DNA from: Paenarthrobacter sp. A20
Lineage (GTDB): Bacteria > Actinomycetota > Actinomycetes > Actinomycetales > Micrococcaceae
Direction of reading: 5' to 3'
Length of the DNA: 64,000 bases
Assembly: GCF_024168825.1 (NCBI RefSeq)
Contig: NZ_JALJWH010000001.1
Location: forward strand, 4,092,001 to 4,156,000
Shown here: positions 1 to 64,000 of the stretch, one piece after another
Layout: each line of letters starts with the position of its first letter
How positions within the stretch are numbered: position 1 is the stretch's first letter
Notes under the pieces: generated by a model
What the model was told of the DNA's origin: nothing
What the model saw: the letters and a program-made list of their open reading frames with translations, nothing else
The model's database searches: none
Translations under genes and position numbers: made by a program

Positions 1-698
1 CGTTCCTGGCCCCCACCGTGGACCAAAGGCTCCACCCCCAAACGGCCCTTGGTGAACAAGACACCGGATCCCTTGGGCGCGCCAAGTTTATGTCCGGAAA
101 TACTCAAGGCGTCCACGCCCAGCGCCTTGACGTCCAGTGGCAACCACCCGGCAGCCTGGACCGCATCCGTATGGAACGGGACGCCGTGTTCCCGCGCCAC
201 GGACGCCAGGGATGCGATTGGCTGGACGGTTCCGATCTCATTGTTCGCATACATGATGCTCACCAACGCTGTTTCGGGCCGCATTACGGCCCGCAAGCCG
301 TCCACCGAAACCAAGCCCTCCCGATCCACCGGCAGCACGTCCACAGCGAAGCCGTGCACACGTTCGAGGTAGCGGGCCGACTCCTCCACCGCGGGATGCT
401 CGATGGCGCTGATCACCACCCGGTTCAACGAGGGGTCAGCCAACTGCCGGGCCAGGGCAATGCCCTTAACGGCAAGGTTGTCCGCTTCCGTGCCTCCGGA
501 AGTGAACGTCACCTCGCTGGCCCGACAACCCAGGACCTTCGCGACGCCGGAACGCGCCCCTGCGAGCGCAACTGCTGCCGCTTCGCCCAGGCTGTGGTGG
601 CTGGAGGGGTTGCCGAACTCACCGCTCAGGTACGGCCACATCGCCTCAAGGGCCTCGCGGCGTACTGGAGTGGTGGCTGCGGCGTCGAGGAAGATCAT
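1..698 (-). CDS. Cysteine desulfurase (NifS/IscS-like), partial at window edge
   Basis: PLP-dependent enzyme that takes sulfur from cysteine for Fe-S cluster assembly. The reading frame opens with ATG at 698 (MIFLDAAATTPVRREALEAM) and stays open to base 1, so about 232 N-terminal residues are visible and the C-terminus, with the persulfide cysteine loop, lies outside. The PLP-binding lysine is visible as K204 in SGHKLGAPKG, and the N-terminal GNPSSHHSLG and TSGGTEADN motifs are typical of the family. It starts 8 bases after the nadC stop, so it is probably the last gene of the nad operon. In Bacillus subtilis a NifS paralogue next to nadB supplies the NadA [4Fe-4S] cluster; the same role is inferred here. 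Confidence 0.9.
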   Translation of the reverse strand, partial: MIFLDAAATTPVRREALEAMWPYLSGEFGNPSSHHSLGEAAAVALAGARSGVAKVLGCRASEVTFTSGGTEADNLAVKGIALARQLADPSLNRVVISAIEHPAVEESARYLERVHGFAVDVLPVDREGLVSVDGLRAVMRPETALVSIMYANNEIGTVQPIASLASVAREHGVPFHTDAVQAAGWLPLDVKALGVDALSISGHKLGAPKGSGVLFTKGRLGVEPLVHGGGQE

Positions 699-705
699 GG
701 GGGCG

Positions 706-1578
706 TCAGGCCGCCTTCAAGACGACATCGAGGCCCAGGTCCAGGGCGCTCACGCTGTGGGTCAGTCCTCCAACGGAGATGACGTCAACACCGGCGGCAG
801 CGATTTCGGTGACTGTGCTGATGTTCACGTTGCCGCTGGCTTCCACGATGGCCCGCCCGTCCACCTGCTTGACCCCGGCCCTGAGCTCCTCAAGGGAGAA
901 GTTGTCCAGCATGATGGTGTCCACACCGGCCGCCAGCACGGGTTCGATCTGCTCGGCCCTGTCCACTTCCACTTCGAAGTGCGTGGTGTGGCCAAGCTGG
1001 GCCTTGGCGGCAACCAGCAGCCCGGTCAGCTTGGTGGAGTCGCCCCCGGTCATGACAGCCAAGTGGTTGTCCTTGGCCAGGACCGCGTCAGAGAGGCTGT
1101 AGCGGTGGTTCGCTCCCCCACCACAACGGACTGCATAGCGTTCCAGGACACGAAGGCCTGGCGTGGTCTTGCGGGTGTCGGTGATCCGGGCCCGGGTCCC
1201 TTCGACAAGCCTCACGAATTCGGCCGTCTTGGTGGCGATGGCGCTCATCCGTTGCACCAGGTTCAGGCCGACCCTTTCGGCGAGCAACACCGACCGGGCC
1301 CTTCCGCTGACCCGGGCGAGGTGGGTTCCGGCGTCGAACGCTTCGCCGTCGGCGAGGAGCAGTTCCACCTCGGTCTCAGGGTCCACCAGCTTCATGGCGT
1401 CGCGGAACACGGTGCCTCCGCTGAAGACGCCGGCGACGCGCGCATTCAGCACGGCGGTTGCCCGGGCGTCGGCGGGGATCAGCAGCTGCGAGGTGATGTC
1501 GCCGCTGGGTGCGTCCTCAGCAAATGCCCGTTCCAGGATGTCCCGGACAGGGGCTGCGGGGAGGGTCAGGTTAGTCAT
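706..1578 (-). CDS. nadC: Nicotinate-nucleotide pyrophosphorylase, carboxylating (quinolinate phosphoribosyltransferase)
   Basis: Converts quinolinate and PRPP to nicotinate mononucleotide, CO2 and pyrophosphate, the third step of de novo NAD synthesis. The protein is 290 aa, normal for NadC. It carries the signature DTRKTTPGLRVLERYAVRCG followed by GGANHRYSLSDAVLAKDNH, which holds the basic residues that bind quinolinate and PRPP, and the C-terminal barrel stretch with EASGNV and SVGGLTHS. Its ATG overlaps the end of nadB by 8 bases, so translation is probably coupled. It belongs to the nrtR-nadA-nadB-nadC-desulfurase operon. Confidence 0.97.
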   Translation of the reverse strand: MTNLTLPAAPVRDILERAFAEDAPSGDITSQLLIPADARATAVLNARVAGVFSGGTVFRDAMKLVDPETEVELLLADGEAFDAGTHLARVSGRARSVLLAERVGLNLVQRMSAIATKTAEFVRLVEGTRARITDTRKTTPGLRVLERYAVRCGGGANHRYSLSDAVLAKDNHLAVMTGGDSTKLTGLLVAAKAQLGHTTHFEVEVDRAEQIEPVLAAGVDTIMLDNFSLEELRAGVKQVDGRAIVEASGNVNISTVTEIAAAGVDVISVGGLTHSVSALDLGLDVVLKAA

Positions 1579-3310
1579 GGACGAGGCTCACTTTCCGGCT
1601 CAGGGTGTAACGCTTGTCAAAGTCGTCGACGGCGGCTGGTTCCGCCACGCTGTCGCTGCGGTAATGCGCCCCCAGCGACGCCTTCCGTTCCCGCGCCGCA
1701 TGAACGAGCAGTTGCGCCGCCAGCAGCACATTGGAATCCTCATGCTCCCGGACATCCAAGGACTCCGGCTCGTTCAACGGCAGGACATCCCCCGCCCAAG
1801 CAGCCAACGTCACGCCGGCTTCACGAAGCAAAGGGCCGTCACGCAGAACCCCGGCCTTGGCTGTCATCAACCGCCGCAGAGCTTCCCGCGAAAACGCGCC
1901 CGCCTGCGCAAATGGAGCCTCAAGGGCACCCGGCCCCGGCAAAGACTCAAACTCCCAGGAAACCGGCTTTGGGACAACGTCGTGCCCTCGGGCGAGCGCA
2001 GGTGCGAGCGCAGGCGCCAAGGGAACTGTGGAACTGCGCCCAAGGAACCCCTCCACAGCCCGCCGCCCAAACACCAGGCCTTCAAGGAGGGAGTTGCTCG
2101 CCAAGCGGTTGGCCCCTTGCACCCCGGTACAGGCCACTTCACCGGCCGCCAGCAGCCCTGGAACGGACGTCCGGCCGTAGAGGTCGGTGACCACTCCGCC
2201 CATCCAGTAATGAGCCGCGGGCGCAACGGGAACGACGTCCCGGGTCCAGTCGACTCCGGCTTGGCGGGTCCGTTTGCTCAGGGTTGGGAAGCGCTTGGCC
2301 AGGAATCCTCCGCCCCGCTGTTCTTCGATCACGGCGGCATCAAGGAACACGTGGCCGTTGGGGTCGCCGAGTTTTGCCAAGTGCAGTGCGATGCTGCGGG
2401 AGACGACGTCCCGGGGTGCCAGTTCTGCATCAGGGTGGTAGTCGGGCATGAAGCGATGCCCTTTGGCGTCCAGGAGGATGGCGCCCTCGCCCCGCACTGC
2501 TTCTGAAATCAGCAGGGGGTCGTTATTGCCTTCTGCTTCCCGGGCCTCGTCCGGGAGCACCATGCAGGTTGGGTGGAACTGGAAGAATTCCAGGTCAGCA
2601 ACGGCGGCTCCGACACGCCATGCGAGCGCCAGGCCATCCGCTGTGGCCACTGCGGGGTTGGTGGTTTGGGCGAAAAGCTGCCCGGCTCCCCCTGTAGCAA
2701 GCAGGACGGAGTCGCCGTGGACGCCGAGGTGGCGTCCGTCGTGGAGGAAATTCGCTCCCACCACACGGCCACCTTGCTCTCTGCCCAGCGAGAGCGATGT
2801 CACCTGGGCATGCCCGATGACATGGATCTTGCCTGCCGCCTGGAAGTCCAGGACTGTCTTTATCAGCGCGGCCGCCACACCGGCACCAGTAGCGTCGCCG
2901 CCGGCATGCAGGATTCGCGGGGCGGAGTGTGCCGCCTCGAGGCCCAAGGCGGGGTCTCCGTCGTCGTCGAGGTCGAAGCGGACGCCGAACCGCCCCAGCC
3001 CGGCGATATCCAACCGCGCCTCGGTGCACAACACCCTTACTGCTTCTTCGTTGCAGTGCCCCGCACCGGCTTTGAGGGTGTCCGCGATGTGTGCGGCCAC
3101 CGTGTCACCGGGGGCCGGCTCGTCCAGGACGGCCGAAATGCCGCCCTGGGCGTAGTAGGTGTTGCTGTCCGCGAGCGCACCCTTGGTCAGCAGCACAACG
3201 TCCGCACCGGCGTCCGCGGCAAGAAGCGCAGCGTAAAGTCCCGCGATGCCGCTTCCGACGACGATCAGACGTTGGGGGGCAGGCCCTCCAACCACGCTCG
3301 CTGTAGTCAT
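1571..3310 (-). CDS. nadB: L-aspartate oxidase
   Basis: FAD-dependent oxidation of L-aspartate to iminoaspartate, the first step of de novo NAD synthesis. I place the start at ATG 3310 (MTTASVVGG), giving 579 aa. The frame is open to 3442, but those 44 residues overlap nadA and look like noncoding translation. The N-terminus has the Rossmann dinucleotide motif VVGSGIAGLYAAL. The succinate-dehydrogenase-like flavoprotein core follows, with HAGGDATGAG, the substrate-site HPT of FFQFHPTCMVLPDE and the C-terminal flavin motif GANRLASNSLLEGLVFGRRA. NadB hands unstable iminoaspartate to NadA, encoded immediately upstream. Confidence 0.96.
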   Translation of the reverse strand: MTTASVVGGPAPQRLIVVGSGIAGLYAALLAADAGADVVLLTKGALADSNTYYAQGGISAVLDEPAPGDTVAAHIADTLKAGAGHCNEEAVRVLCTEARLDIAGLGRFGVRFDLDDDGDPALGLEAAHSAPRILHAGGDATGAGVAAALIKTVLDFQAAGKIHVIGHAQVTSLSLGREQGGRVVGANFLHDGRHLGVHGDSVLLATGGAGQLFAQTTNPAVATADGLALAWRVGAAVADLEFFQFHPTCMVLPDEAREAEGNNDPLLISEAVRGEGAILLDAKGHRFMPDYHPDAELAPRDVVSRSIALHLAKLGDPNGHVFLDAAVIEEQRGGGFLAKRFPTLSKRTRQAGVDWTRDVVPVAPAAHYWMGGVVTDLYGRTSVPGLLAAGEVACTGVQGANRLASNSLLEGLVFGRRAVEGFLGRSSTVPLAPALAPALARGHDVVPKPVSWEFESLPGPGALEAPFAQAGAFSREALRRLMTAKAGVLRDGPLLREAGVTLAAWAGDVLPLNEPESLDVREHEDSNVLLAAQLLVHAARERKASLGAHYRSDSVAEPAAVDDFDKRYTLSRKVSLVHD

Positions 3311-3353
3311 GTGACGCTCGATTCGGCTAGTCCGCTGTGATGTGCCGGTTTGG

Positions 3354-4661
3354 TTAGGCCGGCTTGGCTGCCAGCATGCGCTCCAGCGCAATCTTGGCGT
3401 TGTCCTGCACGGAGTCATCCACGGTGATGCGGTTGACGACACGTCCTTCCACGAGTTCCTCCAGGACCCAGGCGAGGTAGCCGGGGTGGATGCGGTACAT
3501 GGTGGAGCACGGGCAGATGACGGGATCCAGGCAGAAGATGGTGTGCTGCGGGTTTTCGGCGGCCAGACGGTTCACCATGTTGATCTCGGTACCGATGGCG
3601 AACGTGGTGGGTTCGGTGGCGGCCGCGATCGCCTTCTTGATGAAGTCGGTGGACCCGGCGGAGTCAGCAGCGTCCACGACCTCCATGGGGCATTCGGGGT
3701 GGACGATCACGTTGACGCCCGGGAAGTCCTGGCGGGCTTTCTCGATCTGGCCTACGTTGAAGCGCTTGTGGACCGAGCAGAATCCGTGCCACAGGATGAC
3801 CCGGGAGTCGAGCAGTTGCTGTTCGTCGTTGCCGCCCAGTTCCTTGCGCGGGTTCCACATGGGCATCTGCTCCAGCGGAACGCCGAGTGCTTTTGCGGTG
3901 TTGCGGCCCAAGTGCTGGTCGGGGAAGAACAGAACACGCTGGCCACGCTCGAAGGCCCACTCCAGGACCACCTTGGCGTTGGACGAGGTGCAGACTATGC
4001 CGCCGTTGCGACCACAGAAAGCCTTGAGCGCGGCGGACGAGTTCATGTAGGTGACAGGAATGACCGGTACGCGGCCCTTGGCGTCCGGTTCGGTGCCAAA
4101 GATCTCCTCGAGCTGCTCCCAGCACTCCTCGACGGAGTCTTCGTCTGCCATGTCTGCCATGGAGCAACCGGCGGCCAGGTTGGGCAGGATGACTGCTTGC
4201 TCCGGAGTGGAGAGGATGTCAGCGGTTTCCGCCATGAAGTGGACACCGCAGAAGATGATCGCTTCGGCGTCCGGCTTGGTCAGGGCCGCGTTGGCCAGCT
4301 GAAAGGAATCACCCACGAAGTCCGCGTACTGGATGACTTCGTCGCGCTGGTAAAAGTGCCCCAGGATGACGGCACGGTCCCCGAGCGTCGCTTTGGCCGC
4401 CCGAGTGCGGGAATCGAGTTCGGCGTCGCTGGCCTTCTTGTACTCCTCAGGCAACTGGCCCTGCCGAGGAGTAGCCATGGGTGCGACGTCAGCGCTGGAC
4501 GCCCCGGGCCCATACGCGGGGGCGCCGGCAACAGCTTCGGCGAGGTCATACTCCCATGGGCCCTTGGCCAGGGCCGGGCTGCACGTGGACCCCGCGCGGG
4601 AGAGGCCCTTCTCGGCTTCTTCGCGGGTGATCAGCTGGACGGCAGTGTTGACGCTGCTCAT
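3354..4661 (-). CDS. nadA: Quinolinate synthase A
   Basis: Condenses iminoaspartate with dihydroxyacetone phosphate to quinolinate on a [4Fe-4S] cluster. At 435 aa it is the long actinobacterial form, with about 85 extra N-terminal residues. Visible family motifs are AVILGHFYQRDEV, IIFCGVHFMAETADILS, the HPECPMEVV and DSAGSTDFI stretches, and CLDPVICPCSTMYRIHPGYL, which together supply the cluster cysteines. The ATG at 4661 overlaps the nrtR stop as ATGA, indicating coupled translation. Oxygen damage to the cluster would explain why a cysteine desulfurase sits in the same operon. Confidence 0.97.
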   Translation of the reverse strand: MSSVNTAVQLITREEAEKGLSRAGSTCSPALAKGPWEYDLAEAVAGAPAYGPGASSADVAPMATPRQGQLPEEYKKASDAELDSRTRAAKATLGDRAVILGHFYQRDEVIQYADFVGDSFQLANAALTKPDAEAIIFCGVHFMAETADILSTPEQAVILPNLAAGCSMADMADEDSVEECWEQLEEIFGTEPDAKGRVPVIPVTYMNSSAALKAFCGRNGGIVCTSSNAKVVLEWAFERGQRVLFFPDQHLGRNTAKALGVPLEQMPMWNPRKELGGNDEQQLLDSRVILWHGFCSVHKRFNVGQIEKARQDFPGVNVIVHPECPMEVVDAADSAGSTDFIKKAIAAATEPTTFAIGTEINMVNRLAAENPQHTIFCLDPVICPCSTMYRIHPGYLAWVLEELVEGRVVNRITVDDSVQDNAKIALERMLAAKPA

Positions 4662-5377
4662 GGTGTACTCCTGTTATCTGGCCCGAGGCCGGGCGTGCCG
4701 GTGAAGCGGTAGAGGCGTGGTGGACGGTGTTTCCCGCCCTGGAGGTATTCACCGGTCTCTTCGATTTCCGGTGTTGCCTTGACGTGTCGGCGGAAGTTCG
4801 CGGGATCGAGCTGGCGGTCCAGCACGGCCTCGTAGACTTCGCGGACCTGGGCGAGGGTGAAGAACTCTCCCAGCAGGTGGTAGGCGATGGACCCGTAGGC
4901 CATCTTGTTGCGGAGCCGCCACAGGGCGTAGTCCACGATTGCGTTGTGGTCGAAAGCGAGTTCGCCCAGCCGGTCTGCACGGAACCACCGCACATTTTCC
5001 GACTCATCAGCCAAAGCAGCTTCCGTGGGCTGCACCAGTGCCCAGTACACGATGGAGACAACACGCTGGGTGGGTGACCTGTGGAGGCCGCCAAATGCGT
5101 AGAGCTGCTCGAGGTAATGCGGCGTCAGCCCAGTGGTCTCGCGGAGGTTCCTGGAAGCCGCATCCTGGAGCGATTCGTCGTGGGCCAACGGACCGCCGGG
5201 GAGGGCCCACATGTCTTTGTACGGTTCCCGGATCCTCCGGACCAACGGCAGCCACAGCGTGGGGCGGCCGGACTTTTCACTGGGGCGAAGAGCGAAGATC
5301 ACCGTTGAAATTGCCAACGACGGCGGTGCGAGCCGCCTCTCGGCGACATTGGCTGAGTTGGTGTTCACGGCGTTCAC
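4658..5377 (-). CDS. nrtR: NrtR-type Nudix-related transcriptional regulator of NAD synthesis
   Basis: Probable repressor of the downstream nad genes. It has an N-terminal Nudix fold (about residues 20–160) and a C-terminal winged helix (about 165–225, containing LGEFFTLAQVREVYEAVLD). The Nudix box at GGPLAHDESLQDAASRNLRE is degenerate: RN stands where catalytic boxes have RE, and T replaces the last E. That fits a sensor rather than a hydrolase. NrtR proteins are known to bind DNA with the winged helix and to lose binding on ADP-ribose or NAD-like ligands. The start is GTG 5377; GTG 5368 is also possible and has the better SD (GAGG, 8-base gap). A matching palindrome lies 49–73 bases upstream. 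Confidence 0.9.
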   Translation of the reverse strand: MNAVNTNSANVAERRLAPPSLAISTVIFALRPSEKSGRPTLWLPLVRRIREPYKDMWALPGGPLAHDESLQDAASRNLRETTGLTPHYLEQLYAFGGLHRSPTQRVVSIVYWALVQPTEAALADESENVRWFRADRLGELAFDHNAIVDYALWRLRNKMAYGSIAYHLLGEFFTLAQVREVYEAVLDRQLDPANFRRHVKATPEIEETGEYLQGGKHRPPRLYRFTGTPGLGPDNRSTP

Positions 5378-5425
5378 CTCGCTTCATCGCCGTCCGGAGC
5401 ACTCCCCATTAAGGACTGGAGCACT

Positions 5426-5450
5426 AGTTAAAGTCATCTTGACTAGAACT
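5426..5450 (-). promoter_or_regulatory. Candidate NrtR operator
   Basis: Interrupted palindrome with arms AGTT-n2-AGTCA and TGACT-n2-AACT around a 3-base centre; 18 of 25 positions match the reverse complement. It lies in the only leader of the nrtR-nadABC operon, where an autoregulating NrtR would bind. The assignment to NrtR is inference. Confidence 0.65.
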
Positions 5451-5490
5451 AATGGTACGACTCTCCGGGCACTTGGCAAAATGCTTTACG

Positions 5491-5964
5491 TCACAAGGGC
5501 TTCGCCGCAGCTTCCATCAGCGGCAGTGTCCGGCCTTGGATGTGGCTGTTCAGGACAATCACCGACGAACACCGAACCACGGACTTCGTGGCGATCATGG
5601 CATCGAGCACCCGCTGCATGTCCGGGTTGGAACGCGCCGCAATCCGCACCATGAGGTCAGAGTTCCCTGTGACCGTGTGGACCTCGATGATTTCCGGGAT
5701 GGCGCCCAGGCTTTCGATAATGGCGTCATGTCCAATCTCCTGGGTGATGGTGACCGAACAGAACGCCACTACCGGGAACCCAAAATTGGCCGGATCGGGC
5801 TGCGGAACCCACGAACCAATGACTCCGTTTTCAATCATTCGGTCAATCCGGGACTGCACGGTAGCCCGGGCAACCCTGAGTACCCGGGATGCCTCCAGCA
5901 CTGAGGATCGCGGTGAATCCGTGAAGAAACGTACAATTTTTGCATCAAGCGCATCGACCAGCAT
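5491..5964 (-). CDS. Lrp/AsnC-family transcriptional regulator
   Basis: A 157-aa regulator with an N-terminal helix-turn-helix (about residues 5–55, SVLEASRVLRVARATVQSRIDR) and a C-terminal RAM ligand-sensing domain (about 65–145, with VHTVTGNSDLMVRIAA). Such proteins form octameric discs and respond to amino acids. I use ATG 5964, which has AGGA spaced 6 bases upstream; a TTG three bases earlier is the only longer option. It is divergent from the amino-acid permease at 6139, with the 2-oxoacid dehydrogenase cassette beyond, so it most likely senses the amino acid those genes import and break down. Confidence 0.92.
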   Translation of the reverse strand: MLVDALDAKIVRFFTDSPRSSVLEASRVLRVARATVQSRIDRMIENGVIGSWVPQPDPANFGFPVVAFCSVTITQEIGHDAIIESLGAIPEIIEVHTVTGNSDLMVRIAARSNPDMQRVLDAMIATKSVVRCSSVIVLNSHIQGRTLPLMEAAAKPL

Positions 5965-5993
5965 CAAAGTTCCTGTCCCCGGGGATCCTTACC

Positions 5994-6022
5994 CATCACA
6001 TCGCTACAGCAAAAAGTGATGT
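5994..6022. promoter_or_regulatory. Inverted repeat between the Lrp/AsnC gene and the permease
   Basis: CATCAC (5994–5999) and GTGATG (6017–6022) form perfect 6-base arms separated by 17 bases in the divergent intergenic region. The arm centres are about 23 bases apart, roughly two helical turns, as expected for an Lrp dimer site. No binding evidence is available from sequence alone. Confidence 0.4.
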
Positions 6023-6138
6023 ATCTTACAAACTGCGAGAATTATTCCACGGCTCTTGCTGCGTCGTCGACGCCCGCTTGCCAGGCCCATGAGGCCGGCA
6101 CGCCACACCAGCATGTAATCCATAGAAGGTAGACACGT

Positions 6139-7524
6139 ATGACAACGAAGTCCATCGCGGCTCCTGCGCCAACATCCGGCCTCGGCCATTCGCTGAAACC
6201 CCGCCAGCTGACCATGATGGGACTTGGCAGCGCGATTGGCGCCGGCCTCTTCCTCGGCTCCGGCGCGGGCGTACAGGCCGCCGGCCCGGCAGTCCTTATC
6301 TCCTACCTCGTTGCCGGCACGCTGATCATCCTGGTCATGTGGGCCCTTGGCGAGATGGCAGCCGCCAACCCCAACAGCGGCGCCTTCTCCGTGTACGCAG
6401 AGAAGGCCCTGGGCAAGACGGCCGGCGGTACCATCGGCTGGCTGTGGTGGCTTCAGCTGGTGGTGGTCATCGCGGCCGAAGCCATTGGAGCGGCCGGCCT
6501 GCTGTTCTCCATCTGGCCAGTCATCCCCGTATGGGTCCTTGCCCTGGTGTTCATGGTGGTCTTCACGGGCATCAACCTTGTGGGCGTCCGCAACTTCGGC
6601 GAGTTCGAGTTCTGGTTCGCCATCCTGAAGGTGGCAGCAATTGTCATCTTCCTGCTCATCGGCGCCGCCCTGCTCTTTGGCTGGTTGCCGAATGTCCCCT
6701 CCCCCGGATTCTCGGCCTTCGGCGATTTTGCCCCCAACGGCATTGGTGGCATCGCCGCTGCACTGTTCGTGGTGATCTTCGCCTTTGGCGGAACCGAGAT
6801 CGTCAGCGTCGCGGCCGCCGAAACCGAGAACCCGGCCCATAGCGTCGGCAAGGCCATCCGCACGGTTGTCTGGCGCATCCTGGTCTTTTACATCGGCTCC
6901 GTCTTCGTCATCGCAGCCGTCCTTCCCGTTGGTTCCGAAGGCCTGAAGTCTCCGTTTGCCGGAGTCCTGGACCTGGCCGGAATCCCCGGCGCCGGCGCAG
7001 CCATCACCCTGGTAGCCGTCGTCGCCCTGCTCTCTGCACTCAACGCCAACCTGTACGGCGCCTCCAGGATGGTCTTCTCCCTCTCGGAGCGCGGGGAAGC
7101 TCCCCGCTTCCTGTCCCGCCTCAGCGGCTCCAAGGTTCCCGTTGCCGCCGTCGGAATTTCGGTTGCCTTCGGCTTCATCGCCACCGTCCTTGAATTGCTG
7201 TTCCCGGAGAAAATCCTGCCGGCACTCCTGAACCTGGTGGGCTCTACCTGCCTGGTGGTCTGGGGCACCGCGCTGGTGTCGCAGTTCATTCTCCGCCGCA
7301 GGGCTGACAAAGAGGGCACGGAACTGCCCCTGCGCATGAAGGGCTTCCCCTTCCTCACCATCCTTGGCCTCATCCTGCTGGGCCTGATCCTGGTGGTCGG
7401 CTTTGCGAACCCCGAAAGCGCCGGGCAGCTGATTGGCACCTTCATCCTGATCCTCGCCATCGCCGCCGGGTGCTTCATCAACGCCAAGGCCAAGGCCTCC
7501 AGGCAGTCCATGCCCGTGGAGTAA
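6139..7524 (+). CDS. APC-superfamily amino-acid permease (AAT/GABA-permease type)
   Basis: Proton-coupled amino-acid importer of the inner membrane, 461 aa with about twelve hydrophobic segments. The first helix carries the family motif MMGLGSAIGAGLFLGSG, where the backbone glycines bind the substrate amino group, followed by PAVLISYLVAG and ALGEMAAANPNSGAFSVYA, typical of the AAT family that includes GabP, AroP and LysP. The start has AAGG about 9 bases upstream. A strong terminator hairpin follows, so it is transcribed separately from the dehydrogenase genes but lies beside them and the Lrp gene. The actual substrate cannot be read from sequence. Confidence 0.93.
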   Translation: MTTKSIAAPAPTSGLGHSLKPRQLTMMGLGSAIGAGLFLGSGAGVQAAGPAVLISYLVAGTLIILVMWALGEMAAANPNSGAFSVYAEKALGKTAGGTIGWLWWLQLVVVIAAEAIGAAGLLFSIWPVIPVWVLALVFMVVFTGINLVGVRNFGEFEFWFAILKVAAIVIFLLIGAALLFGWLPNVPSPGFSAFGDFAPNGIGGIAAALFVVIFAFGGTEIVSVAAAETENPAHSVGKAIRTVVWRILVFYIGSVFVIAAVLPVGSEGLKSPFAGVLDLAGIPGAGAAITLVAVVALLSALNANLYGASRMVFSLSERGEAPRFLSRLSGSKVPVAAVGISVAFGFIATVLELLFPEKILPALLNLVGSTCLVVWGTALVSQFILRRRADKEGTELPLRMKGFPFLTILGLILLGLILVVGFANPESAGQLIGTFILILAIAAGCFINAKAKASRQSMPVE

Positions 7525-7545
7525 CTGCCTGCTCACCACCCATGG

Positions 7546-7584
7546 AAAGCCCTGCACAGTTTGTACCGTGCAGGGCTTTCTTTT
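7546..7584 (+). terminator. Rho-independent terminator after the permease
   Basis: A 12-bp perfect stem (AAAGCCCTGCAC with GTGCAGGGCTTT), 10-base loop, followed by CTTTTAT. It separates the permease from the E1 alpha promoter. Confidence 0.9.
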
Positions 7585-7649
7585 ATGTCCAAATTGTACA
7601 AAGTGTTCCGTTCCAACTGAGCTGATTGCGCATGGCAGGATCCGGTGAC

Positions 7650-7655
7650 TAGGGT
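7650..7655 (+). promoter_or_regulatory. −10 element of a leaderless promoter for E1 alpha
   Basis: TAGGGT followed by exactly 7 bases and the ATG at 7663. TTGCGC at 7626–7631 gives a plausible −35 with an 18-base spacer. This favours the ATG over the in-frame GTG at 7645. Confidence 0.6.
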
Positions 7656-7662
7656 CACACTC

Positions 7663-8709
7663 ATGACTACAGAACCCGTGCTGGCCGCCGTCGATGATGA
7701 CGCGGCCCCGCTCACCCACCATCAACTCCGTGAGTTGTACACGCTGATGGCAGCAGTCCGGCACCTGGACTCCTCGGCCGTCGCCTGGCAGCGTCAGGGC
7801 ATCATCCCTGGCTATGCGCCGGAGCTCGGCCAGGAAGCCGCGCAAGTAGGCAGCGGCTATGCCGTCGACCGAACCCGCGACTTCGTGTTTCCCACCTACC
7901 GGGAAATGGGCGTTGCCCGGGCGATGGGCCTGGACATGGTGGGCTATATGTCTACTCACAAGGCCACGTGGCACGGCGGCATGTACAACCCGCTTGAGTC
8001 CAGGTTCGCTCCCATCCAGGCGGTGGTGGCCGGTTCCGTTTTGCACGCTGTGGGCTGGGCCCATGGACAGACCCTCTCCGGGGCGCCGGAGATGGGCGTC
8101 GCCATGACGTACTTCGGTGACGGCGCTTCCTCCCAGGGTGACGTTCACGAAGCCATGAACTTCGCCGCGGTCATGAAAGCCCCCGTGGTCTTCTTCATCC
8201 AGAACAACGGCTGGGCCATCTCGGTCCCCACCGAACGCCAGGTTGCGGGCGGCTCTGTGGCCGCACGAGCAGCCGGTTACGGAATCCCCTCCCTGCAGAT
8301 CGATGGCAACGACGTGGTCGCTGTCTTCGAAGCCACACGTTCCGCTTTCGCGCATTGCCGCGCAGGGAACGGCCCCGTGGTGATAGAAGCGATGACCTAC
8401 CGTCGTGGCCCACACTCCACCGCCGACGATCCCGGCCGCTACCGCACCCTGGAGGAGGAACGCCTCGACGGCGGCGAGGATCCGCTGGAGCGCTTCAAAC
8501 AGCGGCTTCTCGCAGAAGGCGTAGCGGATGCAGCCTTCTTCGCGGAGGCGCAGCGCGCGGCCGAAGATGAAGAGGAAGCCATCCGTGCCGGCATCGCCGA
8601 CCTCGGCCCGCGCCCCGGCGCCGAGATGTTCAGCCTGGTCTTCCAGGAACCAACACCAGCCCTTCAATCCCAGGCCACCTCGTGGCGCGAGGAGTCCGAA
8701 CATGCCTGA
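7663..8709 (+). CDS. 2-oxoacid dehydrogenase E1 component, alpha subunit
   Basis: Thiamine-diphosphate-dependent decarboxylase subunit, 348 aa from ATG 7663. The TPP-binding motif runs from GDG at 152 to NN at 181–182 (GDGASSQGDVHEAMNFAAVM then FIQNN). The phosphorylation-loop region reads TYRRGPHSTADDPGRYR. With the beta subunit it decarboxylates a 2-oxoacid and transfers the acyl group to a lipoyl domain. Sequence resembles both pyruvate and branched-chain 2-oxoacid E1 alpha, so the substrate is open. The neighbouring amino-acid permease and Lrp regulator favour an amino-acid-derived oxoacid. Its stop overlaps the E1 beta start by 8 bases. Confidence 0.93.
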   Translation: MTTEPVLAAVDDDAAPLTHHQLRELYTLMAAVRHLDSSAVAWQRQGIIPGYAPELGQEAAQVGSGYAVDRTRDFVFPTYREMGVARAMGLDMVGYMSTHKATWHGGMYNPLESRFAPIQAVVAGSVLHAVGWAHGQTLSGAPEMGVAMTYFGDGASSQGDVHEAMNFAAVMKAPVVFFIQNNGWAISVPTERQVAGGSVAARAAGYGIPSLQIDGNDVVAVFEATRSAFAHCRAGNGPVVIEAMTYRRGPHSTADDPGRYRTLEEERLDGGEDPLERFKQRLLAEGVADAAFFAEAQRAAEDEEEAIRAGIADLGPRPGAEMFSLVFQEPTPALQSQATSWREESEHA

Positions 8710-9784
8710 GACCATCACCACTGATCGCAGCAGTGGAAACAGCACTGATACGGGCGCCGCAAACGTCCAGCACATGTCCATGCAGCAGGCCCTCAACCGC
8801 GCCCTCGACGAGGTTTTGGCCGAAAACCCCAAGACCGTCATCTTCGGGGAGGACTGCGGCCGGCTGGGTGGCGTCTTCCGTATCACCGATGGCCTGCAGG
8901 CAAAGCATGGCGAGGAACGCGTTTTTGACACCCCGCTTGCTGAATCCGGCATCCTGGGCATGTCGGTTGGCCTCGCAATGGCCGGCTTCCACCCCATTCC
9001 CGAGGTCCAGTTCGACGGCTTCGCCTACCCGGCCATCAACCAGATCGTTTGCCAGATCGCCCGGATGAACTACCGCAGCCGCGGAACCCTGCCCATGCCC
9101 ATCACATTGCGGGTCCCCAGCTTCGGCGGCATCCGCGCCCCTGAACACCATGGCGAGAGCCTGGAAGCGCTCTTCGCCCACGTCCCGGGCCTCAAAGTTG
9201 TCTCTCCATCAAACCCGCACGACGCCTACCATCTGCTCAAGTACGCTGCCACCAGGCCGGACCCGGTGATCTTCATGGAGCCGAAATCGCGCTATTGGCA
9301 GAAGGGACCCGTGGACGTCGCCAGTGCCGCCCAACGCCCAACGCACGACGCCGGAGTAGACGACGGCGGCAGCCTCACCGGCGCCCGCGTGGTGAGGGAA
9401 GGCCGCCACCTCACTCTGGTGGCATGGGGGGCCATGGTCTCCCGCTGCTTGCAGGTTGCCGAACTCGCAGCCGAGGACGGCATCGACGTCGAGGTCCTGG
9501 ATCTGCGCTGGCTGAAGCCAATTGATGCCGATGCGTTGGCGAGGTCCGTTGGGAAGACGCGGCGCGCCGTCGTCGTCCATGAGGCGCCCCTGACCTCCGG
9601 ACTTGGTGCCGAAGTCGCCCAACTCATCACACAAAGCTGCTTCGCAACCCTGAAGGCGCCCGTGGAGCGGGTGACCGGATTCGACGTTCCCTACCCCTCC
9701 GGCGACCTGGAGGACGAATACATCCCCAACATCGACCGCATCCTCTTTGGGATCCAACGCGTACTGGAGTACCGCCGTGGCTGA
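8702..9784 (+). CDS. 2-oxoacid dehydrogenase E1 component, beta subunit
   Basis: Transketolase-like beta subunit of the E1 heterotetramer, 360 aa from ATG 8702 (MPETITTDRS), which overlaps the E1 alpha stop by 8 bases. It shows the family order: ALDEVLAENPKTVIFGEDCG, VFDTPLAESGILGMSVGLAMAG, EVQFDGFAYPAINQIVCQIA, the PSNPHDAYHLLKYA domain junction and the C-terminal half with DLRWLKPIDADAL and VVHEAPLTSGLGAEVAQLI. The glutamate of FGEDCG is the residue that activates TPP in this family. The first 25 residues are low-complexity and variable. Confidence 0.94.
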   Translation: MPETITTDRSSGNSTDTGAANVQHMSMQQALNRALDEVLAENPKTVIFGEDCGRLGGVFRITDGLQAKHGEERVFDTPLAESGILGMSVGLAMAGFHPIPEVQFDGFAYPAINQIVCQIARMNYRSRGTLPMPITLRVPSFGGIRAPEHHGESLEALFAHVPGLKVVSPSNPHDAYHLLKYAATRPDPVIFMEPKSRYWQKGPVDVASAAQRPTHDAGVDDGGSLTGARVVREGRHLTLVAWGAMVSRCLQVAELAAEDGIDVEVLDLRWLKPIDADALARSVGKTRRAVVVHEAPLTSGLGAEVAQLITQSCFATLKAPVERVTGFDVPYPSGDLEDEYIPNIDRILFGIQRVLEYRRG

Positions 9785-10106
9785 AATTTCCTTCCCCCTT
9801 CCCGACTTGGGCGAAGGCCTGATCGAGGCGACAGTGCTGGATTGGCTGGTGGAACCTGGCCAGCAGGTGGAACGCAACCAGCCGATAGTGGAGCTTGAAA
9901 CCACCAAGTCGGCCCTCGAATTGCCCAGCCCGCAGGCGGGTAAAGTGGTGCGTATCCACGGGGCGCCAGGTGACACCATCAACGTTGGCGAACCGCTGAT
10001 CGTGTTCGAGGTTCCGGATGATACTGCCGGTATCGTGGGCACTGTTCCAAAGGACGAAGCACCCAAGCGCCGGGTCCGCCTGAGCGCCGTACTCGATGAG
10101 GACTGA
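9777..10106 (+). CDS. Stand-alone lipoyl-domain carrier protein (E2 lipoyl domain without catalytic domain)
   Basis: A 109-aa protein from GTG 9777, overlapping the E1 beta stop by 8 bases. Residues 1–78 are a complete E2-type lipoyl domain starting ISFPLPDLGEGLIEA, with the lipoylated lysine K44 in ELETTKSALELP. About 30 residues of charged linker (PKDEAPKRRVRLSAVLDED) follow, then the stop. Ordinary E2 proteins continue into a peripheral-subunit-binding domain and an acyltransferase domain with a HxxxDG motif; neither is present here or in the next frames. The next gene is an alpha/beta hydrolase, the architecture of AcoC (lipoyl plus hydrolase fold) but split in two. The coding is intact, so this looks like a real design rather than decay. 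Confidence 0.9.
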   Translation: MAEISFPLPDLGEGLIEATVLDWLVEPGQQVERNQPIVELETTKSALELPSPQAGKVVRIHGAPGDTINVGEPLIVFEVPDDTAGIVGTVPKDEAPKRRVRLSAVLDED

Positions 10107-10107
10107 C

Positions 10108-10938
10108 ATGATGACCGGCAGGCACACCATGGAACAGCACAGGCACACAGTAGAGGGCACGGACCCCGGGCTGTCCGTGGAAGTCCATGAGCCATCCACG
10201 GACGCCGGCCTGCGGCCCGTCCTGCTGATCCACGGCTTTTCTTCCTCCACGAAACTGAACTGGGTGGATAGCGGCTGGATCACCACCCTTCAGGATGCAG
10301 GCCGTCGCGTGATCACCGTAGACCTGCCAGGCCATGGCAGGAGCCACTCCCCCGAGGACCTGGATTCGTACACGCCCAGCCGCATACGCGCTGACCTCCT
10401 CCAGATAGTGACCGACGCCGGAGCCCGGCCACTGCGCGATGGTGACCCGTCCACGGGACTGGACGTCATTGGCTACTCGCTCGGCTCGAGGCTGGCTTGG
10501 GAGTTCGGCGCCACCCAGCCGGACCTTGTCCACCGCATCGTCCTGGGTGGACCCAGCTCAGCGGATCCGTTGGCAGCTTTCGACCTCGTCGCTGCGCAAC
10601 GGCACTTGGCCGACGGCACGCCCATTGAGGACGCGTCCACGGCCGGATTGCTGAAGATGGCACAGATGCTTCCCAGCAACAACCTCTTCTCCATGTTGTC
10701 GCTCATTGAGGCCATCAAGGGGGAACCTTTCGATCCTGCCGAAGCTGCCCCGCATATGCCCGTCCTGCTCGTTGCCGGCGAAAAGGATGAAAGGGCAGCC
10801 ACCATGCCGGAGCTCGCCTCGATTGCGGGCAGGCATGGCGGTTTGGTGGAAACGTTGGTCATTCCAGGGCGCACCCACACCAACGTCATCACCAGCCGGG
10901 CGTTCAAGGAAGCTGCTGTCGAATTCCTTGGGGTGTAG
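10108..10938 (+). CDS. Alpha/beta hydrolase associated with the 2-oxoacid dehydrogenase cassette
   Basis: A 276-aa alpha/beta hydrolase with the oxyanion motif HGFSSS (42–47), the nucleophile elbow GYSLGS with S124, and a likely triad of S124, D227 (GEKDER) and H257 (GRTHTN). I use ATG 10108, which has GAGG spaced 6 bases upstream; ATG 10096 lies inside the lipoyl gene and ATG 10111 is also possible. The gap to the lipoyl-gene stop is one base. In acetoin dehydrogenase AcoC proteins this fold is fused to the lipoyl domain and assigned the acyltransferase step. Here it may transfer or hydrolyse the acyl group held on the carrier. The function is inference from context. Confidence 0.8.
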   Translation: MMTGRHTMEQHRHTVEGTDPGLSVEVHEPSTDAGLRPVLLIHGFSSSTKLNWVDSGWITTLQDAGRRVITVDLPGHGRSHSPEDLDSYTPSRIRADLLQIVTDAGARPLRDGDPSTGLDVIGYSLGSRLAWEFGATQPDLVHRIVLGGPSSADPLAAFDLVAAQRHLADGTPIEDASTAGLLKMAQMLPSNNLFSMLSLIEAIKGEPFDPAEAAPHMPVLLVAGEKDERAATMPELASIAGRHGGLVETLVIPGRTHTNVITSRAFKEAAVEFLGV

Positions 10939-10994
10939 GGCCCCCGTTCCCTGGGAGGGCTCAGTGGGGCGCGGCTGGTTTTGCCGGCTGGAAG

Positions 10995-11408
10995 TCAGCG
11001 GGCCAGCCGCTCCGCGTTGAGGCTCATTCGTTCCAACACGCTCAGGGCCATGGCGTACTCATCGATGCCGATGCCCATGGAAAGGTCCTGACGCGCCGCT
11101 TCCACCAACCGCTGGGCTTCGTGGTATTTTTCCCGTCCACGGTCACTCAGGACCAGCCGGTCATCAATCATGGTGATCATTCCGCGGCCCACGAGGGCTG
11201 CCAGTTCCCTCTCCCGCATCCGGATGTCGTTTCCCCACAACGGCTGCAAAGACTCCTCGAGCTGGTCCGGGAGCATGGCGCCCTCGGACAGGACACTGAG
11301 GGTATGCCATTGGCGCCGGCTGAGCTTGATCTTGGCAAGGATGGTGTCCAGTTGGGCTTCCAGTGCGGCGTCGAGCCTCTTGATCCAGTATCCGATGGGC
11401 TTGTTCAC
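10995..11408 (-). CDS. MarR-like winged-helix DNA-binding protein
   Basis: A 137-aa protein from GTG 11408. It has a helical N-terminus (IGYWIKRLDAALEAQLDTIL), then a winged helix: LSRRQWHTLSVLSEG, recognition helix in IRMRERELAALVGRGM and wing MIDDRLVLSDRGREKYHEA. The layout is that of small MarR-family regulators seen often in Arthrobacter. It is divergent from the phosphoribosyltransferase gene with 92 bases between, so that gene is a possible target. The region 10939–10994 downstream holds nothing recognisable. Confidence 0.75.
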   Translation of the reverse strand: MNKPIGYWIKRLDAALEAQLDTILAKIKLSRRQWHTLSVLSEGAMLPDQLEESLQPLWGNDIRMRERELAALVGRGMITMIDDRLVLSDRGREKYHEAQRLVEAARQDLSMGIGIDEYAMALSVLERMSLNAERLAR

Positions 11409-11500
11409 ACGCCCATGCTTTCAGCGGAGACGCTACCGGGCAAGGTCTGGACGGTAGGCTTGGAACTGCAACGACTTACGTGGAAGTGGAGCAGATGGGC

Positions 11501-12163
11501 ATGCGTTTCAAGGACCGTGCGGAAGCCGGTCGACGCCTGGCTGAAGCCCTCCCGCAACTCAGGGAAAAGCCGGACACCATCGTCTTGGGCCTGGCACGTG
11601 GAGGAGTCCCCGTGGCCGCCGCGGCAGCGGCCGAACTGTACCTGCCCTTCGGCGCGGTCCTGGTCCGCAAGCTCGGCATTCCGGGTCGCGACGAGACGGC
11701 TTTTGGGGCACTGGCATGGTCTCAGGGCGACGTCCTCCGGATCGTCAACAAGCCACTGAGGGACCTCGTCCTCGCCCACGGCATCTCCCAATCCGCGCTC
11801 GATGCCGTGGAAGCACACGAACGTTCCGAGCTCCTCCGGCGCGCGCAGAACTACCCGGGCACCAGGCATGACCTCCGTGGGAAGACCGTAGTGCTGGCGG
11901 ATGACGGACTTGCCACTGGTGCCACCATGCGGGCCGCCGTGGAAGCAGTTCGTTCTGCCGGCGCACGCACCGTAATAGCCGCAGTACCGGTTGCCTCGCT
12001 GGAAGCCTCGACGTCGCTGGCACGGGTGAGCGATTTCGTCATGGCCCTGCACACGCCGGGTAAGTTCCATGCCGTGGGCGCCTTCTACGAACACTTCGGT
12101 CAATTGTCCGATGCCGACGTGGTGAGCCAGTTGGAAGGCGCCACAGCCGGCGGGCGCAAGTAA
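11501..12163 (+). CDS. Phosphoribosyltransferase-family protein
   Basis: Type I PRTase fold, 220 aa. The PRPP-binding loop is VVLADDGLATGATM, and the N-terminal part (FKDRAEAGRRLAEALPQL, then VLGLARGGVPVA and VRKLGIPGRDETAFGALA) matches the group of predicted PRTases found near stress or regulatory genes, not a named salvage enzyme. I choose ATG 11501 because GGAG lies 9 bases upstream; ATG 11495 and GTG 11480 are in frame. The base substrate is unknown, and some members of this group act as regulators. Confidence 0.8.
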   Translation: MRFKDRAEAGRRLAEALPQLREKPDTIVLGLARGGVPVAAAAAAELYLPFGAVLVRKLGIPGRDETAFGALAWSQGDVLRIVNKPLRDLVLAHGISQSALDAVEAHERSELLRRAQNYPGTRHDLRGKTVVLADDGLATGATMRAAVEAVRSAGARTVIAAVPVASLEASTSLARVSDFVMALHTPGKFHAVGAFYEHFGQLSDADVVSQLEGATAGGRK

Positions 12164-12183
12164 GCGCCGTCGTTCTCCAACGC

Positions 12184-12222
12184 AAAGGCGGGTGCGGTCC
12201 GCTGTGGACCGCACCCGCCTTT
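12184..12222. terminator. Bidirectional terminator between convergent genes
   Basis: A 17-bp perfect stem with a GCTGT loop, flanked by A and T runs (AAAGGCGGG at the left, CCCGCCTTT at the right). It serves the phosphoribosyltransferase and the MHS transporter, whose stop codons face each other. Confidence 0.9.
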
Positions 12223-12235
12223 CCTATGCCCCGAT

Positions 12236-13570
12236 CTAGTGATGGACGCTGTAGCCCAGGGGCCGGCCGCGGGTCTCCTTGGCGAGGATCACGCCAATTG
12301 CGGAGATTACGCAGAGGACCATGATGTAGATGCCAACAGAGCCTGACCACTTGGTGGTGTCCAGGAGCGCCTGGGCGATGAGCGGTGCGAAGGCGCCGCC
12401 CAGGATTGCTCCCAAGGCGTACCCAATGGAGATTCCGGAGTAGCGGACCTGGGCGGGGAACATCTCCGCATACATCGCGGACATAGGGCCGTAGGACAGG
12501 CCCAGGCCGATCGTCAGGACGAACAGGGCGGTTCCGTAGAGCACGATGTCCTTGGAATCGATCAGTACGAACATGGGAATCATCCAGGCGAAGACCAAGC
12601 CGTACCCGATCAGGAACGTCTTGACGCGCCCGATCTTGTCGGAGAGCCAGCCGCCCACCATGGTGAAAATGAGCCAGCCAAATGAGGCGACGGTCGTGGC
12701 CAGCAGCACCTGCGGAGTGGGCATCTTCAATGTCCTGGTGGCGTAGGAGATGAAGAAGGCAATCAGCAGGTAACCGGCTGCGTTGTTGGCGATGAAGATC
12801 AGTGCAGCGAGGACAACTTCCTTCTTATTCTTGCGGAAGAGGTCTCCAAGGGGCGCCTTGCTTTCGGCCTTGCGCAGGGCAATTTCCTTGAACACAGGGC
12901 TTTCGCCAACGGCACGCCGGATGAGGTAGCCCACCACAATAAGGACCACGGACAGCAGGAACGGCACCCGCCAGCCCCAAGCCGCAAAGTCTTCCTTGGA
13001 CATGCCCGACTGGAGGAGGAACAGCAGGCCGGTGGCCAGGATCATGCCGATCGGCACACCGATCTGCGGGTAGGCGCCGAAGAGTCCGCGCTTCTTGATG
13101 GGCGCGTGCTCCACTGCCATGAGTGCGGCACCGCCCCACTCACCGCCCGCCGAGAAGCCCTGGACCACACGCAGGGTGATCAGCAGGACCGGAGCCCAAA
13201 CACCGATGGTTGCGTACGTGGGCAGCAAGCCAATGAGCGCCGTAGCTGCGCCCATCATGACCAGCGTCATGACCAGGACGGCCTTGCGGCCCATCCTGTC
13301 GCCGAGGTGCCCGGCAACAAAGGCCCCGAGAGGACGGAACAAGAAGCTGATACCGATCGTGGCGAACGACAAGAGCTGCGCAACGCCCGGGTTGGACTTC
13401 TCCAAGGGAGATAGGAACAGCGGCGCCAAGAGCGTGGCCGTGAGCTGGGCAAAGATGAAGAAGTCGTACCACTCAATGGTGGTGCCCACCAGTGTCCCGG
13501 CCAGAACCCGGCGCTCTTCACGCTTGCTGCTGGGTCCTGACGGAGAGTCGACAGTGGAAGTTGCGGTCAT
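12236..13570 (-). CDS. MFS transporter, metabolite:H+ symporter (MHS) family
   Basis: A 444-aa twelve-helix importer. The MHS signature is clear: TLVGTTIEWYDFFIFAQ in helix 1, FRPLGAFVAGHLGDRMGRKA before helix 3, RVVQGFSAGGEWGGAALMAVEHAP at helix 4–5 and the second-half loop GGWLSDKIGRVKTF. Relatives take up shikimate, alpha-ketoglutarate, proline/betaine or aromatic acids. An SD of GGAG lies 5 bases before the ATG. It is divergent from an IclR regulator, which is usual for catabolic carboxylate or aromatic uptake genes. The substrate cannot be named. Confidence 0.93.
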   Translation of the reverse strand: MTATSTVDSPSGPSSKREERRVLAGTLVGTTIEWYDFFIFAQLTATLLAPLFLSPLEKSNPGVAQLLSFATIGISFLFRPLGAFVAGHLGDRMGRKAVLVMTLVMMGAATALIGLLPTYATIGVWAPVLLITLRVVQGFSAGGEWGGAALMAVEHAPIKKRGLFGAYPQIGVPIGMILATGLLFLLQSGMSKEDFAAWGWRVPFLLSVVLIVVGYLIRRAVGESPVFKEIALRKAESKAPLGDLFRKNKKEVVLAALIFIANNAAGYLLIAFFISYATRTLKMPTPQVLLATTVASFGWLIFTMVGGWLSDKIGRVKTFLIGYGLVFAWMIPMFVLIDSKDIVLYGTALFVLTIGLGLSYGPMSAMYAEMFPAQVRYSGISIGYALGAILGGAFAPLIAQALLDTTKWSGSVGIYIMVLCVISAIGVILAKETRGRPLGYSVHH

Positions 13571-13616
13571 TGGAACTCCATGGGGTGAGAGTGACTGGTC
13601 GGCGCTTGACGTGCAT

Positions 13617-13638
13617 TAACCGACAGAACGGTCAGTTA
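13617..13638. promoter_or_regulatory. Candidate IclR operator
   Basis: Inverted repeat TAACCGAC / GTCAGTTA with a 6-base spacer; 7 of 8 arm positions pair. It lies midway between the MHS transporter and the IclR gene, where one regulator could act on both. Function is inferred from position and symmetry. Confidence 0.45.
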
Positions 13639-13696
13639 GGAAATAATACTACAGCCTGTGACCCAAAGCACAGACCCTTGGAAGGTTCCTTCAACA

Positions 13697-13702
13697 TAGA
13701 AT
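13697..13702 (+). promoter_or_regulatory. −10 element of a leaderless promoter for the IclR gene
   Basis: TAGAAT, then 7 bases, then ATG 13710. The next upstream ATG (13701) lies inside this element, so 13710 is the better start. Confidence 0.6.
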
Positions 13703-13709
13703 GGTTCGC

Positions 13710-14447
13710 ATGAATCCCCGCAGCGACGTCAAGGGTCCACCGGAACCAACAACCCAGGTGCCGCCGTCGCAAACGCTCTCACGGGGAATCCGCGCGCTGG
13801 AAATCCTCGCCGCGGCCGAGCGGCCCCTCACCATCGCAGAGCTCACGGAGGCGTTGGGGGTGCACAGGTCCGTCGCCTATCGGATCCTCAGGACCCTGGA
13901 GGACCACTCTCTGCTGGTGCGTGACGACTCCGGACGCGTGCAGCCCGGCCCCGGCCTGGCGGTCCTGGCCAGCGGCGTCTCACGGAACCTTCAAACCGCG
14001 GCCCTTCCCGAACTGACGCAACTTGCCAACACCCTCCACATGACGGCCTTCGTCGCCGTGTGGGACCACCAGGAATGCGTCACCCTGGTCACCGTCGAGC
14101 CACGGCACTCCGGCGCCGCCCTCGCCCAGCACCCCGGCAGCCGCCACCCAGTCAGTACCGGCGCTCCCGGAATAGCCATCCAGTCAACCATGACCGAGGA
14201 GCGCTGGCAGCAGGTGGGCGCCGGCAACCCTTACCGCCCCGAAGCCGACGAAGCCCGCCGCCTCGGCTACGCCACCAGCCATGACGAGGTCATCGCCGGA
14301 CTGTCCTCCATTGCTGCCCCCATCAAGGTTCCGGGCGGACGGCCGGCAGCGATCGCCGTCGTCTATATCCGCCTGGACCAGGACGCCGACGCCGTAGGCA
14401 AGGCACTGGCTGCCAGCGCCGCCCGCATCGAAGGCCAGCTCGCCTAA
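13710..14447 (+). CDS. IclR-family transcriptional regulator
   Basis: A 245-aa regulator from ATG 13710. The N-terminal winged helix spans about residues 20–80 (SRGIRALEILAAAERPLTIAELTEALGVHRSVAYRILRTLE), followed by the effector domain with the family's PGIAIQSTM, RRLGYATSHDEVIAGLSSIAAPI and PAAIAVVYIR stretches. IclR proteins usually control an adjacent catabolic or transport gene; the divergent MHS transporter is the natural target. The MoaF gene downstream on the same strand may be cotranscribed, although it has its own SD. Confidence 0.93.
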   Translation: MNPRSDVKGPPEPTTQVPPSQTLSRGIRALEILAAAERPLTIAELTEALGVHRSVAYRILRTLEDHSLLVRDDSGRVQPGPGLAVLASGVSRNLQTAALPELTQLANTLHMTAFVAVWDHQECVTLVTVEPRHSGAALAQHPGSRHPVSTGAPGIAIQSTMTEERWQQVGAGNPYRPEADEARRLGYATSHDEVIAGLSSIAAPIKVPGGRPAAIAVVYIRLDQDADAVGKALAASAARIEGQLA

Positions 14448-14566
14448 CCTTTCCTTACGGGTCAAACAACGTGCTTCACAACACAAGACCGGCAGCAACG
14501 GGAACTGAATACTCAAGTAAGGGCAGGACACCCGTCCTGTCCCTCTTCGAGTACGAGAAGGAACCC

Positions 14567-15358
14567 ATGAGCCTGAATCTTCTTGACACCTCCAACTGGT
14601 TGCCCCTGGAAGGACTTGCGCCTGGCTTCGATGCCAACAAGGCCCCAACAGTGCACGACCTCGCGGGACAACAATTCCGGGTCCGCGGCGATGGCGGCCC
14701 CATGACGTTCAGCTTCGACGACGAAGAAGTGCAATGGGCAGCTGCCGGGCAGGCAGGAACAGCTCCCTACGAGGCTTTCCTCGTGGCCGGGCAGCTCTAC
14801 TACGCCCAGTGGCACAGCGTCGTGGAGCAGGACCTCGCCATTTCCCTGGTCTTGGACCTCACGAATGGAACGGCGCTGTACATCGGCGCAACGCTTGGAA
14901 AGCCGACCCCGTCCCGCGTGGCAGTCCAGCACGATTTCCGGCCTGGCACCCTGGACGGTTTCGCCGCCGGAGCAGCCATTGCCGAGAGCACCGGACTCAT
15001 TGGACGGCGTGTTGAGTGGGTTTACAGCGAGTCGCACGCCTACGAGCACATCTACCTCAGCCCCACCTGGTACACGTGGCAGTGCCTCGCCGGGCCTGAG
15101 CGGGGCCTGGCAGATACCGATTCAAACACTGTGTTCCAGGTCCGCCCGGGAATTTTCGTCTTCACCTGGCGCGAAAAGGTTATTCCATGCGGTTCCGTCA
15201 CGATTGCCGACCACCGCGACGTCAATGCCATCCGTTCCCACGGCAGCTTGTTCGGCTGGGACGAGTCAGGCACGCAACCAGTGCACTTCACGTTCGGCGC
15301 CCACGGAAAGTTGATCAGCATGACCCACCACCGGCCGGAACTGGACCCGGCCCTCTAG
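14567..15358 (+). CDS. MoaF-domain protein
   Basis: A 263-aa cytosolic protein from ATG 14567, which has GAAGGA upstream; the frame extends back to 14471 but without support. Two similar beta-rich halves are visible: an N-terminal part with VHDLAGQQFRVRGDGGPMTFSF and YEAFLVAGQLYYAQW, and a C-terminal part with GRRVEWVYSESHAYEHIYLS and YTWQCLAGPERGLADTD. These match the MoaF family, first described beside moaE in Klebsiella in an aromatic-amine oxidase regulon. The biochemical role of MoaF is not established. No moa gene or amine oxidase lies in this window, so here it stands with regulators and permeases only. Confidence 0.75.
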   Translation: MSLNLLDTSNWLPLEGLAPGFDANKAPTVHDLAGQQFRVRGDGGPMTFSFDDEEVQWAAAGQAGTAPYEAFLVAGQLYYAQWHSVVEQDLAISLVLDLTNGTALYIGATLGKPTPSRVAVQHDFRPGTLDGFAAGAAIAESTGLIGRRVEWVYSESHAYEHIYLSPTWYTWQCLAGPERGLADTDSNTVFQVRPGIFVFTWREKVIPCGSVTIADHRDVNAIRSHGSLFGWDESGTQPVHFTFGAHGKLISMTHHRPELDPAL

Positions 15359-15373
15359 CCCTGGAGCACGAAA

Positions 15374-15420
15374 GGCTGCCCCGGCGGACTCTCTGTCGAG
15401 TCCGCCGGGGCAGCCTTTTT
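15374..15420. terminator. Bidirectional terminator between MoaF gene and APC permease
   Basis: An 18-bp stem starting GGCTGCCCCGG, a 6-base TCTGTC loop and a run of five T. It separates two convergent genes. Confidence 0.92.
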
Positions 15421-15429
15421 CCTGAGGGC

Positions 15430-16905
15430 TCAGTCTTCCGAGCCGTGGCCGATCCGTGCGTACAGGGCCGGCTGCGAGCGCCGAAGCCGCAAACCCCAGA
15501 CGACCCCCACCACTCCGGGCAGCAGCACCAGTGCAGGGAGAACGAACGATGCGGCGGTGGATTCAGTTTGTCCAAGCAGGACATTGAAGTTGGCCAGGAT
15601 GAGCACGAAGACAATTGCCAGGAGGACGAATCCCAGGACAGGTGCAATGACCCTGACCCAGAGGCTGGCCCCGTGCTGGTTTCGGCGGAAGAAGCCGATG
15701 ACAGCCACCGATACCACCGTCATCAGCAAGACCAGGCCCATGGCACCACTGTTGGTCAGCCAGGTGAACATCGTCAGTACGGGGTACAGCTCGCCGAGCT
15801 CGGAACCCGCCCCGGCAATGGCGAAGGCAACGGTCACGACGACGGCAATCACCGTCTGCGCGAGGGAACCGGCGAAGGGCGCACCGCTCCCCCGCCTGAC
15901 CTTGGCAAGCACCGGGGGCAGGACCCGCTCGCGGCCCAGCGAGAAGAAGTACCGTGCCACCGCGTTGTGGAAGCTGACGAGTGCAGCAAAGAGGCTGGTG
16001 ACGAAAAGGACCTGCGCGATGTCGCTGAGCAGCACTCCGCCGTTGGCGCCAAGGAATGCGAACATCATGTCCGGGCCGTTTGCGGCCGCTGAATCAATGA
16101 CCGCCGAGGGCCCTGCGCCCACGGTCATGGCCCATGCGGAAACCGCATAGAACACGGCGATGATCCCCACGGCAGCGAACGTTGCCCGTGCGACCGTTCG
16201 CTGGGGATCCTTTGATTCCTCGCCGTAGATGGCTGCGGACTCGAAGCCCATGAAGGCAGCGATGCCAAAGGAGAGTACGGCACCGATTCCCGGCACGAAC
16301 AAGCTCTCCGGGCTGAAGGCCACAGCACTGACCCCCTCGGGAGCGACAGCCAGGCTGATGACGTCGTAAACGATGACGACCAGGAACTCGAGGGCGACCA
16401 GGACGCCCAGTACCTTGGCAGACAGGTCCACCCGGTTCACGCCCAGCCACCCGACGATGGCGATGCATGCCAGGACGGGGATCCACCACGGAACAGTGAC
16501 GCCGAGCCGCGCCGACAGGAGCGAGGACACCGTGAAACCGAACAAGCCGTAAATGCCAACCTGCATCAGGTTGTAGGCCATCAGGGCCACAAGGGAAGCG
16601 CCAACTCCAGCCGGCCTGGAAATGCCTTGCGCTATGTAGGCGTAGAAAGCTCCTGCGTTGGTGACATAGCGGCTCATGCCGGCATATCCCACAGCGAACA
16701 GCGCCAGGATCCCGCCCAACAGCAGGAAGGACAGGGGCACACCCATCACTCCAGTGACAGCGAACGTCGTAGTCACTCCGCCCGCCAGCACGGTCAGCGG
16801 CGCCGAGGCCGCGATAATCATGAAAGTCACAGCCGGTACCCCAAGAAGCCTCTTGGTGTTTGCGGGCCCGGCGGTCCTGCCCTTAACTGGGTTGTCCACG
16901 CTCAT
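15430..16905 (-). CDS. APC-superfamily permease
   Basis: A 491-aa membrane transporter with about twelve helices. The start is ATG 16905 (MSVDNPVKGRT), which has AGGAG placed 7 bases upstream; the frame runs back to 16974 without support. Helix 1 reads FMIIAASAPLTVLAGGV, the unwound-helix region of APC transporters, and helix 6 contains GFESAAIYGEESKDP, typical of the amino-acid or amine permeases of this group. It is divergent from the AraC-family gene at 17154, a pairing that suggests substrate-induced control. The cargo is probably an amino acid or amine. Confidence 0.9.
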   Translation of the reverse strand: MSVDNPVKGRTAGPANTKRLLGVPAVTFMIIAASAPLTVLAGGVTTTFAVTGVMGVPLSFLLLGGILALFAVGYAGMSRYVTNAGAFYAYIAQGISRPAGVGASLVALMAYNLMQVGIYGLFGFTVSSLLSARLGVTVPWWIPVLACIAIVGWLGVNRVDLSAKVLGVLVALEFLVVIVYDVISLAVAPEGVSAVAFSPESLFVPGIGAVLSFGIAAFMGFESAAIYGEESKDPQRTVARATFAAVGIIAVFYAVSAWAMTVGAGPSAVIDSAAANGPDMMFAFLGANGGVLLSDIAQVLFVTSLFAALVSFHNAVARYFFSLGRERVLPPVLAKVRRGSGAPFAGSLAQTVIAVVVTVAFAIAGAGSELGELYPVLTMFTWLTNSGAMGLVLLMTVVSVAVIGFFRRNQHGASLWVRVIAPVLGFVLLAIVFVLILANFNVLLGQTESTAASFVLPALVLLPGVVGVVWGLRLRRSQPALYARIGHGSED

Positions 16906-17099
16906 AGTGTGCTCCTGCCTCGGTGCCGCGGGAGATGTGCGCGGCACGGTGTCGGTCATTCCGCAATCTTCCACCGCGGAAGCACCGAGTGACTTGTCTC
17001 ACACGGCAGGGTGTTTGTCGGTGGACGCACGCACGTCGCGGCACGGAGGCCCGGTGTAGAATCGTGGGCAAGCTCACGTCCTCTCCGATGGCCCACTGG

Positions 17100-17115
17100 T
17101 CGACAAATAAGTCGA
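17100..17115. promoter_or_regulatory. Short inverted repeat in the permease–AraC intergenic region
   Basis: TCGAC, 6 bases, GTCGA. It is the only tidy symmetry I see in the 248-base divergent gap 16906–17153. A regulator site is possible but weakly supported. Confidence 0.25.
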
Positions 17116-17153
17116 AAGACATGAGGCGGCGCGGGCCATTGAAAGGGAGTTTA

Positions 17154-18113
17154 ATGACTGTCGCGGCTGATACAGGCCCCACAACCGTGGAAACAATCGT
17201 GGCGGAGTCCTTTCAGGAATGGAGTCGGGCCATCTCCACCTCCTTCGTGCCACTGCTGGCAACGGGGCCCCGCGATTCAACATTCCACGGAACCATGCGG
17301 GCACGGGTGCTGGGACAAATTTCAGTCGTGGAGATCAAGGCCGGCCCCCACACCGTCCTCCGCACACCGGAGCTGATTGCAAAATCCACAGGACGCTTTT
17401 TCAAGCTCAGCATCCAGCTCAGCGGTTCCGGACGCTTGGTCCAGGATGAACGCGAAGCGGTGCTTCGGCCCGGTGACCTCTCCATCTATGACACCTCCCG
17501 TCCCTACCAACTCACGTTCGACGACGACTTCCGCACCTTGGTGCTGATGTTCCCCCACGTTCTGCTCGACTTGCCCGCCGAGGCCATGGGGCACGTGACG
17601 GCACTGCGGATTCCGGGAGACGAAGGCCTGGGCGAGCTCATCAGCCCCTTCCTGGTGAAGCTCGCTGACAACCTCGAAGCGCTCTCCGGAACCAACGGGC
17701 TCAGGCTGGTCCATAACGCATTGGACCTTGTCACCACGCTCTTCAATGGCGAACTGGACCAGCTCATCGACACTGGACGCGACCCGCACCTGCTGCTGCT
17801 GGGGCGGATCCACGACTACATAGAGGCCAACCTTGGCGACCCCGGGCTCTCCCCGGGAACCATCGCTTCAGCCCACTACATCTCCACGCGGCACCTCCAC
17901 GATCTCTTCCAGGAAATCGGAACAACGGTGGCCTCCTCCATCCGGCAACGGCGACTGGAACGATGCCGCCGCGACCTCCGGGATCCCGTCCTGGCTGACC
18001 GACCAGTGACGGCGATCGCGGCACGGTGGGGGTTCACCGACGCCGCCCACTTCAGCAGAATCTTCAGGGCAGCGTTCGGGAACTCCCCCACGGGGTACCG
18101 CAACGAGGCTTAG
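17154..18113 (+). CDS. AraC-family transcriptional regulator with AraC_binding_2 N-terminal domain
   Basis: A 319-aa regulator from ATG 17154, which has AAAGGGAG 5 bases upstream. The N-terminal half (about 30–200) contains GQISVVEIKAGPHTVLRTP and DLSIYDTSRPYQL, the ligand-binding domain type shared with FeaR/NphR-like activators. The C-terminal double helix-turn-helix runs from about 220 (IASAHYISTRHLHDLFQEIG) to the end (ADRPVTAIAARWGFTDAAHF, then FRAAFGNSPTGYR). FeaR relatives activate aromatic-amine catabolism, which agrees loosely with the MoaF gene and the permease, but the effector is unknown. Confidence 0.9.
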   Translation: MTVAADTGPTTVETIVAESFQEWSRAISTSFVPLLATGPRDSTFHGTMRARVLGQISVVEIKAGPHTVLRTPELIAKSTGRFFKLSIQLSGSGRLVQDEREAVLRPGDLSIYDTSRPYQLTFDDDFRTLVLMFPHVLLDLPAEAMGHVTALRIPGDEGLGELISPFLVKLADNLEALSGTNGLRLVHNALDLVTTLFNGELDQLIDTGRDPHLLLLGRIHDYIEANLGDPGLSPGTIASAHYISTRHLHDLFQEIGTTVASSIRQRRLERCRRDLRDPVLADRPVTAIAARWGFTDAAHFSRIFRAAFGNSPTGYRNEA

Positions 18114-18153
18114 CGGTTCCAGTGACGGAACGGCAGGATGCCGGCCTCGTGTC

Positions 18154-19764
18154 CTACGCGGCCGCCGTCGGCGCTGTTCCTTGGTCGGCCAGCGCGGCCA
18201 TCTCCTCCAGCATTGCCCGCGTGAGGCGGTCCTCCAATCCTGTAAAAGCAGGATCACCCGCACGGTTATGGAGCTCTCCGGGATCGCTGCGGTGATCGTA
18301 GAGTTCACAGGTTTCCGTCCCGAAATACCGCGTCAGCCGGCCCTCGGCAGTGATGACGGTCCTTATCCTGACTGGACCGGGGAGTCCATCGAGGCCGAAC
18401 GGCTGTTCTTCCTCCACCAATACAGCGTCCCTGTGATGCCCCGCGATCCCCCGGAGTACCGGCACAAGCGAGCGACCTTGGATACCCCGGTAGCCTTCGG
18501 ATCCCGTGAGTTCGAGCAAGGTGGGTGCCAGGTCGGCGCTGGAAACCAGCGCATCGGTGCGGCACGGTGAACCACCGGGAACATGCAGTATCAACGGAAC
18601 ATTCGTCACGGCACGGTAGTGGACAAAGTGCTTGAGCATCAGGCCGTGGTCGCCAAAAAGGTCTCCATGGTCGCTGGTAAAGACCACGATGGTGTCTTCA
18701 GCCAGGCCCTGCCTGGCCAATTCGTCCAGTATGCGGCCTATGTGTTCATCCATCATGGTGATCAAGCCGTATTGGGCTGCCGCCGCGTACCTGTATTGTT
18801 CCTCGGTGGCCGCCCAGGTCATGGTCGGGTCGGGGTTCGGCTCGCCACGATGTTCGATCATGGCCCGGACATGCGGGGGCGATGCTGAATGGTCTTGTTC
18901 GAACCCGAGGGGCAGCGGCAACGCATCGGGATCGTAGAGGTCCGAATAGCCCGCTGGAGGTGAGAACGGATGGTGGGGGTCCGGGAAGGAGACAAACATG
19001 AAGAACGGTTGGTCCTGGCCCGCTGCGTCCTTCAGGTGCTCTATGGCCTTCTCGCTGATGTAGCTGGTGGGATGCACTTCGGCCGGAATCGCCGTCTGAT
19101 ATACCTGTTCCCAACCGACATATGGCCTGGAGGAGTTTTCCGCCCCGCCCAGCGTCCCGGGGTCAACGCCCCGCTCCCGTGCCCAATGCACGTAATGGCC
19201 CCCGGGACGGTCCCCATGCCCTATCACCAGGTCCACATGCTGATAGCCGTAGTAGTCGTTGGGGAGTCCAATAAAGCGCTTATCGTGGGCGTCACGGTTT
19301 TCCCATTGGTCCCAGCCGGGCGCGTGCCCCTGACGCCGGGCATCACCTGATTCCGGGTCCAGGAGCATGGGATCCGTTGCCCGGATCTCGTCGGCCTGAT
19401 GCGGCTCGAACTCCCAGCCCATGTTTTGGTGGTGCAGTTTTCCGACGCCCACTGTGCGATAGCCACCGGCCGCCAAGGAACCGGGAACTGTCCGGGTATG
19501 GGGATCGAGGGTGATGCCGTTGCAACGGGTTCCATGCGCTGAAGGCCACCGGCCAGTCATCAAACTGGCGCGGTTGGGCATGCAAGTGGGGTTGGCGACC
19601 GTCGCATTGTCGAAGACAACACTTCTGGCTGCGAGCGCATCGAGGTTGGGCGTTTTTACGGTGTTGTTGCCAGCGAAACCCAGATGATCTGCCCGAAGTT
19701 GGTCGGCAATGAAGAACAGGACGTTTGGCCGGCGTTTGGCGCCTGCACGCATTCCGCCCGTCAC
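18154..19764 (-). CDS. Sulfatase (alkaline-phosphatase superfamily, type I formylglycine)
   Basis: A 536-aa sulfatase or phosphonate monoester hydrolase. The metal-binding N-terminus reads NVLFFIADQLRADHLG (D21, Q22). The formylglycine motif CMPNRASLMTG begins at C61; the cysteine is the residue oxidised to formylglycine. The distal metal-site stretch VVFTSDHGDLFGDHGL is present. No signal peptide is seen, so it acts in the cytosol on imported substrate. Its ATG overlaps the ATPase stop as ATGA, making it the last gene of an importer operon. No formylglycine-generating enzyme gene is in this window. Confidence 0.9.
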   Translation of the reverse strand: MTGGMRAGAKRRPNVLFFIADQLRADHLGFAGNNTVKTPNLDALAARSVVFDNATVANPTCMPNRASLMTGRWPSAHGTRCNGITLDPHTRTVPGSLAAGGYRTVGVGKLHHQNMGWEFEPHQADEIRATDPMLLDPESGDARRQGHAPGWDQWENRDAHDKRFIGLPNDYYGYQHVDLVIGHGDRPGGHYVHWARERGVDPGTLGGAENSSRPYVGWEQVYQTAIPAEVHPTSYISEKAIEHLKDAAGQDQPFFMFVSFPDPHHPFSPPAGYSDLYDPDALPLPLGFEQDHSASPPHVRAMIEHRGEPNPDPTMTWAATEEQYRYAAAAQYGLITMMDEHIGRILDELARQGLAEDTIVVFTSDHGDLFGDHGLMLKHFVHYRAVTNVPLILHVPGGSPCRTDALVSSADLAPTLLELTGSEGYRGIQGRSLVPVLRGIAGHHRDAVLVEEEQPFGLDGLPGPVRIRTVITAEGRLTRYFGTETCELYDHRSDPGELHNRAGDPAFTGLEDRLTRAMLEEMAALADQGTAPTAAA

Positions 19765-20564
19765 GCCGGCCTCTTAATGAGTGACAGCACTTCGGTGCGT
19801 TGCCGGGCGAACTCCGGCAGCGATCGCGTACTGATCTGTTCACGCGGAGCCGGAAGGTCCACGTCAACCACCTTCAGGACCCGTGCCGGCCTGGATCCCA
19901 GCACCACAACGCGGTCTGCCAGGTACACGGCCTCGTCGATGTCGTGGGTAACCACCAGGATGGTCATGTTGAAGTCGCGCCTGATCTTGAGGCACAGGTC
20001 CTCGAGATCGAAGCGTGTCTGTGCGTCCACGGAGGCGAAGGGCTCGTCCATGATGAGGATCTCGGGACGGTAGGCCAGCGCGCGTGCGATCGCCACCCGC
20101 TGCTGCATGCCCCCTGACAACTGCCACGGGTACTGGTTGCCGGCGTGGGAAAGCCCGACGGCGGCCAGTGCACTGTCGCACCGTTCCTTCAATTCCGCTG
20201 CAGGGAGCCGGAGATGGCGCAGTGGCAGGATGAGGTTCTTCCGGACAGTCAGCCACGGCATGAGCGAGCGGTTGTAGTCCTGGAACACCAATGCCATCTC
20301 GGGAGGTGGACCGCTGATGGCCCGCCCGTCAATGGACGCCTGTCCGCTGCTTGCCGGATGGAGGCCCGCCAAGCACTTCAGGAGGGTCGTCTTGCCAACG
20401 CCGGAAGGGCCAACGATGCAGACAATCTCGCCCGCATTCACCGTAAAGGTGAGGTCTTCGATGACTGTGTGGGCTTTCTCTCCGCTGCCATAGGTTTTGG
20501 CGAGATGTGCCACGTCCAGCCGTGGCGTGGTGGTACTGATACGGGTTTCCGGTTGCTGTGCCAT
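19761..20564 (-). CDS. ABC transporter ATP-binding protein, nitrate/sulfonate/taurine type
   Basis: ATPase subunit of the importer, 267 aa from ATG 20564 (MAQQPETRIS). Walker A is GPSGVGKTT, the Q-loop lies in LVFQDYNRSLMPWLTV, the signature is LSGGMQQRVAIARALA, Walker B is ILIMDEPFASVD and the H-loop is VTHDIDEA. The sequence belongs to the SsuB/TauB/NrtD group. An alternative ATG at 20615 forms an ATGA overlap with the permease stop and would add 17 residues; neither start has a strong SD, so the choice is uncertain. Confidence 0.92.
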   Translation of the reverse strand: MAQQPETRISTTTPRLDVAHLAKTYGSGEKAHTVIEDLTFTVNAGEIVCIVGPSGVGKTTLLKCLAGLHPASSGQASIDGRAISGPPPEMALVFQDYNRSLMPWLTVRKNLILPLRHLRLPAAELKERCDSALAAVGLSHAGNQYPWQLSGGMQQRVAIARALAYRPEILIMDEPFASVDAQTRFDLEDLCLKIRRDFNMTILVVTHDIDEAVYLADRVVVLGSRPARVLKVVDVDLPAPREQISTRSLPEFARQRTEVLSLIKRPA

Positions 20565-20611
20565 GGCGGACTTTCTTGGTCGAGGGGAAAGAGTCGGGAG
20601 TTGCCGGATGC

Positions 20612-21391
20612 TCATGCTGCACGCGCCATGCGCCGTGAGCCGATGTACCAGGACAGGACCCTGTGTTTGAGCAGGCCGAACAGGACGTTGACCAGGAACC
20701 CGATGACGCCCAAGAGCAGGATCCCCGCCCACATATCAGCGGTCATGAAGCTCTGCTGTGCGAGCAGCGTCATCGCGCCGATGCCCTGTGAACTGCCCAG
20801 CATCTCGCTGGCGATCATCACGATGAAGGCCACCTGGAGGCTCACCTGCAGCCCGGAAAAGATCTGGGGAGTGGCCGCGGGCAGGAGAACATTGAGCAAT
20901 CGTTCCTTTCGGCTCAGCCGGTAGACCCTGGCGACGTCCATGAGGTCGTTGCTGACGCTCCGGATGCCGTCCACTGTGGCGATCATGGTGGGAAACAAGG
21001 CCGCCAGCGCGATGCTGGCCACGCGCATCTCCGGACCGAACCCAATAAGCGAGATGAAGATCGGTACCAAGGCAACGGGAGGAATTCCACGGAGGAAATG
21101 GATCAATGGGTCCACCATCCAACGGACCGTGGGAACCAGGGCAGTCGCAAAACCGATCCCAACACCCGCCACCGCTGCGATCGCAAAGCCCACGAACAGG
21201 TTGCCCAGGCTCAACAAGACGTCGGACTGGAAGTGTTCAAAGAGCCACAGCTCCTGGAAGCGGACCAGGATAGTCCGCAACGGGGGGAAGAACGGATCCG
21301 TGGAATTCTCCGACAAGAGCCACCATGCCGTCAGGAGCAGCACAGGTGTGCCGGCACCAATCAGCCAGTTTCGCGTTTTTACGTTCATCAT
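20612..21391 (-). CDS. ABC transporter permease, SsuC-like (second copy)
   Basis: A 259-aa inner-membrane permease with about six helices and the BPD-type EAA loop, here DLMDVARVYRLSRKERLLNVLLPAATPQI. It follows a second, different permease in the same operon, so the channel is probably a heterodimer. The first bases overlap the upstream permease stop by one base. Confidence 0.92.
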   Translation of the reverse strand: MMNVKTRNWLIGAGTPVLLLTAWWLLSENSTDPFFPPLRTILVRFQELWLFEHFQSDVLLSLGNLFVGFAIAAVAGVGIGFATALVPTVRWMVDPLIHFLRGIPPVALVPIFISLIGFGPEMRVASIALAALFPTMIATVDGIRSVSNDLMDVARVYRLSRKERLLNVLLPAATPQIFSGLQVSLQVAFIVMIASEMLGSSQGIGAMTLLAQQSFMTADMWAGILLLGVIGFLVNVLFGLLKHRVLSWYIGSRRMARAA

Positions 21392-22164
21392 CAGGGCACC
21401 ACTTCCCGGTAGGACTCATGCCAGTGCAGAACCCGGCGCTCCGCGACCCGGGTGGCACCTTGGAACAACAGACCCAGCAGGCCAAGGACAATCACCAATC
21501 CATAGAGACCGGCGTAGTCACCGGCTGCTTGGGCCTGGTAGATGCTCTGGCCCAGGCCCGGACCACCCCCGAGGAGCCCGGCTACGACCGTGACCACCAA
21601 GGCTGCGGGCGCTGCAACGCGCAGGGCAGTGCCGATGTACGGCATGGCGCTGGGAAGCACTACGCGTGCCAGGATTTCGCCCTCCCCCATTCCGTATGAC
21701 CGCGCCGTGTCCCGCGCTACGGGATCAGTACTCTGAACGCCGTCGACGGTCTGCATGACGATGGGCAGCAAGCAACCAAACACCACCAGGAAGAGCGCCA
21801 TCTCAACTGTTGGACCCAGCACCAAAACGGCCAGAGGAAGAATGACGATGGGCGGTACCGGCTTGAGGAATTCCAGCACCGCCAACGTGGCGTAACGAAC
21901 GGATTCGAAGCTGCCCACCAGCAGGCCAATCACTATCCCCGCCACGGCCGAAAGGGCCAGGGCAAGCAGTGCGATCCCAATGGTGGAAGCCAGCGAAGAC
22001 CAAAACGAACCCAATCCCAGGGTTGTTGCCAGGTTGGCGAAGACAGTGGTGGCTGACGGCAAGGCATTTCCGGCCACCCTGGCTTCGGCAAGGACCTGCC
22101 AAATGACCAGGGCTGCCACGATCCCCAGGACGCTGAACGCCACCGGACGGATGGACGGTTTCAT
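21391..22164 (-). CDS. ABC transporter permease, SsuC-like (first copy)
   Basis: A 257-aa permease with about six helices. The coupling loop reads DPVARDTARSYGMGEGEILARVVLPSAMPYI, the EAA motif that docks on the ATPase. It is only distantly similar to the neighbouring permease, which argues for a heterodimeric pore rather than a recent tandem duplication. The start lies 27 bases after the substrate-binding protein stop. Confidence 0.92.
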   Translation of the reverse strand: MKPSIRPVAFSVLGIVAALVIWQVLAEARVAGNALPSATTVFANLATTLGLGSFWSSLASTIGIALLALALSAVAGIVIGLLVGSFESVRYATLAVLEFLKPVPPIVILPLAVLVLGPTVEMALFLVVFGCLLPIVMQTVDGVQSTDPVARDTARSYGMGEGEILARVVLPSAMPYIGTALRVAAPAALVVTVVAGLLGGGPGLGQSIYQAQAAGDYAGLYGLVIVLGLLGLLFQGATRVAERRVLHWHESYREVVP

Positions 22165-22191
22165 GATGACTCTCCCATGCCCGGTCCGCGC

Positions 22192-23184
22192 CTAGTTCCC
22201 GAAAACGAGGTCGCCGGGAAGCTTCACTGGTGCGCTCAGGAAACCAAGGTCGGCAAGGTTGTTGTTGGCTCGTTCAATGTCCTCGACGCGGACTTCCTCC
22301 GGCCAATAGTTCACGGCGCCGGATTTGACCACGTCGAGCGAAGTCTTGGTGATCTCGGCGCTGAGCTGCTGCGCTTCGTCGGTGTTGCCATTGGCGTAGG
22401 CGTTTGCCTTATAGATAGCGGTCTTGAAACCCTCCAACGCCTTCTGCTTCGACTTCACTGTGTTGGCGCCGGAGACCCAGAGCCCGATCGCACCTTGTTC
22501 AAAGAACTCGACGCCGGGTGAAGCCAGGAGCCGGTTTCCCTCCGCCACTGCCTTGGACGTGAACGGCGCGACAAGTGAGGCTGCGTCCACGCGTCCTGAA
22601 TTCAATGATTGGAGTGCCGACGAAGGATCCAGGACCATCCAGTTCACTTTGGCGGGATCACCGCCGTCGTCCTTGATGAGTTTGCTGACTGTCACTTCCA
22701 GCTGGGCCTTCCGTGCCGGGACACTGACGTTCTTGCCCTCAAGGTCTTTCGGCCGGGAGATGGCGGACGCTTTCTGGACCAGCAGGCCCGTGTCATCGAC
22801 GCGGTTGAGATCGGACTCTTCGCCGGCACCGTCTTTATAGCCGTCGGCAGCTGCCACGATCTTGAGGGGGACGTTCTGGTTCAGGGCATTCAAGAGTGGG
22901 ATGGAAGGGGTGTAAGTGACATCGATCTGGCCGCTCTGTGCCGCTGCGATGCCGGCTGGAGGGTTGGCGATGACAGATATCTCGACGTTGAGGCCCTGTT
23001 CCTTGAAATAGCCCTTGTCGACGGCCAGCCGGATGCCGGCGTCGGACCCGATGCCGATGGTGCCTACCTTGAGGGTGGTGGTCCCGTCCGCGGCGGGAGT
23101 GGTTGCCGGGCTTGAACCGCCTCCGCAGGCTGCAAGGGTCATGGACAGGACTGCGGCCAGTGCCAAAGGAATACTGCGTCGCAT
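22192..23184 (-). CDS. ABC transporter substrate-binding lipoprotein (SsuA/NMT1-like)
   Basis: A 330-aa extracytoplasmic binding protein. The lipoprotein signal ends at LAAC with the lipidated C20, followed by a GGGSSP linker. The core has the periplasmic-binding-protein type II pattern seen in aliphatic-sulfonate and pyrimidine-precursor binders (LKVGTIGIGSDAGIRLAVDKGYFKEQGLNVE, then NPPAGIAAAQSGQIDV). It feeds the two permeases and ATPase that follow. The ligand is not identifiable; the cotranscribed sulfatase suggests a sulfate ester or sulfonate. Confidence 0.92.
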   Translation of the reverse strand: MRRSIPLALAAVLSMTLAACGGGSSPATTPAADGTTTLKVGTIGIGSDAGIRLAVDKGYFKEQGLNVEISVIANPPAGIAAAQSGQIDVTYTPSIPLLNALNQNVPLKIVAAADGYKDGAGEESDLNRVDDTGLLVQKASAISRPKDLEGKNVSVPARKAQLEVTVSKLIKDDGGDPAKVNWMVLDPSSALQSLNSGRVDAASLVAPFTSKAVAEGNRLLASPGVEFFEQGAIGLWVSGANTVKSKQKALEGFKTAIYKANAYANGNTDEAQQLSAEITKTSLDVVKSGAVNYWPEEVRVEDIERANNNLADLGFLSAPVKLPGDLVFGN

Positions 23185-23229
23185 GTGGTGCTCCTTGATG
23201 TACGAATGGTTGGAACGGGTGGGGAGGGT

Positions 23230-24924
23230 CTAGTTGGTTGTTCGATGGACTACCCGGCCGCCGCTCAGCGTGAGCGTGATGTCCAGGTCGAGAAGCTTTT
23301 CGATCTCTTCGTCTTCCGGCCACGGGCCTGAAAGCACACAAAGGTCAGCGGCCATCCCTGGTGCGAGTGCACCCTTGAGATGCTCGGCGTGGTCCTGCCA
23401 GGCAGCGTCGATGGTCATCGCAGCGAGGGCCTGAAGTCCGGCGATCCGTTCGGGATCGCCGGGGTCGCCCGGAGTTGAACGCGTACCTCGCCGAACTGCC
23501 GCCACCACCGTGCGACGCCAGTCCGAACTGGTGACGGGTGCGTCTGAGGCAAGGTTGAACCGCACACCGGCGTCGGCGGCCGAACGAAGGGGTTGGTGGA
23601 CAGAGAACCGACCTTCGCCAAGTACCTGGCGCATCATGTCCCCTGCTTCGGCGCGGATCAGTGGATTGGTGCTGTAGCCAATGCCGTGCGCGGCCATGGT
23701 GGCCAAAGTGCTGGTATCGGTGAAGGCTCCATGGATGATGTAGTGGCGGTTCCCCGCACCCATGGCACCGCGGCCGACCGCCGTTGCGAGGATGGCCTCC
23801 ACTGCTGCGGCAGTAGCGGCGTCACCCGTGGCGTGGATGCCGGCCTGCAACCCGGCATCCGTGATGAGTTCAAGGATCGTGTGGAGCTCGGCAACCCGTT
23901 CTGCGTCATCGGAGCCTTGGATCACAAGGCGGCCGTGGGTACACGCTTTGCCGTAGGGTTCGCTCATCCAGGCGGTACCGCTGCGAGGGATGCCGTCTGC
24001 AAAGATCTTTACGCCCGCGATCCGCAACTGCTGCGGATCGATGCCGCGGTTGGCAAAGGCCTCCGCCAGTCCGGTTCCCAGTCCCTCGCCAATTGCCGTG
24101 GCATTCGCGCCGCCAGTTCCGGCGAACAGCATCAGGACGTTCACGCGCAACGTCAGTTCCCCCGCTACGGCGAGGTCGCCCAGCAGCTCAAGTGCCGCCG
24201 TCGAACCTGCGCCATCCATGAGTCCGGCGCTGGCGGGACCCAATCCGGGATCGGTGAGTGATGTGATCCCCAGGGCATGCAGGTGCTCCTGGAATTTCAG
24301 CAGGGCCGGACGCAGCGTGGATACGGGCACGGGTGGCATTGCCCGCGAGAGGAGTTCCATGGCTCCGTCCTGGAAGAGGCCAGTTGGGGTGCCGTCCTCC
24401 GCCCTCGCTATGACACCGCCGTCGAGGTCTGCTGTTTCAGCGTTGATCCCTGCCCTCTTCAGCGCGTCCCGATTGGCCAGTAACTGGTGGCCGGTCGAGT
24501 CGAAGGCCACTACCGGAATGCCCGGGCGGCATTCGAGCAGGTTGTCCCATGCCGGACCCATGACGACTTCGTCCCAGCCATGGGCCCGGACCCAGCCATC
24601 CCCGCCCGCAGGGGCTGCGTTGATGACGTCGACGACGGCCGCCCAGTCCGGCGCGATGCCCGGGTCCACGCGGACGTATCCGAAGGCCGACATTGCTGCC
24701 GAGACAAAATGCAGGTGGGCGTCGTTGATTCCGGGAATGACCGCGCCACCGGCGGCATCCACGATTTTGGTATGTGGTCCAATCGCCCGGCGGACATCCT
24801 TCCGGCCAAGGGCAGCGATGCGGCCGCCCTTGACTGCAACTGCGTCGGTCATACGGTGTGGCCGTGCCGGGTCCATGGTGTGGACCGAGGCATTGACGAT
24901 CACTAGATCGGCGAATTCCTGCAT
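23230..24924 (-). CDS. Amidohydrolase family protein, YtcJ-like
   Basis: A 564-aa metal-dependent hydrolase of the amidohydrolase-3 type. The N-terminal beta domain has VNASVHTMDP and GAVIPGINDAHLHFVS, where the HxH pair binds metal. ADGIPRSGTAWMSEPY, IHATGDAATAAAVEAIL and HGAFTD supply further barrel motifs, and NLASDAPVTSSDWRRTV holds the late aspartate. The family cleaves amide bonds, for example N-substituted formamides. It is the first gene of an operon continuing 45 bases later with the ABC importer and ending with the sulfatase, and it faces a TetR gene. The substrate is therefore probably the imported compound or its product. Confidence 0.9.
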   Translation of the reverse strand: MQEFADLVIVNASVHTMDPARPHRMTDAVAVKGGRIAALGRKDVRRAIGPHTKIVDAAGGAVIPGINDAHLHFVSAAMSAFGYVRVDPGIAPDWAAVVDVINAAPAGGDGWVRAHGWDEVVMGPAWDNLLECRPGIPVVAFDSTGHQLLANRDALKRAGINAETADLDGGVIARAEDGTPTGLFQDGAMELLSRAMPPVPVSTLRPALLKFQEHLHALGITSLTDPGLGPASAGLMDGAGSTAALELLGDLAVAGELTLRVNVLMLFAGTGGANATAIGEGLGTGLAEAFANRGIDPQQLRIAGVKIFADGIPRSGTAWMSEPYGKACTHGRLVIQGSDDAERVAELHTILELITDAGLQAGIHATGDAATAAAVEAILATAVGRGAMGAGNRHYIIHGAFTDTSTLATMAAHGIGYSTNPLIRAEAGDMMRQVLGEGRFSVHQPLRSAADAGVRFNLASDAPVTSSDWRRTVVAAVRRGTRSTPGDPGDPERIAGLQALAAMTIDAAWQDHAEHLKGALAPGMAADLCVLSGPWPEDEEIEKLLDLDITLTLSGGRVVHRTTN

Positions 24925-24984
24925 CGGTTCTCCTCAGGTCACTGCACACGAATGTGATGCAGACAACGTTCCTGAAAGAAGTAT

Positions 24985-25008
24985 GTCGCTTGACTGGGTC
25001 ACTTGACT
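24985..25008. promoter_or_regulatory. Tandem 11-bp direct repeat in the amidohydrolase–TetR gap
   Basis: GTCGCTTGACT and GTCACTTGACT, one mismatch, spaced with a 13-base period. They lie in the 230-base divergent region and are candidates for regulator binding. The remainder of the gap shows no other clear element. Confidence 0.4.
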
Positions 25009-25154
25009 AGGTTTTGGCGTAAAATTTCTTGAAAGGTCTTTTCCGGGCCCACACGGCACGGCCAAGGCAAGTCCCGAACGGATACCGCCTACGATCAATG
25101 GGACCGCCGGTCGGTGACCCGATCACGGGAATACAAAACAGAAGGGGTGTACGG

Positions 25155-25760
25155 ATGGCCAGGGTTCCCGCTGAAGAACGGCGGCTCCAGTTCGTGGAAG
25201 CTGCGGCGAGGGTGATTGCCCAGGACGGCCTCGCCTCGGCAACAACACGGCGCATCGCCAGTGAAGCCGACGCCCCGTTGGCCGCGCTGCACTACTGCTT
25301 CCGCAGCAAGGACGAACTCCTTGAAGAGGTGTACAACTTCCTCAGCAGGGACTACGCGAAGGCGCTCGAACCCGTTGCCGATCCTGGCATGGGGCTGCGC
25401 CATATGATTGGCGCCCACGCCCGCCGCATCTGGATGCGCATGCTGGAGAACCCCCACGAACAGGTCACCACGTTTGAACTGCTGCTGCGCCGGTTCCGGG
25501 TAGAGGCTGACGACCAGCCACAAGCCCAGCTCATGAACCGCTCCATGTACGACGGCTGGGTCAGCTCTACCTTAAAGCTGTTCCGGGAAGCGGCTGATGC
25601 AGCAAACGAGCCCGTTCCCGACAACCTCGAAGACATCACGCGGCTGTTCATCTCGGGCATCGACGGCATCAGCATGCAGCATCTGGCAGACCCCGACGAA
25701 GAACGGTCATCGCGGCTGGTGGAACTTATGGCCCGCTCGCTGGCCGCCGGACTGGACTAA
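25155..25760 (+). CDS. TetR/AcrR-family transcriptional regulator
   Basis: A 201-aa regulator from ATG 25155, preceded by AGAAGGGG. The N-terminal helix-turn-helix covers about residues 8–55 (RRLQFVEAAARVIAQDGLASATTRRIASEADAPLAALHYCFRSKDELLEEV). The rest is the helical ligand domain. It is divergent from the amidohydrolase–importer–sulfatase operon and is its likely regulator. The stop overlaps that of the convergent MFS gene by three bases. Confidence 0.92.
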   Translation: MARVPAEERRLQFVEAAARVIAQDGLASATTRRIASEADAPLAALHYCFRSKDELLEEVYNFLSRDYAKALEPVADPGMGLRHMIGAHARRIWMRMLENPHEQVTTFELLLRRFRVEADDQPQAQLMNRSMYDGWVSSTLKLFREAADAANEPVPDNLEDITRLFISGIDGISMQHLADPDEERSSRLVELMARSLAAGLD

Positions 25761-27121
25761 CCCTGGGGCTGGCGCTTCATGACCAACGAGGTGAGGACGC
25801 CCAGCAGCAACAGACCGGCAGCGGCCGCCATGGAAACCACGAATGCAGCGCCGGGGCCCTGCGCTTCGGCAAGCTGACCCGCCAGGTAGGCGCCCAACGC
25901 CGTGCCCGCGACGATGCCGCTGGCAAGAGCCGTCATCACCGTAGCCATGCGGCCTGCCGGGGCCACCACGCCGCCGATGCTGAAGACGGTGACCATGACC
26001 GGCCCCACGGGAATACCCAGTACCAGCAGGACAAAGATCATCGGCCAAATACCGGCCGGCAATAGCAGCAAGAGCGACAATCCGGACATCGCCAAGGCCG
26101 CCGCAACCCACCGCGAAGCCAAGCTGAAGCGCTGCGGCCAGAACGCGACGGACAATGCGGCTACGGCTGAACTAAGGCCCATCACCGCGTAGAGGAGCCC
26201 CGCGATCTCGGCCGTGGCATACTCCGCGGAAAAGGCACTCAACGCGTTTTGCGTTGCACCAAAGAAGGTACCCATGCAGACCATCGCCACTACGGGGACG
26301 GCCACCACTGCGCCCGCCCAACGCTTGGCGCGTTGCGGACCCGCCTGAGGGCCTTGCCCGCCGGCAGGTACGACGCCGGCGCTCACGTTCCGGGGTTCCG
26401 GCACCACGGCCTGTTGGCTGGGGTGAACTGCGAACGCGGGCACCAGCGTGATCGTCATGACGGCCGCCAGTGCCAGCGGCAACCACGGCGCCACCATGCT
26501 GGCGAGGACACCGACCAATGCAGGCCCAAGGACAAAAGTGATCTCGTCCGCGGTGCCCTCATAGGACAACGCGGTATCGAGGTCGGCGCGGTTGGCAGCG
26601 ACGCTTTTGCTGCCGCTGGCTGTGGCAGGGGAAAGATTGCGGGTCGTCAAGGCCATCCAGCGAACCCTGGCCATCGGGCCAACCTGGGGGCAGCTGGCCC
26701 CGGCGAGGAACGCGGTGATGAGCACGGCGAGAGCGTCGTTCACTGACCCGTAGCCCGGAGTGAAGTAGGCCGCCGCAAGGAGTCCCAGCACAGCAAGGGT
26801 ATTGATGACCGACGCGACCAGGAGAACGATGCGTTGCCCGGCACGATCTGCCAACGAGCCCAGCACGGGGGCACCCAGGGCCGAACCGATACCAACGGCG
26901 CCGGCGGCCATACCGCCGATTGCGTACGACTGGCTGACCGCCGTCACGAGCGTCAAAGTCCCGACGGTCAGCATGGCAAGGGGAAGCCTGGCGAAAAGGC
27001 CCAACGGGAGGAACCCGGGCCCCGCCAGTTCGGGAAGCCGCGCGAAACGGCCTGGTAGTCGCGAGGGGCGGCGTGCGGGCGCCGATGACAAGGCCTGGGA
27101 GGCCACTGAAGAGTTTTCCAT
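25757..27121 (-). CDS. MFS transporter
   Basis: A 454-aa twelve-helix major facilitator protein with a short hydrophilic N-terminus (about 35 residues). The helix 2–3 loop reads GSLADRAGQRIVLLV, and the central loop contains a proline- and glycine-rich stretch (ARNVSAGVVPAGGQGPQAGPQ-like region near residue 245). The type is common in Micrococcaceae and usually annotated as an efflux protein of unknown substrate. It stands alone; the 86 bases up to sbcC hold nothing I can identify. Confidence 0.88.
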   Translation of the reverse strand: MENSSVASQALSSAPARRPSRLPGRFARLPELAGPGFLPLGLFARLPLAMLTVGTLTLVTAVSQSYAIGGMAAGAVGIGSALGAPVLGSLADRAGQRIVLLVASVINTLAVLGLLAAAYFTPGYGSVNDALAVLITAFLAGASCPQVGPMARVRWMALTTRNLSPATASGSKSVAANRADLDTALSYEGTADEITFVLGPALVGVLASMVAPWLPLALAAVMTITLVPAFAVHPSQQAVVPEPRNVSAGVVPAGGQGPQAGPQRAKRWAGAVVAVPVVAMVCMGTFFGATQNALSAFSAEYATAEIAGLLYAVMGLSSAVAALSVAFWPQRFSLASRWVAAALAMSGLSLLLLLPAGIWPMIFVLLVLGIPVGPVMVTVFSIGGVVAPAGRMATVMTALASGIVAGTALGAYLAGQLAEAQGPGAAFVVSMAAAAGLLLLGVLTSLVMKRQPQG

Positions 27122-27207
27122 TAATCCGGGTTCGCTAAAGTATGCGCATCGTCCCTCCTCCCGATGCGCGCGACCCGGTGTAACGGGTTAAGTCTATCGG
27201 ATATGTC

Positions 27208-30200
27208 TCAGACCGGAACTGCTTCGGCAATTCGCACGTTTGATCCGTGGCGTCCCTTGACCACCTGAAGCTGGCTGGTAATGCGCTGCTTCATCTCCCC
27301 AACGTGGCTGACAAGGCCAACCACCCTGCCGCCGTCGCGAAGTCCTTCCAGGGCGTCCATCACCTGCTCCAGCGCCTGCTCGTCGAGGCTGCCGAAGCCT
27401 TCGTCGACGAAAAGCGTCTCGATGTCCACGCCGCCGGCCTCTTGTTGAACGACGTCCGCGAGACCGAGGGCCAGGGACAACGACGCCATGAAGGACTCGC
27501 CGCCGGAAAGGGTGGATGTGTCGCGCCGCTGGCCCGTCCATTCGTCCACTACCTCGAGCCCGAGCCCTGACTTTGCCCCGCGCGCTGCCTTGGCATCTGT
27601 ATGTTGCAAGGTATAGCGGCCGTCGCTCATGGCGACGAGCCTTTCCGAGGCGGCTATGGCGACTTGCTCCAGGCGTGCTGCCAGAACATAGGTATTCAGG
27701 CTCATGCGATAGCTGTTTTCACCGGAGCCCCTTGCTGTGTCCGCCAAATCAGCCAACAGGCGGGCCTTGTTTCGTGGCTCCATCCCGGCCGCTGCAAGGT
27801 CCTGGTACTCCTTCCGGCAGCGAGCAATGGCTTCCACCGAATTAGCAGCCAGCCCTGACTGCAAGGATGCGGCCCGGGCACTGTCCGTTGCACCAGCAGC
27901 AGCGAGCTTCGCTTCGGCAAGTTCGGCCTCAAGCAACGGCATTTCGCCAATACTGGCTTCCTTGGCCGCCAGCACCAGGTCCTCGCTGGCAAACAACTCG
28001 TCCAAGCGGGACGATTCGGCGTCGAAATCGGCCAAGTCCTTTTCAAGGCCCACAACATCAGCCGGCGGGAGGATTTCCCCACGTGCTTCCTCGGCCGACT
28101 CGAATCCGGATTCCGGCAGGACCTTTCCCAGGGACGCGACAGCGTCATCCCGGGCCTGTCCGGCAACTTCCAGTTGTTGGCCGGCATCGGTGGCTGCTTG
28201 CAGAAGTGCGCGCTCAGCCGAGAGCGCCTCCAACCGTTCACGCAGGCTCGTGAAGCCGCCCCTTAAGCCAGCGAGATCCGCTTCAAGGGAAACGTATTGC
28301 TCCTGCAGCAGCAGCACAGCCGAGGACGCCTGTGCTTCTGCGCTTACTGACCCGGTAAGTTCTTCCTGTACGCGGACGATGCGTTGGGTGAGGGCATCAT
28401 GCTCGACGCGAAGCTTCTCCAGCGAACCTGCTGCCTTGCGTGCCACCGAGGCGGCCGCTTGGGCAGAAGCACGCTTGGAATCGGCTTCGGCGGCGTCCGT
28501 TGAGCCTCCCTGCGCCACCAATCCGGCAAGAACCTGGGCTGCCGAGGAGACCTGCCCGGCGAGGAGTCCCGCAGCTTCCTCGCTTACATCAAAGCGCTCC
28601 TTCGCTTCCTCCTCTTCCTGGGCGAGGGAAAGCGCCGATCGCACGGCTGCGGCAGGATGAGGGTGGTCTTCGCTGCCGCAAACGGCGCAGGGCTTCCCGT
28701 TTTCCAACGACGCCGCCAGCTCCCCTGCCGCGTTGGCAAGGCGGAGCTCACGGATATCGAGCCACCGCTGCCTGAGGTCCTGCGATGCCGACCGGGCGTG
28801 GAGATGCTTCGAGGTGATCTCATCCAACCCGTCAGCGGCAGCAGAGTGGCGTGCCACTATTCCCACCAGTTCGACGGCCGCCGCAGCATCGCGTTCCAGT
28901 TCTGCCAACTGTTCAGCCAGGGGCTCAAGGGGCTCAATCTGTGACTCCACGGTGGCCACATCGTCACGAAGCTGCTCAAGTGCGGTACCGGCCGCTTGCG
29001 CAGCAGCTTGATGTTCAGCCAGTTCATCGCGTTTGGCGGCCAGCCGGGCCGCGATCCCGTCCATACGCTGTTCGTCCGGGAGACGGGCCTCAAGAACCGC
29101 GCAGCTTGCTTTGACACCTTCAAGGAGAGCAGCCGGGTCTTCTGCGTTCATTCCCGCCGAAACCAGCTTTTCCCGAAGGTTTGATGCCAGCGCTGCTGCG
29201 TCCTGGACCTTGCGCACGGCCGAATCAACGGCCTGGAGTTGGCCACTGAGAACGGCAGCACGGCGGTGCTTTCCCAGTGTTTCCTTGTTCTCAAGCGCCC
29301 GCGGTGCTGCCAGTTCAAGGAGGACACGCCTCTGCATCGCGGCCCCGAGCCGTCCGTGCCGTATCGACTTCTCCTGGGCCGCCTGGAAATTTTCCGCAAG
29401 GCGGGCAGCCATCGATTCAGCCTCAGCGGCCTCATCCCGACGCCGCTCCCACTCCTTGTTCGCTTGGGCTTCCACTCCGGCAAGCCACGCCTCGGGCTCT
29501 TGCCCGGCGGCTGGGGCGTCGGCGGTATCTCCGGCAGTCCTGGAATCCCCGGATCCGAAATCCCCAGGCCCGAAGTCCTCAGACCCGTCAGGATGAAGAC
29601 CAAGCTGCCGGCTCTCTGAGGCAACCTTGTCCAGAAGCACCTTGAGTTCGGCAGAGTTCTCCTGCACTGCGCGTGCGGCCACTGCTGCTTGTTGGGCGAG
29701 CTGGCGTTCAACGGCTTCAAAACGGTGGGTGCCGAACAGCTTCTGGAGGAGATCCAGACGGTCGCTGGCCTTGGATCTGAGGAACGCGGCAAAGTCGCCC
29801 TGCGGCAGCATGACCACCCTGGTGAACTGGTCCCGGTCCATCCCAAGGACGTCGGAAAGCTCGGCCCCTACCTCGTCATTCCTGGACGACTTCTCTTCCC
29901 AGCTCCCGCCTACGCGTTCCCGAAGGAGGGTTTTGGCCTGCTGCGTCGTGAATCCATTGCGGCCCCGGGCACTGGGGCGATCCCATGCCGGTGACCTGGT
30001 GACTTCAAAACGCCGTCCGCGTGCAGAGAACTCACACACCACTCGCGGTTCCGCACTGGGTGCCGCGTGGTCGCTCCGAAGCCGCTTACTTTCCTGGCGT
30101 GCGCCAGGGACGGATCCGTACAAGGCGAAACAGATGGCATCCAAAATGCTGGTCTTGCCTGCCCCGGTGGCGCCGTTGAGGAGGAACAAGCCCTGCGCGC

Positions 30201-30276
30201 TCAATTGGTCGAAATCTATGTGCTGGGGCGTCGCAAATGGACCGAATGCTTCGATGTCCAAGCGATGGATTCTCAC
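27208..30276 (-). CDS. sbcC: Exonuclease SbcC, ATPase subunit (Rad50-like)
   Basis: The SMC-like subunit of the SbcCD nuclease, which opens DNA hairpins and processes blocked ends. It is 1022 aa. The N-terminal Walker A is GATGAGKTS (K41), long coiled coils occupy about residues 190–850, and the zinc hook CAVC (C530, C533) lies at mid-protein. The C-terminal ABC half has LSGGESFMASLSLALGLADV and Walker B LFVDEGFGSLDE. The start overlaps the sbcD stop as ATGA. Confidence 0.96.
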   Translation of the reverse strand: MRIHRLDIEAFGPFATPQHIDFDQLSAQGLFLLNGATGAGKTSILDAICFALYGSVPGARQESKRLRSDHAAPSAEPRVVCEFSARGRRFEVTRSPAWDRPSARGRNGFTTQQAKTLLRERVGGSWEEKSSRNDEVGAELSDVLGMDRDQFTRVVMLPQGDFAAFLRSKASDRLDLLQKLFGTHRFEAVERQLAQQAAVAARAVQENSAELKVLLDKVASESRQLGLHPDGSEDFGPGDFGSGDSRTAGDTADAPAAGQEPEAWLAGVEAQANKEWERRRDEAAEAESMAARLAENFQAAQEKSIRHGRLGAAMQRRVLLELAAPRALENKETLGKHRRAAVLSGQLQAVDSAVRKVQDAAALASNLREKLVSAGMNAEDPAALLEGVKASCAVLEARLPDEQRMDGIAARLAAKRDELAEHQAAAQAAGTALEQLRDDVATVESQIEPLEPLAEQLAELERDAAAAVELVGIVARHSAAADGLDEITSKHLHARSASQDLRQRWLDIRELRLANAAGELAASLENGKPCAVCGSEDHPHPAAAVRSALSLAQEEEEAKERFDVSEEAAGLLAGQVSSAAQVLAGLVAQGGSTDAAEADSKRASAQAAASVARKAAGSLEKLRVEHDALTQRIVRVQEELTGSVSAEAQASSAVLLLQEQYVSLEADLAGLRGGFTSLRERLEALSAERALLQAATDAGQQLEVAGQARDDAVASLGKVLPESGFESAEEARGEILPPADVVGLEKDLADFDAESSRLDELFASEDLVLAAKEASIGEMPLLEAELAEAKLAAAGATDSARAASLQSGLAANSVEAIARCRKEYQDLAAAGMEPRNKARLLADLADTARGSGENSYRMSLNTYVLAARLEQVAIAASERLVAMSDGRYTLQHTDAKAARGAKSGLGLEVVDEWTGQRRDTSTLSGGESFMASLSLALGLADVVQQEAGGVDIETLFVDEGFGSLDEQALEQVMDALEGLRDGGRVVGLVSHVGEMKQRITSQLQVVKGRHGSNVRIAEAVPV

Positions 30277-31463
30277 AGCTCCCCCTCCTCCAACCGGACT
30301 GCTTCAAGGGCTTCCCGCAAGGCGGCCTCTTCGGCATCGCCTGACCTCCGGTCCCGAACATGTTCCAGGAATCCGCAGCAGACCTCGAGGTCGTCTTTAG
30401 CCTCGGCCAGCCGGTTGCTGTAACTGGTCCTGGTCCGGACCTCGGCTCCCTGAGGATCGAACGAGAGAACCAAAGTGTCGGGGAATCGGGTGCGCACTTT
30501 CTCCATCGCCTGTGCAGGCCGCTGCGCATCCGTCAAAGTGACCTGGCAGTAGGCACCTTCCGCCCATGCGTGGTCCGGCGATCCCAGGAGGTCATCCAAC
30601 TGCCCACGCAACGTGGCAAGGGCCCTGGGTGCGTCCCAACGGACTTCCTCAATTTCAACTGCCCCGCTGGCGTCAATGTCCACCAGCCAGGCGCCCTTAT
30701 GGTGCATGGCTTCCGAGAATGAATAAGCAAGGGGTGAGCCGGAGTATCGGACATTCGGGGCCAATTCCTGACGCCCATGAAGGTGGCCCAGTGCGGTATA
30801 GGCAAAGTCCTCAAAGAGATCCAGCGGCACTGCACCCAATCCGCCGATGCTCAGGTCCCGTTCGCTGTCGGAAGTAATACCTCCGCTGGCAAAAGTGTGC
30901 GCCAACACCACAGGGTGGACCGGTCCGGATTCCCTGCGGCGCTGGACATCACTCCGGATCCGATCCACCGCCGCCAATGTGACATCGAAGTGGTTGGCGC
31001 TCGCGGCGCCGAGTCGTTCGGCGACGAGCCTGGGTTCGAGATACGGAATGCCGTAGATGGCGACCTCGCCGGCGCTGTTCTTGTCCCCCGTGTTGGCGTC
31101 CGTTTCCAACGGGAACACCACTGGTACGTCCAACTCCTCCACCCGTGTCCGCAGGTGTACTCCCCCACGCTCCAGCAGGCGGGAGGCAAATCCCAACCTG
31201 ATGGCGGAGTCGTGGTTGCCACTGGTCAAGACGACAGAGGCACCAGCGTGCGTGATACGCACAAGCGCGTCATCGAGAAGCTTGACCACGTCCAGCCCAG
31301 GCAACGCGCGATCGTAGACGTCGCCTGCTATCAAAACGACATCAACGGCCCTTGCTTCGACGAGGAACACAAGCTGGTCCACAAAGTCGCGCTGGGCATC
31401 AAGCATGCCAACGCCGTGGAATGACCGGCCAAGGTGCCAATCGGAGGTATGGAGTAACCGCAT
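30273..31463 (-). CDS. sbcD: Exonuclease SbcD, nuclease subunit (Mre11-like)
   Basis: Mn-dependent phosphoesterase partner of SbcC, 396 aa. The five metal-binding motifs are visible: LHTSDWHLGRSFHG, LIAGDVYDRALPG, TSGNHDSAIRLGF, VVLAHTFASG and TALGHLHGRQ. It is the first gene of the sbcDC pair, with ATGA coupling to sbcC. A TAACTT element ends 6 bases before the ATG, suggesting a leaderless message. Confidence 0.96.
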   Translation of the reverse strand: MRLLHTSDWHLGRSFHGVGMLDAQRDFVDQLVFLVEARAVDVVLIAGDVYDRALPGLDVVKLLDDALVRITHAGASVVLTSGNHDSAIRLGFASRLLERGGVHLRTRVEELDVPVVFPLETDANTGDKNSAGEVAIYGIPYLEPRLVAERLGAASANHFDVTLAAVDRIRSDVQRRRESGPVHPVVLAHTFASGGITSDSERDLSIGGLGAVPLDLFEDFAYTALGHLHGRQELAPNVRYSGSPLAYSFSEAMHHKGAWLVDIDASGAVEIEEVRWDAPRALATLRGQLDDLLGSPDHAWAEGAYCQVTLTDAQRPAQAMEKVRTRFPDTLVLSFDPQGAEVRTRTSYSNRLAEAKDDLEVCCGFLEHVRDRRSGDAEEAALREALEAVRLEEGEL

Positions 31464-31469
31464 ATTCCC

Positions 31470-31475
31470 AAGTTA
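31470..31475 (-). promoter_or_regulatory. −10 element of a leaderless promoter for sbcD
   Basis: TAACTT on the minus strand, then GGGAAT, then ATG 31463. GGGA is only 2 bases from the ATG, too close for a normal SD. Confidence 0.5.
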
Positions 31476-31534
31476 ACCGGGGGCACCGACAATAAAGCGC
31501 AGGCAAGCCGCCCGCCGTCGATGCTGTCCGGCTT

Positions 31535-32485
31535 TTAGCCCTTTTTCCCGTCAAAGAAGTCCCGTGCGTCATCGCCGGCAGGAGCCTGTGGAGACGGTCG
31601 CGAAGATGCTGCGTCCGTTGTTGCCGGAGCCGGCACGCTGTTGTCGGCCGCGCTTTCAGCAGCGTCCTCCGTGAGGTCATGGTCAGCGTCGAACGCGTCG
31701 TTGACTCCGGTATCGGTGCTTGCCTGGAAATCGCCAGCCTCGGCAGTGTTACCACCCGAGAGTCCCTGGAAGCCACGGAACACGAGTCCGGCAAGGGCCG
31801 CGCCCATCAGTGGCGCCACCCAGAAGAGCCACAATCCTTCAATGGCCCATGATGAGCTGAAGAACGCCTGGGCCGTTGCGCGTGCAGGGTTGAAGGGAAG
31901 GTTGCCCAGGACCTGGCCGAGCTGAAGCAGCACAGCCATCGCAAGGCCCACGGCGAAGGGAGTCATCGCAGGAACAGCCCGGCGACCGGCCGACGCCCCC
32001 AGGAATACTGCAACCAGCAGGGCGGAACCAAGGATTTCGACCAGCAGGACTCCGGCCATCTGCGTTTGTGCCGCAGCATGCTCGCCATACCCCGGCGCCA
32101 CCACATCGAAGGCAGCTCGGGCGTCCGTCAGCACAGGCACAGTGGTCACCACAAAGTAGATCAGCGCAGCACCAACAACGCTTCCAATGAGCTGCGCGGC
32201 CAGGTAAGCGACGGCGGCGACGGCCCGGATCCGGCCGGCAATCACGTTGCCCAACGTGATGACCGGGTTGAAGTGTCCGCCGGAGACGTGCCCGAAGGCC
32301 AGCATGGCCACAGTCACCGTGAGGCCGGTGGCCAAGGCGACGGGCACGGGTGCCCCGCTGGGATTCGAAAAGATTCCCACGCCTACCGCTACGACCACGA
32401 CGAACATCGATCCCAACGCTTCAGCCGACAGCCGGGCAAGAAGCCCCGGCTGGTCTTCGGGAGTTGCCTGTACAGGAGAGGTCAT
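31535..32485 (-). CDS. MIP-family aquaporin/glycerol-channel protein with long C-terminal tail
   Basis: Six-helix channel, 316 aa from ATG 32485. The first pore motif is NPV (N73–V75 in GGHFNPVITLGN) instead of NPA; the second is NPA with the filter arginine (N199–A201, R202). Residues 246–316 form an acidic, alanine-, serine- and threonine-rich tail with no helix, ending FFDGKKG. It is longer than the usual 230–280 aa because of this tail. The frame extends back to 32578 without support. Whether it passes water or small solutes cannot be told from sequence. Confidence 0.92.
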   Translation of the reverse strand: MTSPVQATPEDQPGLLARLSAEALGSMFVVVVAVGVGIFSNPSGAPVPVALATGLTVTVAMLAFGHVSGGHFNPVITLGNVIAGRIRAVAAVAYLAAQLIGSVVGAALIYFVVTTVPVLTDARAAFDVVAPGYGEHAAAQTQMAGVLLVEILGSALLVAVFLGASAGRRAVPAMTPFAVGLAMAVLLQLGQVLGNLPFNPARATAQAFFSSSWAIEGLWLFWVAPLMGAALAGLVFRGFQGLSGGNTAEAGDFQASTDTGVNDAFDADHDLTEDAAESAADNSVPAPATTDAASSRPSPQAPAGDDARDFFDGKKG

Positions 32486-32643
32486 GTCGAGTGTGTCCTT
32501 ACGGTTGGTATGGAAGCCGGCGTGGGCGGCAGGCAGCGCACTGCACGATGATGTGGACGGCGTAGTTCTCCGACGCAAAGTGGTGGAGCCCTAGTGCATC
32601 TTGCCAGCCGAGTCTGGGCAGTTGCTGAATCCCGCCTCCGAGC

Positions 32644-32988
32644 CTAGCCGCCCAATGCTATGGCAGCGATGGCCGTACCACCAAGGCCCACCACGGCCAG
32701 CGTGCTGACCAGGACCAGCCGGGCCGATGCTGCCCCGTTACCAAGGTGCAGCTGGCGTGAGCGAATCCACACGACGGAGGCCAGGACGATGGTGGCCGCA
32801 GCCGCCATGAGCGCACAGATCCCCTGGTAATCAAGTCCGGGAAGGCCGGCGACGAGGTTGCCCGCGGAGGGCTCGGACGTCAGCCAACTCCGCCAAATGA
32901 ACAGGTCAACGACCACAAGGGAGATCAGGGTCCGCCGCCATGCCAAGGTAGTGCGCTCGGGCTGGAGGCCGGGATCGCGGGTTTCCAT
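32644..32988 (-). CDS. DUF202 membrane protein
   Basis: A 114-aa protein with three hydrophobic segments. The N-terminal ERTTLAWRRTLISLVVVDLF is the DUF202 signature. It follows a second DUF202 gene by 19 bases, and the two probably work together. The family is related by name to yeast Vtc1-like domains, but no function is established for this pair. Confidence 0.85.
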   Translation of the reverse strand: METRDPGLQPERTTLAWRRTLISLVVVDLFIWRSWLTSEPSAGNLVAGLPGLDYQGICALMAAAATIVLASVVWIRSRQLHLGNGAASARLVLVSTLAVVGLGGTAIAAIALGG

Positions 32989-33007
32989 GCTTACGGGGCA
33001 ACCCTTT

Positions 33008-33385
33008 TCATCGGGCCACCAGGATCAGCACCGCAAAGGCGAATGCCGCCACGGCCACCACGATCGTCATGAACAGCATGACGCGGGAGAAAGGCAGTGC
33101 CTGGTCGTTGCGCATGGCCGCTTCCATCTGGCCCCACCTGCGATAGGACAAGGCGGCCAAGCCAGCCCCAACCAAAGCCAAAAGTACGCAAAGGACCAGC
33201 CGGACGGGCGTCGGCGCGATATTCGGGGCAAGCTGGTCAACGGCAACCGCACCGGCGAGCAAGGCCAGGGAGGTGCGGATCCATGCGAGGAAAGTGCGTT
33301 CGTTGGCAAGCGAAAACCTGTAGTCAGGTGTCTTGCCTGTCCGTCGCCAAGCAGGTTCGCGCACGTTGTCTCTCCAAGGTTTCAT
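33008..33385 (-). CDS. DUF202 (YidH-like) membrane protein
   Basis: A 125-aa protein from ATG 33385 (MKPWRDNVRE). It contains FSLANERTFLAWIRTSLALLAGAVA, the DUF202/YidH signature, and three transmembrane segments. In many bacteria a YidH and YidG pair is encoded together, as here with the gene at 32644. The longer frame to 33448 overlaps the divergent ADP-ribosylglycohydrolase promoter and is not needed. Confidence 0.87.
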   Translation of the reverse strand: MKPWRDNVREPAWRRTGKTPDYRFSLANERTFLAWIRTSLALLAGAVAVDQLAPNIAPTPVRLVLCVLLALVGAGLAALSYRRWGQMEAAMRNDQALPFSRVMLFMTIVVAVAAFAFAVLILVAR

Positions 33386-33434
33386 AGGTGCCGGGCAGCT
33401 TCCCCACCATACCAGCGGGGGTTCCCGGGCACGG

Positions 33435-33440
33435 TAAGTT
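33435..33440 (+). promoter_or_regulatory. −10 element of a leaderless promoter for the ADP-ribosylglycohydrolase
   Basis: TAAGTT, then ACTGGC, then ATG 33447. No SD is present. Confidence 0.6.
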
Positions 33441-33446
33441 ACTGGC

Positions 33447-34517
33447 ATGAGTGTTGAACCTTCCTCCGCCGCCGCGCCGTCCTTCGAATCCCGTGTCCAT
33501 GGCTCACTCTTGGGTGGCGCGCTGGGTGATTCCCTTGGCTACGCAGTGGAGTTCGATTCCGTTGCCGCTATTCGCGGGCGCTATGGTTCTGCCGGTCTTA
33601 CCACTTTTGCGCAGCTCGAGGGCGCAAGCCACTTTTCGGACGACACCCAGATGACGCTCTACACGGTTGACGGACTGGTGGAAGCCCTCGAATGGGCGAA
33701 CGACGGCGTTGCGGCCGACGAAATCGCCTGCCTGTGGCTCGCGTACCTGCGGTGGCTCAACACCCAGGATGTCGTTGCTGCAGCCTCCGCTCCCGTCCCG
33801 CAGCCGCGATGGATCGACGCCCAGGAAGTCCTGCGGCACCGCCGCGCACCGGGCAACGCCTGCCTCAGCGGCTTGGCAACCGGCGCCATGGGTACTGTGG
33901 CGCGGCCCGTCAATCCCGATTCCAAGGGTTGCGGAACAGTGATGCGCTCGGCACCCTTCGGGCTCATCCCCCACATTTCCCGGGAGGCCGTTTACAAACT
34001 CAGTTCCGACGCCGCCTCGCTCACGCACGGTCACCCCTCGGCTCGACTCAGTGCAGCTGCCTTCAGCCTGCTCATCCATAACATCGTGGCCGGCAGCGAT
34101 GTCCGCGACGCTGCCAACGAGGCACTCGACTACGTGAACGGGGTTCCCACAAAGGCCCCCGAACTGGGGGAAAGGCTTGAAGTTGCACTGCAGTTGTCAC
34201 TTCGGCCAACGGTGGTGAGTCCCGAAGAACTGACCACAGCGCTGGGCGAGGGGTGGATAGCCGAGGAAGCACTCGCCGTCGGGCTCTATGCGGTGCTGGC
34301 CACCAGCGGCACCTCACCGGCGGAGCATTTCCGCAACGCCATTGCCCTTGCCATCAACCACAGCGGCGACAGTGACTCGACAGGATCCGTCGCGGGCAAC
34401 ATCCTCGGGGCCCACTACGGCGAAGAATGCCTGCCCGGCGACTGGCTGGAGGCTTTGGAGGCACCGGAGGTCATCCGCGGCATGGCAGACAGGCTGCTCG
34501 CCGTCACCACCGGCTAG
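33447..34517 (+). CDS. ADP-ribosylglycohydrolase (DraG/ARH-like)
   Basis: A 356-aa all-helical enzyme that removes ADP-ribose from protein or other acceptors. The dinuclear metal site is recognisable from SDDT (S64–T67 in HFSDDTQMTLYT) and GDSDS (from G307, in NHSGDSDSTGSVAGNILGA). The N-terminal GSLLGGALGDSLGYAVEF is the family opening. No ADP-ribosyltransferase is encoded in this window, so its target is unknown. Its stop abuts that of the convergent DUF4395 gene with no gap. Confidence 0.92.
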   Translation: MSVEPSSAAAPSFESRVHGSLLGGALGDSLGYAVEFDSVAAIRGRYGSAGLTTFAQLEGASHFSDDTQMTLYTVDGLVEALEWANDGVAADEIACLWLAYLRWLNTQDVVAAASAPVPQPRWIDAQEVLRHRRAPGNACLSGLATGAMGTVARPVNPDSKGCGTVMRSAPFGLIPHISREAVYKLSSDAASLTHGHPSARLSAAAFSLLIHNIVAGSDVRDAANEALDYVNGVPTKAPELGERLEVALQLSLRPTVVSPEELTTALGEGWIAEEALAVGLYAVLATSGTSPAEHFRNAIALAINHSGDSDSTGSVAGNILGAHYGEECLPGDWLEALEAPEVIRGMADRLLAVTTG

Positions 34518-35075
34518 TCAGGCCGACGTCCGGCGAAGCGCGATGTTGTTGCACGCTTCGCAAATATCAGCCGGAATGAGGCCACGGCGCTGCAGGAAGC
34601 CGAAAATCGCGCACCCGAGGCAGAAACCAACAAATGCTTCCAACGAGGCAGCCACAATGAGGAGCGCCAGCAGGACCCAGGCCGCCGGCTGGTAGCCGAT
34701 GAAGAAGAGCACGACGGCGGCACTCGTCAAGGCAGCACCCATGCCTTGGGCGAAGCGCTTCGGAGGTCCGGCCACCAACTTGGCGTGCCCAATCCTGGGC
34801 GCCAGCACCTTGACCGAAAGCAGCGCGAGCGGGGATATCCGGGGACCAAAAAGCACACGAAGCCAGAAGCCGACCGCAAGGACCACCAAACCCCAGCCCC
34901 AGCCGGTCAGCAGCGTTGCGACAGCCAGCACCACGACCAGTCCCGCAGTGATCCGGGCGGCGTATTCGTTCACGGGGTTGGGGAAAGCGAAAACAGCCCG
35001 CCAATCCACCCCGCCGATTGTGGCGGCGCTGGCAGGCCGGCGCTCGGCTGGTGCGGAAAGGGTTGGTTTGGTCAT
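34518..35075 (-). CDS. DUF4395 membrane protein
   Basis: A 185-aa membrane protein with four or so helices. Family features are FPNPVNEYAARITAGLVV near residue 32, GFWLRVLFGPRISPLALLS and the C-terminal GFCLGCAIFGFLQRRG, whose CxxC pair hints at a redox role. In other actinobacteria DUF4395 genes often neighbour thiosulfate sulfurtransferases or thioredoxins; none is adjacent here. It is tail-to-tail with the ADP-ribosylglycohydrolase with zero spacing. Confidence 0.82.
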   Translation of the reverse strand: MTKPTLSAPAERRPASAATIGGVDWRAVFAFPNPVNEYAARITAGLVVVLAVATLLTGWGWGLVVLAVGFWLRVLFGPRISPLALLSVKVLAPRIGHAKLVAGPPKRFAQGMGAALTSAAVVLFFIGYQPAAWVLLALLIVAASLEAFVGFCLGCAIFGFLQRRGLIPADICEACNNIALRRTSA

Positions 35076-35081
35076 GCCCCA

Positions 35082-35087
35082 AGGCTA
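35082..35087 (-). promoter_or_regulatory. −10 element of a possible leaderless promoter for the DUF4395 gene
   Basis: TAGCCT on the minus strand, then TGGGGC, then ATG 35075. GGGG is too close to the ATG for a good SD. Confidence 0.4.
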
Positions 35088-35152
35088 GGAGCGCTGCTGT
35101 TGAAGCGGGAAGCATTGTTGCGCAGTATGACCATCTCAGCTGCTGGTTGCAG

Positions 35153-36163
35153 CTAGGCCCCGCCCACCATTTGCAGGAACTCGCCCTCGGAGACCACTTC
35201 GATCTGTTGGCCCTTGGCGTGAAGTTCCAGGACCCGTTTGGCCTTGCCCGTGAGTCGTCCGGCGCGAAGGTCCCCTGCCACGAACCCGTCGCCCACAATG
35301 AGCACAGTGGTCCGTGCGGTCACCCGGCTTTCGGGCCGTGCCCCCATGTCGGCCGCCCGTGATTTTGCTTCCGGGCGCGTGATCGCGAGGTCGCCCGTGA
35401 ACACCACAGTCTGCCCAAAGAGCGGATGTCCAGGCTCCGCCGCGGGGTTGGGCAAAGGGTTGGGGCCTTCCTCCGGCCAGGCAGACCAACCGCTGGGGCC
35501 ACCGAGGGCTCGTTCGAGGGAGGGTTCGGCAGTGCTTCCAGTCCTGGCCGCGAGCGCCGACATTGTCGCTTTGGAGAGGCCCTGCGCGGGATCGAAGGCC
35601 GGCTGCTGGGGCAGGTTCAGGCCAAGGGACAAATAGAGTTCGGCGATGCTGTTGGCGTTGTTCCGCCGGGCGATGTCCACCAAAATACCGGCGCAGGCAC
35701 GGGCGTCCTCTGCGGCGTCGTGGTGGTTGACCAGGGGTACGCCGGCCTCTTCCGCCGCGTAAGGCAAGGAGTTGGACACCAGTGAGTAGCAGCGGCGGGA
35801 CAGCATCACCGTGCACACATAGTCATAGGCGGGTCCGGCAAGCCCTGATACTTCCAAGCCTGACCGGATGACGCCGAGGTCGAAGGCTGCGTTGTGTGCG
35901 GCGAGTACGTCGCCCCCGATGAAGGCGCCGATCTCAGGGAAGAGTTCACCGAACCGCGGGCGACCTGCAACGTCTTCGGCCCGGATGCCATGGATACGCG
36001 TGTTGTGGAATTCGAAGTGGTCATGGTTCTCCGGTGGCCGCATGAGCCAGGAGGCTTCTTCCACCACAACACCGCCGCGGACTTTGCTGAGGCCCACCGA
36101 ACACGGCGACCCCCGGAAGCCGTTGGCTGTTTCAAAGTCGATCGCCGTAAAGTCCAATGCCAC
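35153..36163 (-). CDS. DEDDh 3'-5' exonuclease with C-terminal BRCT domain
   Basis: A 336-aa fusion from GTG 36163. The N-terminal exonuclease domain, like the DNA polymerase III epsilon subunit, shows AIDFETA (D9, E11), the second motif in LAAHNAAFDLGVI and HHDAAEDARACA for the last motif. Residues about 185–245 are a proline-rich linker, then a BRCT domain (about 246–332) with FGQTVVFTGDLAITRPEAKSRAADMGA, similar to the BRCT of DNA ligase. A role in DNA repair or replication is likely. The leaderless −10 TAATCT fits this GTG start. Confidence 0.9.
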   Translation of the reverse strand: MALDFTAIDFETANGFRGSPCSVGLSKVRGGVVVEEASWLMRPPENHDHFEFHNTRIHGIRAEDVAGRPRFGELFPEIGAFIGGDVLAAHNAAFDLGVIRSGLEVSGLAGPAYDYVCTVMLSRRCYSLVSNSLPYAAEEAGVPLVNHHDAAEDARACAGILVDIARRNNANSIAELYLSLGLNLPQQPAFDPAQGLSKATMSALAARTGSTAEPSLERALGGPSGWSAWPEEGPNPLPNPAAEPGHPLFGQTVVFTGDLAITRPEAKSRAADMGARPESRVTARTTVLIVGDGFVAGDLRAGRLTGKAKRVLELHAKGQQIEVVSEGEFLQMVGGA

Positions 36164-36169
36164 TGGACA

Positions 36170-36175
36170 AGATTA
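36170..36175 (-). promoter_or_regulatory. −10 element of a leaderless promoter for the exonuclease–BRCT gene
   Basis: TAATCT on the minus strand, then TGTCCA, then GTG 36163. It lies immediately after the terminator of the preceding ABC operon. Confidence 0.6.
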
Positions 36176-36182
36176 CAGCCGG

Positions 36183-36221
36183 AAAAGGCCGCCCCAGCCG
36201 ATTTCCCCGGCGGGGCGGCCC
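36183..36221 (-). terminator. Terminator of the YtrA-type ABC operon
   Basis: On the minus strand, CCGCCCC pairs with GGGGCGG around a smaller inner stem (with one bulged base), then GGCC and TTTT. It ends the GntR–ATPase–permease operon. Confidence 0.8.
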
Positions 36222-36258
36222 TTCCGGCCTGCTTTGTGGTGAACACTACATTCGAGGC

Positions 36259-36945
36259 TTACGGCGTCGCCCTGCGAAGGGTTGTGTAGGATCCGGCTGC
36301 GAGCACAACGCACAGCAGGGCTGCCCATCCACTGACGCTCAACGGGGTCTGTTGGGCGAACCAGCTTCCAACGTGTCCCCACCATTCGAGCCAGGTGGCG
36401 AGGGCGGCAAGGCCGATCAGGGCCACTGCCGATCCCAGTGTGGAGACCAACGTGCCGCTTGTCCCCCAGCGCTTGAAAATGGTGGCGAACCAGAATCCGA
36501 TGATGAACATGAACATCATCACAACGAAGAAGAACGCTGCGGTGGAGTACCAAGGCCCGTCTGTTACCCACGGGATCTTGAAGAAGTAGCCGTAGACACC
36601 CCACCCGTTGGTCGCCCCTTCAATCACACCGCCCAACAGGTAAAGGCCCGTCATGCCGAGTGCGATCAGGGAGAACAGTCCCAGGGTGCCGAGATAGAAC
36701 GCCCTGCGGCTGATGCTCAGGCCCTGCGAGAACGGGAAGACCAGGGTCATGCTCTGGATTCCGAGGACCAGGAAGTACCACATTGGCGCCTGGCTGCCCC
36801 CTCCGTACTTGCCTTCCTGCACGGGGATCAGGGCGAAGATGGCGAGCGACATCAAGAAGGACGCCGCCAGGATGGTCAGGGGCCATCCAATGTATGTCCA
36901 CTTGTTGATCAGCTGCATCCGGGCAACTGCCATAGTCCTGCTCAT
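36259..36945 (-). CDS. ABC transporter membrane protein of the YtrA-type operon
   Basis: A 228-aa protein with six hydrophobic segments, starting MSRTMAVARMQLINKWTYIGWPL. No cleavable signal is visible. It has no strong sequence motif, but its place as third gene after a GntR repressor and an ABC ATPase, with a 4-base ATGA overlap, makes it the membrane partner of that ATPase. The cargo is unknown; relatives of this arrangement respond to cell-envelope stress. Confidence 0.82.
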   Translation of the reverse strand: MSRTMAVARMQLINKWTYIGWPLTILAASFLMSLAIFALIPVQEGKYGGGSQAPMWYFLVLGIQSMTLVFPFSQGLSISRRAFYLGTLGLFSLIALGMTGLYLLGGVIEGATNGWGVYGYFFKIPWVTDGPWYSTAAFFFVVMMFMFIIGFWFATIFKRWGTSGTLVSTLGSAVALIGLAALATWLEWWGHVGSWFAQQTPLSVSGWAALLCVVLAAGSYTTLRRATP

Positions 36946-37889
36946 CGCTTTGCCTCCAACGTGTCATCGGCGAATTCGCCGGGGGTGGGTCCTGGGCCGG
37001 CAGCTCCATCACCGCCTGCCCGGATCATGGTTTTACGGACCACCAACTGCTGCAGGGAAACGGGCGACAATTCAAGGCCCAGCTCCTGCGCCTCGGCTCG
37101 CTCACTGCCTCCGAGGACCTCGTCCACTGTCACCGATGCCAGCGACCCGAGAGTCTCACGGTGGAGAATCTTCTTGCCCGCCAGGAAGGCATCCACCTTG
37201 TCAGCGGAACCGGAGACTGTGACGGCAGAACCCCGGATGTCCTCGGCATCTGCGTCCATGATGATCCGCCCCCTGTCGATCACCACCACGTGTTCCAACA
37301 GGTTGGCCACTTCATCTATCAGGTGCGAGGACAGGATGATGGTGCGCGGGTGTTCCGCATAGTCCTCAACGAGGCGGTCGTAGAACAATTGGCGGGCAAC
37401 GGCGTCGAGTCCCAAATATGGTTCGTCAAAGAAGGTCAGCTCGGCCCGTGAGGCGAGGCCAATGATGACTCCGACGGCGGAGAGCTGGCCCCGGGAGAGT
37501 TTCTTGATACGCCGTTTGACGGGGAGCTGGAAGTCTTCAGCCAGACGGTCGGCGAACTCCTGGTCCCAGTTCTTGTAGAACAGCGCTGCGGATCGGAAAG
37601 CGTGGCGCGGCTGGAAGTCGTCAGGGTATTTCTGCGATTCCCGGATGAAGCAGATCCGCGACAGCACGGCCTCGTTTTCATAGGCGCTGGCGCCGAAGAC
37701 AAGGGCTTGGCCGGATGTGGCGAAGGCCTGTGCGGTCAGGATGGACATCAACGTGGTCTTGCCTGCGCCGTTTCGCCCGAGCAGCCCGTAGATGCGGTTC
37801 GCGGAGAGGCTCAGGTTGACGTTGTCCAGTGCGTTGACGTCTTTGTAGTGCTTGATCAGGTTACGGGCCTCGACGATGGTTTCGTTCAC
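36942..37889 (-). CDS. ABC transporter ATP-binding protein (YtrB-like)
   Basis: A 315-aa ATPase. Walker A is GLLGRNGAGKTTLMS, the signature region reads IKKLSRGQLSAVGVIIGLAS and Walker B is LTFFDEPYLGLD. The signature is LSRGQ instead of LSGGQ, a common variant in this group. A C-terminal extension of about 90 residues follows the ATPase core. Both ends overlap neighbours by ATGA, so the three genes are translated together. Confidence 0.92.
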   Translation of the reverse strand: MNETIVEARNLIKHYKDVNALDNVNLSLSANRIYGLLGRNGAGKTTLMSILTAQAFATSGQALVFGASAYENEAVLSRICFIRESQKYPDDFQPRHAFRSAALFYKNWDQEFADRLAEDFQLPVKRRIKKLSRGQLSAVGVIIGLASRAELTFFDEPYLGLDAVARQLFYDRLVEDYAEHPRTIILSSHLIDEVANLLEHVVVIDRGRIIMDADAEDIRGSAVTVSGSADKVDAFLAGKKILHRETLGSLASVTVDEVLGGSERAEAQELGLELSPVSLQQLVVRKTMIRAGGDGAAGPGPTPGEFADDTLEAKR

Positions 37890-38287
37890 AGGGCCGCGCT
37901 CCTTTCCTTGTCTGTCCCGGGTTCCGGGGCAAGCCCGGAGCTGCGTTCAATCATGGTGTTCAGCTGCTCTGCCGAGATGCCCAGCTTCCGGGCCTCCAGT
38001 GCCAGCGGCTTGACGTACTGTTCGAAGAATTCCTCGGTCCGACGCGCTATCAACTGGGCACGCGCTCCCGTTGCAACGAACATCCCTATCCCCCTGCGTT
38101 TGTAGAGAATCCCTGAGTCCACCAGCACATTGACGCCTTTGGCAGCCGTTGCCGGGTTGATGCGGTGGAAGGCTGCGAACTCATTGGTGGAGGGCACTTG
38201 GGATTCCTCGGCCATGCTGCCGTCCACAATTCCGTTCTCGATGAGTTCGGCGATCTGCATGAAGATCGGCTTGCTGTCATCGATCAT
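37886..38287 (-). CDS. GntR-family repressor, YtrA subfamily
   Basis: A 133-aa regulator from ATG 38287 (MIDDSKPIFMQIAELIENGI); GTG codons at 38293 and 38296 are alternatives, the first with GAGG 5 bases upstream. The winged helix covers about residues 5–70 (SQVPSTNEFAAFHRINPATAAKGVNVLVDSGILYKRRGIGMFVATGA). The short C-terminal helical tail identifies the YtrA group, whose members repress their own ABC operon. A palindrome overlapping the start point of its own promoter fits autorepression. Confidence 0.92.
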   Translation of the reverse strand: MIDDSKPIFMQIAELIENGIVDGSMAEESQVPSTNEFAAFHRINPATAAKGVNVLVDSGILYKRRGIGMFVATGARAQLIARRTEEFFEQYVKPLALEARKLGISAEQLNTMIERSSGLAPEPGTDKERSAAL

Positions 38288-38305
38288 GAGCACCACCGCC
38301 TCACT

Positions 38306-38329
38306 GGTTCATTACTCATGTAACTAACC
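38306..38329 (-). promoter_or_regulatory. Candidate YtrA-type operator
   Basis: Arms GGTT-n2-TTAC and GTAA-n2-AACC form a symmetric 24-base site. It overlaps the downstream end of the −10 element and the predicted transcription start of the GntR operon, a typical repressor position. Confidence 0.65.
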
Positions 38330-38354
38330 ATACAAGCAACGAGGCAACTGTCAA
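38327..38354 (-). promoter_or_regulatory. Promoter of the GntR–ABC operon
   Basis: On the minus strand, a consensus −35 TTGACA (38349–38354) is followed by a 16-base spacer and −10 TATGGT (38327–38332). It is the best canonical promoter I can read in the window. Confidence 0.75.
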
Positions 38355-38389
38355 GGCTTCTACGGAAAATCGCGACGACGGCCGTCAAG

Positions 38390-38395
38390 TAGGCT
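38390..38395 (+). promoter_or_regulatory. −10 element of a leaderless promoter for the DedA gene
   Basis: TAGGCT, then 6 bases, then GTG 38402. It supports this GTG over the internal ATG at 38471. Confidence 0.5.
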
Positions 38396-38401
38396 TGTTG
38401 G

Positions 38402-39181
38402 GTGATCTTTTCTGCGATAAGCGACCTTGCCGTATCCACTTTCGGGGGCGCGGGACCGGTGCAGCCTTCCATGGCTTCGTTCCTGCCGGACTGGTTGAAC
38501 CCCCAGATCTTCCTGGCCGACCCCGCCCTGGCACCTTGGGTTGTGCTGCTGGTGTGCGGCATTGTCTTTGCGGAGACCGGCTTGCTGGTGGGCTTCTTCC
38601 TGCCCGGCGACTCCATGCTGTTCACGGCGGGCCTACTGGTTGCCACAGACACGATCAAATTCAACGTCTGGGCGTTGGCAGGCCTGATCATCGTCTCGGC
38701 AATCATCGGGAACCAGACCGGCTACCTCATCGGCTCCAAGGCCGGCCCAGCCATCTTCAACCGCCCCGACTCAAAGCTCTTCAAGAAAGAGAACGTCGAG
38801 AGCGCCCACGCCTTCTTTGAAAAGCATGGCGGCAAGGCGTTGATCCTGGCGAGGTTCGTGCCCATCATCCGTACCTTTGTGCCGGTAATCGTCGGCGTTG
38901 CCCAGATGGACAAGCGGAAATTCTTCCTCTTCAACGTCATTGGAGCCGTCCTCTGGGGCGGCGGAGTTACCCTGCTGGGCTACGTCCTCGGCGATCGTGT
39001 TCCGTGGGTCAGCGACAACCTGGACATCATTTTCATCGTCATTGTCCTGATCTCCGTTATCCCGGTCATTATTGAGGTTGCCCGGGGTTTCATGGCCAAG
39101 CGCAAGGCTGCAGCCCAGGGCACCGATCCCGTGGAGGAATTCATCGAGGAACACGAGGGCGGCAAGCACAGCGAGCCCTGA
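38402..39181 (+). CDS. DedA/SNARE-associated family membrane protein
   Basis: A 259-aa inner-membrane protein from GTG 38402. The family motif is EKHGGKALILARFVPIIRTFVPVIVGVAQM, which contains the conserved arginines, and the earlier stretch ETGLLVGFFLPGDSMLFTAG precedes it. DedA proteins are now linked to lipid-carrier flipping (undecaprenyl phosphate or phosphatidylethanolamine). The C-terminus is acidic and hydrophilic (EEFIEEHEGGKHSEP). A strong terminator follows. Confidence 0.92.
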   Translation: MIFSAISDLAVSTFGGAGPVQPSMASFLPDWLNPQIFLADPALAPWVVLLVCGIVFAETGLLVGFFLPGDSMLFTAGLLVATDTIKFNVWALAGLIIVSAIIGNQTGYLIGSKAGPAIFNRPDSKLFKKENVESAHAFFEKHGGKALILARFVPIIRTFVPVIVGVAQMDKRKFFLFNVIGAVLWGGGVTLLGYVLGDRVPWVSDNLDIIFIVIVLISVIPVIIEVARGFMAKRKAAAQGTDPVEEFIEEHEGGKHSEP

Positions 39182-39207
39182 GGCTCCTCCAACGCTCACC
39201 TCAGATG

Positions 39208-39240
39208 AAAAAGGCACCCCGCATGGCGGGGTGCCTTTTT
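39208..39240. terminator. Bidirectional terminator between DedA gene and rdgB
   Basis: A 15-bp perfect stem (AAAAAGGCACCCCGC) with an ATG triloop; A and T runs flank it, so it works for both convergent genes. Confidence 0.93.
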
Positions 39241-39255
39241 GCTTGCAGTCAGAGG

Positions 39256-39918
39256 CTACGGGGCTTTGGCCCCGGTCAGCGCAGACACGATCGCGGGAAG
39301 CAGGGCACGGAACGCCTGGCCACGATGGCTGATGGCATTCTTCTCCTCGGAGCTCAGCTCCGCACAGCTGCGGTCCATCCCTGCCGGCTGAAGCACGGGG
39401 TCATAGCCGAAGCCACCATCACCGCGGGGTTCACGCAGGAGTGTTCCTTCCAGCTGGCCATACTCCACGGTCTCGTGGGCGATGCCCTCGGTACCGGGCA
39501 CAGCCAAGGCCGCAGCACAGACAAACGCTGCTCCCCGGAACGAATCGGGTACATCGGAGAGCTGGGCCAACAGCAGCCTCAAGTTGGCAGCGTCGTCGCC
39601 GTGGGTTCCTGCCCATCGGGCGGAGAAAATGCCCGGAGCCCCACCCAGGACATCCACAGCCAAGCCGGAGTCATCCGCGATGGCCACCAAGCCCGTCGCC
39701 TCTGCCACAGCGCGGGCTTTGAGGAGCGAGTTCTCGGCAAACGTCACGCCAGTTTCCGCAACGTCCGGGCCGCCTGCCGCAGCGGCATCCACTACTTGGG
39801 TGTCGACGTCGAGCCCTGGGACCTGGCCCCGCAGCAGCTCGCGGAGTTCCTTTAGCTTCCCCTTGTTGTGAGTGGCAAGGACGAGGCGGGGAGCCCCGGA
39901 TTCCAGTGCGCCGCTCAC
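39256..39918 (-). CDS. rdgB: dITP/XTP pyrophosphatase (RdgB/HAM1)
   Basis: Removes noncanonical purine triphosphates (dITP, XTP) from the nucleotide pool. The protein is 220 aa, with [17 protein letters not shown] at the N-terminus, [27 protein letters not shown] in the middle and the C-terminal [15 protein letters not shown], all standard for the family. The start overlaps the rph stop as ATGA, the common rph–rdgB pair. Confidence 0.96.
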
Positions 39919-40673
39919 GGGGCTTCGGCCAAGGTCTCGCGCTGGATAGCGGACAATTGGCTGGTGCCCAGGAGGGCAAGGTCCAGCAATGCGTTCAGTT
40001 CGTCCCGGTCGAACGGTGCGCCCTCTGCGGTTCCCTGGACTTCGACGAACTTGCCGGAACCGGTGACCACCACGTTCATGTCCGTCTCCGCACGGACATC
40101 CTCCACGTACGGCAGGTCAAGCATGGGGACCCCGTCGATGATGCCAACGGAGACAGCTGCAATCGTGTCGACGAGCGGCTCGGCGTTGCGGGCGATGAGC
40201 TTGTTTTCCCGAGCGAAACGGATTGCTTCTGCCAGCGCCACGTAGGCGCCGGTGATCGCAGCCGTGCGGGTACCGCCGTCGGCTTGCAGGACATCGCAGT
40301 CAAGGACGATGGTGTTTTCACCGAGCGCCTTGGTGTCGATGATCGAGCGCAGCGAGCGGCCGATCAGGCGCGAGATCTCATGCGTGCGTCCGCCGATCTT
40401 GCCCTTGACGGACTCGCGGTCCGAACGGGTGTTGGTGGCACGGGGAAGCATCGCGTACTCGGCAGTGACCCAGCCGCGGCCTTCGCCCTTGAGCCAGCGC
40501 GGCACACCCTCGGTCAGAGAAGCCGTGCACAGGACCCGGGTGTTGCCGAACTCGATCAGCGCCGATCCTTCGGCCTGCTTGGACCAGCCGCGGGTAATGC
40601 TGATGGGTCGCAGTTGGTCGGGTGTACGGCCGTCAGCACGAATGACGGGTGTGGCTGTAGCTTCAGAAGTCAT
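39915..40673 (-). CDS. rph: Ribonuclease PH
   Basis: Phosphorolytic 3' trimming of tRNA precursors, 252 aa. Family features are [70 protein letters not shown] and the C-terminal [20 protein letters not shown]. The ATG has TAAGCT ending 6 bases upstream and no SD. It is coupled to rdgB. Confidence 0.96.
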
Positions 40674-40679
40674 GGTTCA

Positions 40680-40685
40680 AGCTTA
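40680..40685 (-). promoter_or_regulatory. −10 element of a leaderless promoter for rph
   Basis: TAAGCT on the minus strand, then TGAACC, then ATG 40673. Confidence 0.55.
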
Positions 40686-40719
40686 GCCAAGCTGATGGCA
40701 CTGCCCGACGCCGGTAAAG

Positions 40720-41517
40720 CTAGATCGTGTAGTGGACTCCGGCCACGGCAACGGCGACATCGCCGGCGAACACTGGTTTGGCCTCGGAGAGCACCTTGGT
40801 TTGTGATGTCCACACAGGGATGTGGGTGAGGAGGAGGCGCCTTGCCCCCGCGTTCGTTGCGGCCTCGCCAGCGCGCTTGCCGGTCAGGTGGACGTCCTTG
40901 ATGTCGTCGTCCCTGCCTTCCTCGAAGGCCGCCTCGCAGAGGAACAAATCGGATCCCTTGGCCGCGTCTTCGAGCCCTTGGCAGGAATCGGTGTCGCCCG
41001 AGTACGTCAGGATCTTGGTCACCGGGACGCCGTCCTTCCCGGGCTCCGTAGCCGTCACGCGCAGAGCGTAAGCCTCTTCAACAGGGTGATTAACGGCGTA
41101 GGGAGTCACAGTGAACGGACCCACGGTGACAGGCTTGAGTTCGGCCCAGTTGGTGAAGTCGAATTCCTCGTGCATGCCGGGATCCAGTTCCAAGCCATAG
41201 GCGGTGGCCATCCGGTCCGCTGTTGCAGCAGGGCCCCACACCGGCAGCCTGTCCCGGCCCCATCCCCCGGGCTTCCAGCGAACAGCCACGTGGAGCCCGC
41301 ACAGGTCCATGCAGTGATCCGGGTGCAGGTGGGTGAGGAAGATCGCATCGATGTCCTCGAGGTCGGTGTAGCGCTGGATCGCTCCCAAGGCTCCGCTGCC
41401 CAGGTCCATGACGATCTTCCACTCGCGCTCACCGTCGTGCGCTGTTACCAAATAGCACGACGCCGGTGATCCGGGGCCTGGGAAGGAACCGGTGCACCCA
41501 ACAATGGTCAGTTTCAC
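40720..41517 (-). CDS. Metallo-beta-lactamase-fold hydrolase (RNase Z-like)
   Basis: A 265-aa MBL-fold enzyme. The metal motif is [19 protein letters not shown], with later ligands in [10 protein letters not shown] and the final histidine of LLLTHIPVW. The opening [20 protein letters not shown] is characteristic of the actinobacterial protein encoded between murI and rph. Its precise substrate is not established; RNase Z-type tRNA processing or cyclic-nucleotide phosphodiesterase activity has been suggested for relatives. The start overlaps the murI stop as ATGA. Confidence 0.92.
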
Positions 41518-42545
41518 AGTCCACGCCCCAAGGTTGCGCCCGCTCCGGCGTTGAGGGTGTCGCCGGGTTGCACGAAATACGAACGGCGGGACAGGCCGGA
41601 ACCCGAACGTGCCGCTTCCAGCATCTCGGGAGTAATGCGGGCGAGGCTGCCTGTCGGGTACTGGGCAGCTACGTGATCCACGTGCTTCACGGAGAGGACT
41701 TCAGGTCCCAGGAAGCGCCGGGCCAGGGTCTCGAACTGGTCGGCATCGCCGGTGGCGATGAATTCGTGGCTGGGCGTGCTGGACTCTGTCCGCTGGATCC
41801 CATGGTTGGCCAAAGCCCGGTAGACGTCCTTGGCGGTCTCCTCGGCGCTGGAAACGAGCGTGACGTCCTCTCCCATGACGAAGGAGATAACACCTGTCAG
41901 CAGCGGGTAGTGCGTACATCCCAGGACAACGGTGTCCACACCGGCGCGTTTGAGCGGCTCCAGGTACTCATGTGCAGCGGCGAGCAGGTCCGGGCCGGTA
42001 GTGATTCCGGCCTCCACAAAGTTCACGAAGGCGGGGCACGCCACAGATGTGATGGTGAGGTCCGGAGCGGCCGCAAAGGTGTCCTCGTAGGCACGCGATC
42101 CCACGGTGGCCGACGTTCCGATGACCCCGATCTTGCCCGAGCGCGTAGCGGAGACCGCACGACGCACTGCCGGCTGGATGACCTCGATGACCGGAATGCC
42201 ATAGCGGGCCGTATAGCGTTCGCGGGCGTCCCGCAGCACGGCCGCTGACGCCGAATTACACGCAATGGTCAGCAATTTCACGCCCGAGTCCACCAACTCG
42301 TCCATCACGCCCAAGGCATTGGCACGCACTTCGGCGATGGGAAGCGGACCGTAGGGGCCGTTGGCGGTGTCGCCGACGTAGAGGATTGATTCATTGGGGA
42401 GTTGATCGATGATGGACCGCGCTACGGTCAATCCGCCCACGCCGGAGTCGAAAATGCCGATCGGGCGGGCGCTTACCAGTTCCCCCGCGCTGATGGAGGC
42501 CCCACTGTCCGGCGCGCTGCCTGGTGAACCCGATGCTGAAGTCAT
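41514..42545 (-). CDS. murI: Glutamate racemase
   Basis: Supplies D-glutamate for peptidoglycan. The catalytic parts are visible: [13 protein letters not shown] with D33, ACNSASAA with C96 and GCTHYPLL with C210. I use ATG 42545, giving 343 aa; the first 27 residues are low-complexity and the C-terminus extends about 50 residues beyond the usual 265–290 aa enzyme. No SD precedes this ATG; an ATG at 42584 is the alternative. It is the upstream partner of the MBL gene. Confidence 0.93.
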
Positions 42546-42648
42546 AATTATTCGAGAATAAGGCTTCCCATGGTGTGCGGCCATTACCTGTGGTCTCCGC
42601 CTCGTGTCTGATTTGTCACAGGGCAGGAGCACCAACGGGCCGTCGTGA

Positions 42649-43245
42649 TCAGGATTTCCCCTGCCTTGCGGCCATCATGGCTTGAACCAAGGACTCCTGG
42701 AGCCACGTAGTGAAGTTGTAGACCAAGGCCAGGTAACTCTCTACGTCCTCCGCCTGGCTCCAGTCCTGCATGCTGTGAATGTGCTCGGCGTCCGCTTCGT
42801 CCCGGATATCCAGTCGTTCAGCCAGGACCAGCCGGACGTCGTTCAGCGCCATGGACCAACGAGTAGCATCTTCCGGCGACAGGACGAGGTCGTCCTTGTC
42901 CAGTCCCAAGGCGGCAGCCTTCAAGGCCCCGATCTTGTTTTCCCGCACGGAGCGTTCGGTGAGTTGCCGGAACTCCAGCGAGCCGCCGTCGTCGTCCTTC
43001 ATGACGTTGGGCAAGAGCCGCAGGAGGGCGCGGTCGCTCGGCTGCTTGACGTCCATGTCCAGGCCGATGAGCGCCGCCAGTGGGTCCTCGTTCTCCCGCA
43101 CGTCCTGCTCCAGCATGGAGATGACGTCGTCCAGCAATCCGCGCAGGAGATCGCGTTCGGCGGGTTCGAGGTATCCGGAGATGCCCTTGAGTCCGTACTT
43201 AAATGCCTTAGCCACGCTGCCGGCCGCCCTTTCCGGGTGTTTCAT
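42649..43245 (-). CDS. DUF2017 protein
   Basis: A 198-aa (or slightly shorter) cytosolic helical protein found in actinobacteria between clpS and murI. Visible features are the basic N-terminus [57 protein letters not shown] and the long C-terminal helix around [28 protein letters not shown] 43245 overlaps clpS by 38 bases; GTG 43215 would overlap by only 8 and is an equally good start. Its function is unknown; the link with clpS suggests a part in regulated proteolysis, which is inference. Confidence 0.88.
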
Positions 43246-43570
43246 TGCCGCTTGCAGCTTTCTCCACAGTGGCCCACAGACCAAAACCGTGCATGGCCAC
43301 CGCGTGCTGCTCCACTTGTTCCTTGCTGCCGTGCGCCACAATCGAGCGGCCCTTCTTGTGGACCTCCATCATGAGCTTGTGCGCTTTGGAGTCGGAATAA
43401 CCGAAGTAACTCTGGAAAACAAAGCTCACATAGCTCATGAGATTCACGGGATCATTCCAGATCACAAGGTTCCACGGGATATCAGGGGCTGTCAGGACAT
43501 CGGTGGAGGACTGCTCCGCGGCTTTGGTCCGCTCATCGATGTCCGTGCCATACGCAACGCTAGGGCTCAT
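43208..43570 (-). CDS. clpS: ATP-dependent Clp protease adaptor ClpS
   Basis: N-degron adaptor that delivers proteins with destabilising N-termini to ClpAP/ClpCP. It is 120 aa. The fold's markers are WNLVIWNDPVNLMSYVSFVF, containing the binding-site ND pair, KAHKLMMEVHKKGRSIVAHG and a flexible C-terminus. The ATG at 43570 has TAGAAT ending 6 bases upstream and no SD. It is divergent from pncB with 37 bases between the start codons. Confidence 0.95.
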   Translation of the reverse strand: MSPSVAYGTDIDERTKAAEQSSTDVLTAPDIPWNLVIWNDPVNLMSYVSFVFQSYFGYSDSKAHKLMMEVHKKGRSIVAHGSKEQVEQHAVAMHGFGLWATVEKAASGNETPGKGGRQRG

Positions 43571-43576
43571 CTGTCC

Positions 43577-43582
43577 ATTCTA
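43577..43582 (-). promoter_or_regulatory. −10 element of the leaderless clpS promoter
   Basis: TAGAAT on the minus strand, then GGACAG, then ATG 43570. It is 13 bases from the divergent pncB −10 element. Confidence 0.6.
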
Positions 43583-43595
43583 TGGCGGCTCGCAC

Positions 43596-43601
43596 TAGAG
43601 T
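43596..43601 (+). promoter_or_regulatory. −10 element of the leaderless pncB promoter
   Basis: TAGAGT, then GAATTC, then GTG 43608. A −35 at normal spacing would fall on the clpS −10 element. Confidence 0.6.
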
Positions 43602-43607
43602 GAATTC

Positions 43608-44936
43608 GTGAGTAGAGCCACGTCCTGGGACCATCCCGCAACTTCCTTGTATACAGACCACTATGAACTGACGATGCTTCAGGCCGCCTTGCACTCGGGT
43701 GCAGCGCATCGCCGGTCGGTGTTCGAAGCCTTTGCCCGGCGTTTGCCCGATGGCCGGCGTTATGGCGTGGTGGGGGGCACCGGGCGCCTCTTGGAAGGCA
43801 TCGCCGACTTCCGGTTCGGCGATGCTGAACTGGCATTCCTTGAACAGAACAAGGTGGTCAACCAGGAGACCTTGGACTTCCTTGCCGGCTACAAGTTCAG
43901 CGGCGACATCTGGGGCTACGCCGAAGGTGACGCCTATTTCCCCAACTCCCCCATCCTCATCGTGGAATCCACGTTTGCCGAGGCCTGCATCCTGGAAACC
44001 TTCATCCTGTCAGTCCTCAACCATGACAGCGCCATAGCATCCGCTGCCTCGCGGATGACCTCCGCGGCCGGCACCCGCCCCTGCATCGAGATGGGCTCCC
44101 GGCGCACCCAGGAGGAATCGGCGACGGCGGCAGCCCGCGCCGCCGTGATTGCCGGCTTCGCCAGCACCTCCAACCTGGAGGCCGGGCGGCGCTACGGCAT
44201 CAAGACCGTCGGTACGGCCGCCCACTCCTTCACGCTGCTCCATGACACCGAGCGCGAAGCGTTCGAAGCACAGATCGCGGCCTTCGGACCCGGGACGTCG
44301 CTGCTGGTGGACACCTACGACGTCGAAACCGCTGTGCGCACCGCCGTCGAACTAGCCGGCGACAAACTCGGGGCAGTCCGCCTCGATTCCGGCGATCTGA
44401 TTGCGCAGGCACAGTGGGTCCGCCAATTGCTCGATGACCTTGGCAACGTCAACACCCGCATCGTGGTGACATCGGACCTCGACGAGTTCGCGATCGCGGC
44501 CCTGCAGTCCGCCCCGGTGGACTCCTATGGTGTTGGCACATCGCTGGTCACCGGTTCCGGTGCCCCGACCGCCAGCATGGTCTACAAGCTGGTCAGCCGC
44601 ACCAACGACGCCGGGGAATTCATCTCGGTGGCCAAGGCCGCCAAGAACAAGGCGAGTGTTGGCGGACGCAAATACGCCCTTCGCAAACTCAATGACCGAG
44701 GCCGGGCCACCCAGGAAGTCGTGGGGATCGGCCACCCTCCCGAAGACGACGGCAACGACCGTGCCCTGCTTCACCAGTTCGTGAAGAACGGCGAGGTATT
44801 GCCGGGCTGGACAGGGCCCGAAGGCGTGGTTCGCGCCAAGGAGAGGCACGCCGCAACCATGGCCGAGCTTCCCGCCGTCGTCAATCGGCTGCAGCGCGGC
44901 GAGGCCGCCATTCCCACAATCTACGAGGAGAACTGA
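43608..44936 (+). CDS. pncB: Nicotinate phosphoribosyltransferase
   Basis: Converts nicotinate to nicotinate mononucleotide in NAD salvage. It is 442 aa from GTG 43608. Typical stretches are LYTDHYELTMLQAAL, GYAEGDAYFPNSPILIVE, the catalytic GTAAHSFTLLHDTEREAF with its histidine, VRLDSGDLIAQAQWVRQLLDD and the phosphate-binding SYGVGTSLVTGSGAPTA. Its stop overlaps the pncA start by one base (TGATG), so both salvage steps are made together. Confidence 0.96.
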   Translation: MSRATSWDHPATSLYTDHYELTMLQAALHSGAAHRRSVFEAFARRLPDGRRYGVVGGTGRLLEGIADFRFGDAELAFLEQNKVVNQETLDFLAGYKFSGDIWGYAEGDAYFPNSPILIVESTFAEACILETFILSVLNHDSAIASAASRMTSAAGTRPCIEMGSRRTQEESATAAARAAVIAGFASTSNLEAGRRYGIKTVGTAAHSFTLLHDTEREAFEAQIAAFGPGTSLLVDTYDVETAVRTAVELAGDKLGAVRLDSGDLIAQAQWVRQLLDDLGNVNTRIVVTSDLDEFAIAALQSAPVDSYGVGTSLVTGSGAPTASMVYKLVSRTNDAGEFISVAKAAKNKASVGGRKYALRKLNDRGRATQEVVGIGHPPEDDGNDRALLHQFVKNGEVLPGWTGPEGVVRAKERHAATMAELPAVVNRLQRGEAAIPTIYEEN

Positions 44937-45562
44937 TGTCCCGCGCCCTGATCATCGTCGACGTCCAAAACGACTTCTGCGAGGGCGGCACCCTGGCCGT
45001 CGAAGGTGGTGCGGCCATCGCCGGAGCCATCACGGAATATGTAGACGCCAACCAGCAACACTTCGACCACATCGTGGCAACCCAGGATTGGCACATCGAA
45101 CCGGGCGACCATTTTTCCGATGACCCCGACATGGTGGATTCCTGGCCTCCGCACTGCCGGGCCCGGACCAAAGGCGCGGAGCTGCACGAGGACCTGGACC
45201 CCGAGTACATCCAGGCATATTTCCGCAAGGGCCAGTACACGGCGGCCTACTCCGGATTCGAGGGTGTCCTGGCGCCCGAGGATGACGTTCCGTCAGGAGA
45301 CATCAAGGCAGGTGCAGCCTTAGCCGAAGTCTTCGACGAAGACGCTATTGGCCTGGACGACTGGCTGCAAAGCCACGACGTCGAGGAGGTCGTCGTCGTA
45401 GGCCTGACGACGGACTACTGCGTCAAGTCGACAGCGCTCGACGCAGTCCAGGCCGGATATGGCACGACGGTCATTGCCGGGCTTACCGCAGGAATCGCAG
45501 AGGACCTCGATGGGGTGTTCGACGAAATGGAAGCGGCCGGCGTCGAAGTTGAACGCGACTGA
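44936..45562 (+). CDS. pncA: Nicotinamidase
   Basis: Hydrolyses nicotinamide to nicotinate, feeding PncB. It is 208 aa in the isochorismatase-like fold. The catalytic triad is visible as D9 (VDVQNDFCEGG), K98 (FRKGQYTAAYSGF) and C162 (TTDYCVKSTALDA); the metal-site DWH of ATQDWHIEPGDHF is also present. Homologues activate the drug pyrazinamide in mycobacteria. A terminator hairpin follows. Confidence 0.96.
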   Translation: MSRALIIVDVQNDFCEGGTLAVEGGAAIAGAITEYVDANQQHFDHIVATQDWHIEPGDHFSDDPDMVDSWPPHCRARTKGAELHEDLDPEYIQAYFRKGQYTAAYSGFEGVLAPEDDVPSGDIKAGAALAEVFDEDAIGLDDWLQSHDVEEVVVVGLTTDYCVKSTALDAVQAGYGTTVIAGLTAGIAEDLDGVFDEMEAAGVEVERD

Positions 45563-45579
45563 GACAGCGTAATGACAGC

Positions 45580-45607
45580 AAAGGGCGCCGCAACCGCGGC
45601 GCCCTTT
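45580..45607. terminator. Bidirectional terminator between pncA and the helicase gene
   Basis: A 12-bp perfect GC-rich stem AAAGGGCGCCGC with an AACC loop and a short T run, between two convergent genes. Confidence 0.88.
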
Positions 45608-45634
45608 GGCGTATCTGACTGGGTCTGGAGGCGG

Positions 45635-47410
45635 CTATTTCCGGCCGATGAACCAGTCCTGGAGCTTGCGCAGGCGGGCCTGCAATTGCTCCTCATTGGC
45701 TTGGGCGACTGCCGGGCCGCCACACACTTCACGAAGTTTGGTGTGCACAACTCCGTGCGGGGTGCCGGTACGGGCAGCCCAGGCAGCGACGTTCTTGGCC
45801 AGCTCGTTCCGAAGATCCATAAGCATCCGGTGGTCAGGCACAGCCGGTGCGGCCGCAGCCGCCAGCGGTGACTGGCGTTTCTTGCGCGACTGCTGATCGT
45901 GCTGGCGTTGACGCAGCAGCGTCCCCACCTGCTCGGCGTCGAGGAGCCCGGGAATGCCCAGGAAGTCCAGTTCATCATCGGAACCGATGTCCGCTCCCGT
46001 GCCGAACTCGCCACCATCAAAGAGGACGCGGTCAAACGACGCTTGGGAGTCCAGTGCTTCGAACTTGCCCTTGGTGAGCTCGTCCGATGCTTTGTCCTCC
46101 CGGTTGGCCTCTGCCATGAGGTTCTCTTCGGGATTGAAGAGGCCGTCCTCGTCCTTCTCCGGGCGGTCCAAAGCGTGGTCGCGCTCTGCCTCCATGGTGT
46201 TGGCGAGAATCATCAACGGCGGCACGGACGGCAGAAAGACCGACGCCGTCTCGCCCCTCTTGCGGGCACGCACAAAACGTCCCACGGCCTGGGCGAAGAA
46301 CAACGGCGTGGAGGTGGAGGTGGCATAGACGCCGACAGAAAGGCGCGGCACGTCAACACCTTCGGACACCATCCGGACAGCCACCATCCAGCGCTGTTCA
46401 CCCGCGGAGAAGTCCTCGATCTTGCTCGAGGCCTTGGAGTCGTCCGAAAGGATCACCGTGGGCGACTGCCCCGTGATTTTCTTCAGCTGGCCCGCATAGG
46501 CGCGGGCGTCGTCGTGGTCCGTGGCAATGACCAGCCCACCGGCGTCCGGTACCGTCCGCCGGACCTCGCTGAGGCGCTTGTCCGCCGCTGCAAGGACAGC
46601 GGGGATCCACTCGCCGGTGGGATTCAACGCCGTGCGCCACGCCTGTGAGGTGATGTCCTTGGTGACGGCAGCTTCACCCAGCGAGGCAGCCATTTCGTCA
46701 CCGGCGCTGGTACGCCACCGCATCTGCCCCGAATAAGCCATGAAGAGCACGGGGCGGACCACGTGGTCCCGCAGCGCATTGCCGTAACCGTAGGTGTAAT
46801 CGGCTTTCGAACGCCGGATACCGTCACGGTCCTCGGCGTATTCGACGAACGGAATAGGCGAGGTATCCGAACGGAACGGGGTACCTGTCAGGGACAAGCG
46901 CCTCGCAGCCGGATCAAATGCCTCACGCAGGCCGTCTCCCCAGGACAGGGCTTCGCCGCCGTGGTGGATTTCGTCCAGGATCACCAAGGTGCGCGCCGCT
47001 TCAGTCTTGGCGCGGTGCAGCATTGGCTTGCTGGCTACCTGCGCATAGGTGACGGCCACGCCCACGAAACCGCGACCGTGCTGGCCATCGGAGTTCTTGA
47101 AGTTGGGATCTATCGCGATCCCGACCTTGGCTGCGGCATCTGCCCATTGCCTCTTCAAGTGGTCCGTGGGAGCAACGATGGTAATCCGGTTGACCACGCC
47201 GCTGTCCAGCAGCGTGGTGGCGATACGCAGGGCGAAGGTGGTCTTACCGGCGCCCGGCGTTGCCACGGCGAGGAAGTCCTTCGGGTTGCGGGTCATGTAG
47301 AGGTCAAGGGCCTCCTGCTGCCAAGCGCGAAGCTTGGGTGCGGTGCCCCAGGCGGCCCGTTCAGGGTACGCCGGAGGCAGGGATGGACCACCAAAAAGTG
47401 TCTCTGTCAT
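45635..47410 (-). CDS. Superfamily 2 DEAD/DEAH-box helicase, XPB-like
   Basis: A 591-aa helicase. Motif I is ATPGAGKTTF (K56), motif II is ILDEIHHGGE (DEIH), motif III is SLTGTPFR and motif VI lies in FFAQAVGRFVRARKRG. The Q-like opening LRAWQQEALDLYM precedes motif I, as in XPB/type III restriction helicases. Residues about 430–591 form a charged C-terminal region without a known domain. An SD of GGGGGAG precedes the ATG. It lies next to DUF3039, a conserved actinobacterial pairing. Its nucleic-acid target is unknown. Confidence 0.92.
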   Translation of the reverse strand: MTETLFGGPSLPPAYPERAAWGTAPKLRAWQQEALDLYMTRNPKDFLAVATPGAGKTTFALRIATTLLDSGVVNRITIVAPTDHLKRQWADAAAKVGIAIDPNFKNSDGQHGRGFVGVAVTYAQVASKPMLHRAKTEAARTLVILDEIHHGGEALSWGDGLREAFDPAARRLSLTGTPFRSDTSPIPFVEYAEDRDGIRRSKADYTYGYGNALRDHVVRPVLFMAYSGQMRWRTSAGDEMAASLGEAAVTKDITSQAWRTALNPTGEWIPAVLAAADKRLSEVRRTVPDAGGLVIATDHDDARAYAGQLKKITGQSPTVILSDDSKASSKIEDFSAGEQRWMVAVRMVSEGVDVPRLSVGVYATSTSTPLFFAQAVGRFVRARKRGETASVFLPSVPPLMILANTMEAERDHALDRPEKDEDGLFNPEENLMAEANREDKASDELTKGKFEALDSQASFDRVLFDGGEFGTGADIGSDDELDFLGIPGLLDAEQVGTLLRQRQHDQQSRKKRQSPLAAAAAPAVPDHRMLMDLRNELAKNVAAWAARTGTPHGVVHTKLREVCGGPAVAQANEEQLQARLRKLQDWFIGRK

Positions 47411-47522
47411 GCTGACTCCCCCGGCCTGATGGCAACGACCATTAACCCCGGCTCCTTGGGCACACCAAAGCGCACAATAAAGCGGTGACGATCAGAAGGG
47501 ACCCGTGTTCTCTTCCCACCCA

Positions 47523-47852
47523 CTACTTGGAGTTGCCCGGGCCGCCGTTTTTTCCACCGTCGTTGCCGGGGCGGAGGCCTTCGTAGATCTCCTTGCACTC
47601 CGGGCAGACAGGGAACTTCTGCGGATCGCGGCCCGGCGTCCAGACCTTGCCGCACAAGGCAATGACGGGCTCGCCGGTCAAAGCCGACTCCATGATCTTT
47701 TCCTTGCGGACATAGTGGGAAAACCGCTCACGGTCGCCGGGTTCCACTTCCTGGCGCGTTTCCTCGCGCTCAATGGTGGCAGTGGACGTTCCGGCTCCGG
47801 AAAGCTCGCGCATGGGGTCGTTTTCGAATGGATCCGGAGGAAGCGTAGTCAT
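47523..47852 (-). CDS. DUF3039 protein
   Basis: A 109-aa small protein with a likely zinc site: C-x(17)-C-x2-C in ALCGKVWTPGRDPQKFPVCPECKEIY. The conserved core also includes RFSHYVRKEKIMESALTGEPVIA. I use ATG 47852, since a TAAGAT element ends 7 bases upstream; longer starts would overlap nagB. The C-terminus is glycine- and asparagine-rich. Function is unknown. Confidence 0.88.
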   Translation of the reverse strand: MTTLPPDPFENDPMRELSGAGTSTATIEREETRQEVEPGDRERFSHYVRKEKIMESALTGEPVIALCGKVWTPGRDPQKFPVCPECKEIYEGLRPGNDGGKNGGPGNSK

Positions 47853-47859
47853 GCCAAAC

Positions 47860-47865
47860 ATCTTA
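47860..47865 (-). promoter_or_regulatory. −10 element of a leaderless promoter for the DUF3039 gene
   Basis: TAAGAT on the minus strand, then 7 bases, then ATG 47852. Confidence 0.55.
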
Positions 47866-47869
47866 CCGT

Positions 47870-48652
47870 CTACAGCCCCTGCCACTCCGGCTTGTTGTCG
47901 TAGGTGTGCCGATAGTAATCAGCCAGTTTCAGCGAGGACGCGGCTGCCTCGTCCACCAAAATAGTGGCGTGGGGGTGCATCTGGAGGACGGAGGCGGCGC
48001 AAATGGCGGCTACCGGCCCCTCTACGAAGTCGCGCACAGCCTGCGCCTTTTGGGCGCCCGTTGCGACCAGGACCACATGGCGGGCATCCATGATGGTCCC
48101 CAGGCCCTGCGTCACCACGTGGTGGGGAACGTCGTCAATGGTGTCGAAGAAACGGGCATTGTCCTTGCGCGTCTGCTCAATCAAGGTCTTGATGCGCGTC
48201 CGGGAGGCAAGGGAAGAACCGGGTTCGTTGAAGCCGATGTGCCCGTCGGTCCCGACACCCAGGATCTGGAGATCCACGCCGCCCACGGCCTTGATGGCGT
48301 CCTCATAGGCCTGGCATGCAGCCTCAAGGTCCTCGGCCGCACCGTCCGGCCCGTGGACATTCTCCGGCTTGATGTTCACGCGATTGGTAAATTCGCGCCG
48401 GATCACCTCGCGGTAGGACTCCGGGTGACCGGCTTCAAGGCCTACGTACTCGTCCAAGGCGAAGCCGTGGGCTTCACTGAAGTCCAGTCCCCCGGCGTCG
48501 TAACGGCGTGCCAGTTCGTCGTAGACAGGCAGCGGAGAGGATCCCGTAGCCAAGCCCAGCACTGCATTCGGCTTGCGGCGCACCAACGCTTCAATGGCAT
48601 CGGCTGCAAGTGCACCGATCTGCTTGGTGCCAGGGAGAATGACAACTTCCAT
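47870..48652 (-). CDS. nagB: Glucosamine-6-phosphate deaminase
   Basis: Converts glucosamine-6-phosphate to fructose-6-phosphate and ammonia, closing amino-sugar catabolism after NagA. It is 260 aa from ATG 48652, which has AGAAAGG 8 bases upstream; GTG 48658 is in frame. Family markers are LGLATGSSPLPVYDEL, FALDEYVGL with the catalytic aspartate, LGVGTDGHIGFNEPGSS and ATGAQKAQAVRDFVEGP. nagA lies 10 kb away in this window, on the other strand. Confidence 0.96.
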   Translation of the reverse strand: MEVVILPGTKQIGALAADAIEALVRRKPNAVLGLATGSSPLPVYDELARRYDAGGLDFSEAHGFALDEYVGLEAGHPESYREVIRREFTNRVNIKPENVHGPDGAAEDLEAACQAYEDAIKAVGGVDLQILGVGTDGHIGFNEPGSSLASRTRIKTLIEQTRKDNARFFDTIDDVPHHVVTQGLGTIMDARHVVLVATGAQKAQAVRDFVEGPVAAICAASVLQMHPHATILVDEAAASSLKLADYYRHTYDNKPEWQGL

Positions 48653-48738
48653 CGTCACGGCCTTTCTAAGTAGGGTCTAAGAGCTTTCTGACACAGACGT
48701 TATCCCATGTCCCACCTATGGGCATGGTTGTTACGGAG

Positions 48739-50310
48739 CTAGCGGTTCACGCTGAGCTGGGCGAACATTTCCGGACCCCGCGCATCCAACCATTTTCCCC
48801 CGAGACGGACGCCGACGACGAACAGGATGACGCCCAACAACGGACCTGCCACCAGGTTGATCCAGCCGGCTTGAGTACCCCCAGTGAAAGCCTGGACGGC
48901 CACCAATGCAAGTTCCGGCACCAACAGGAGGGCCAGGACGCCCATGCCCACAAACTGAACGGCCAAGGTCTGGGCGACGTTGCCCGGCGGTTTCTTGAAA
49001 GGGCTGTCGCCCGGCAGTGGTACGGCGATGTTGTAGCGGGCCGAAATGACCGATGAAAGTCCCAACCCGGTGAACAGGGTTCCGATGGACAACCCCAGCA
49101 GGTTGGGCAGCCACTGCCAATCGCCGGTGACAAACAGCGGCCCCACGGTGAAGATCAACACTATTGGAAGCGATATGGCCAAGCAGGCCAAGGCGCGGCC
49201 CAACCTGTCGTCGACTCCCCGAACCCCCGCAGCGAGGTGGAGGGCGAACGCGGTGTTGTCGTAGGAGACATCAGCGCAAATGGACCAGGCCATGACGAAA
49301 GCCGTCAGGGGTCCCAGAATCATCAGCAAGCCATAATTACCGCTCTGGGAGCCGCTGAAAAAGAAGAGCACCGGGAACAAAGGAACAATCACCAAGGACG
49401 CGGCGTACCTGGGATCCTTCAACCAGTAGATCAATGCCCTGGCGGCAACAGCCCCGGACGGCGTTCCGGGAAGCAGGCCGAACAGACCGAGTTTCCCGCC
49501 CTTCCGGGCAGATCCGCCGGAGTACGGCGGGGTCACCAAGGCCCGCTTCAGAAGCACATGCCAGCACAGGAGCAGACCGGCAATTGTGGCCACCGAGATG
49601 AGGAGCTTCAACCCCGCTGCGGCCACGCTGCCTGAGTCAAGGTCGCCACCGAGGGACCATGCAGCACCAAGGGGTGTCCACGATACTGTCCTGGCAAGCA
49701 CCGGAAGGTAATCGGCACTGCCACGCACGCCGTCCACAACTCCCAGCATGATGGGACCCAGCAAGACCAAGGGTATGAAGACGATGATGCTGCTGACATC
49801 CTTGAAGCGGCGTGACGCTGCCAAGCCGGCTGTCGCCGTCGTCACCACTTTGGACAACACTATGCACGTCAGCGCGCCAAGGATTGCACCCAGCAAAGCG
49901 CCGGCCACGGCCGGAACACTCCGCCACCAGGTTCCTACTGTCCCCAGGGCGGCCAGCAAGGTGGCCATGCCGGGGATGCCGATGAACCCTGCAAGGGCCA
50001 GGCCGGTCAGGAGTTGTTTGGCCGGTATGGCGAACGTGGTGAACCTCGCGGGGTCCAAGGTCATGTCCGCTGCGGAAGCAACGAGCGGGATGATCGCCCA
50101 GCCCAGGACCGTGGCTGCTCCACCCAATACCACCACGGTGTGGGCGATCTCCGGATCAGCCCACCGCAGCGCTATGAGGCCTCCAATCAGGAGCACCAGC
50201 AATCCCAACGCGTAAAGCAGTCCTAAAGCCATGCCAACCAACTGCCACGGACTGCGTTTGAATCCATTAAGCAGCAGACGCCACTTCAGGCTCAGAAGGT
50301 GCGCAACCAT
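48739..50310 (-). CDS. ABC transporter permease, twelve-helix exporter type
   Basis: A 523-aa membrane protein with about twelve hydrophobic segments and a short basic start (MVAHLLSLKWRLLLNGFKRSPW). It overlaps the ATPase gene by 19 bases, which identifies it as that ATPase's membrane partner. The length fits a single-chain exporter made of two six-helix halves. No substrate can be inferred. Confidence 0.85.
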   Translation of the reverse strand: MVAHLLSLKWRLLLNGFKRSPWQLVGMALGLLYALGLLVLLIGGLIALRWADPEIAHTVVVLGGAATVLGWAIIPLVASAADMTLDPARFTTFAIPAKQLLTGLALAGFIGIPGMATLLAALGTVGTWWRSVPAVAGALLGAILGALTCIVLSKVVTTATAGLAASRRFKDVSSIIVFIPLVLLGPIMLGVVDGVRGSADYLPVLARTVSWTPLGAAWSLGGDLDSGSVAAAGLKLLISVATIAGLLLCWHVLLKRALVTPPYSGGSARKGGKLGLFGLLPGTPSGAVAARALIYWLKDPRYAASLVIVPLFPVLFFFSGSQSGNYGLLMILGPLTAFVMAWSICADVSYDNTAFALHLAAGVRGVDDRLGRALACLAISLPIVLIFTVGPLFVTGDWQWLPNLLGLSIGTLFTGLGLSSVISARYNIAVPLPGDSPFKKPPGNVAQTLAVQFVGMGVLALLLVPELALVAVQAFTGGTQAGWINLVAGPLLGVILFVVGVRLGGKWLDARGPEMFAQLSVNR

Positions 50311-51182
50311 TCCAATCCCTCCGTCCGGTGTCCGCCGCCTACCAACTGAACGAAGCGGTCTTCCAGGGTTGAACCGTTGCGGACCTCGTCAACCGATCCC
50401 GCTGCCAGAACCCGGCCACCGGCCACAACCGCCACGTGACTGCACATGCGCTGGACCAGGTCCATGACGTGGCTGGACACGATGACAGTACCTCCGGATG
50501 ACACATAGCCCTCCAGAATTCCCCGGATATTGGCAGCCGAGACAGGGTCGACGGACTCAAAAGGCTCATCAAGAACAAGGAGACGGGGCGCATGGATCAG
50601 TGCAGAGGCCAGGGCGATCTTCTTGGTCATGCCGGCGGAGTAATCAACCACCAACGAACCGGCATCGGCCTCAAGGTCCAGGGCGGCCAGCAACTCAGGA
50701 ACCCGCGAACCAACAACGTCGCGGTCCATGCCGCGGAGAAGTCCGGAGTAGGTCACCAATTGCTCGCCCGTCAGCCTGTCAAAAAGGCGCACACCATCAG
50801 GCAGGACGCCCATGAGCTTCTTGGCCTCCAACGGCCGCGCCCATACGTCGACGCCGTGGATCAAGGCCGTGCCGAAATCCGGTCGAAGAAGACCTGTAGC
50901 CATGGACAATGTTGTGGTCTTGCCAGCGCCGTTGGGGCCGACCATTCCGTAGAAGGAACCCGCAGGCACTTCGAGGCTCACACCATCCACGGCGATCTTG
51001 TCGCCGAAGCGCTTGGCCAGGCCCCGGATGGACAGCGCGGCCAGCGGCGCACCCTCGCCGGAAGCCTCAGGAGGCAAGGGCGCACCAGTTGGCTGTGGCG
51101 GTAGTGCTGCAGGGGCTTGTGGCGGCGCGGAGCCTTGTGGCGGCGCGGACGTGGGCGTGGGTTCATGGCGTGATTCCGTCAT
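50292..51182 (-). CDS. ABC transporter ATP-binding protein
   Basis: A 296-aa ATPase with a proline- and alanine-rich N-terminal tail of about 45 residues before the core. Walker A is GMVGPNGAGKTTTLSM, the signature is the degenerate VDYSAGMTKKIALASALI, Walker B is LLVLDEPFESVD and the switch is VSSHVMDL. The ATG at 51182 has TAGGCT ending 6 bases upstream and no SD. It pairs with the twelve-helix permease just downstream. Confidence 0.92.
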   Translation of the reverse strand: MTESRHEPTPTSAPPQGSAPPQAPAALPPQPTGAPLPPEASGEGAPLAALSIRGLAKRFGDKIAVDGVSLEVPAGSFYGMVGPNGAGKTTTLSMATGLLRPDFGTALIHGVDVWARPLEAKKLMGVLPDGVRLFDRLTGEQLVTYSGLLRGMDRDVVGSRVPELLAALDLEADAGSLVVDYSAGMTKKIALASALIHAPRLLVLDEPFESVDPVSAANIRGILEGYVSSGGTVIVSSHVMDLVQRMCSHVAVVAGGRVLAAGSVDEVRNGSTLEDRFVQLVGGGHRTEGLEWLRTF

Positions 51183-51188
51183 GTGACC

Positions 51189-51194
51189 AGCCTA
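51189..51194 (-). promoter_or_regulatory. −10 element of a leaderless promoter for the ABC ATPase
   Basis: TAGGCT on the minus strand, then GGTCAC, then ATG 51182. Confidence 0.5.
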
Positions 51195-51222
51195 ACCTCG
51201 CTCACGGAACCCGAACCCGGTT

Positions 51223-52323
51223 CTAGAAGCCGTGGCGGGGGACGGCACGTTGGTACTGGGGAACCCAGGGGATGTCGTGGCCCAGCTCATAGGCTGCCCT
51301 CAGCCACCAGTGGGGATCGCGCAAGGCCGCCCGGGCCATGAACACGGCATCCGCCCTGCCATTGGCAACAATGTCCTCGGCCTGGGTTGCACTCGTCAGC
51401 AGCCCCACCGCTCCGGTGGGGACGCCGGCGTCGCGCTTTACCAGTTCCGCAAACCCTGCCTGGTAGCCGGGCACCGCCCGGATCTTCTGGTGCGCAACGG
51501 CGCCGCCGCTGGAGACATCCACCAGGTCAACACCGCGCTCAGCCGCAGAACGGGCCCGACGGACTGACGCCTCACCATCCACTCCCCCGTCAGCCCAGTC
51601 CGAAGCCGAGATCCTCAGCAGGAGGGGCATGGAATCAGGAATGACTTCCCGCACAGCTTCCACCACGCTGAGCATGAGCTTGTTACGCCCCTCCTCGCTT
51701 CCACCCCAAGTGTCGGTTCGAGTGTTGATGAGCGGGCTTTGGAACTGGTGAAGCAGGTACCCGTGGGCGCCGTGGATCTCCACGGTGTCAAACCCCGAGG
51801 CAACGGCGCGGGAGGCAGCTGCCGCAAAGTCGGCCACAACGCCCTGGATGTCTTCCTCGCTCATTGCTGCAGGCGCTGCATAGCCGTCGAACGGCAGGTT
51901 CGTCGGCCCAACGGTGACCCATCCGCCGTCGGACGCCGGAACGGAACCAGAGCGGCCGGAAAAGGGCCAATAGGTTGAGGCCTTGCGCCCGGCATGGGCC
52001 AACTGGGCCCCGATCTTACAATCCACGGCCCCATGCCGGTGGACGAAGTCAACAACGCGTTCCCAGCCGGCAGCCTGCTCATCGGAGTACAGGCCGGCGT
52101 CCAAGGGGCTGATTCGCCCAACGGGGTTTACTGCTGCGGCCTCGCTCATGATCAGCGCGGCACCACCGGTCGCGAACGAGCCCAGGTGCATCAAGTGCCA
52201 GTCGTTGGGGACGCCTTCGCCGGTCTCAGGGTGGCAACTGTATTGGCACATCGGCGAAACCCACCCGCGGTGCGGGATGGTGAGTGATCGCAGCTGAAGC
52301 GGAGAGAACAGCGCGGACGGCAC
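51223..52323 (-). CDS. NADH:flavin oxidoreductase, Old Yellow Enzyme family (YqjM-like)
   Basis: FMN-dependent ene-reductase barrel, 366 aa from GTG 52323, overlapping the preceding stop by one base. Visible motifs are RGWVSPMCQYSC, with the FMN-binding cysteine of YqjM-like enzymes, KIGAQLAHAGRKAS, FDTVEIHGAHGYLLHQFQSPLINTR and the C-terminal VFMARAALRDPHWWLRAAYEL. YqjM-type enzymes reduce activated alkenes such as enones and serve in oxidative-stress or xenobiotic defence. The physiological substrate is unknown. Confidence 0.93.
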   Translation of the reverse strand: MPSALFSPLQLRSLTIPHRGWVSPMCQYSCHPETGEGVPNDWHLMHLGSFATGGAALIMSEAAAVNPVGRISPLDAGLYSDEQAAGWERVVDFVHRHGAVDCKIGAQLAHAGRKASTYWPFSGRSGSVPASDGGWVTVGPTNLPFDGYAAPAAMSEEDIQGVVADFAAAASRAVASGFDTVEIHGAHGYLLHQFQSPLINTRTDTWGGSEEGRNKLMLSVVEAVREVIPDSMPLLLRISASDWADGGVDGEASVRRARSAAERGVDLVDVSSGGAVAHQKIRAVPGYQAGFAELVKRDAGVPTGAVGLLTSATQAEDIVANGRADAVFMARAALRDPHWWLRAAYELGHDIPWVPQYQRAVPRHGF

Positions 52324-53309
52324 TAGAAGAGAACCCTCGCGAGTCCCTGGCGGGCCTTGGCCACCCTTTCGTCCTGGGTTCCAACGACCTCGAAAAGCTC
52401 AAGAAGCCGCACACGCGCAGTCTCGCGCTCCGGGCCGAAATTCCTGCCAATGAACGTGATGATGCGGTTGAAGGCGTCCTCGATGTGCCCGCCGGACACG
52501 TCGAGGTCTGCAACACCCAGCTGCGCGTCGATATCATCCGGTTGCTGGGCGGCAAGGTCGCGGAGGTTTTCTGCCTCGGGAGCAGAGAGGTTCTCCAACC
52601 TGGCCATCAATTCAACCTGGGCCAGGCCGGCTTTGGCGTCAGCGTCAGCCGGCTGCTCAAGGAGGGCTTGCTTGTACGACGCTGCTGCTCCGGAGTAGTC
52701 ACCGGCCTCGATCGCGTCAATGGCAGCCTGGTGCAGTGGCGGAAGGGGCTCCGGTTCGGCTTCTTCACCCTGCGCAGCGGCGTCACCGATGCTCCCGGTG
52801 ACCCCGTTCGCGGCAGCTACTTTCAGGAGTTCCTCCACCAGGTCCCTGATCTGCGCGTCATCTGCGGGACCTTGGAAAAGGGGAACGGGCTGGCCCTTGA
52901 CCACGGCAACGGCCGTGGGGACTGCCTGCACCTGGAAGGCCTGCGCCAACTGCGGGAAGGCGTCAACGTCGGCGGCCGCGAGAACCAGCCGTCCGCCGTA
53001 GCTTTCAACCACCCGTTCAGCAGCATCCAGGACTGCGGGAGATTCCGGCGCGTAACGCGACCAGAGAAGGAAAAGCACCGGAATCTGCGCAGACAGCTGC
53101 ACCAGATCCTGGAAATTCGTTTCGGTGGCATCCACACGAAGGGGCGCCGTGCCGGCGTCGCCGTTGGGCGTTCCACCGCCATCCGCCGACGCGGCGGCCG
53201 GAGGCGCCTGGGGCGCGGCTGGACGGCGCAGAGACGAGAGGTCTACGGCGCCGCGAAGGTTGAGCTGGCTGGCAGCGGCTGGAGTGGGTCGGTATCCGGG
53301 CGAACTCAT
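52323..53309 (-). CDS. Thioredoxin-like protein with TPR region (CnoX/YbbN-like), cysteine-free
   Basis: A 328-aa protein from ATG 53309. A thioredoxin fold (about 55–165) follows a proline/alanine-rich start. The active site reads WSRYA (W83–A87) where thioredoxin has WCGPC, so both catalytic cysteines are missing. The cis-proline loop is present (VQAVPTAVAVV). The C-terminal half (about 200–328) is made of helical TPR-like repeats. E. coli CnoX has the same layout and acts as a holdase; a chaperone role is inferred. TAGAGT ends 7 bases before the ATG. Confidence 0.9.
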   Translation of the reverse strand: MSSPGYRPTPAAASQLNLRGAVDLSSLRRPAAPQAPPAAASADGGGTPNGDAGTAPLRVDATETNFQDLVQLSAQIPVLFLLWSRYAPESPAVLDAAERVVESYGGRLVLAAADVDAFPQLAQAFQVQAVPTAVAVVKGQPVPLFQGPADDAQIRDLVEELLKVAAANGVTGSIGDAAAQGEEAEPEPLPPLHQAAIDAIEAGDYSGAAASYKQALLEQPADADAKAGLAQVELMARLENLSAPEAENLRDLAAQQPDDIDAQLGVADLDVSGGHIEDAFNRIITFIGRNFGPERETARVRLLELFEVVGTQDERVAKARQGLARVLF

Positions 53310-53316
53310 ACCGTCC

Positions 53317-53322
53317 ACTCTA
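53317..53322 (-). promoter_or_regulatory. −10 element of a leaderless promoter for the CnoX-like gene
   Basis: TAGAGT on the minus strand, then 7 bases, then ATG 53309. Confidence 0.55.
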
Positions 53323-53346
53323 GCCGCTGCCCTGCTGCGGCAATGC

Positions 53347-55104
53347 CTACTTGAAGCTGGCTCCCACCAGGCCGCGGGTAGCCGCAACGAGCTTCATGGG
53401 GTCGGCCGATCCTGCCGGCGGAATGTAGACGGCAACGGATTCGGCGAAGTTCAGGACCATGCCCGTGGTGGTTTCCTTGCCCCCGGCGAAGACGGCGGAG
53501 TCGTCTTCAAGCAAGAGCTTGTCGCCCGCTGCCTTGGGCGTGCCCTCGAAAGCGAAGTCCAGCCGCCCAACCACCAGCGCGCCGCCGTCGGCTGTACGCA
53601 GCACCACGGTCTGGTTGGTCACGGGAGTGTGGGTGAACTTGAAGTTGGCGCTGGTCCCGTTCTTCACGGTGTCCGCCTGGTAGGTGAGGGCACCTGCGAT
53701 GTACGGCGATGCCTGGCCATCGGCAAGCTTGCTCCGGTTCGGGGAGTCAGGCGTGGTCAACATTTCGGCCAGGATGCCCAGTGCCTCGTTGCCGCTGTAG
53801 GCCAAGCCGGTGTTGTCGCCGGCCGGCACAGGTTCGGTCCCCTCGCGGGGAACCGGGAACGACGGGAAGTTGGTGCCTGGCTGCAGCGGCGCGCTGCCCC
53901 AGAGCTTGTAGTTCTCGCGGGGCGACAGCTGGACCAGCGTGAGGACCTGCGGGACCACGTTGCCCTCGCCCTGGGTCAGGGCGAAGACCGTACGGGGCCA
54001 CTCGCGCTTGGTGCTGATGACACTGCTCTGAAGCTTCGTGGCCCGGACAGGCATACGCGCTTCGTAGGCGGACACAGCAGTGCGGATCTTGTAGTTCTGC
54101 GTACGGATCTGCAGTTCCATCTTGTCCACGCGGGGAGCCAGTTTGGCCGCATCCTTGGCGGCATCAGCGGCGTCGACGGTGCTGGCGACCTGTTCAAGGA
54201 TCCGCTGCAACTGGGATTCCAGCAGGACGGGAGTGCCACCTTCACCTTCGGCAGGAGCTGCGGCGGAAGAAGTGGATGTTGCCTCGGGTGTTGTGGTTGC
54301 CTGTGCAGCCACGGCCGTACCGCCGACCATGACCGCCGCGAGTGCCGCAGCAATTGCCGTAACCCGGAGCGCTGGACCTTCCGTTTCGGAACCACGACGC
54401 CGACCCGCGTCACCCGAAGGTGACTGGACGGGCAAGGTAGTGGTTTCCCCGCCGTCATGCGGTCCCTCATCCTGGCCGTCCTTGCGGCGGTTGCTGAGGG
54501 CCTTGGCGATGAACGGCAGGGCCGCTCCTGCGAGGATGATGATGATGCCCAGAACAATCAGCGGCACAGCCCAGGGGGTGGTGGCGTTGTTCGGGAAAGT
54601 CATGGAAATCGACGACGGCGCAGGCTTGGTTCCGTCGCTGGCCACCAGCAGGGACCACTCGCCATCGGCAGGAGGGTTCCAGGTGTAATCCAGCTCGCCG
54701 CTGGCGTCTTCAGTGCTGACCCACAGATCGGATCCGGCCGGTGATGGCGCGGTGGCTTCACCATCGGCAGAGGTCACCTCCAGAGACTTCTGGTCTGCCG
54801 ACACGCCCGTCAGCGTAGTGTGGGCAGTTTCACCCACCCAGGCTTCGACGTCGTCCGGGCGTCCAGTAGCAACCATGAAGTTGCCTTCACCTTGGATCTT
54901 GATCTTCACCGGCCCGTCGTGGAGGGCAATCAACTTTTGGTCGATCACGGTCAGCGGGGCAGCTTTGGTATCGCCGGGAACCGAGGCGGTCACGGTCTCG
55001 GCGGGGGCCCAGAATGTCAGCTGGCCAATGCCGGCCAGCATCGTCAGCAGGCCCAGCAGCACCAGCACGGCTGCAGTCTTCAAACGCACAGGATCACCTA
55101 TCAT
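53347..55104 (-). CDS. Membrane protein of unknown function, two domains
   Basis: A 585-aa protein I do not recognise. An N-terminal helix at about residues 10–30 is followed by a beta-rich extracytoplasmic region (about 35–170) with SLEVTSADGEATAP and WSLLVASDGTKPAPSSISMTF. A second helix lies at about 178–200 and a third at about 248–268, then an alanine/threonine-rich linker. A C-terminal extracytoplasmic domain (about 300–585) starts with a helical stretch RILEQVASTVDAADAAKDAAKLAPRV. Related proteins are found in Micrococcaceae as hypothetical or glycosyl-transferase-like exported proteins. It stands alone with weak initiation signals; the 202 bases upstream show no clear element. Confidence 0.75.
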   Translation of the reverse strand: MIGDPVRLKTAAVLVLLGLLTMLAGIGQLTFWAPAETVTASVPGDTKAAPLTVIDQKLIALHDGPVKIKIQGEGNFMVATGRPDDVEAWVGETAHTTLTGVSADQKSLEVTSADGEATAPSPAGSDLWVSTEDASGELDYTWNPPADGEWSLLVASDGTKPAPSSISMTFPNNATTPWAVPLIVLGIIIILAGAALPFIAKALSNRRKDGQDEGPHDGGETTTLPVQSPSGDAGRRRGSETEGPALRVTAIAAALAAVMVGGTAVAAQATTTPEATSTSSAAAPAEGEGGTPVLLESQLQRILEQVASTVDAADAAKDAAKLAPRVDKMELQIRTQNYKIRTAVSAYEARMPVRATKLQSSVISTKREWPRTVFALTQGEGNVVPQVLTLVQLSPRENYKLWGSAPLQPGTNFPSFPVPREGTEPVPAGDNTGLAYSGNEALGILAEMLTTPDSPNRSKLADGQASPYIAGALTYQADTVKNGTSANFKFTHTPVTNQTVVLRTADGGALVVGRLDFAFEGTPKAAGDKLLLEDDSAVFAGGKETTTGMVLNFAESVAVYIPPAGSADPMKLVAATRGLVGASFK

Positions 55105-55306
55105 CAGCGGTCGTTGAACTTCAAGGGTAACCGTTTTGTTATCAGAGAGTCAGATCGAGGTGATCTCGCCAACATCCGGAAAACCCCGCCATCGCGCCGC
55201 CAAGGCGGCATTCCACGCTCCTGATAGTGTGGCGATGATCATGATATACGGGCCGTTCTGCGCCTGAATCAGCCCTTTACCTCTACTGAAAAGGCAGCAA
55301 AACCGC

Positions 55307-56599
55307 GTGAAAGACCACTTGGAGCCCCGCCCCGCCGATGAGCCCGGGTCAAGTGCGGTGGATGCCCCGTCAGACGGCGCCGCCGCAACGGTTCCTGTAC
55401 GTACCGGACGCCTGGCCGCCCTTGGCCGGAGGTTAAGGCAGCCCATTCCGGGAGCCCGCACCCGCGTCCGCTTCGAGATGCCCCCGGAAGACGAAACAGA
55501 CGAAGTAACTGCAGGGCTCCGGCCTGAAGACGACCACGGCTTCGGCGCCCCGGGCCCGCGCATGTCATCCCAGCACCCCCTCTATGTCGGTTTCATGGGG
55601 ACAGCCGGCGTCGGCATTGCCCTTGCAGTGTTCTATATCGCCAGCAACACCACCCAGCTCATCCTGTGGATCGTTGCAGCCCTCTTCATTGCCCTCGGGC
55701 TCGATCCCGTGGTCCGCTGGCTCGAGTCCCGCAAGGTCCCCAGGCCGGCCGGCATCCTGATCTCCGTCTCTGCCCTGGTCCTGGCCGTGGCCGGGTTCTT
55801 CGCAACGTTGATTCCCACCATCGTTGAACAGGTATCGGAAATCGTGCGCCAAGCTCCGGAATGGATCCGCGGCTTCCTCGACTCGGACTTCTTCCGCAAC
55901 GCAGACAGCCAGTTTGGCGTCCGGGACCGAATCACCACCGAACTGGATAAGTTCGTCAAGGATCCCGAGGCCATGGGCGGGATCTTCGGTGGTGTGGTCG
56001 GTTTCGGCTCCACGGTGGCCAATGGCCTCTTCGGTTCCCTGATCGTGCTGGTGCTCAGCCTTTACTTCCTGGCGGCCTTGCCGTCGATGAAGAAATGGGC
56101 CTACCGCCTGGCTCCCCGATCCCGCCGGCCCCGTGTTGAGGCCCTCTCCGAAGCGATCACCGATTCCGTCGGTAACTACGTGATAGGCCAGGTCTGCGTA
56201 GCGCTCCTGAACGCAATCTTTGCTTTCATCCTGATGACCATCCTGGGTATCCCGTTCAGCGTTCTACTGGCTTTCGTCGTTGCCTTGCTGGCGTTCATCC
56301 CGCTGGTGGGCGGCATGATTGCCGCGGTCGTGGTCATCCTGGTGGCCCTTACCGCCGGCTGGCAGACCGCCGTGATCTACGCGATTGCCTACTTCGCCTA
56401 CCTGCAATTCGAGGCGTACTTCATCTCCCCGCGCATTATGCAGCGCGCGGTGGCGGTCCCGGGTGCCGTAGCGGTGATCTCGGTGATTGCGGGCGGCAGC
56501 CTTCTCGGAGTCCTGGGCGCGCTGATCGCCATTCCTACAGCGGCCGCCATCATGCTCCTGATCAAGGAAGTCTTCATCATGCGCCAGGACCGGCACTGA
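55307..56599 (+). CDS. AI-2E family transporter
   Basis: A 430-aa membrane protein with about eight helices after a charged, proline-rich N-terminal tail of roughly 85 residues. The family region includes LILWIVAALFIALGLDPVVRWLESRKVPRPAGILIS and the C-terminal LAFIPLVGGMIAAVVVILVALTAGWQTA followed by EAYFISPRIMQRAVAVPG. The family name comes from E. coli TqsA (AI-2 export), but many members are Na+/H+ antiporters or have no known role. The start GTG 55307 is uncertain because the tail is poorly conserved and AAAAGG lies 12 bases away. Confidence 0.87.
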   Translation: MKDHLEPRPADEPGSSAVDAPSDGAAATVPVRTGRLAALGRRLRQPIPGARTRVRFEMPPEDETDEVTAGLRPEDDHGFGAPGPRMSSQHPLYVGFMGTAGVGIALAVFYIASNTTQLILWIVAALFIALGLDPVVRWLESRKVPRPAGILISVSALVLAVAGFFATLIPTIVEQVSEIVRQAPEWIRGFLDSDFFRNADSQFGVRDRITTELDKFVKDPEAMGGIFGGVVGFGSTVANGLFGSLIVLVLSLYFLAALPSMKKWAYRLAPRSRRPRVEALSEAITDSVGNYVIGQVCVALLNAIFAFILMTILGIPFSVLLAFVVALLAFIPLVGGMIAAVVVILVALTAGWQTAVIYAIAYFAYLQFEAYFISPRIMQRAVAVPGAVAVISVIAGGSLLGVLGALIAIPTAAAIMLLIKEVFIMRQDRH

Positions 56600-56613
56600 C
56601 CTCGTCCCCTGCC

Positions 56614-56677
56614 GGGTTTTTGTACAGATAATGCCCCTTAACCACGAGGTTAAGGGGCATTATCTGTACAAAAACCC
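56614..56677. terminator. Perfect 30-bp hairpin between convergent genes
   Basis: Arms 56614–56643 and 56648–56677 are exact reverse complements of 30 bases each, with an ACGA loop. The outer part reads GGGTTTTTGTACAGATAATG. It is much longer than the other terminators here and could be a terminator, a dispersed palindromic repeat, or both. Confidence 0.85.
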
Positions 56678-56689
56678 TTCGCTACCGGA

Positions 56690-57484
56690 CTATCCGTTCG
56701 CTACCGACCCCGCCCACTCGCGGGGCAGGCCCTCAACGCCGGCACCTGCGGGAGTGACGTCGTCGACGATTTCATTCAGGACGCGCGCCGCGTACTTCTC
56801 GCCCACCCACAGGTGCTTGGCACCGTCGACGCCGACCAGCCGGGCCTGCGGCACCAGGCTGAACCGCTGGGCTGCTTCGGCAGGCTGCAGGTAGTCGTCG
56901 TGCTCCGGTACCAGGACCGTGAGCGGCTTGGCGGAGGCGGCCCACTCCTTGAGGTGCACGTCCGTGGCCCTGTGCAGCGGCGGAGACAGCAACACGGCCC
57001 CTTCGATCTCCGAGGCCACCGGCTCCACAGCGCCGTACATCAAGGCGAGCTCAGTGCCGAAGGACCAGCCCACCAGCCAGCGGTTCGGCAGTCCGCGGTC
57101 CACGGCGAACCGCACAGCGGCCTCGACGTCGTAACGCTCACCGATGCCTTCCTCGAACTGGCCCTCGCTGGTTCCCCGCGGAGACTGCGTGCCGCGCGTG
57201 TTGAACCTCAGCACGGCAACTCCGGCAAGCGCAGGAAGCCTGTACGACGCCTTGCGGTAGACGTGCGAATCCATGAACCCCCCGTGCGTCGGCAGCGGAT
57301 GGAGGGTGATCAGCGTAGCGGTAATCTCCCCCGATTCCGGCAGGGCCAACTCACCCAGCAACACCTTGCCGTCTTCGGTGGTGAACTCCACATTCTCGCG
57401 GCGGGCCGGGAGGACCGTGGAAGCACGGATCTCCGCAGGCGCATCCTGCGGGGTGAACACGAACGAGGCGGGGTCGAAAGTCAT
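56690..57484 (-). CDS. Alpha/beta hydrolase
   Basis: A 264-aa hydrolase of the small X-Pro dipeptidyl-peptidase-like group. The N-terminus has LLGELALPESGEITATLITLHPLPTHGG; the nucleophile elbow is GWSFGTE, and TVLVPEHDDYLQPAEAA and VDGAKHLWVGEKY supply the acid and histidine. The ATG has TAGGCT ending 7 bases upstream. It may act on a small ester or peptide; nothing in the neighbourhood names the substrate. Confidence 0.87.
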   Translation of the reverse strand: MTFDPASFVFTPQDAPAEIRASTVLPARRENVEFTTEDGKVLLGELALPESGEITATLITLHPLPTHGGFMDSHVYRKASYRLPALAGVAVLRFNTRGTQSPRGTSEGQFEEGIGERYDVEAAVRFAVDRGLPNRWLVGWSFGTELALMYGAVEPVASEIEGAVLLSPPLHRATDVHLKEWAASAKPLTVLVPEHDDYLQPAEAAQRFSLVPQARLVGVDGAKHLWVGEKYAARVLNEIVDDVTPAGAGVEGLPREWAGSVANG

Positions 57485-57491
57485 GGTTCCA

Positions 57492-57497
57492 AGCCTA
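57492..57497 (-). promoter_or_regulatory. −10 element of a leaderless promoter for the alpha/beta hydrolase
   Basis: TAGGCT on the minus strand, then 7 bases, then ATG 57484. Confidence 0.5.
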
Positions 57498-57502
57498 GCG
57501 AA

Positions 57503-57847
57503 TCAGCGGTATCGGTACGTCCGGCCCGTCCAGCAGTTGGTGTGCCAGTGCCTGCGTTCGGCCAGCCCGGCGGCCTGCCCGAACAAGTGGCTGTCGGACC
57601 ACACCACCAGGTGGGCGATGCCCGGGACGATCGCGGTGGAGCAGCCGGGACAGATGTACTGTTTTTCCGCTTTTTTGGCCGTCATGGTCCGGACCATCCA
57701 GTCGCCGTCCGGCGCGCTCTCACGCCGGGCAATCCCGCCGCGCGCACGCTCAAGGTCAAGCTCGGGCGCCGGTTCCGTCCATTTGCCGCCGGCGCTGCCG
57801 GTGCGTGTGCTGGACGCGTTGCGACGAGGGCGGTTGGAGCGGGGCAT
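57503..57847 (-). CDS. Small zinc-ribbon-like protein, unknown function
   Basis: A 114-aa basic protein from ATG 57847 (MPRSNRPRRNASSTRTG). After a basic, disordered N-terminus of about 65 residues comes a compact motif: YICPGCSTAIVPGIAHLVVW with a CxxC pair, then RRHWHTNCWTGRTYRYR with His and Cys. Two Cys, one or two His and one Cys could bind zinc. The longer frame to 58186 runs antisense to nucS and is rejected. Its start is 57 bases from that of the divergent nucS, and it may act in the same repair setting; that is inference. Confidence 0.75.
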   Translation of the reverse strand: MPRSNRPRRNASSTRTGSAGGKWTEPAPELDLERARGGIARRESAPDGDWMVRTMTAKKAEKQYICPGCSTAIVPGIAHLVVWSDSHLFGQAAGLAERRHWHTNCWTGRTYRYR

Positions 57848-57891
57848 GCTTCCATTCTGCCTCAGCCACTCTGTTGTAGATGGTGAGACGG

Positions 57892-57897
57892 TAATGT
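57892..57897 (+). promoter_or_regulatory. −10 element of a leaderless promoter for nucS
   Basis: TAATGT, then GGGGCGG, then GTG 57905. Confidence 0.55.
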
Positions 57898-57904
57898 GGG
57901 GCGG

Positions 57905-58600
57905 GTGCGACTCGTCATAGCCCGTTGTTCTGTTGATTACGTTGGCCGCCTCAAGGCCCATCTCCCCCTCGCCACCCGGCTGCTGCTGGTCAAGGCTGAT
58001 GGCTCGGTGCTGGTGCATTCGGACGGTGGCTCCTACAAGCCGCTGAACTGGATGAGCCCTCCGGCCACGCTGCGGGTTACCACTCCGGAGGAGACCGAAG
58101 TGGAGGAAGGCGTGGTGGAACAGTGGACGGTCCAGTCCGCTAAGACCGATGACCGCCTCATCATCAATATCTACGAGCAACTGCACGACACGTCACACGA
58201 TCTCGGTACCGATCCAGGCCTGATCAAGGACGGCGTGGAAGCGGACCTGCAACGGCTCCTTGCAGAGCAGATTGAAACTCTTGGAACCGGCTACTCCCTT
58301 ATCCGGCGTGAATACTTCACGGCCATCGGCCCGGTGGACATCCTGGCCAGGGATGCCAGCGGCGCCACGGTGGCTGTCGAGCTGAAGCGCCGTGGCGATA
58401 TCGACGGCGTCGAGCAGCTGACGCGCTACTTGGAACTACTCAACCGTGATCCCTTGCTGGCGCCGGTGCGCGGCATTTTCGCCGCCCAGCAAATCAAGCC
58501 ACAGGCGAAGGTTCTTGCCAACGATCGCGGTATCGACTGCGTCACGCTGGATTATGACGCCATGCGAGGCGTGGATGACAGTGAGTCGCGGCTCTTCTAG
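57905..58600 (+). CDS. nucS: Mismatch-specific endonuclease NucS (EndoMS)
   Basis: The noncanonical mismatch-repair nuclease of actinobacteria, which lack MutS and MutL. It cuts both strands at G-T, G-G and T-T mismatches. The protein is 231 aa from GTG 57905 ([19 protein letters not shown]). The N-terminal dimerisation domain is followed by a RecB-like nuclease core with D145 (GPVDILARD), E159 and K161 ([10 protein letters not shown]) and Q171. The tail ends SRLF, resembling the clamp-binding C-terminus of NucS. GTG 57896 is in frame but fits the family less well. Confidence 0.95.
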
Positions 58601-58631
58601 GCCCTCCCCCAACGCGTGTGCCGCAGGCCAC

Positions 58632-58637
58632 TAGAAT
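58632..58637 (+). promoter_or_regulatory. −10 element of a leaderless promoter for nagA
   Basis: TAGAAT, then CAAAATC, then ATG 58645; no SD is present. Confidence 0.65.
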
Positions 58638-58644
58638 CAAAATC

Positions 58645-59892
58645 ATGACTGCCGCAGATCGTTTCCCCAGTTCTCCCGCGCCCAGCCACCAGATCCTCAA
58701 AGGAACACTGGTCAGTGACGGCGAGGTGGTTGAGGACGGCCTGGTGGCCATCGATGGCGACCGGATCGCCTATGCCGGCCCGGCCGGCGGTTTTGATGCC
58801 CAGGAATTCGAGGGCTTCCAAAGCGCCATCCGCCTGGGGGTGCCCAGTGGCAGCTACCTCATTCCCGGCCTGGTGGACGTTCACTGCCACGGCGGCAACG
58901 GCGGCGATTTCCCTGGCGGGGAAGAAGCTTCGGCCCGCAAGGCTGTCGACTTCCTCCACCGTTCAGGGACCACGACATTCCTGGCCAGCATGGTCACCGC
59001 TCCCCGGGAGGACCTCCTCCGCGGCATTGAGCTCTACGTGAAGCTCGCCGACGAAGGATTGGTAGCCGGAATCCACCTTGAAGGCCCGTTCCTGTCCCAT
59101 GCCCGCTGTGGAGCCCAGAACCCGGACTACCTGCTGGAGCCCGACCTGGACCTCATGGACGAACTTGTGGGCGCCGCAGCCGGCAAACTCGCCACGATGA
59201 CCTACGCCCCCGAGCTTCCGGGCGCCGCAGCACTGGTGGATCTCATGACCTCCCACGGCGTCACGCCCTCCTTGGGGCACACGGACTGCGACGACGCAAC
59301 GGCAGCCGCGTCGCTTGCCGCCGCCCGCGAGGGACTTGAGTCCGCAGGGTTCGACGGCGTCAGTTCGCTTCCTACCGTCACTCACCTCTTCAATGGGATG
59401 CCACCGATGCATCACCGCGCTCCTGGCCCCGTCGCGGCCTGCCTCCGGATGGCCCAGGAGGGCAAAGCGGTTGTGGAGCTCATCGCCGACGGCACCCACC
59501 TGGATCCGAGCACAGTTGCCACCGTCTTCCAGCTTGTAGGCGCCGCCAACATCGTCCTGGTGACTGATTCCATGGCCGCTGCCGGCCTATCCGACGGAAG
59601 CTACATGCTCGGCCCCTCCCCCGTGACGGTCAGCGACGGCGTGGCCACTCTTGATGCGACAGGCTCCATCGCGGGTGGCACCGCCACCCTTCTGGAGGTC
59701 GTCCGTAAAACCGTGGCGGCCGGCGTCGCACTTCCCGATGCCCTTTGTTCTGCAACAGCGGTACCTGCAGCCGTACTCGGACTTTCCGATGAGATAGGCG
59801 GGCTTCGCCGCGGCTTGAGGGCCGATCTCGTTGTGACAAACGAGGACCTGGAACTAACAGGCGTCATGCGTAACGGCCAGTGGTTGTCCTAG
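58645..59892 (+). CDS. nagA: N-acetylglucosamine-6-phosphate deacetylase
   Basis: Removes the acetyl group from GlcNAc-6-phosphate, giving glucosamine-6-phosphate for NagB. It is 415 aa from ATG 58645. Amidohydrolase motifs are PGLVDVHCHGGNGGDF, GIHLEGPFLSHARCGAQNP, SLGHTDCDDATAAASL, VTHLFNGMPPMHHRAPG and LVTDSMAAAGLSDG. It is separated from nagB in this genome region, so the two steps are not in one operon here. Confidence 0.95.
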   Translation: MTAADRFPSSPAPSHQILKGTLVSDGEVVEDGLVAIDGDRIAYAGPAGGFDAQEFEGFQSAIRLGVPSGSYLIPGLVDVHCHGGNGGDFPGGEEASARKAVDFLHRSGTTTFLASMVTAPREDLLRGIELYVKLADEGLVAGIHLEGPFLSHARCGAQNPDYLLEPDLDLMDELVGAAAGKLATMTYAPELPGAAALVDLMTSHGVTPSLGHTDCDDATAAASLAAAREGLESAGFDGVSSLPTVTHLFNGMPPMHHRAPGPVAACLRMAQEGKAVVELIADGTHLDPSTVATVFQLVGAANIVLVTDSMAAAGLSDGSYMLGPSPVTVSDGVATLDATGSIAGGTATLLEVVRKTVAAGVALPDALCSATAVPAAVLGLSDEIGGLRRGLRADLVVTNEDLELTGVMRNGQWLS

Positions 59893-60018
59893 CGTGAATT
59901 GAATGGGCCCGCGTTACCTTCTTTTTACCGAAAATTTTCCCGAATTGCCCAAAAGACCGTTGACCTCCGGCAGGGCACATGAAAGTGTTGTAGCAGTCTT
60001 TGTGTAGGTGGTTTTCAT

Positions 60019-60040
60019 GCTCGCAAGACGAGTTGCGAGC
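60019..60040 (+). promoter_or_regulatory. Stem-loop in the 5' leader of the cold-shock gene
   Basis: GCTCGCAA and TTGCGAGC form a perfect 8-bp stem with a 6-base loop, about 120 bases before the start codon. Cold-shock messages often have long structured leaders; a temperature-dependent role is inferred only. Confidence 0.4.
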
Positions 60041-60157
60041 GTGAAGCTCCTGCGAAACCAACCGGGCCTTGCCTGGACGGAATCCAAGGTCTTCTCGCGG
60101 AGTAACAAAGCCGGTACGAGGTGTATCGGACTGATGTTCCACAATGAGGAGAAATAC

Positions 60158-60361
60158 ATGGCACTGGGAACCGTCAAGTGGTTCAACGCTGAAAAGGGCT
60201 TCGGCTTCATCACCCCGGACGACTCGGATGGGGACGTTTTCGTTCACTACTCCGAGATCCAGACCGGTGGCTTCAAGACCCTCGACGAGAACCAGCGTGT
60301 TCAGTTCGAGATCGGTCAGGGCGCCAAGGGCCCCCAGGCAACCGGCGTTACGGTCGTCTAG
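60158..60361 (+). CDS. Cold-shock protein, CspA family
   Basis: A 67-aa OB-fold RNA chaperone. The RNA-binding motifs are KGFGFITP (RNP1) and VFVHYSEI (RNP2), preceded by the usual [12 protein letters not shown]. The ATG at 60158 has a strong SD (GAGGAG, 6 bases away). The 265-base leader 59893–60157 holds no gene; the open frame from 60008 is leader translation. A terminator follows. Confidence 0.96.
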
Positions 60362-60397
60362 CCTTACCCGTTGAATTCTGCTTGTTGCAGTTTCAAC

Positions 60398-60438
60398 AAA
60401 CACGTTGACCCCGGCTTTTGGCCGGGGTCAACGTGTTT
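60398..60438. terminator. Terminator after the cold-shock gene
   Basis: An 18-bp perfect stem (AAACACGTTGACCCCGGC on the left) with a TTTTG loop and a TTT end. Confidence 0.9.
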
Positions 60439-60525
60439 AAGGGCGGTTATGTCTGATATTTCGACAACAACTGTTACTAACCGTGAAGAAAGGCGAAATC
60501 CCCGTTGTGAATGGGCGTTGACAAT

Positions 60526-63027
60526 TCAAGCAACCAAGGTCCGGAGCAGCCGAGCCGAATGCCGTACCGACAATCCAGGAAGATAGGCGCGGCTGAGTGC
60601 ACGTCCCATTGCAGGAAGGTGCAGGGGGTCTTGGTAATACATGTACAACGTTCGGTACTCCGGCTGGAATCTCGACTTAAAAGAAGCCAGGGACCTGAAT
60701 CCATAAACGGGTTCCAAGGCTTGACCTACGGCGTCAAGAATTCCGGCCAGGCCTTCGGCACGCTGTTCGATTTCGCCCCTCTCCCGGGCCAAGGGAGAGC
60801 CTGACAGGGAGATGACCTCCACGGAGCTGCGCAGGTGCAGGATGGCTGAGGCAACCAGGAACTCCATGACACCCGGGAAGGTATCGCCACGCCGCCTCAT
60901 GAAGTCCAACGTCCAGCTGACGACCCGCCCCTCTTCATAGACCGGCAACCAGCTGGTGACTCCGTAGACGAACCCCGCTTCATCCACGGCGACGCAGCAG
61001 AGGACGTCGTCGTCCTCCAGTTCGTCCAGGCCGCCCAGGGTGAAGCCCATCTCAGGAATCTTCTTTTGGGCTGCCCACTCCTCCGAGACCTCCGTGACCT
61101 GGGAGCGCACGCCGTGGGAGAACTCAGAGTAGCGGCCCCAACTGGCCGTTATTCCCAGCTTCGTGGCCCGGTTCAACGACGTCCTGACGTTCTGCCACTC
61201 CTTGCCGCGGAATTCCAGGTCCCTTATCCGGAGGCGGGTTTCCTGGGCAACAGCCACCCGGCGGAACCCGCGCGCCTGCAGGATGGGCCACAGTTCGTCG
61301 GTGCAGGAATAGAAGCACGGGATCAGCGCCTGTTGGGAACAATACTCAAGGAAGCCAGTGGCAGTGTCCAAGTGGTGTCTGCTGGCGCCAAACGGGCCAG
61401 CCAGCGTCAACGCCACGTGTCCGTGCTGTTGGTAGGCCACTCCCCCGGTTCCTCCGGCGCTGAACCAATACTTGTTGGGTTCCCAGAGCGCCATCCAGGA
61501 CAAGGAGTCGCCGCCGGACCTGACCAGCGCGCGCGCCCTCTCGCGGGCCTGGTGGTCGAGCCCTCCGGAGTGGTGTCCACGGATGAGCAGGATCCATACG
61601 CCCACCAACGCCACCAACCAGAAGACCGTGCCGGAGTAGGAGAAGAGGAACACCTCCACCACATCACGTTCGGCGAAGACTTTCCGGTAAACGCCCGGAA
61701 GTGGAACGGGGAGGTACTGCCTGGCCAGCTCAGCGGCCAGGCCCAGCAAACCGCCGTCGCGATCCATACCGCCGGAGGCCAGCCACACCACGATGTATCC
61801 GAGGCTTAGCCCTGCCCCGGTCATACCCACCAACCAGAAGATCCTGCGCCGTAGACGATCCGAAGACACCACCCGAAAGTGACCACGGTACGCAAAAAGG
61901 AGTACAGCAAGGATAAGCGGCACCAAGACCAAGGGGATGAGATGGACTACCGCCGAGTTCAACATGGACACGTGGGGACGTCCCTGGAGCCTGGGCATTC
62001 CGGCAAAGAGGCCAAGGTAGATCGCCGACAATGCCACCACCACCAGCTGGACACCGATCGCGATCCCCAAAGCCAGCCTGCGTCCACGCCTCATACCGTC
62101 GGCGCAAATGAGGAGCAGAACCACGGGCACCACGGCCAGCGCTAAACCGAACGGGCCCGTGTAGCCCTTGCGACCTACTTCCAGACAGGCAACGTCAATG
62201 GTTCCCCCGCACGTGCTCTCCAATTGGCTGAGCGTGGGCAAAGGATTCAGGATGACGTCCCTCAGCAGGGCCAATGGCCCGGACGGGCTCTTCGCGGCCG
62301 CAGTCACGATGGGTCCCACTGCGAAGATTGCCATCGTCAACGACAGGAGGTTCCGCACTTCCCTGCCCGTGGACCGATGCAGGTGAAGATGTCCCTGGCT
62401 GCTTTGCATCCACCACCCCGCGGCCAATCCAATCAGCGCGCCAAGGAATCCCACCACTGTCTCGGCGTGGCCAACGTACAACACCAGGAGCAACGACACC
62501 GAAAGGGCAACTGTGCGCAATCGTCGTTGCCACAGTGTGGGAAGCAGTGCACTGGCAGCCAAGGTAGTGGCTAAAACTGCACCGTAGGGGCCGATCAGCC
62601 GGGTGTCTGCCATCCGGGAAAGCCAGCCGTCATCGGAATGCTGTGCCACCTGGGTGACCAAGAGGAACGCTGACACGCAAGCGAACTGGCTGCCCAGGAG
62701 GACCGCGGCCGTTGTGAGCGAACCCAACTGTCGTTCAGCAAGGCCCAAGAGGAACAGGATCATCAGGATGGCCGTGGCATAAGCCAACGGGTTGGTGGTG
62801 AAGAACAGCGACGTCCAGATGGACCACCACTCGCCGGACTTCAAGCCATCCAGGGATACGCCGGCAAGGGAAAGCCACGGCTCCGGCGGACCGGACAGGA
62901 TGCTGCCAGATACCAAGGACACGCCCACGAACAGGACCAGCATCAACGAGGTGAACGGCGTGGCCCGCACGTGCCTGCCCGCGTGCAGCAGTGCCGGCTT
63001 GATCACACCCTTGAGGGCAATACTCAC
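60526..63027 (-). CDS. MprF-like membrane protein: rhomboid-like front half plus DUF2156 aminoacyl-transferase domain
   Basis: An 833-aa protein from GTG 63027, which overlaps the esterase stop as GTGA; ATG 63042 is the alternative. The C-terminal third (about 520–820) is the DUF2156 GNAT-like domain of lysylphosphatidylglycerol synthases, with WFSAGGTGGVAYQQHGHVAL, GFRRVAVAQETRL and RRRGDTFPGVMEFLVASAIL. The front part contains a rhomboid-like region (GEWWSIWTSLFFTTNPLAYAT, GLAERQLGS), but the serine site reads GPYG instead of GxSG. About twelve helices separate the two. It may add an amino acid to a membrane lipid. Confidence 0.82.
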   Translation of the reverse strand: MSIALKGVIKPALLHAGRHVRATPFTSLMLVLFVGVSLVSGSILSGPPEPWLSLAGVSLDGLKSGEWWSIWTSLFFTTNPLAYATAILMILFLLGLAERQLGSLTTAAVLLGSQFACVSAFLLVTQVAQHSDDGWLSRMADTRLIGPYGAVLATTLAASALLPTLWQRRLRTVALSVSLLLVLYVGHAETVVGFLGALIGLAAGWWMQSSQGHLHLHRSTGREVRNLLSLTMAIFAVGPIVTAAAKSPSGPLALLRDVILNPLPTLSQLESTCGGTIDVACLEVGRKGYTGPFGLALAVVPVVLLLICADGMRRGRRLALGIAIGVQLVVVALSAIYLGLFAGMPRLQGRPHVSMLNSAVVHLIPLVLVPLILAVLLFAYRGHFRVVSSDRLRRRIFWLVGMTGAGLSLGYIVVWLASGGMDRDGGLLGLAAELARQYLPVPLPGVYRKVFAERDVVEVFLFSYSGTVFWLVALVGVWILLIRGHHSGGLDHQARERARALVRSGGDSLSWMALWEPNKYWFSAGGTGGVAYQQHGHVALTLAGPFGASRHHLDTATGFLEYCSQQALIPCFYSCTDELWPILQARGFRRVAVAQETRLRIRDLEFRGKEWQNVRTSLNRATKLGITASWGRYSEFSHGVRSQVTEVSEEWAAQKKIPEMGFTLGGLDELEDDDVLCCVAVDEAGFVYGVTSWLPVYEEGRVVSWTLDFMRRRGDTFPGVMEFLVASAILHLRSSVEVISLSGSPLARERGEIEQRAEGLAGILDAVGQALEPVYGFRSLASFKSRFQPEYRTLYMYYQDPLHLPAMGRALSRAYLPGLSVRHSARLLRTLVA

Positions 63028-64000
63028 TGCGTCAACCCCCACCGCGCAGCCAGGAAGCCCATGCCACCGGGCATTCCCCTGACCACTGCGTCCCAGGAGT
63101 GCCCAGCATGCTGGATGGAGTGTTCTTCGGTGTGGAAGCCCGCATCCCTCGCGGCATTGGCGAGCTCATGCATGTAGTCGATGAACTCGTGGTCGGTTTC
63201 GCCAGCAGTTAAATAGACGCCGCTTCCTGGGTACTTGCGTTGCTGCATCAAGACCAAAGGCGTCCTGGACTCGAAAGCCTCCACGTCGCCGTCGAACGAG
63301 TCTTGAATGGTCTTGTTCCGATCCTTGGCAAGCGCGGGTTCGCGTTCTGCCGAGAACGCAAGCACCGAGGGAAAGAGCTCCGGGTGGGCTGTACCCATTT
63401 GCATGGCACACGTTCCGCCGAACGAGAAGCCGCCCACCGCCCACAACCGGGGGTCGTTGGAAACATCCAACGTCGACTTGATCCAGGCAGGAACATCTTG
63501 GGAGAGATATGTATCCGCTGGGGCAATCCTGCTGTCCATACACATGGTGTTGGCGCTGGCTGAACCATTCGGATCCACCACCACCGTCACCGGAGCGAGG
63601 CCATGGTGCGCTTGGGCAAAGCGGTCAAGTTGTAAGCGGAGCTGGCCACCGGTCAGCCAGTCTGCAGGCCCGCCTGGCTGACCGGAGAACAGTACGAGAA
63701 CAGGCAGGCTCGGACGGAGCTCCGTCTGATAGGCGGGAGGAAGATAGATGTACGCTTCGCGTGCCGTGAAACCGGAGACGGTTCCGGGGATGTCAGCTTT
63801 GCGCAGGATTCCGTTTCCGGGCATGGACTCCGGGGCTTTCCACCCTTCGAGGGGCAGAGAGGGCTTGCCGTCCGGGTTCCGTTTCAGGCCGGCCTCCAAC
63901 GGTTGAATCCTGGCTATCGCGGTTCCCAGCAAGTCGGCTACAGAGTTGTTCAGGCCGAAGTAGATATTAACCTGGACCGCGCTGAGAAGGACGACGCCGA
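63024..64000 (-). CDS. Esterase-family alpha/beta hydrolase, membrane-anchored, partial at window edge
   Basis: The reading frame is open to base 64000, so the N-terminus is missing; the visible part is about 325 residues. It begins with a hydrophobic stretch (GVVLLSAVQVNIYFGLNN), the end of a likely membrane region. The esterase domain follows: YIYLPPAYQ, LVLFSGQPGGPADWLTGG, the nucleophile elbow GGFSFGGTCAMQMG and the final histidine in QHAGHSWDAVVRGMPGGMGFLA. The fold resembles the antigen 85/esterase D group. It is upstream of the MprF-like gene with GTGA coupling, so the two may act on the same cell-envelope lipid. Confidence 0.85.
   Translation of the reverse strand, partial: GVVLLSAVQVNIYFGLNNSVADLLGTAIARIQPLEAGLKRNPDGKPSLPLEGWKAPESMPGNGILRKADIPGTVSGFTAREAYIYLPPAYQTELRPSLPVLVLFSGQPGGPADWLTGGQLRLQLDRFAQAHHGLAPVTVVVDPNGSASANTMCMDSRIAPADTYLSQDVPAWIKSTLDVSNDPRLWAVGGFSFGGTCAMQMGTAHPELFPSVLAFSAEREPALAKDRNKTIQDSFDGDVEAFESRTPLVLMQQRKYPGSGVYLTAGETDHEFIDYMHELANAARDAGFHTEEHSIQHAGHSWDAVVRGMPGGMGFLAARWGLTQ

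Follow-up and report, generated by a model that had tools for sequence, protein, structure and literature searches.

The cassette described here encodes both E1 subunits of a 2-oxoacid dehydrogenase, a free lipoyl protein and an alpha/beta serine hydrolase, contains no E2 core, and in a sample of the Nocardiopsis family its hydrolase occurs exactly in those genomes that carry this E1. 2-Oxoacid dehydrogenases are three-component machines whose E2 core produces acyl-CoA. In the cassette the position of this core is occupied by the hydrolase gene. The parts are known but the conserved module is, as far as could be seen, undescribed, and a literature search mostly outside subscription journals found no published account of an E2-less lipoyl/hydrolase module.

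Gene content and layout of the cassette

All four genes lie on the forward strand of the window, i.e. the whole analyzed stretch of 64,000 nucleotides from Paenarthrobacter sp. A20. The gene for E1 alpha (348 aa, 7663..8709, with a GTG at 7645 also in frame) matches E1_dh (PF00676) with 258.7 bits, and that for E1 beta (360 aa, 8702..9784) matches Transket_pyr (PF02779, 144.5 bits) and Transketolase_C (PF02780, 135.7 bits). They are followed by the gene of a lipoyl carrier protein of 109 aa with a GTG start (9777..10106; Biotin_lipoyl, PF00364, 66.8 bits) and by that of the hydrolase (276 aa, 10108..10938; Abhydrolase_1, PF00561, 65.9 bits). Overlaps of 8 bases each join E1 alpha to E1 beta and E1 beta to the lipoyl gene. 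The hydrolase ATG (10108) follows the lipoyl stop after a single base; with the in-frame ATG at 10096 as its start, the hydrolase gene would overlap the lipoyl gene. Biotin_lipoyl is the sole Pfam family over cut-off in the carrier, which shows neither a subunit-binding nor a 2-oxoacid_dh domain, and the window has no E2 core (PF00198), since all six places in the genome that match this family lie elsewhere. An earlier note on this DNA had described a four-gene cassette of overlapping or nearly touching genes with no catalytic E2, a lipoyl lysine K44 and an S124/D227/H257 triad, and Pfam searches and alignment bear out each of these points.

On its scores the window E1 is assigned to the branched-chain/pyruvate type. 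Both subunits exceed their Pfam cut-offs, and E1 alpha reaches 381 bits with TIGR03181, under the cut-off of 411, versus 183 bits with TIGR03182, which we take to be the model under which acetoin E1s fall. In BLAST the window E1 alpha is 44% identical to an E1 alpha of its own genome that adjoins a full E2.

The lipoyl lysine of the carrier is expected at residue 44 (codon 9906..9908, forward strand) in the motif ETTKS. It is kept in 108/108 tallied carriers, and the tail GIVG.VP....RRVRL (10029..10082, forward strand) in 107/108, where the tally comprises only proteins with PDLGEGL, found in 108/136 loci, and counts some genomes twice. In ten aligned carriers the tail residues G85, I86, V87, G88, V90, P91 and R98-L102 are invariant. 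Among the own proteins searched, a full E2 has the lipoyl domain most similar to the carrier (57% over 70 aa). With another own E2 the BLAST alignment includes the tail as far as residue 101 (39% over 127 columns). A tail-like stretch follows the lipoyl domain also in E2s of the own and a sister genome (PLVGSGPKADAVKRRARKR in L107 and VLVGYGVKAGASKRRPRK in L223), of which MAFFT aligned only part with the carrier tail. The tail thus suggests, short of proof, that the carrier is a cut-down E2.

The hydrolase has the alpha/beta fold and a Ser-Asp-His triad, namely S124 (10477-10479), D227 (10786-10788) and H257 (10876-10878), all on the forward strand and invariant in 52 homologues. Its structure was predicted with confidence (mean pLDDT 91.2), and in the fold comparison small esterases, lactonases and dehalogenases tie as matches, MenH of S. 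aureus being found at Foldseek rank 39. Identity with MenH was rejected, as TIGR03695 gives 51.4 bits (44.7 in the genome search) versus a cut-off of 208.55. No AcoC structure is among the 50 matches listed in either fold comparison, which excludes nothing.

Elsewhere in the genome, three of the six PF00198 places are full E2s, each adjoined by genes for both E1 subunits. The other three are a protein with two lipoyl domains, taken as AceF, a frame of 1302 aa that combines E1 and E2 domains and is taken as OdhA, and a bare 269-aa E2 core. PF00676 likewise has six places, two of which have no adjoining E2, i.e. the window cassette and C1:3258322.

Inheritance of the hydrolase with and without E1

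In the following, absence means absence at the thresholds used and among the capped number of candidates that were scored in each genome; genomes of related strains do not count as independent cases. The same gene order, which the earlier note had proposed to look for in actinobacterial genomes, recurs in the Nocardiopsis family and in the Arthrobacter group (58/80 hydrolase loci, these being the best 80 of 197 found and thus leaning toward close relatives), so that chance is excluded. One relative with the complete cassette (L035) is the harmless soil strain Paenarthrobacter aurescens TC1.

In a class sample of 394 genomes E1 beta (E ≤ 1e-120) was detected in 22, all of which have a hydrolase homologue (E ≤ 1e-20) in the same orientation and no more than about 1 kb away. 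Twenty of these genomes belong to the Nocardiopsis family (f24, including Nocardiopsis and Streptomonospora), one to family f4 (genus g13, with three hydrolase matches) and one is the own genome. The hydrolase occurs in 45 genomes of this sample, and 23 of them (17 from f4, four from the own family and two from f27) are devoid of this E1 beta.

Of 200 sampled genomes from the Nocardiopsis family, 43 carry an E1 beta at E ≤ 1e-110. The hydrolase was detected at E ≤ 1e-35 in 37 of the 200, and these coincide exactly with the genomes whose E1 beta reaches E ≤ 1e-120. Both genes are adjacent on one strand in 37/37, with the lipoyl gene between or beside them in every case (19 + 18). The six remaining E1 betas (51-54% identical, about 1e-111) adjoin a full E2 and have no hydrolase match. 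When 121 loci were searched for the E2 core, only these six E2-linked loci matched, and the other 115 (including 25/37 of the hydrolase-bearing Nocardiopsis-family genomes, and some loci without E1) had none. The claim that a hydrolase in the position of the E2 core is paired with this E1 is supported in both samples. In the E1 beta tree 33 hydrolase-linked rows, to which the window protein belongs, make up one side of a branch with support 94/90 (not starred) that is present in 94% of 200 bootstrap trees, and because of this a single origin is the simplest reading for the hydrolase-linked E1 betas. The strict pairing in the Nocardiopsis family together with the single E1 group indicates that this hydrolase belongs to this E1 and carrier.

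The hydrolase tree places the E1-linked members in two clades, one of the Nocardiopsis family (20 rows, support 95/99) and one of the Arthrobacter group with G195 and G297 (support 100/98). E1-free hydrolases are closer to the Arthrobacter clade than those from the Nocardiopsis family are, with weak support, and a joining of both E1-linked groups was not rejected (AU p 0.16). When G195 (L142, L115, L158) is compared with the window, E1 beta is 79% and the hydrolase 52% identical, which means that the hydrolase evolves much faster than the linked E1.

Within the genus sample (198 genomes, 187 of them good; E1 beta at E ≤ 1e-120) the hydrolase was found in 197 (187/187 good) and E1 beta in 108 (102/187 good), and the sole genome without a hydrolase match is 68% complete. 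There are thus 85 good genomes with the hydrolase and no E1 beta at this threshold. A relocation of the E1 genes was considered and rejected, as the search covered whole genomes and gave no match at E ≤ 1e-120 in 90/198. Of the 80 hydrolase loci mentioned above 58 have full E1 genes (L095 being counted here despite partial best E1 matches), 21 have none and one lies on a cut contig. The lipoyl gene is full in all 58 E1-bearing loci, whereas in the 21 E1-less loci it is full in 4, covered in part in 7 and missing in 10, with frame breaks in several. The hydrolase gene is full in 21/21 E1-less loci and its triad is kept in all of them.

On the hydrolase gene tree, reconstructed without L104 (hydrolase end broken) and L072 (cut contig), the E1 state changes at least seven times, and five of these changes are forced by well-supported branches. 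They are read as losses of E1, because lipoyl remnants are present in 11/21 E1-less loci. Purifying selection on the hydrolase is equal with and without E1, dN/dS amounting to 0.067 in E1-less as well as in E1-bearing pairs, which were hand-picked from the hydrolase tree with some rows recurring; L057-L058, listed among the ten E1-less pairs, is in fact mixed, and its omission leaves the ratio at 0.067. Since E1 and carrier were repeatedly lost while the hydrolase remained intact with unchanged dN/dS, the unloading of this carrier cannot be its only role, and the Arthrobacter-group hydrolase is, judged from these comparisons, selected for something independent of this E1 and carrier. In L096 the E1 genes are missing, but an intact, orphaned lipoyl gene that includes the tail (about 5667-5993) still adjoins the likewise intact hydrolase; the loss of E1 was probably recent there.

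Upstream of the cassette the window encodes an Lrp/AsnC-type regulator (5491..5967, reverse strand; PF01037, 52.9 bits) and an APC-family amino-acid permease (6139..7524, forward strand; PF00324, 337 bits), the best NCBIfam match of the latter being the GABA permease with 420 bits, below the cut-off of 678. These two neighbours had been regarded as hints to an amino-acid-derived substrate. The Lrp gene indeed follows the E1 and lipoyl genes, being full in 56/58 E1-bearing versus 2/21 E1-less loci, and weak Lrp relatives (about 30-34%; 55% in L142) are located upstream in 7/8 cassette loci compared. The permease, in contrast, is independent of the module (full in 57/58 E1-bearing and 21/21 E1-less loci). 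In two Nocardiopsis-family regions the neighbours, judged by their sequence starts alone, resemble a transporter and a thymidine phosphorylase, which is uninformative, and a deduction of the substrate from the neighbours was abandoned.

Several further genes surround the cassette. A 137-aa protein 3' of the hydrolase (10995-11408, reverse strand) is full in 27/58 E1-bearing loci and has no Pfam or NCBIfam match at E ≤ 1e-5. It is followed by a gene with a phosphoribosyltransferase domain (11480-12163, forward strand) that is present in 21/21 E1-less and 39/58 E1-bearing loci. At 4658-5377 (reverse strand) a Nudix protein with NrtR winged-helix domain is encoded (PF21906, 69 bits), likely a regulator of NAD metabolism. 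In L141, from a genome of the same family, the hydrolase is found beside a gene whose start resembles this Nudix gene, and there is no Lrp, permease, E1 or lipoyl match near it.

Possible fates of the acyl group on the carrier

We tentatively favor a reading in which a free lipoyl shuttle, cut from an E2, is unloaded by a broad serine hydrolase. E1 would decarboxylate a 2-oxoacid and put the acyl group on the lipoyl-lysine of the free 109-aa carrier, which would represent the front part of an E2 minus its subunit-binding and catalytic domains. The hydrolase would remove the acyl group, either hydrolysing it off or passing it on to CoA or a different acceptor, and the carrier would be re-oxidised by a housekeeping E3. 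We infer these catalytic steps as well as the acceptor, the substrate, the lipoylation and the E3 of the module. Unloading by the hydrolase is suggested by the place of its gene, the missing E2 core and the triad, and the conservation of the carrier lysine and tail and of the triad, together with the restriction of the E2 core to the six E2-linked loci, speaks for it. Against it stand the 23/45 hydrolase genomes of the class sample without E1 beta and the fold of a general esterase/lactonase. The persistence of the hydrolase without E1 implies an additional function, and a wider substrate range, as proposed here, would explain its retention in the Arthrobacter group where E1 and carrier are absent. 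That the module is even a CoA-free 2-oxoacid dehydrogenase, in which the hydrolase would release the acyl group to water and thereby yield free acid, CO2 and NADH, a thioesterase of unrelated fold having taken the place of the E2 acyltransferase in a single event, we consider unlikely.

The strongest rival of the shuttle unloaded by the hydrolase is an E2 acting in trans, which is possible, if somewhat doubtful. Here the acyltransferase core of another complex (one of the three full E2s, the AceF-like protein or OdhA) would move the acyl group from the free carrier to CoA, and the hydrolase would catalyze another step of the pathway, e.g. the opening of an ester, lactone or acyl-CoA. The genome offers five E2 cores besides the bare one, the carrier is without a subunit-binding domain, and the life of the hydrolase independent of E1 fits a metabolic hydrolase. 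There is also a published precedent in corynebacteria, where OdhA possesses a transferase domain and is supplied in trans with the lipoyl groups of AceF (PMC10415282). The bare 269-aa core was ruled out as general partner of the window cassette: at E ≤ 1e-50 it is found in 4/198 genus genomes, and of these only the own genome also has the window E1 beta. Moreover, an E2 in trans does not need the strict one-to-one pairing of E1 beta and hydrolase in the Nocardiopsis family.

This pairing also bears on the view that the hydrolase is a conserved neighbour of unrelated or loosely related function with which the E1 and lipoyl genes merely travel along. In the Arthrobacter group much would agree with it, as the hydrolase is a core gene there with or without E1 and at equal dN/dS, and the Lrp, E1 and lipoyl genes vanish together while permease and hydrolase stay. 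A bystander would not be expected to behave as in the Nocardiopsis family, where the hydrolase is missing in 163/163 genomes without E1 beta at the thresholds used, and we regard this view as distinctly improbable. Both the pairing and the persistence without the cassette would be covered if the hydrolase had an editing role and cleared this carrier and the lipoyl proteins of other complexes of acyl groups that are stalled or wrong, other lipoyl complexes remaining after the loss and an E2 in trans being the productive one. Such a role is very improbable, as hydrolase homologues occur in just 45/394 class genomes at E ≤ 1e-20 and, to our knowledge, no editing enzyme of such kind is known for lipoyl domains. 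Finally, that the single-chain E2 of an acetoin dehydrogenase (lipoyl domain plus hydrolase) was split into two separate genes is hardly credible and was rejected, since the cassette has the domain pair of the AcoC model NF011457 (carrier 51.3 bits, hydrolase 40.5 bits) but misses its cut-off of 307, 13 other places of the own genome score equally or better on the hydrolase part (103.7 to 39.6 versus 39.4 bits, the hydrolase thus ranking 14th and being not specially related to AcoC), and the E1, whose alpha subunit favors TIGR03181, is of the other type and closer to the own E1s beside full E2s (43-50% in pairs) than to the acetoin-like one (35%).

Thus, the first reading of this DNA as a split AcoC-like system with an unloading hydrolase survives in part: the E2-less cassette and its co-inherited hydrolase hold, the descent from AcoC does not, and an exclusive role in unloading is weakened by the 85 good genomes without E1 beta and the equal dN/dS. 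A co-inherited module that is devoid of the core and has a hydrolase at its position would mean that the lipoyl shuttle is separable from CoA or else that a single E2 acts on several free carriers. The operon is small and readily testable, its hosts are harmless soil bacteria, and the repeated losses of E1 and carrier with the hydrolase kept represent natural knock-outs for comparison.

Comparison with known lipoyl systems

The glycine cleavage H protein is a small free lipoyl shuttle too, whose chemistry differs from that of 2-oxoacid dehydrogenases, and it is not among the Pfam families matched by the carrier. Within the own genome the second cassette without adjoining E2 (C1:3258322; L106:8970-11287) encodes both E1 subunits along with a free lipoyl protein of 90 aa. 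As in the window a free lipoyl protein follows the E1 genes and no E2 directly adjoins, but the E1 alpha is acetoin-like (TIGR03182, 351 bits), no hydrolase is adjacent, and the bare E2 core (L105:4449-5258) is located about 20 kb away in the same region (C1 about 3237000-3259300). Second cassette and bare core perhaps form together another complex with split parts.

Like the window cassette, AcoC (NF011457) brings together a lipoyl domain and an alpha/beta hydrolase fold. Its domains are fused in one chain, whereas those of the window are separate, accompanied by an E1 of other type, and include a hydrolase without special relationship. In the accessible part of one report (PMC6595428) AcoC is termed acetyltransferase and the word hydrolase is absent.

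OdhA and AceF of corynebacteria, as described in PMC10415282, resemble the window in having carrier domain and catalytic partner on separate chains, but their partner is a transferase domain and their lipoyl donor a full E2. The branched-chain/pyruvate complexes with full E2 share with the cassette E1 alpha and beta of the same type, a related lipoyl domain, and the order of E1 alpha, E1 beta and a lipoyl-bearing gene. They differ in their subunit-binding domain and acyltransferase core, instead of which the window has the hydrolase gene.
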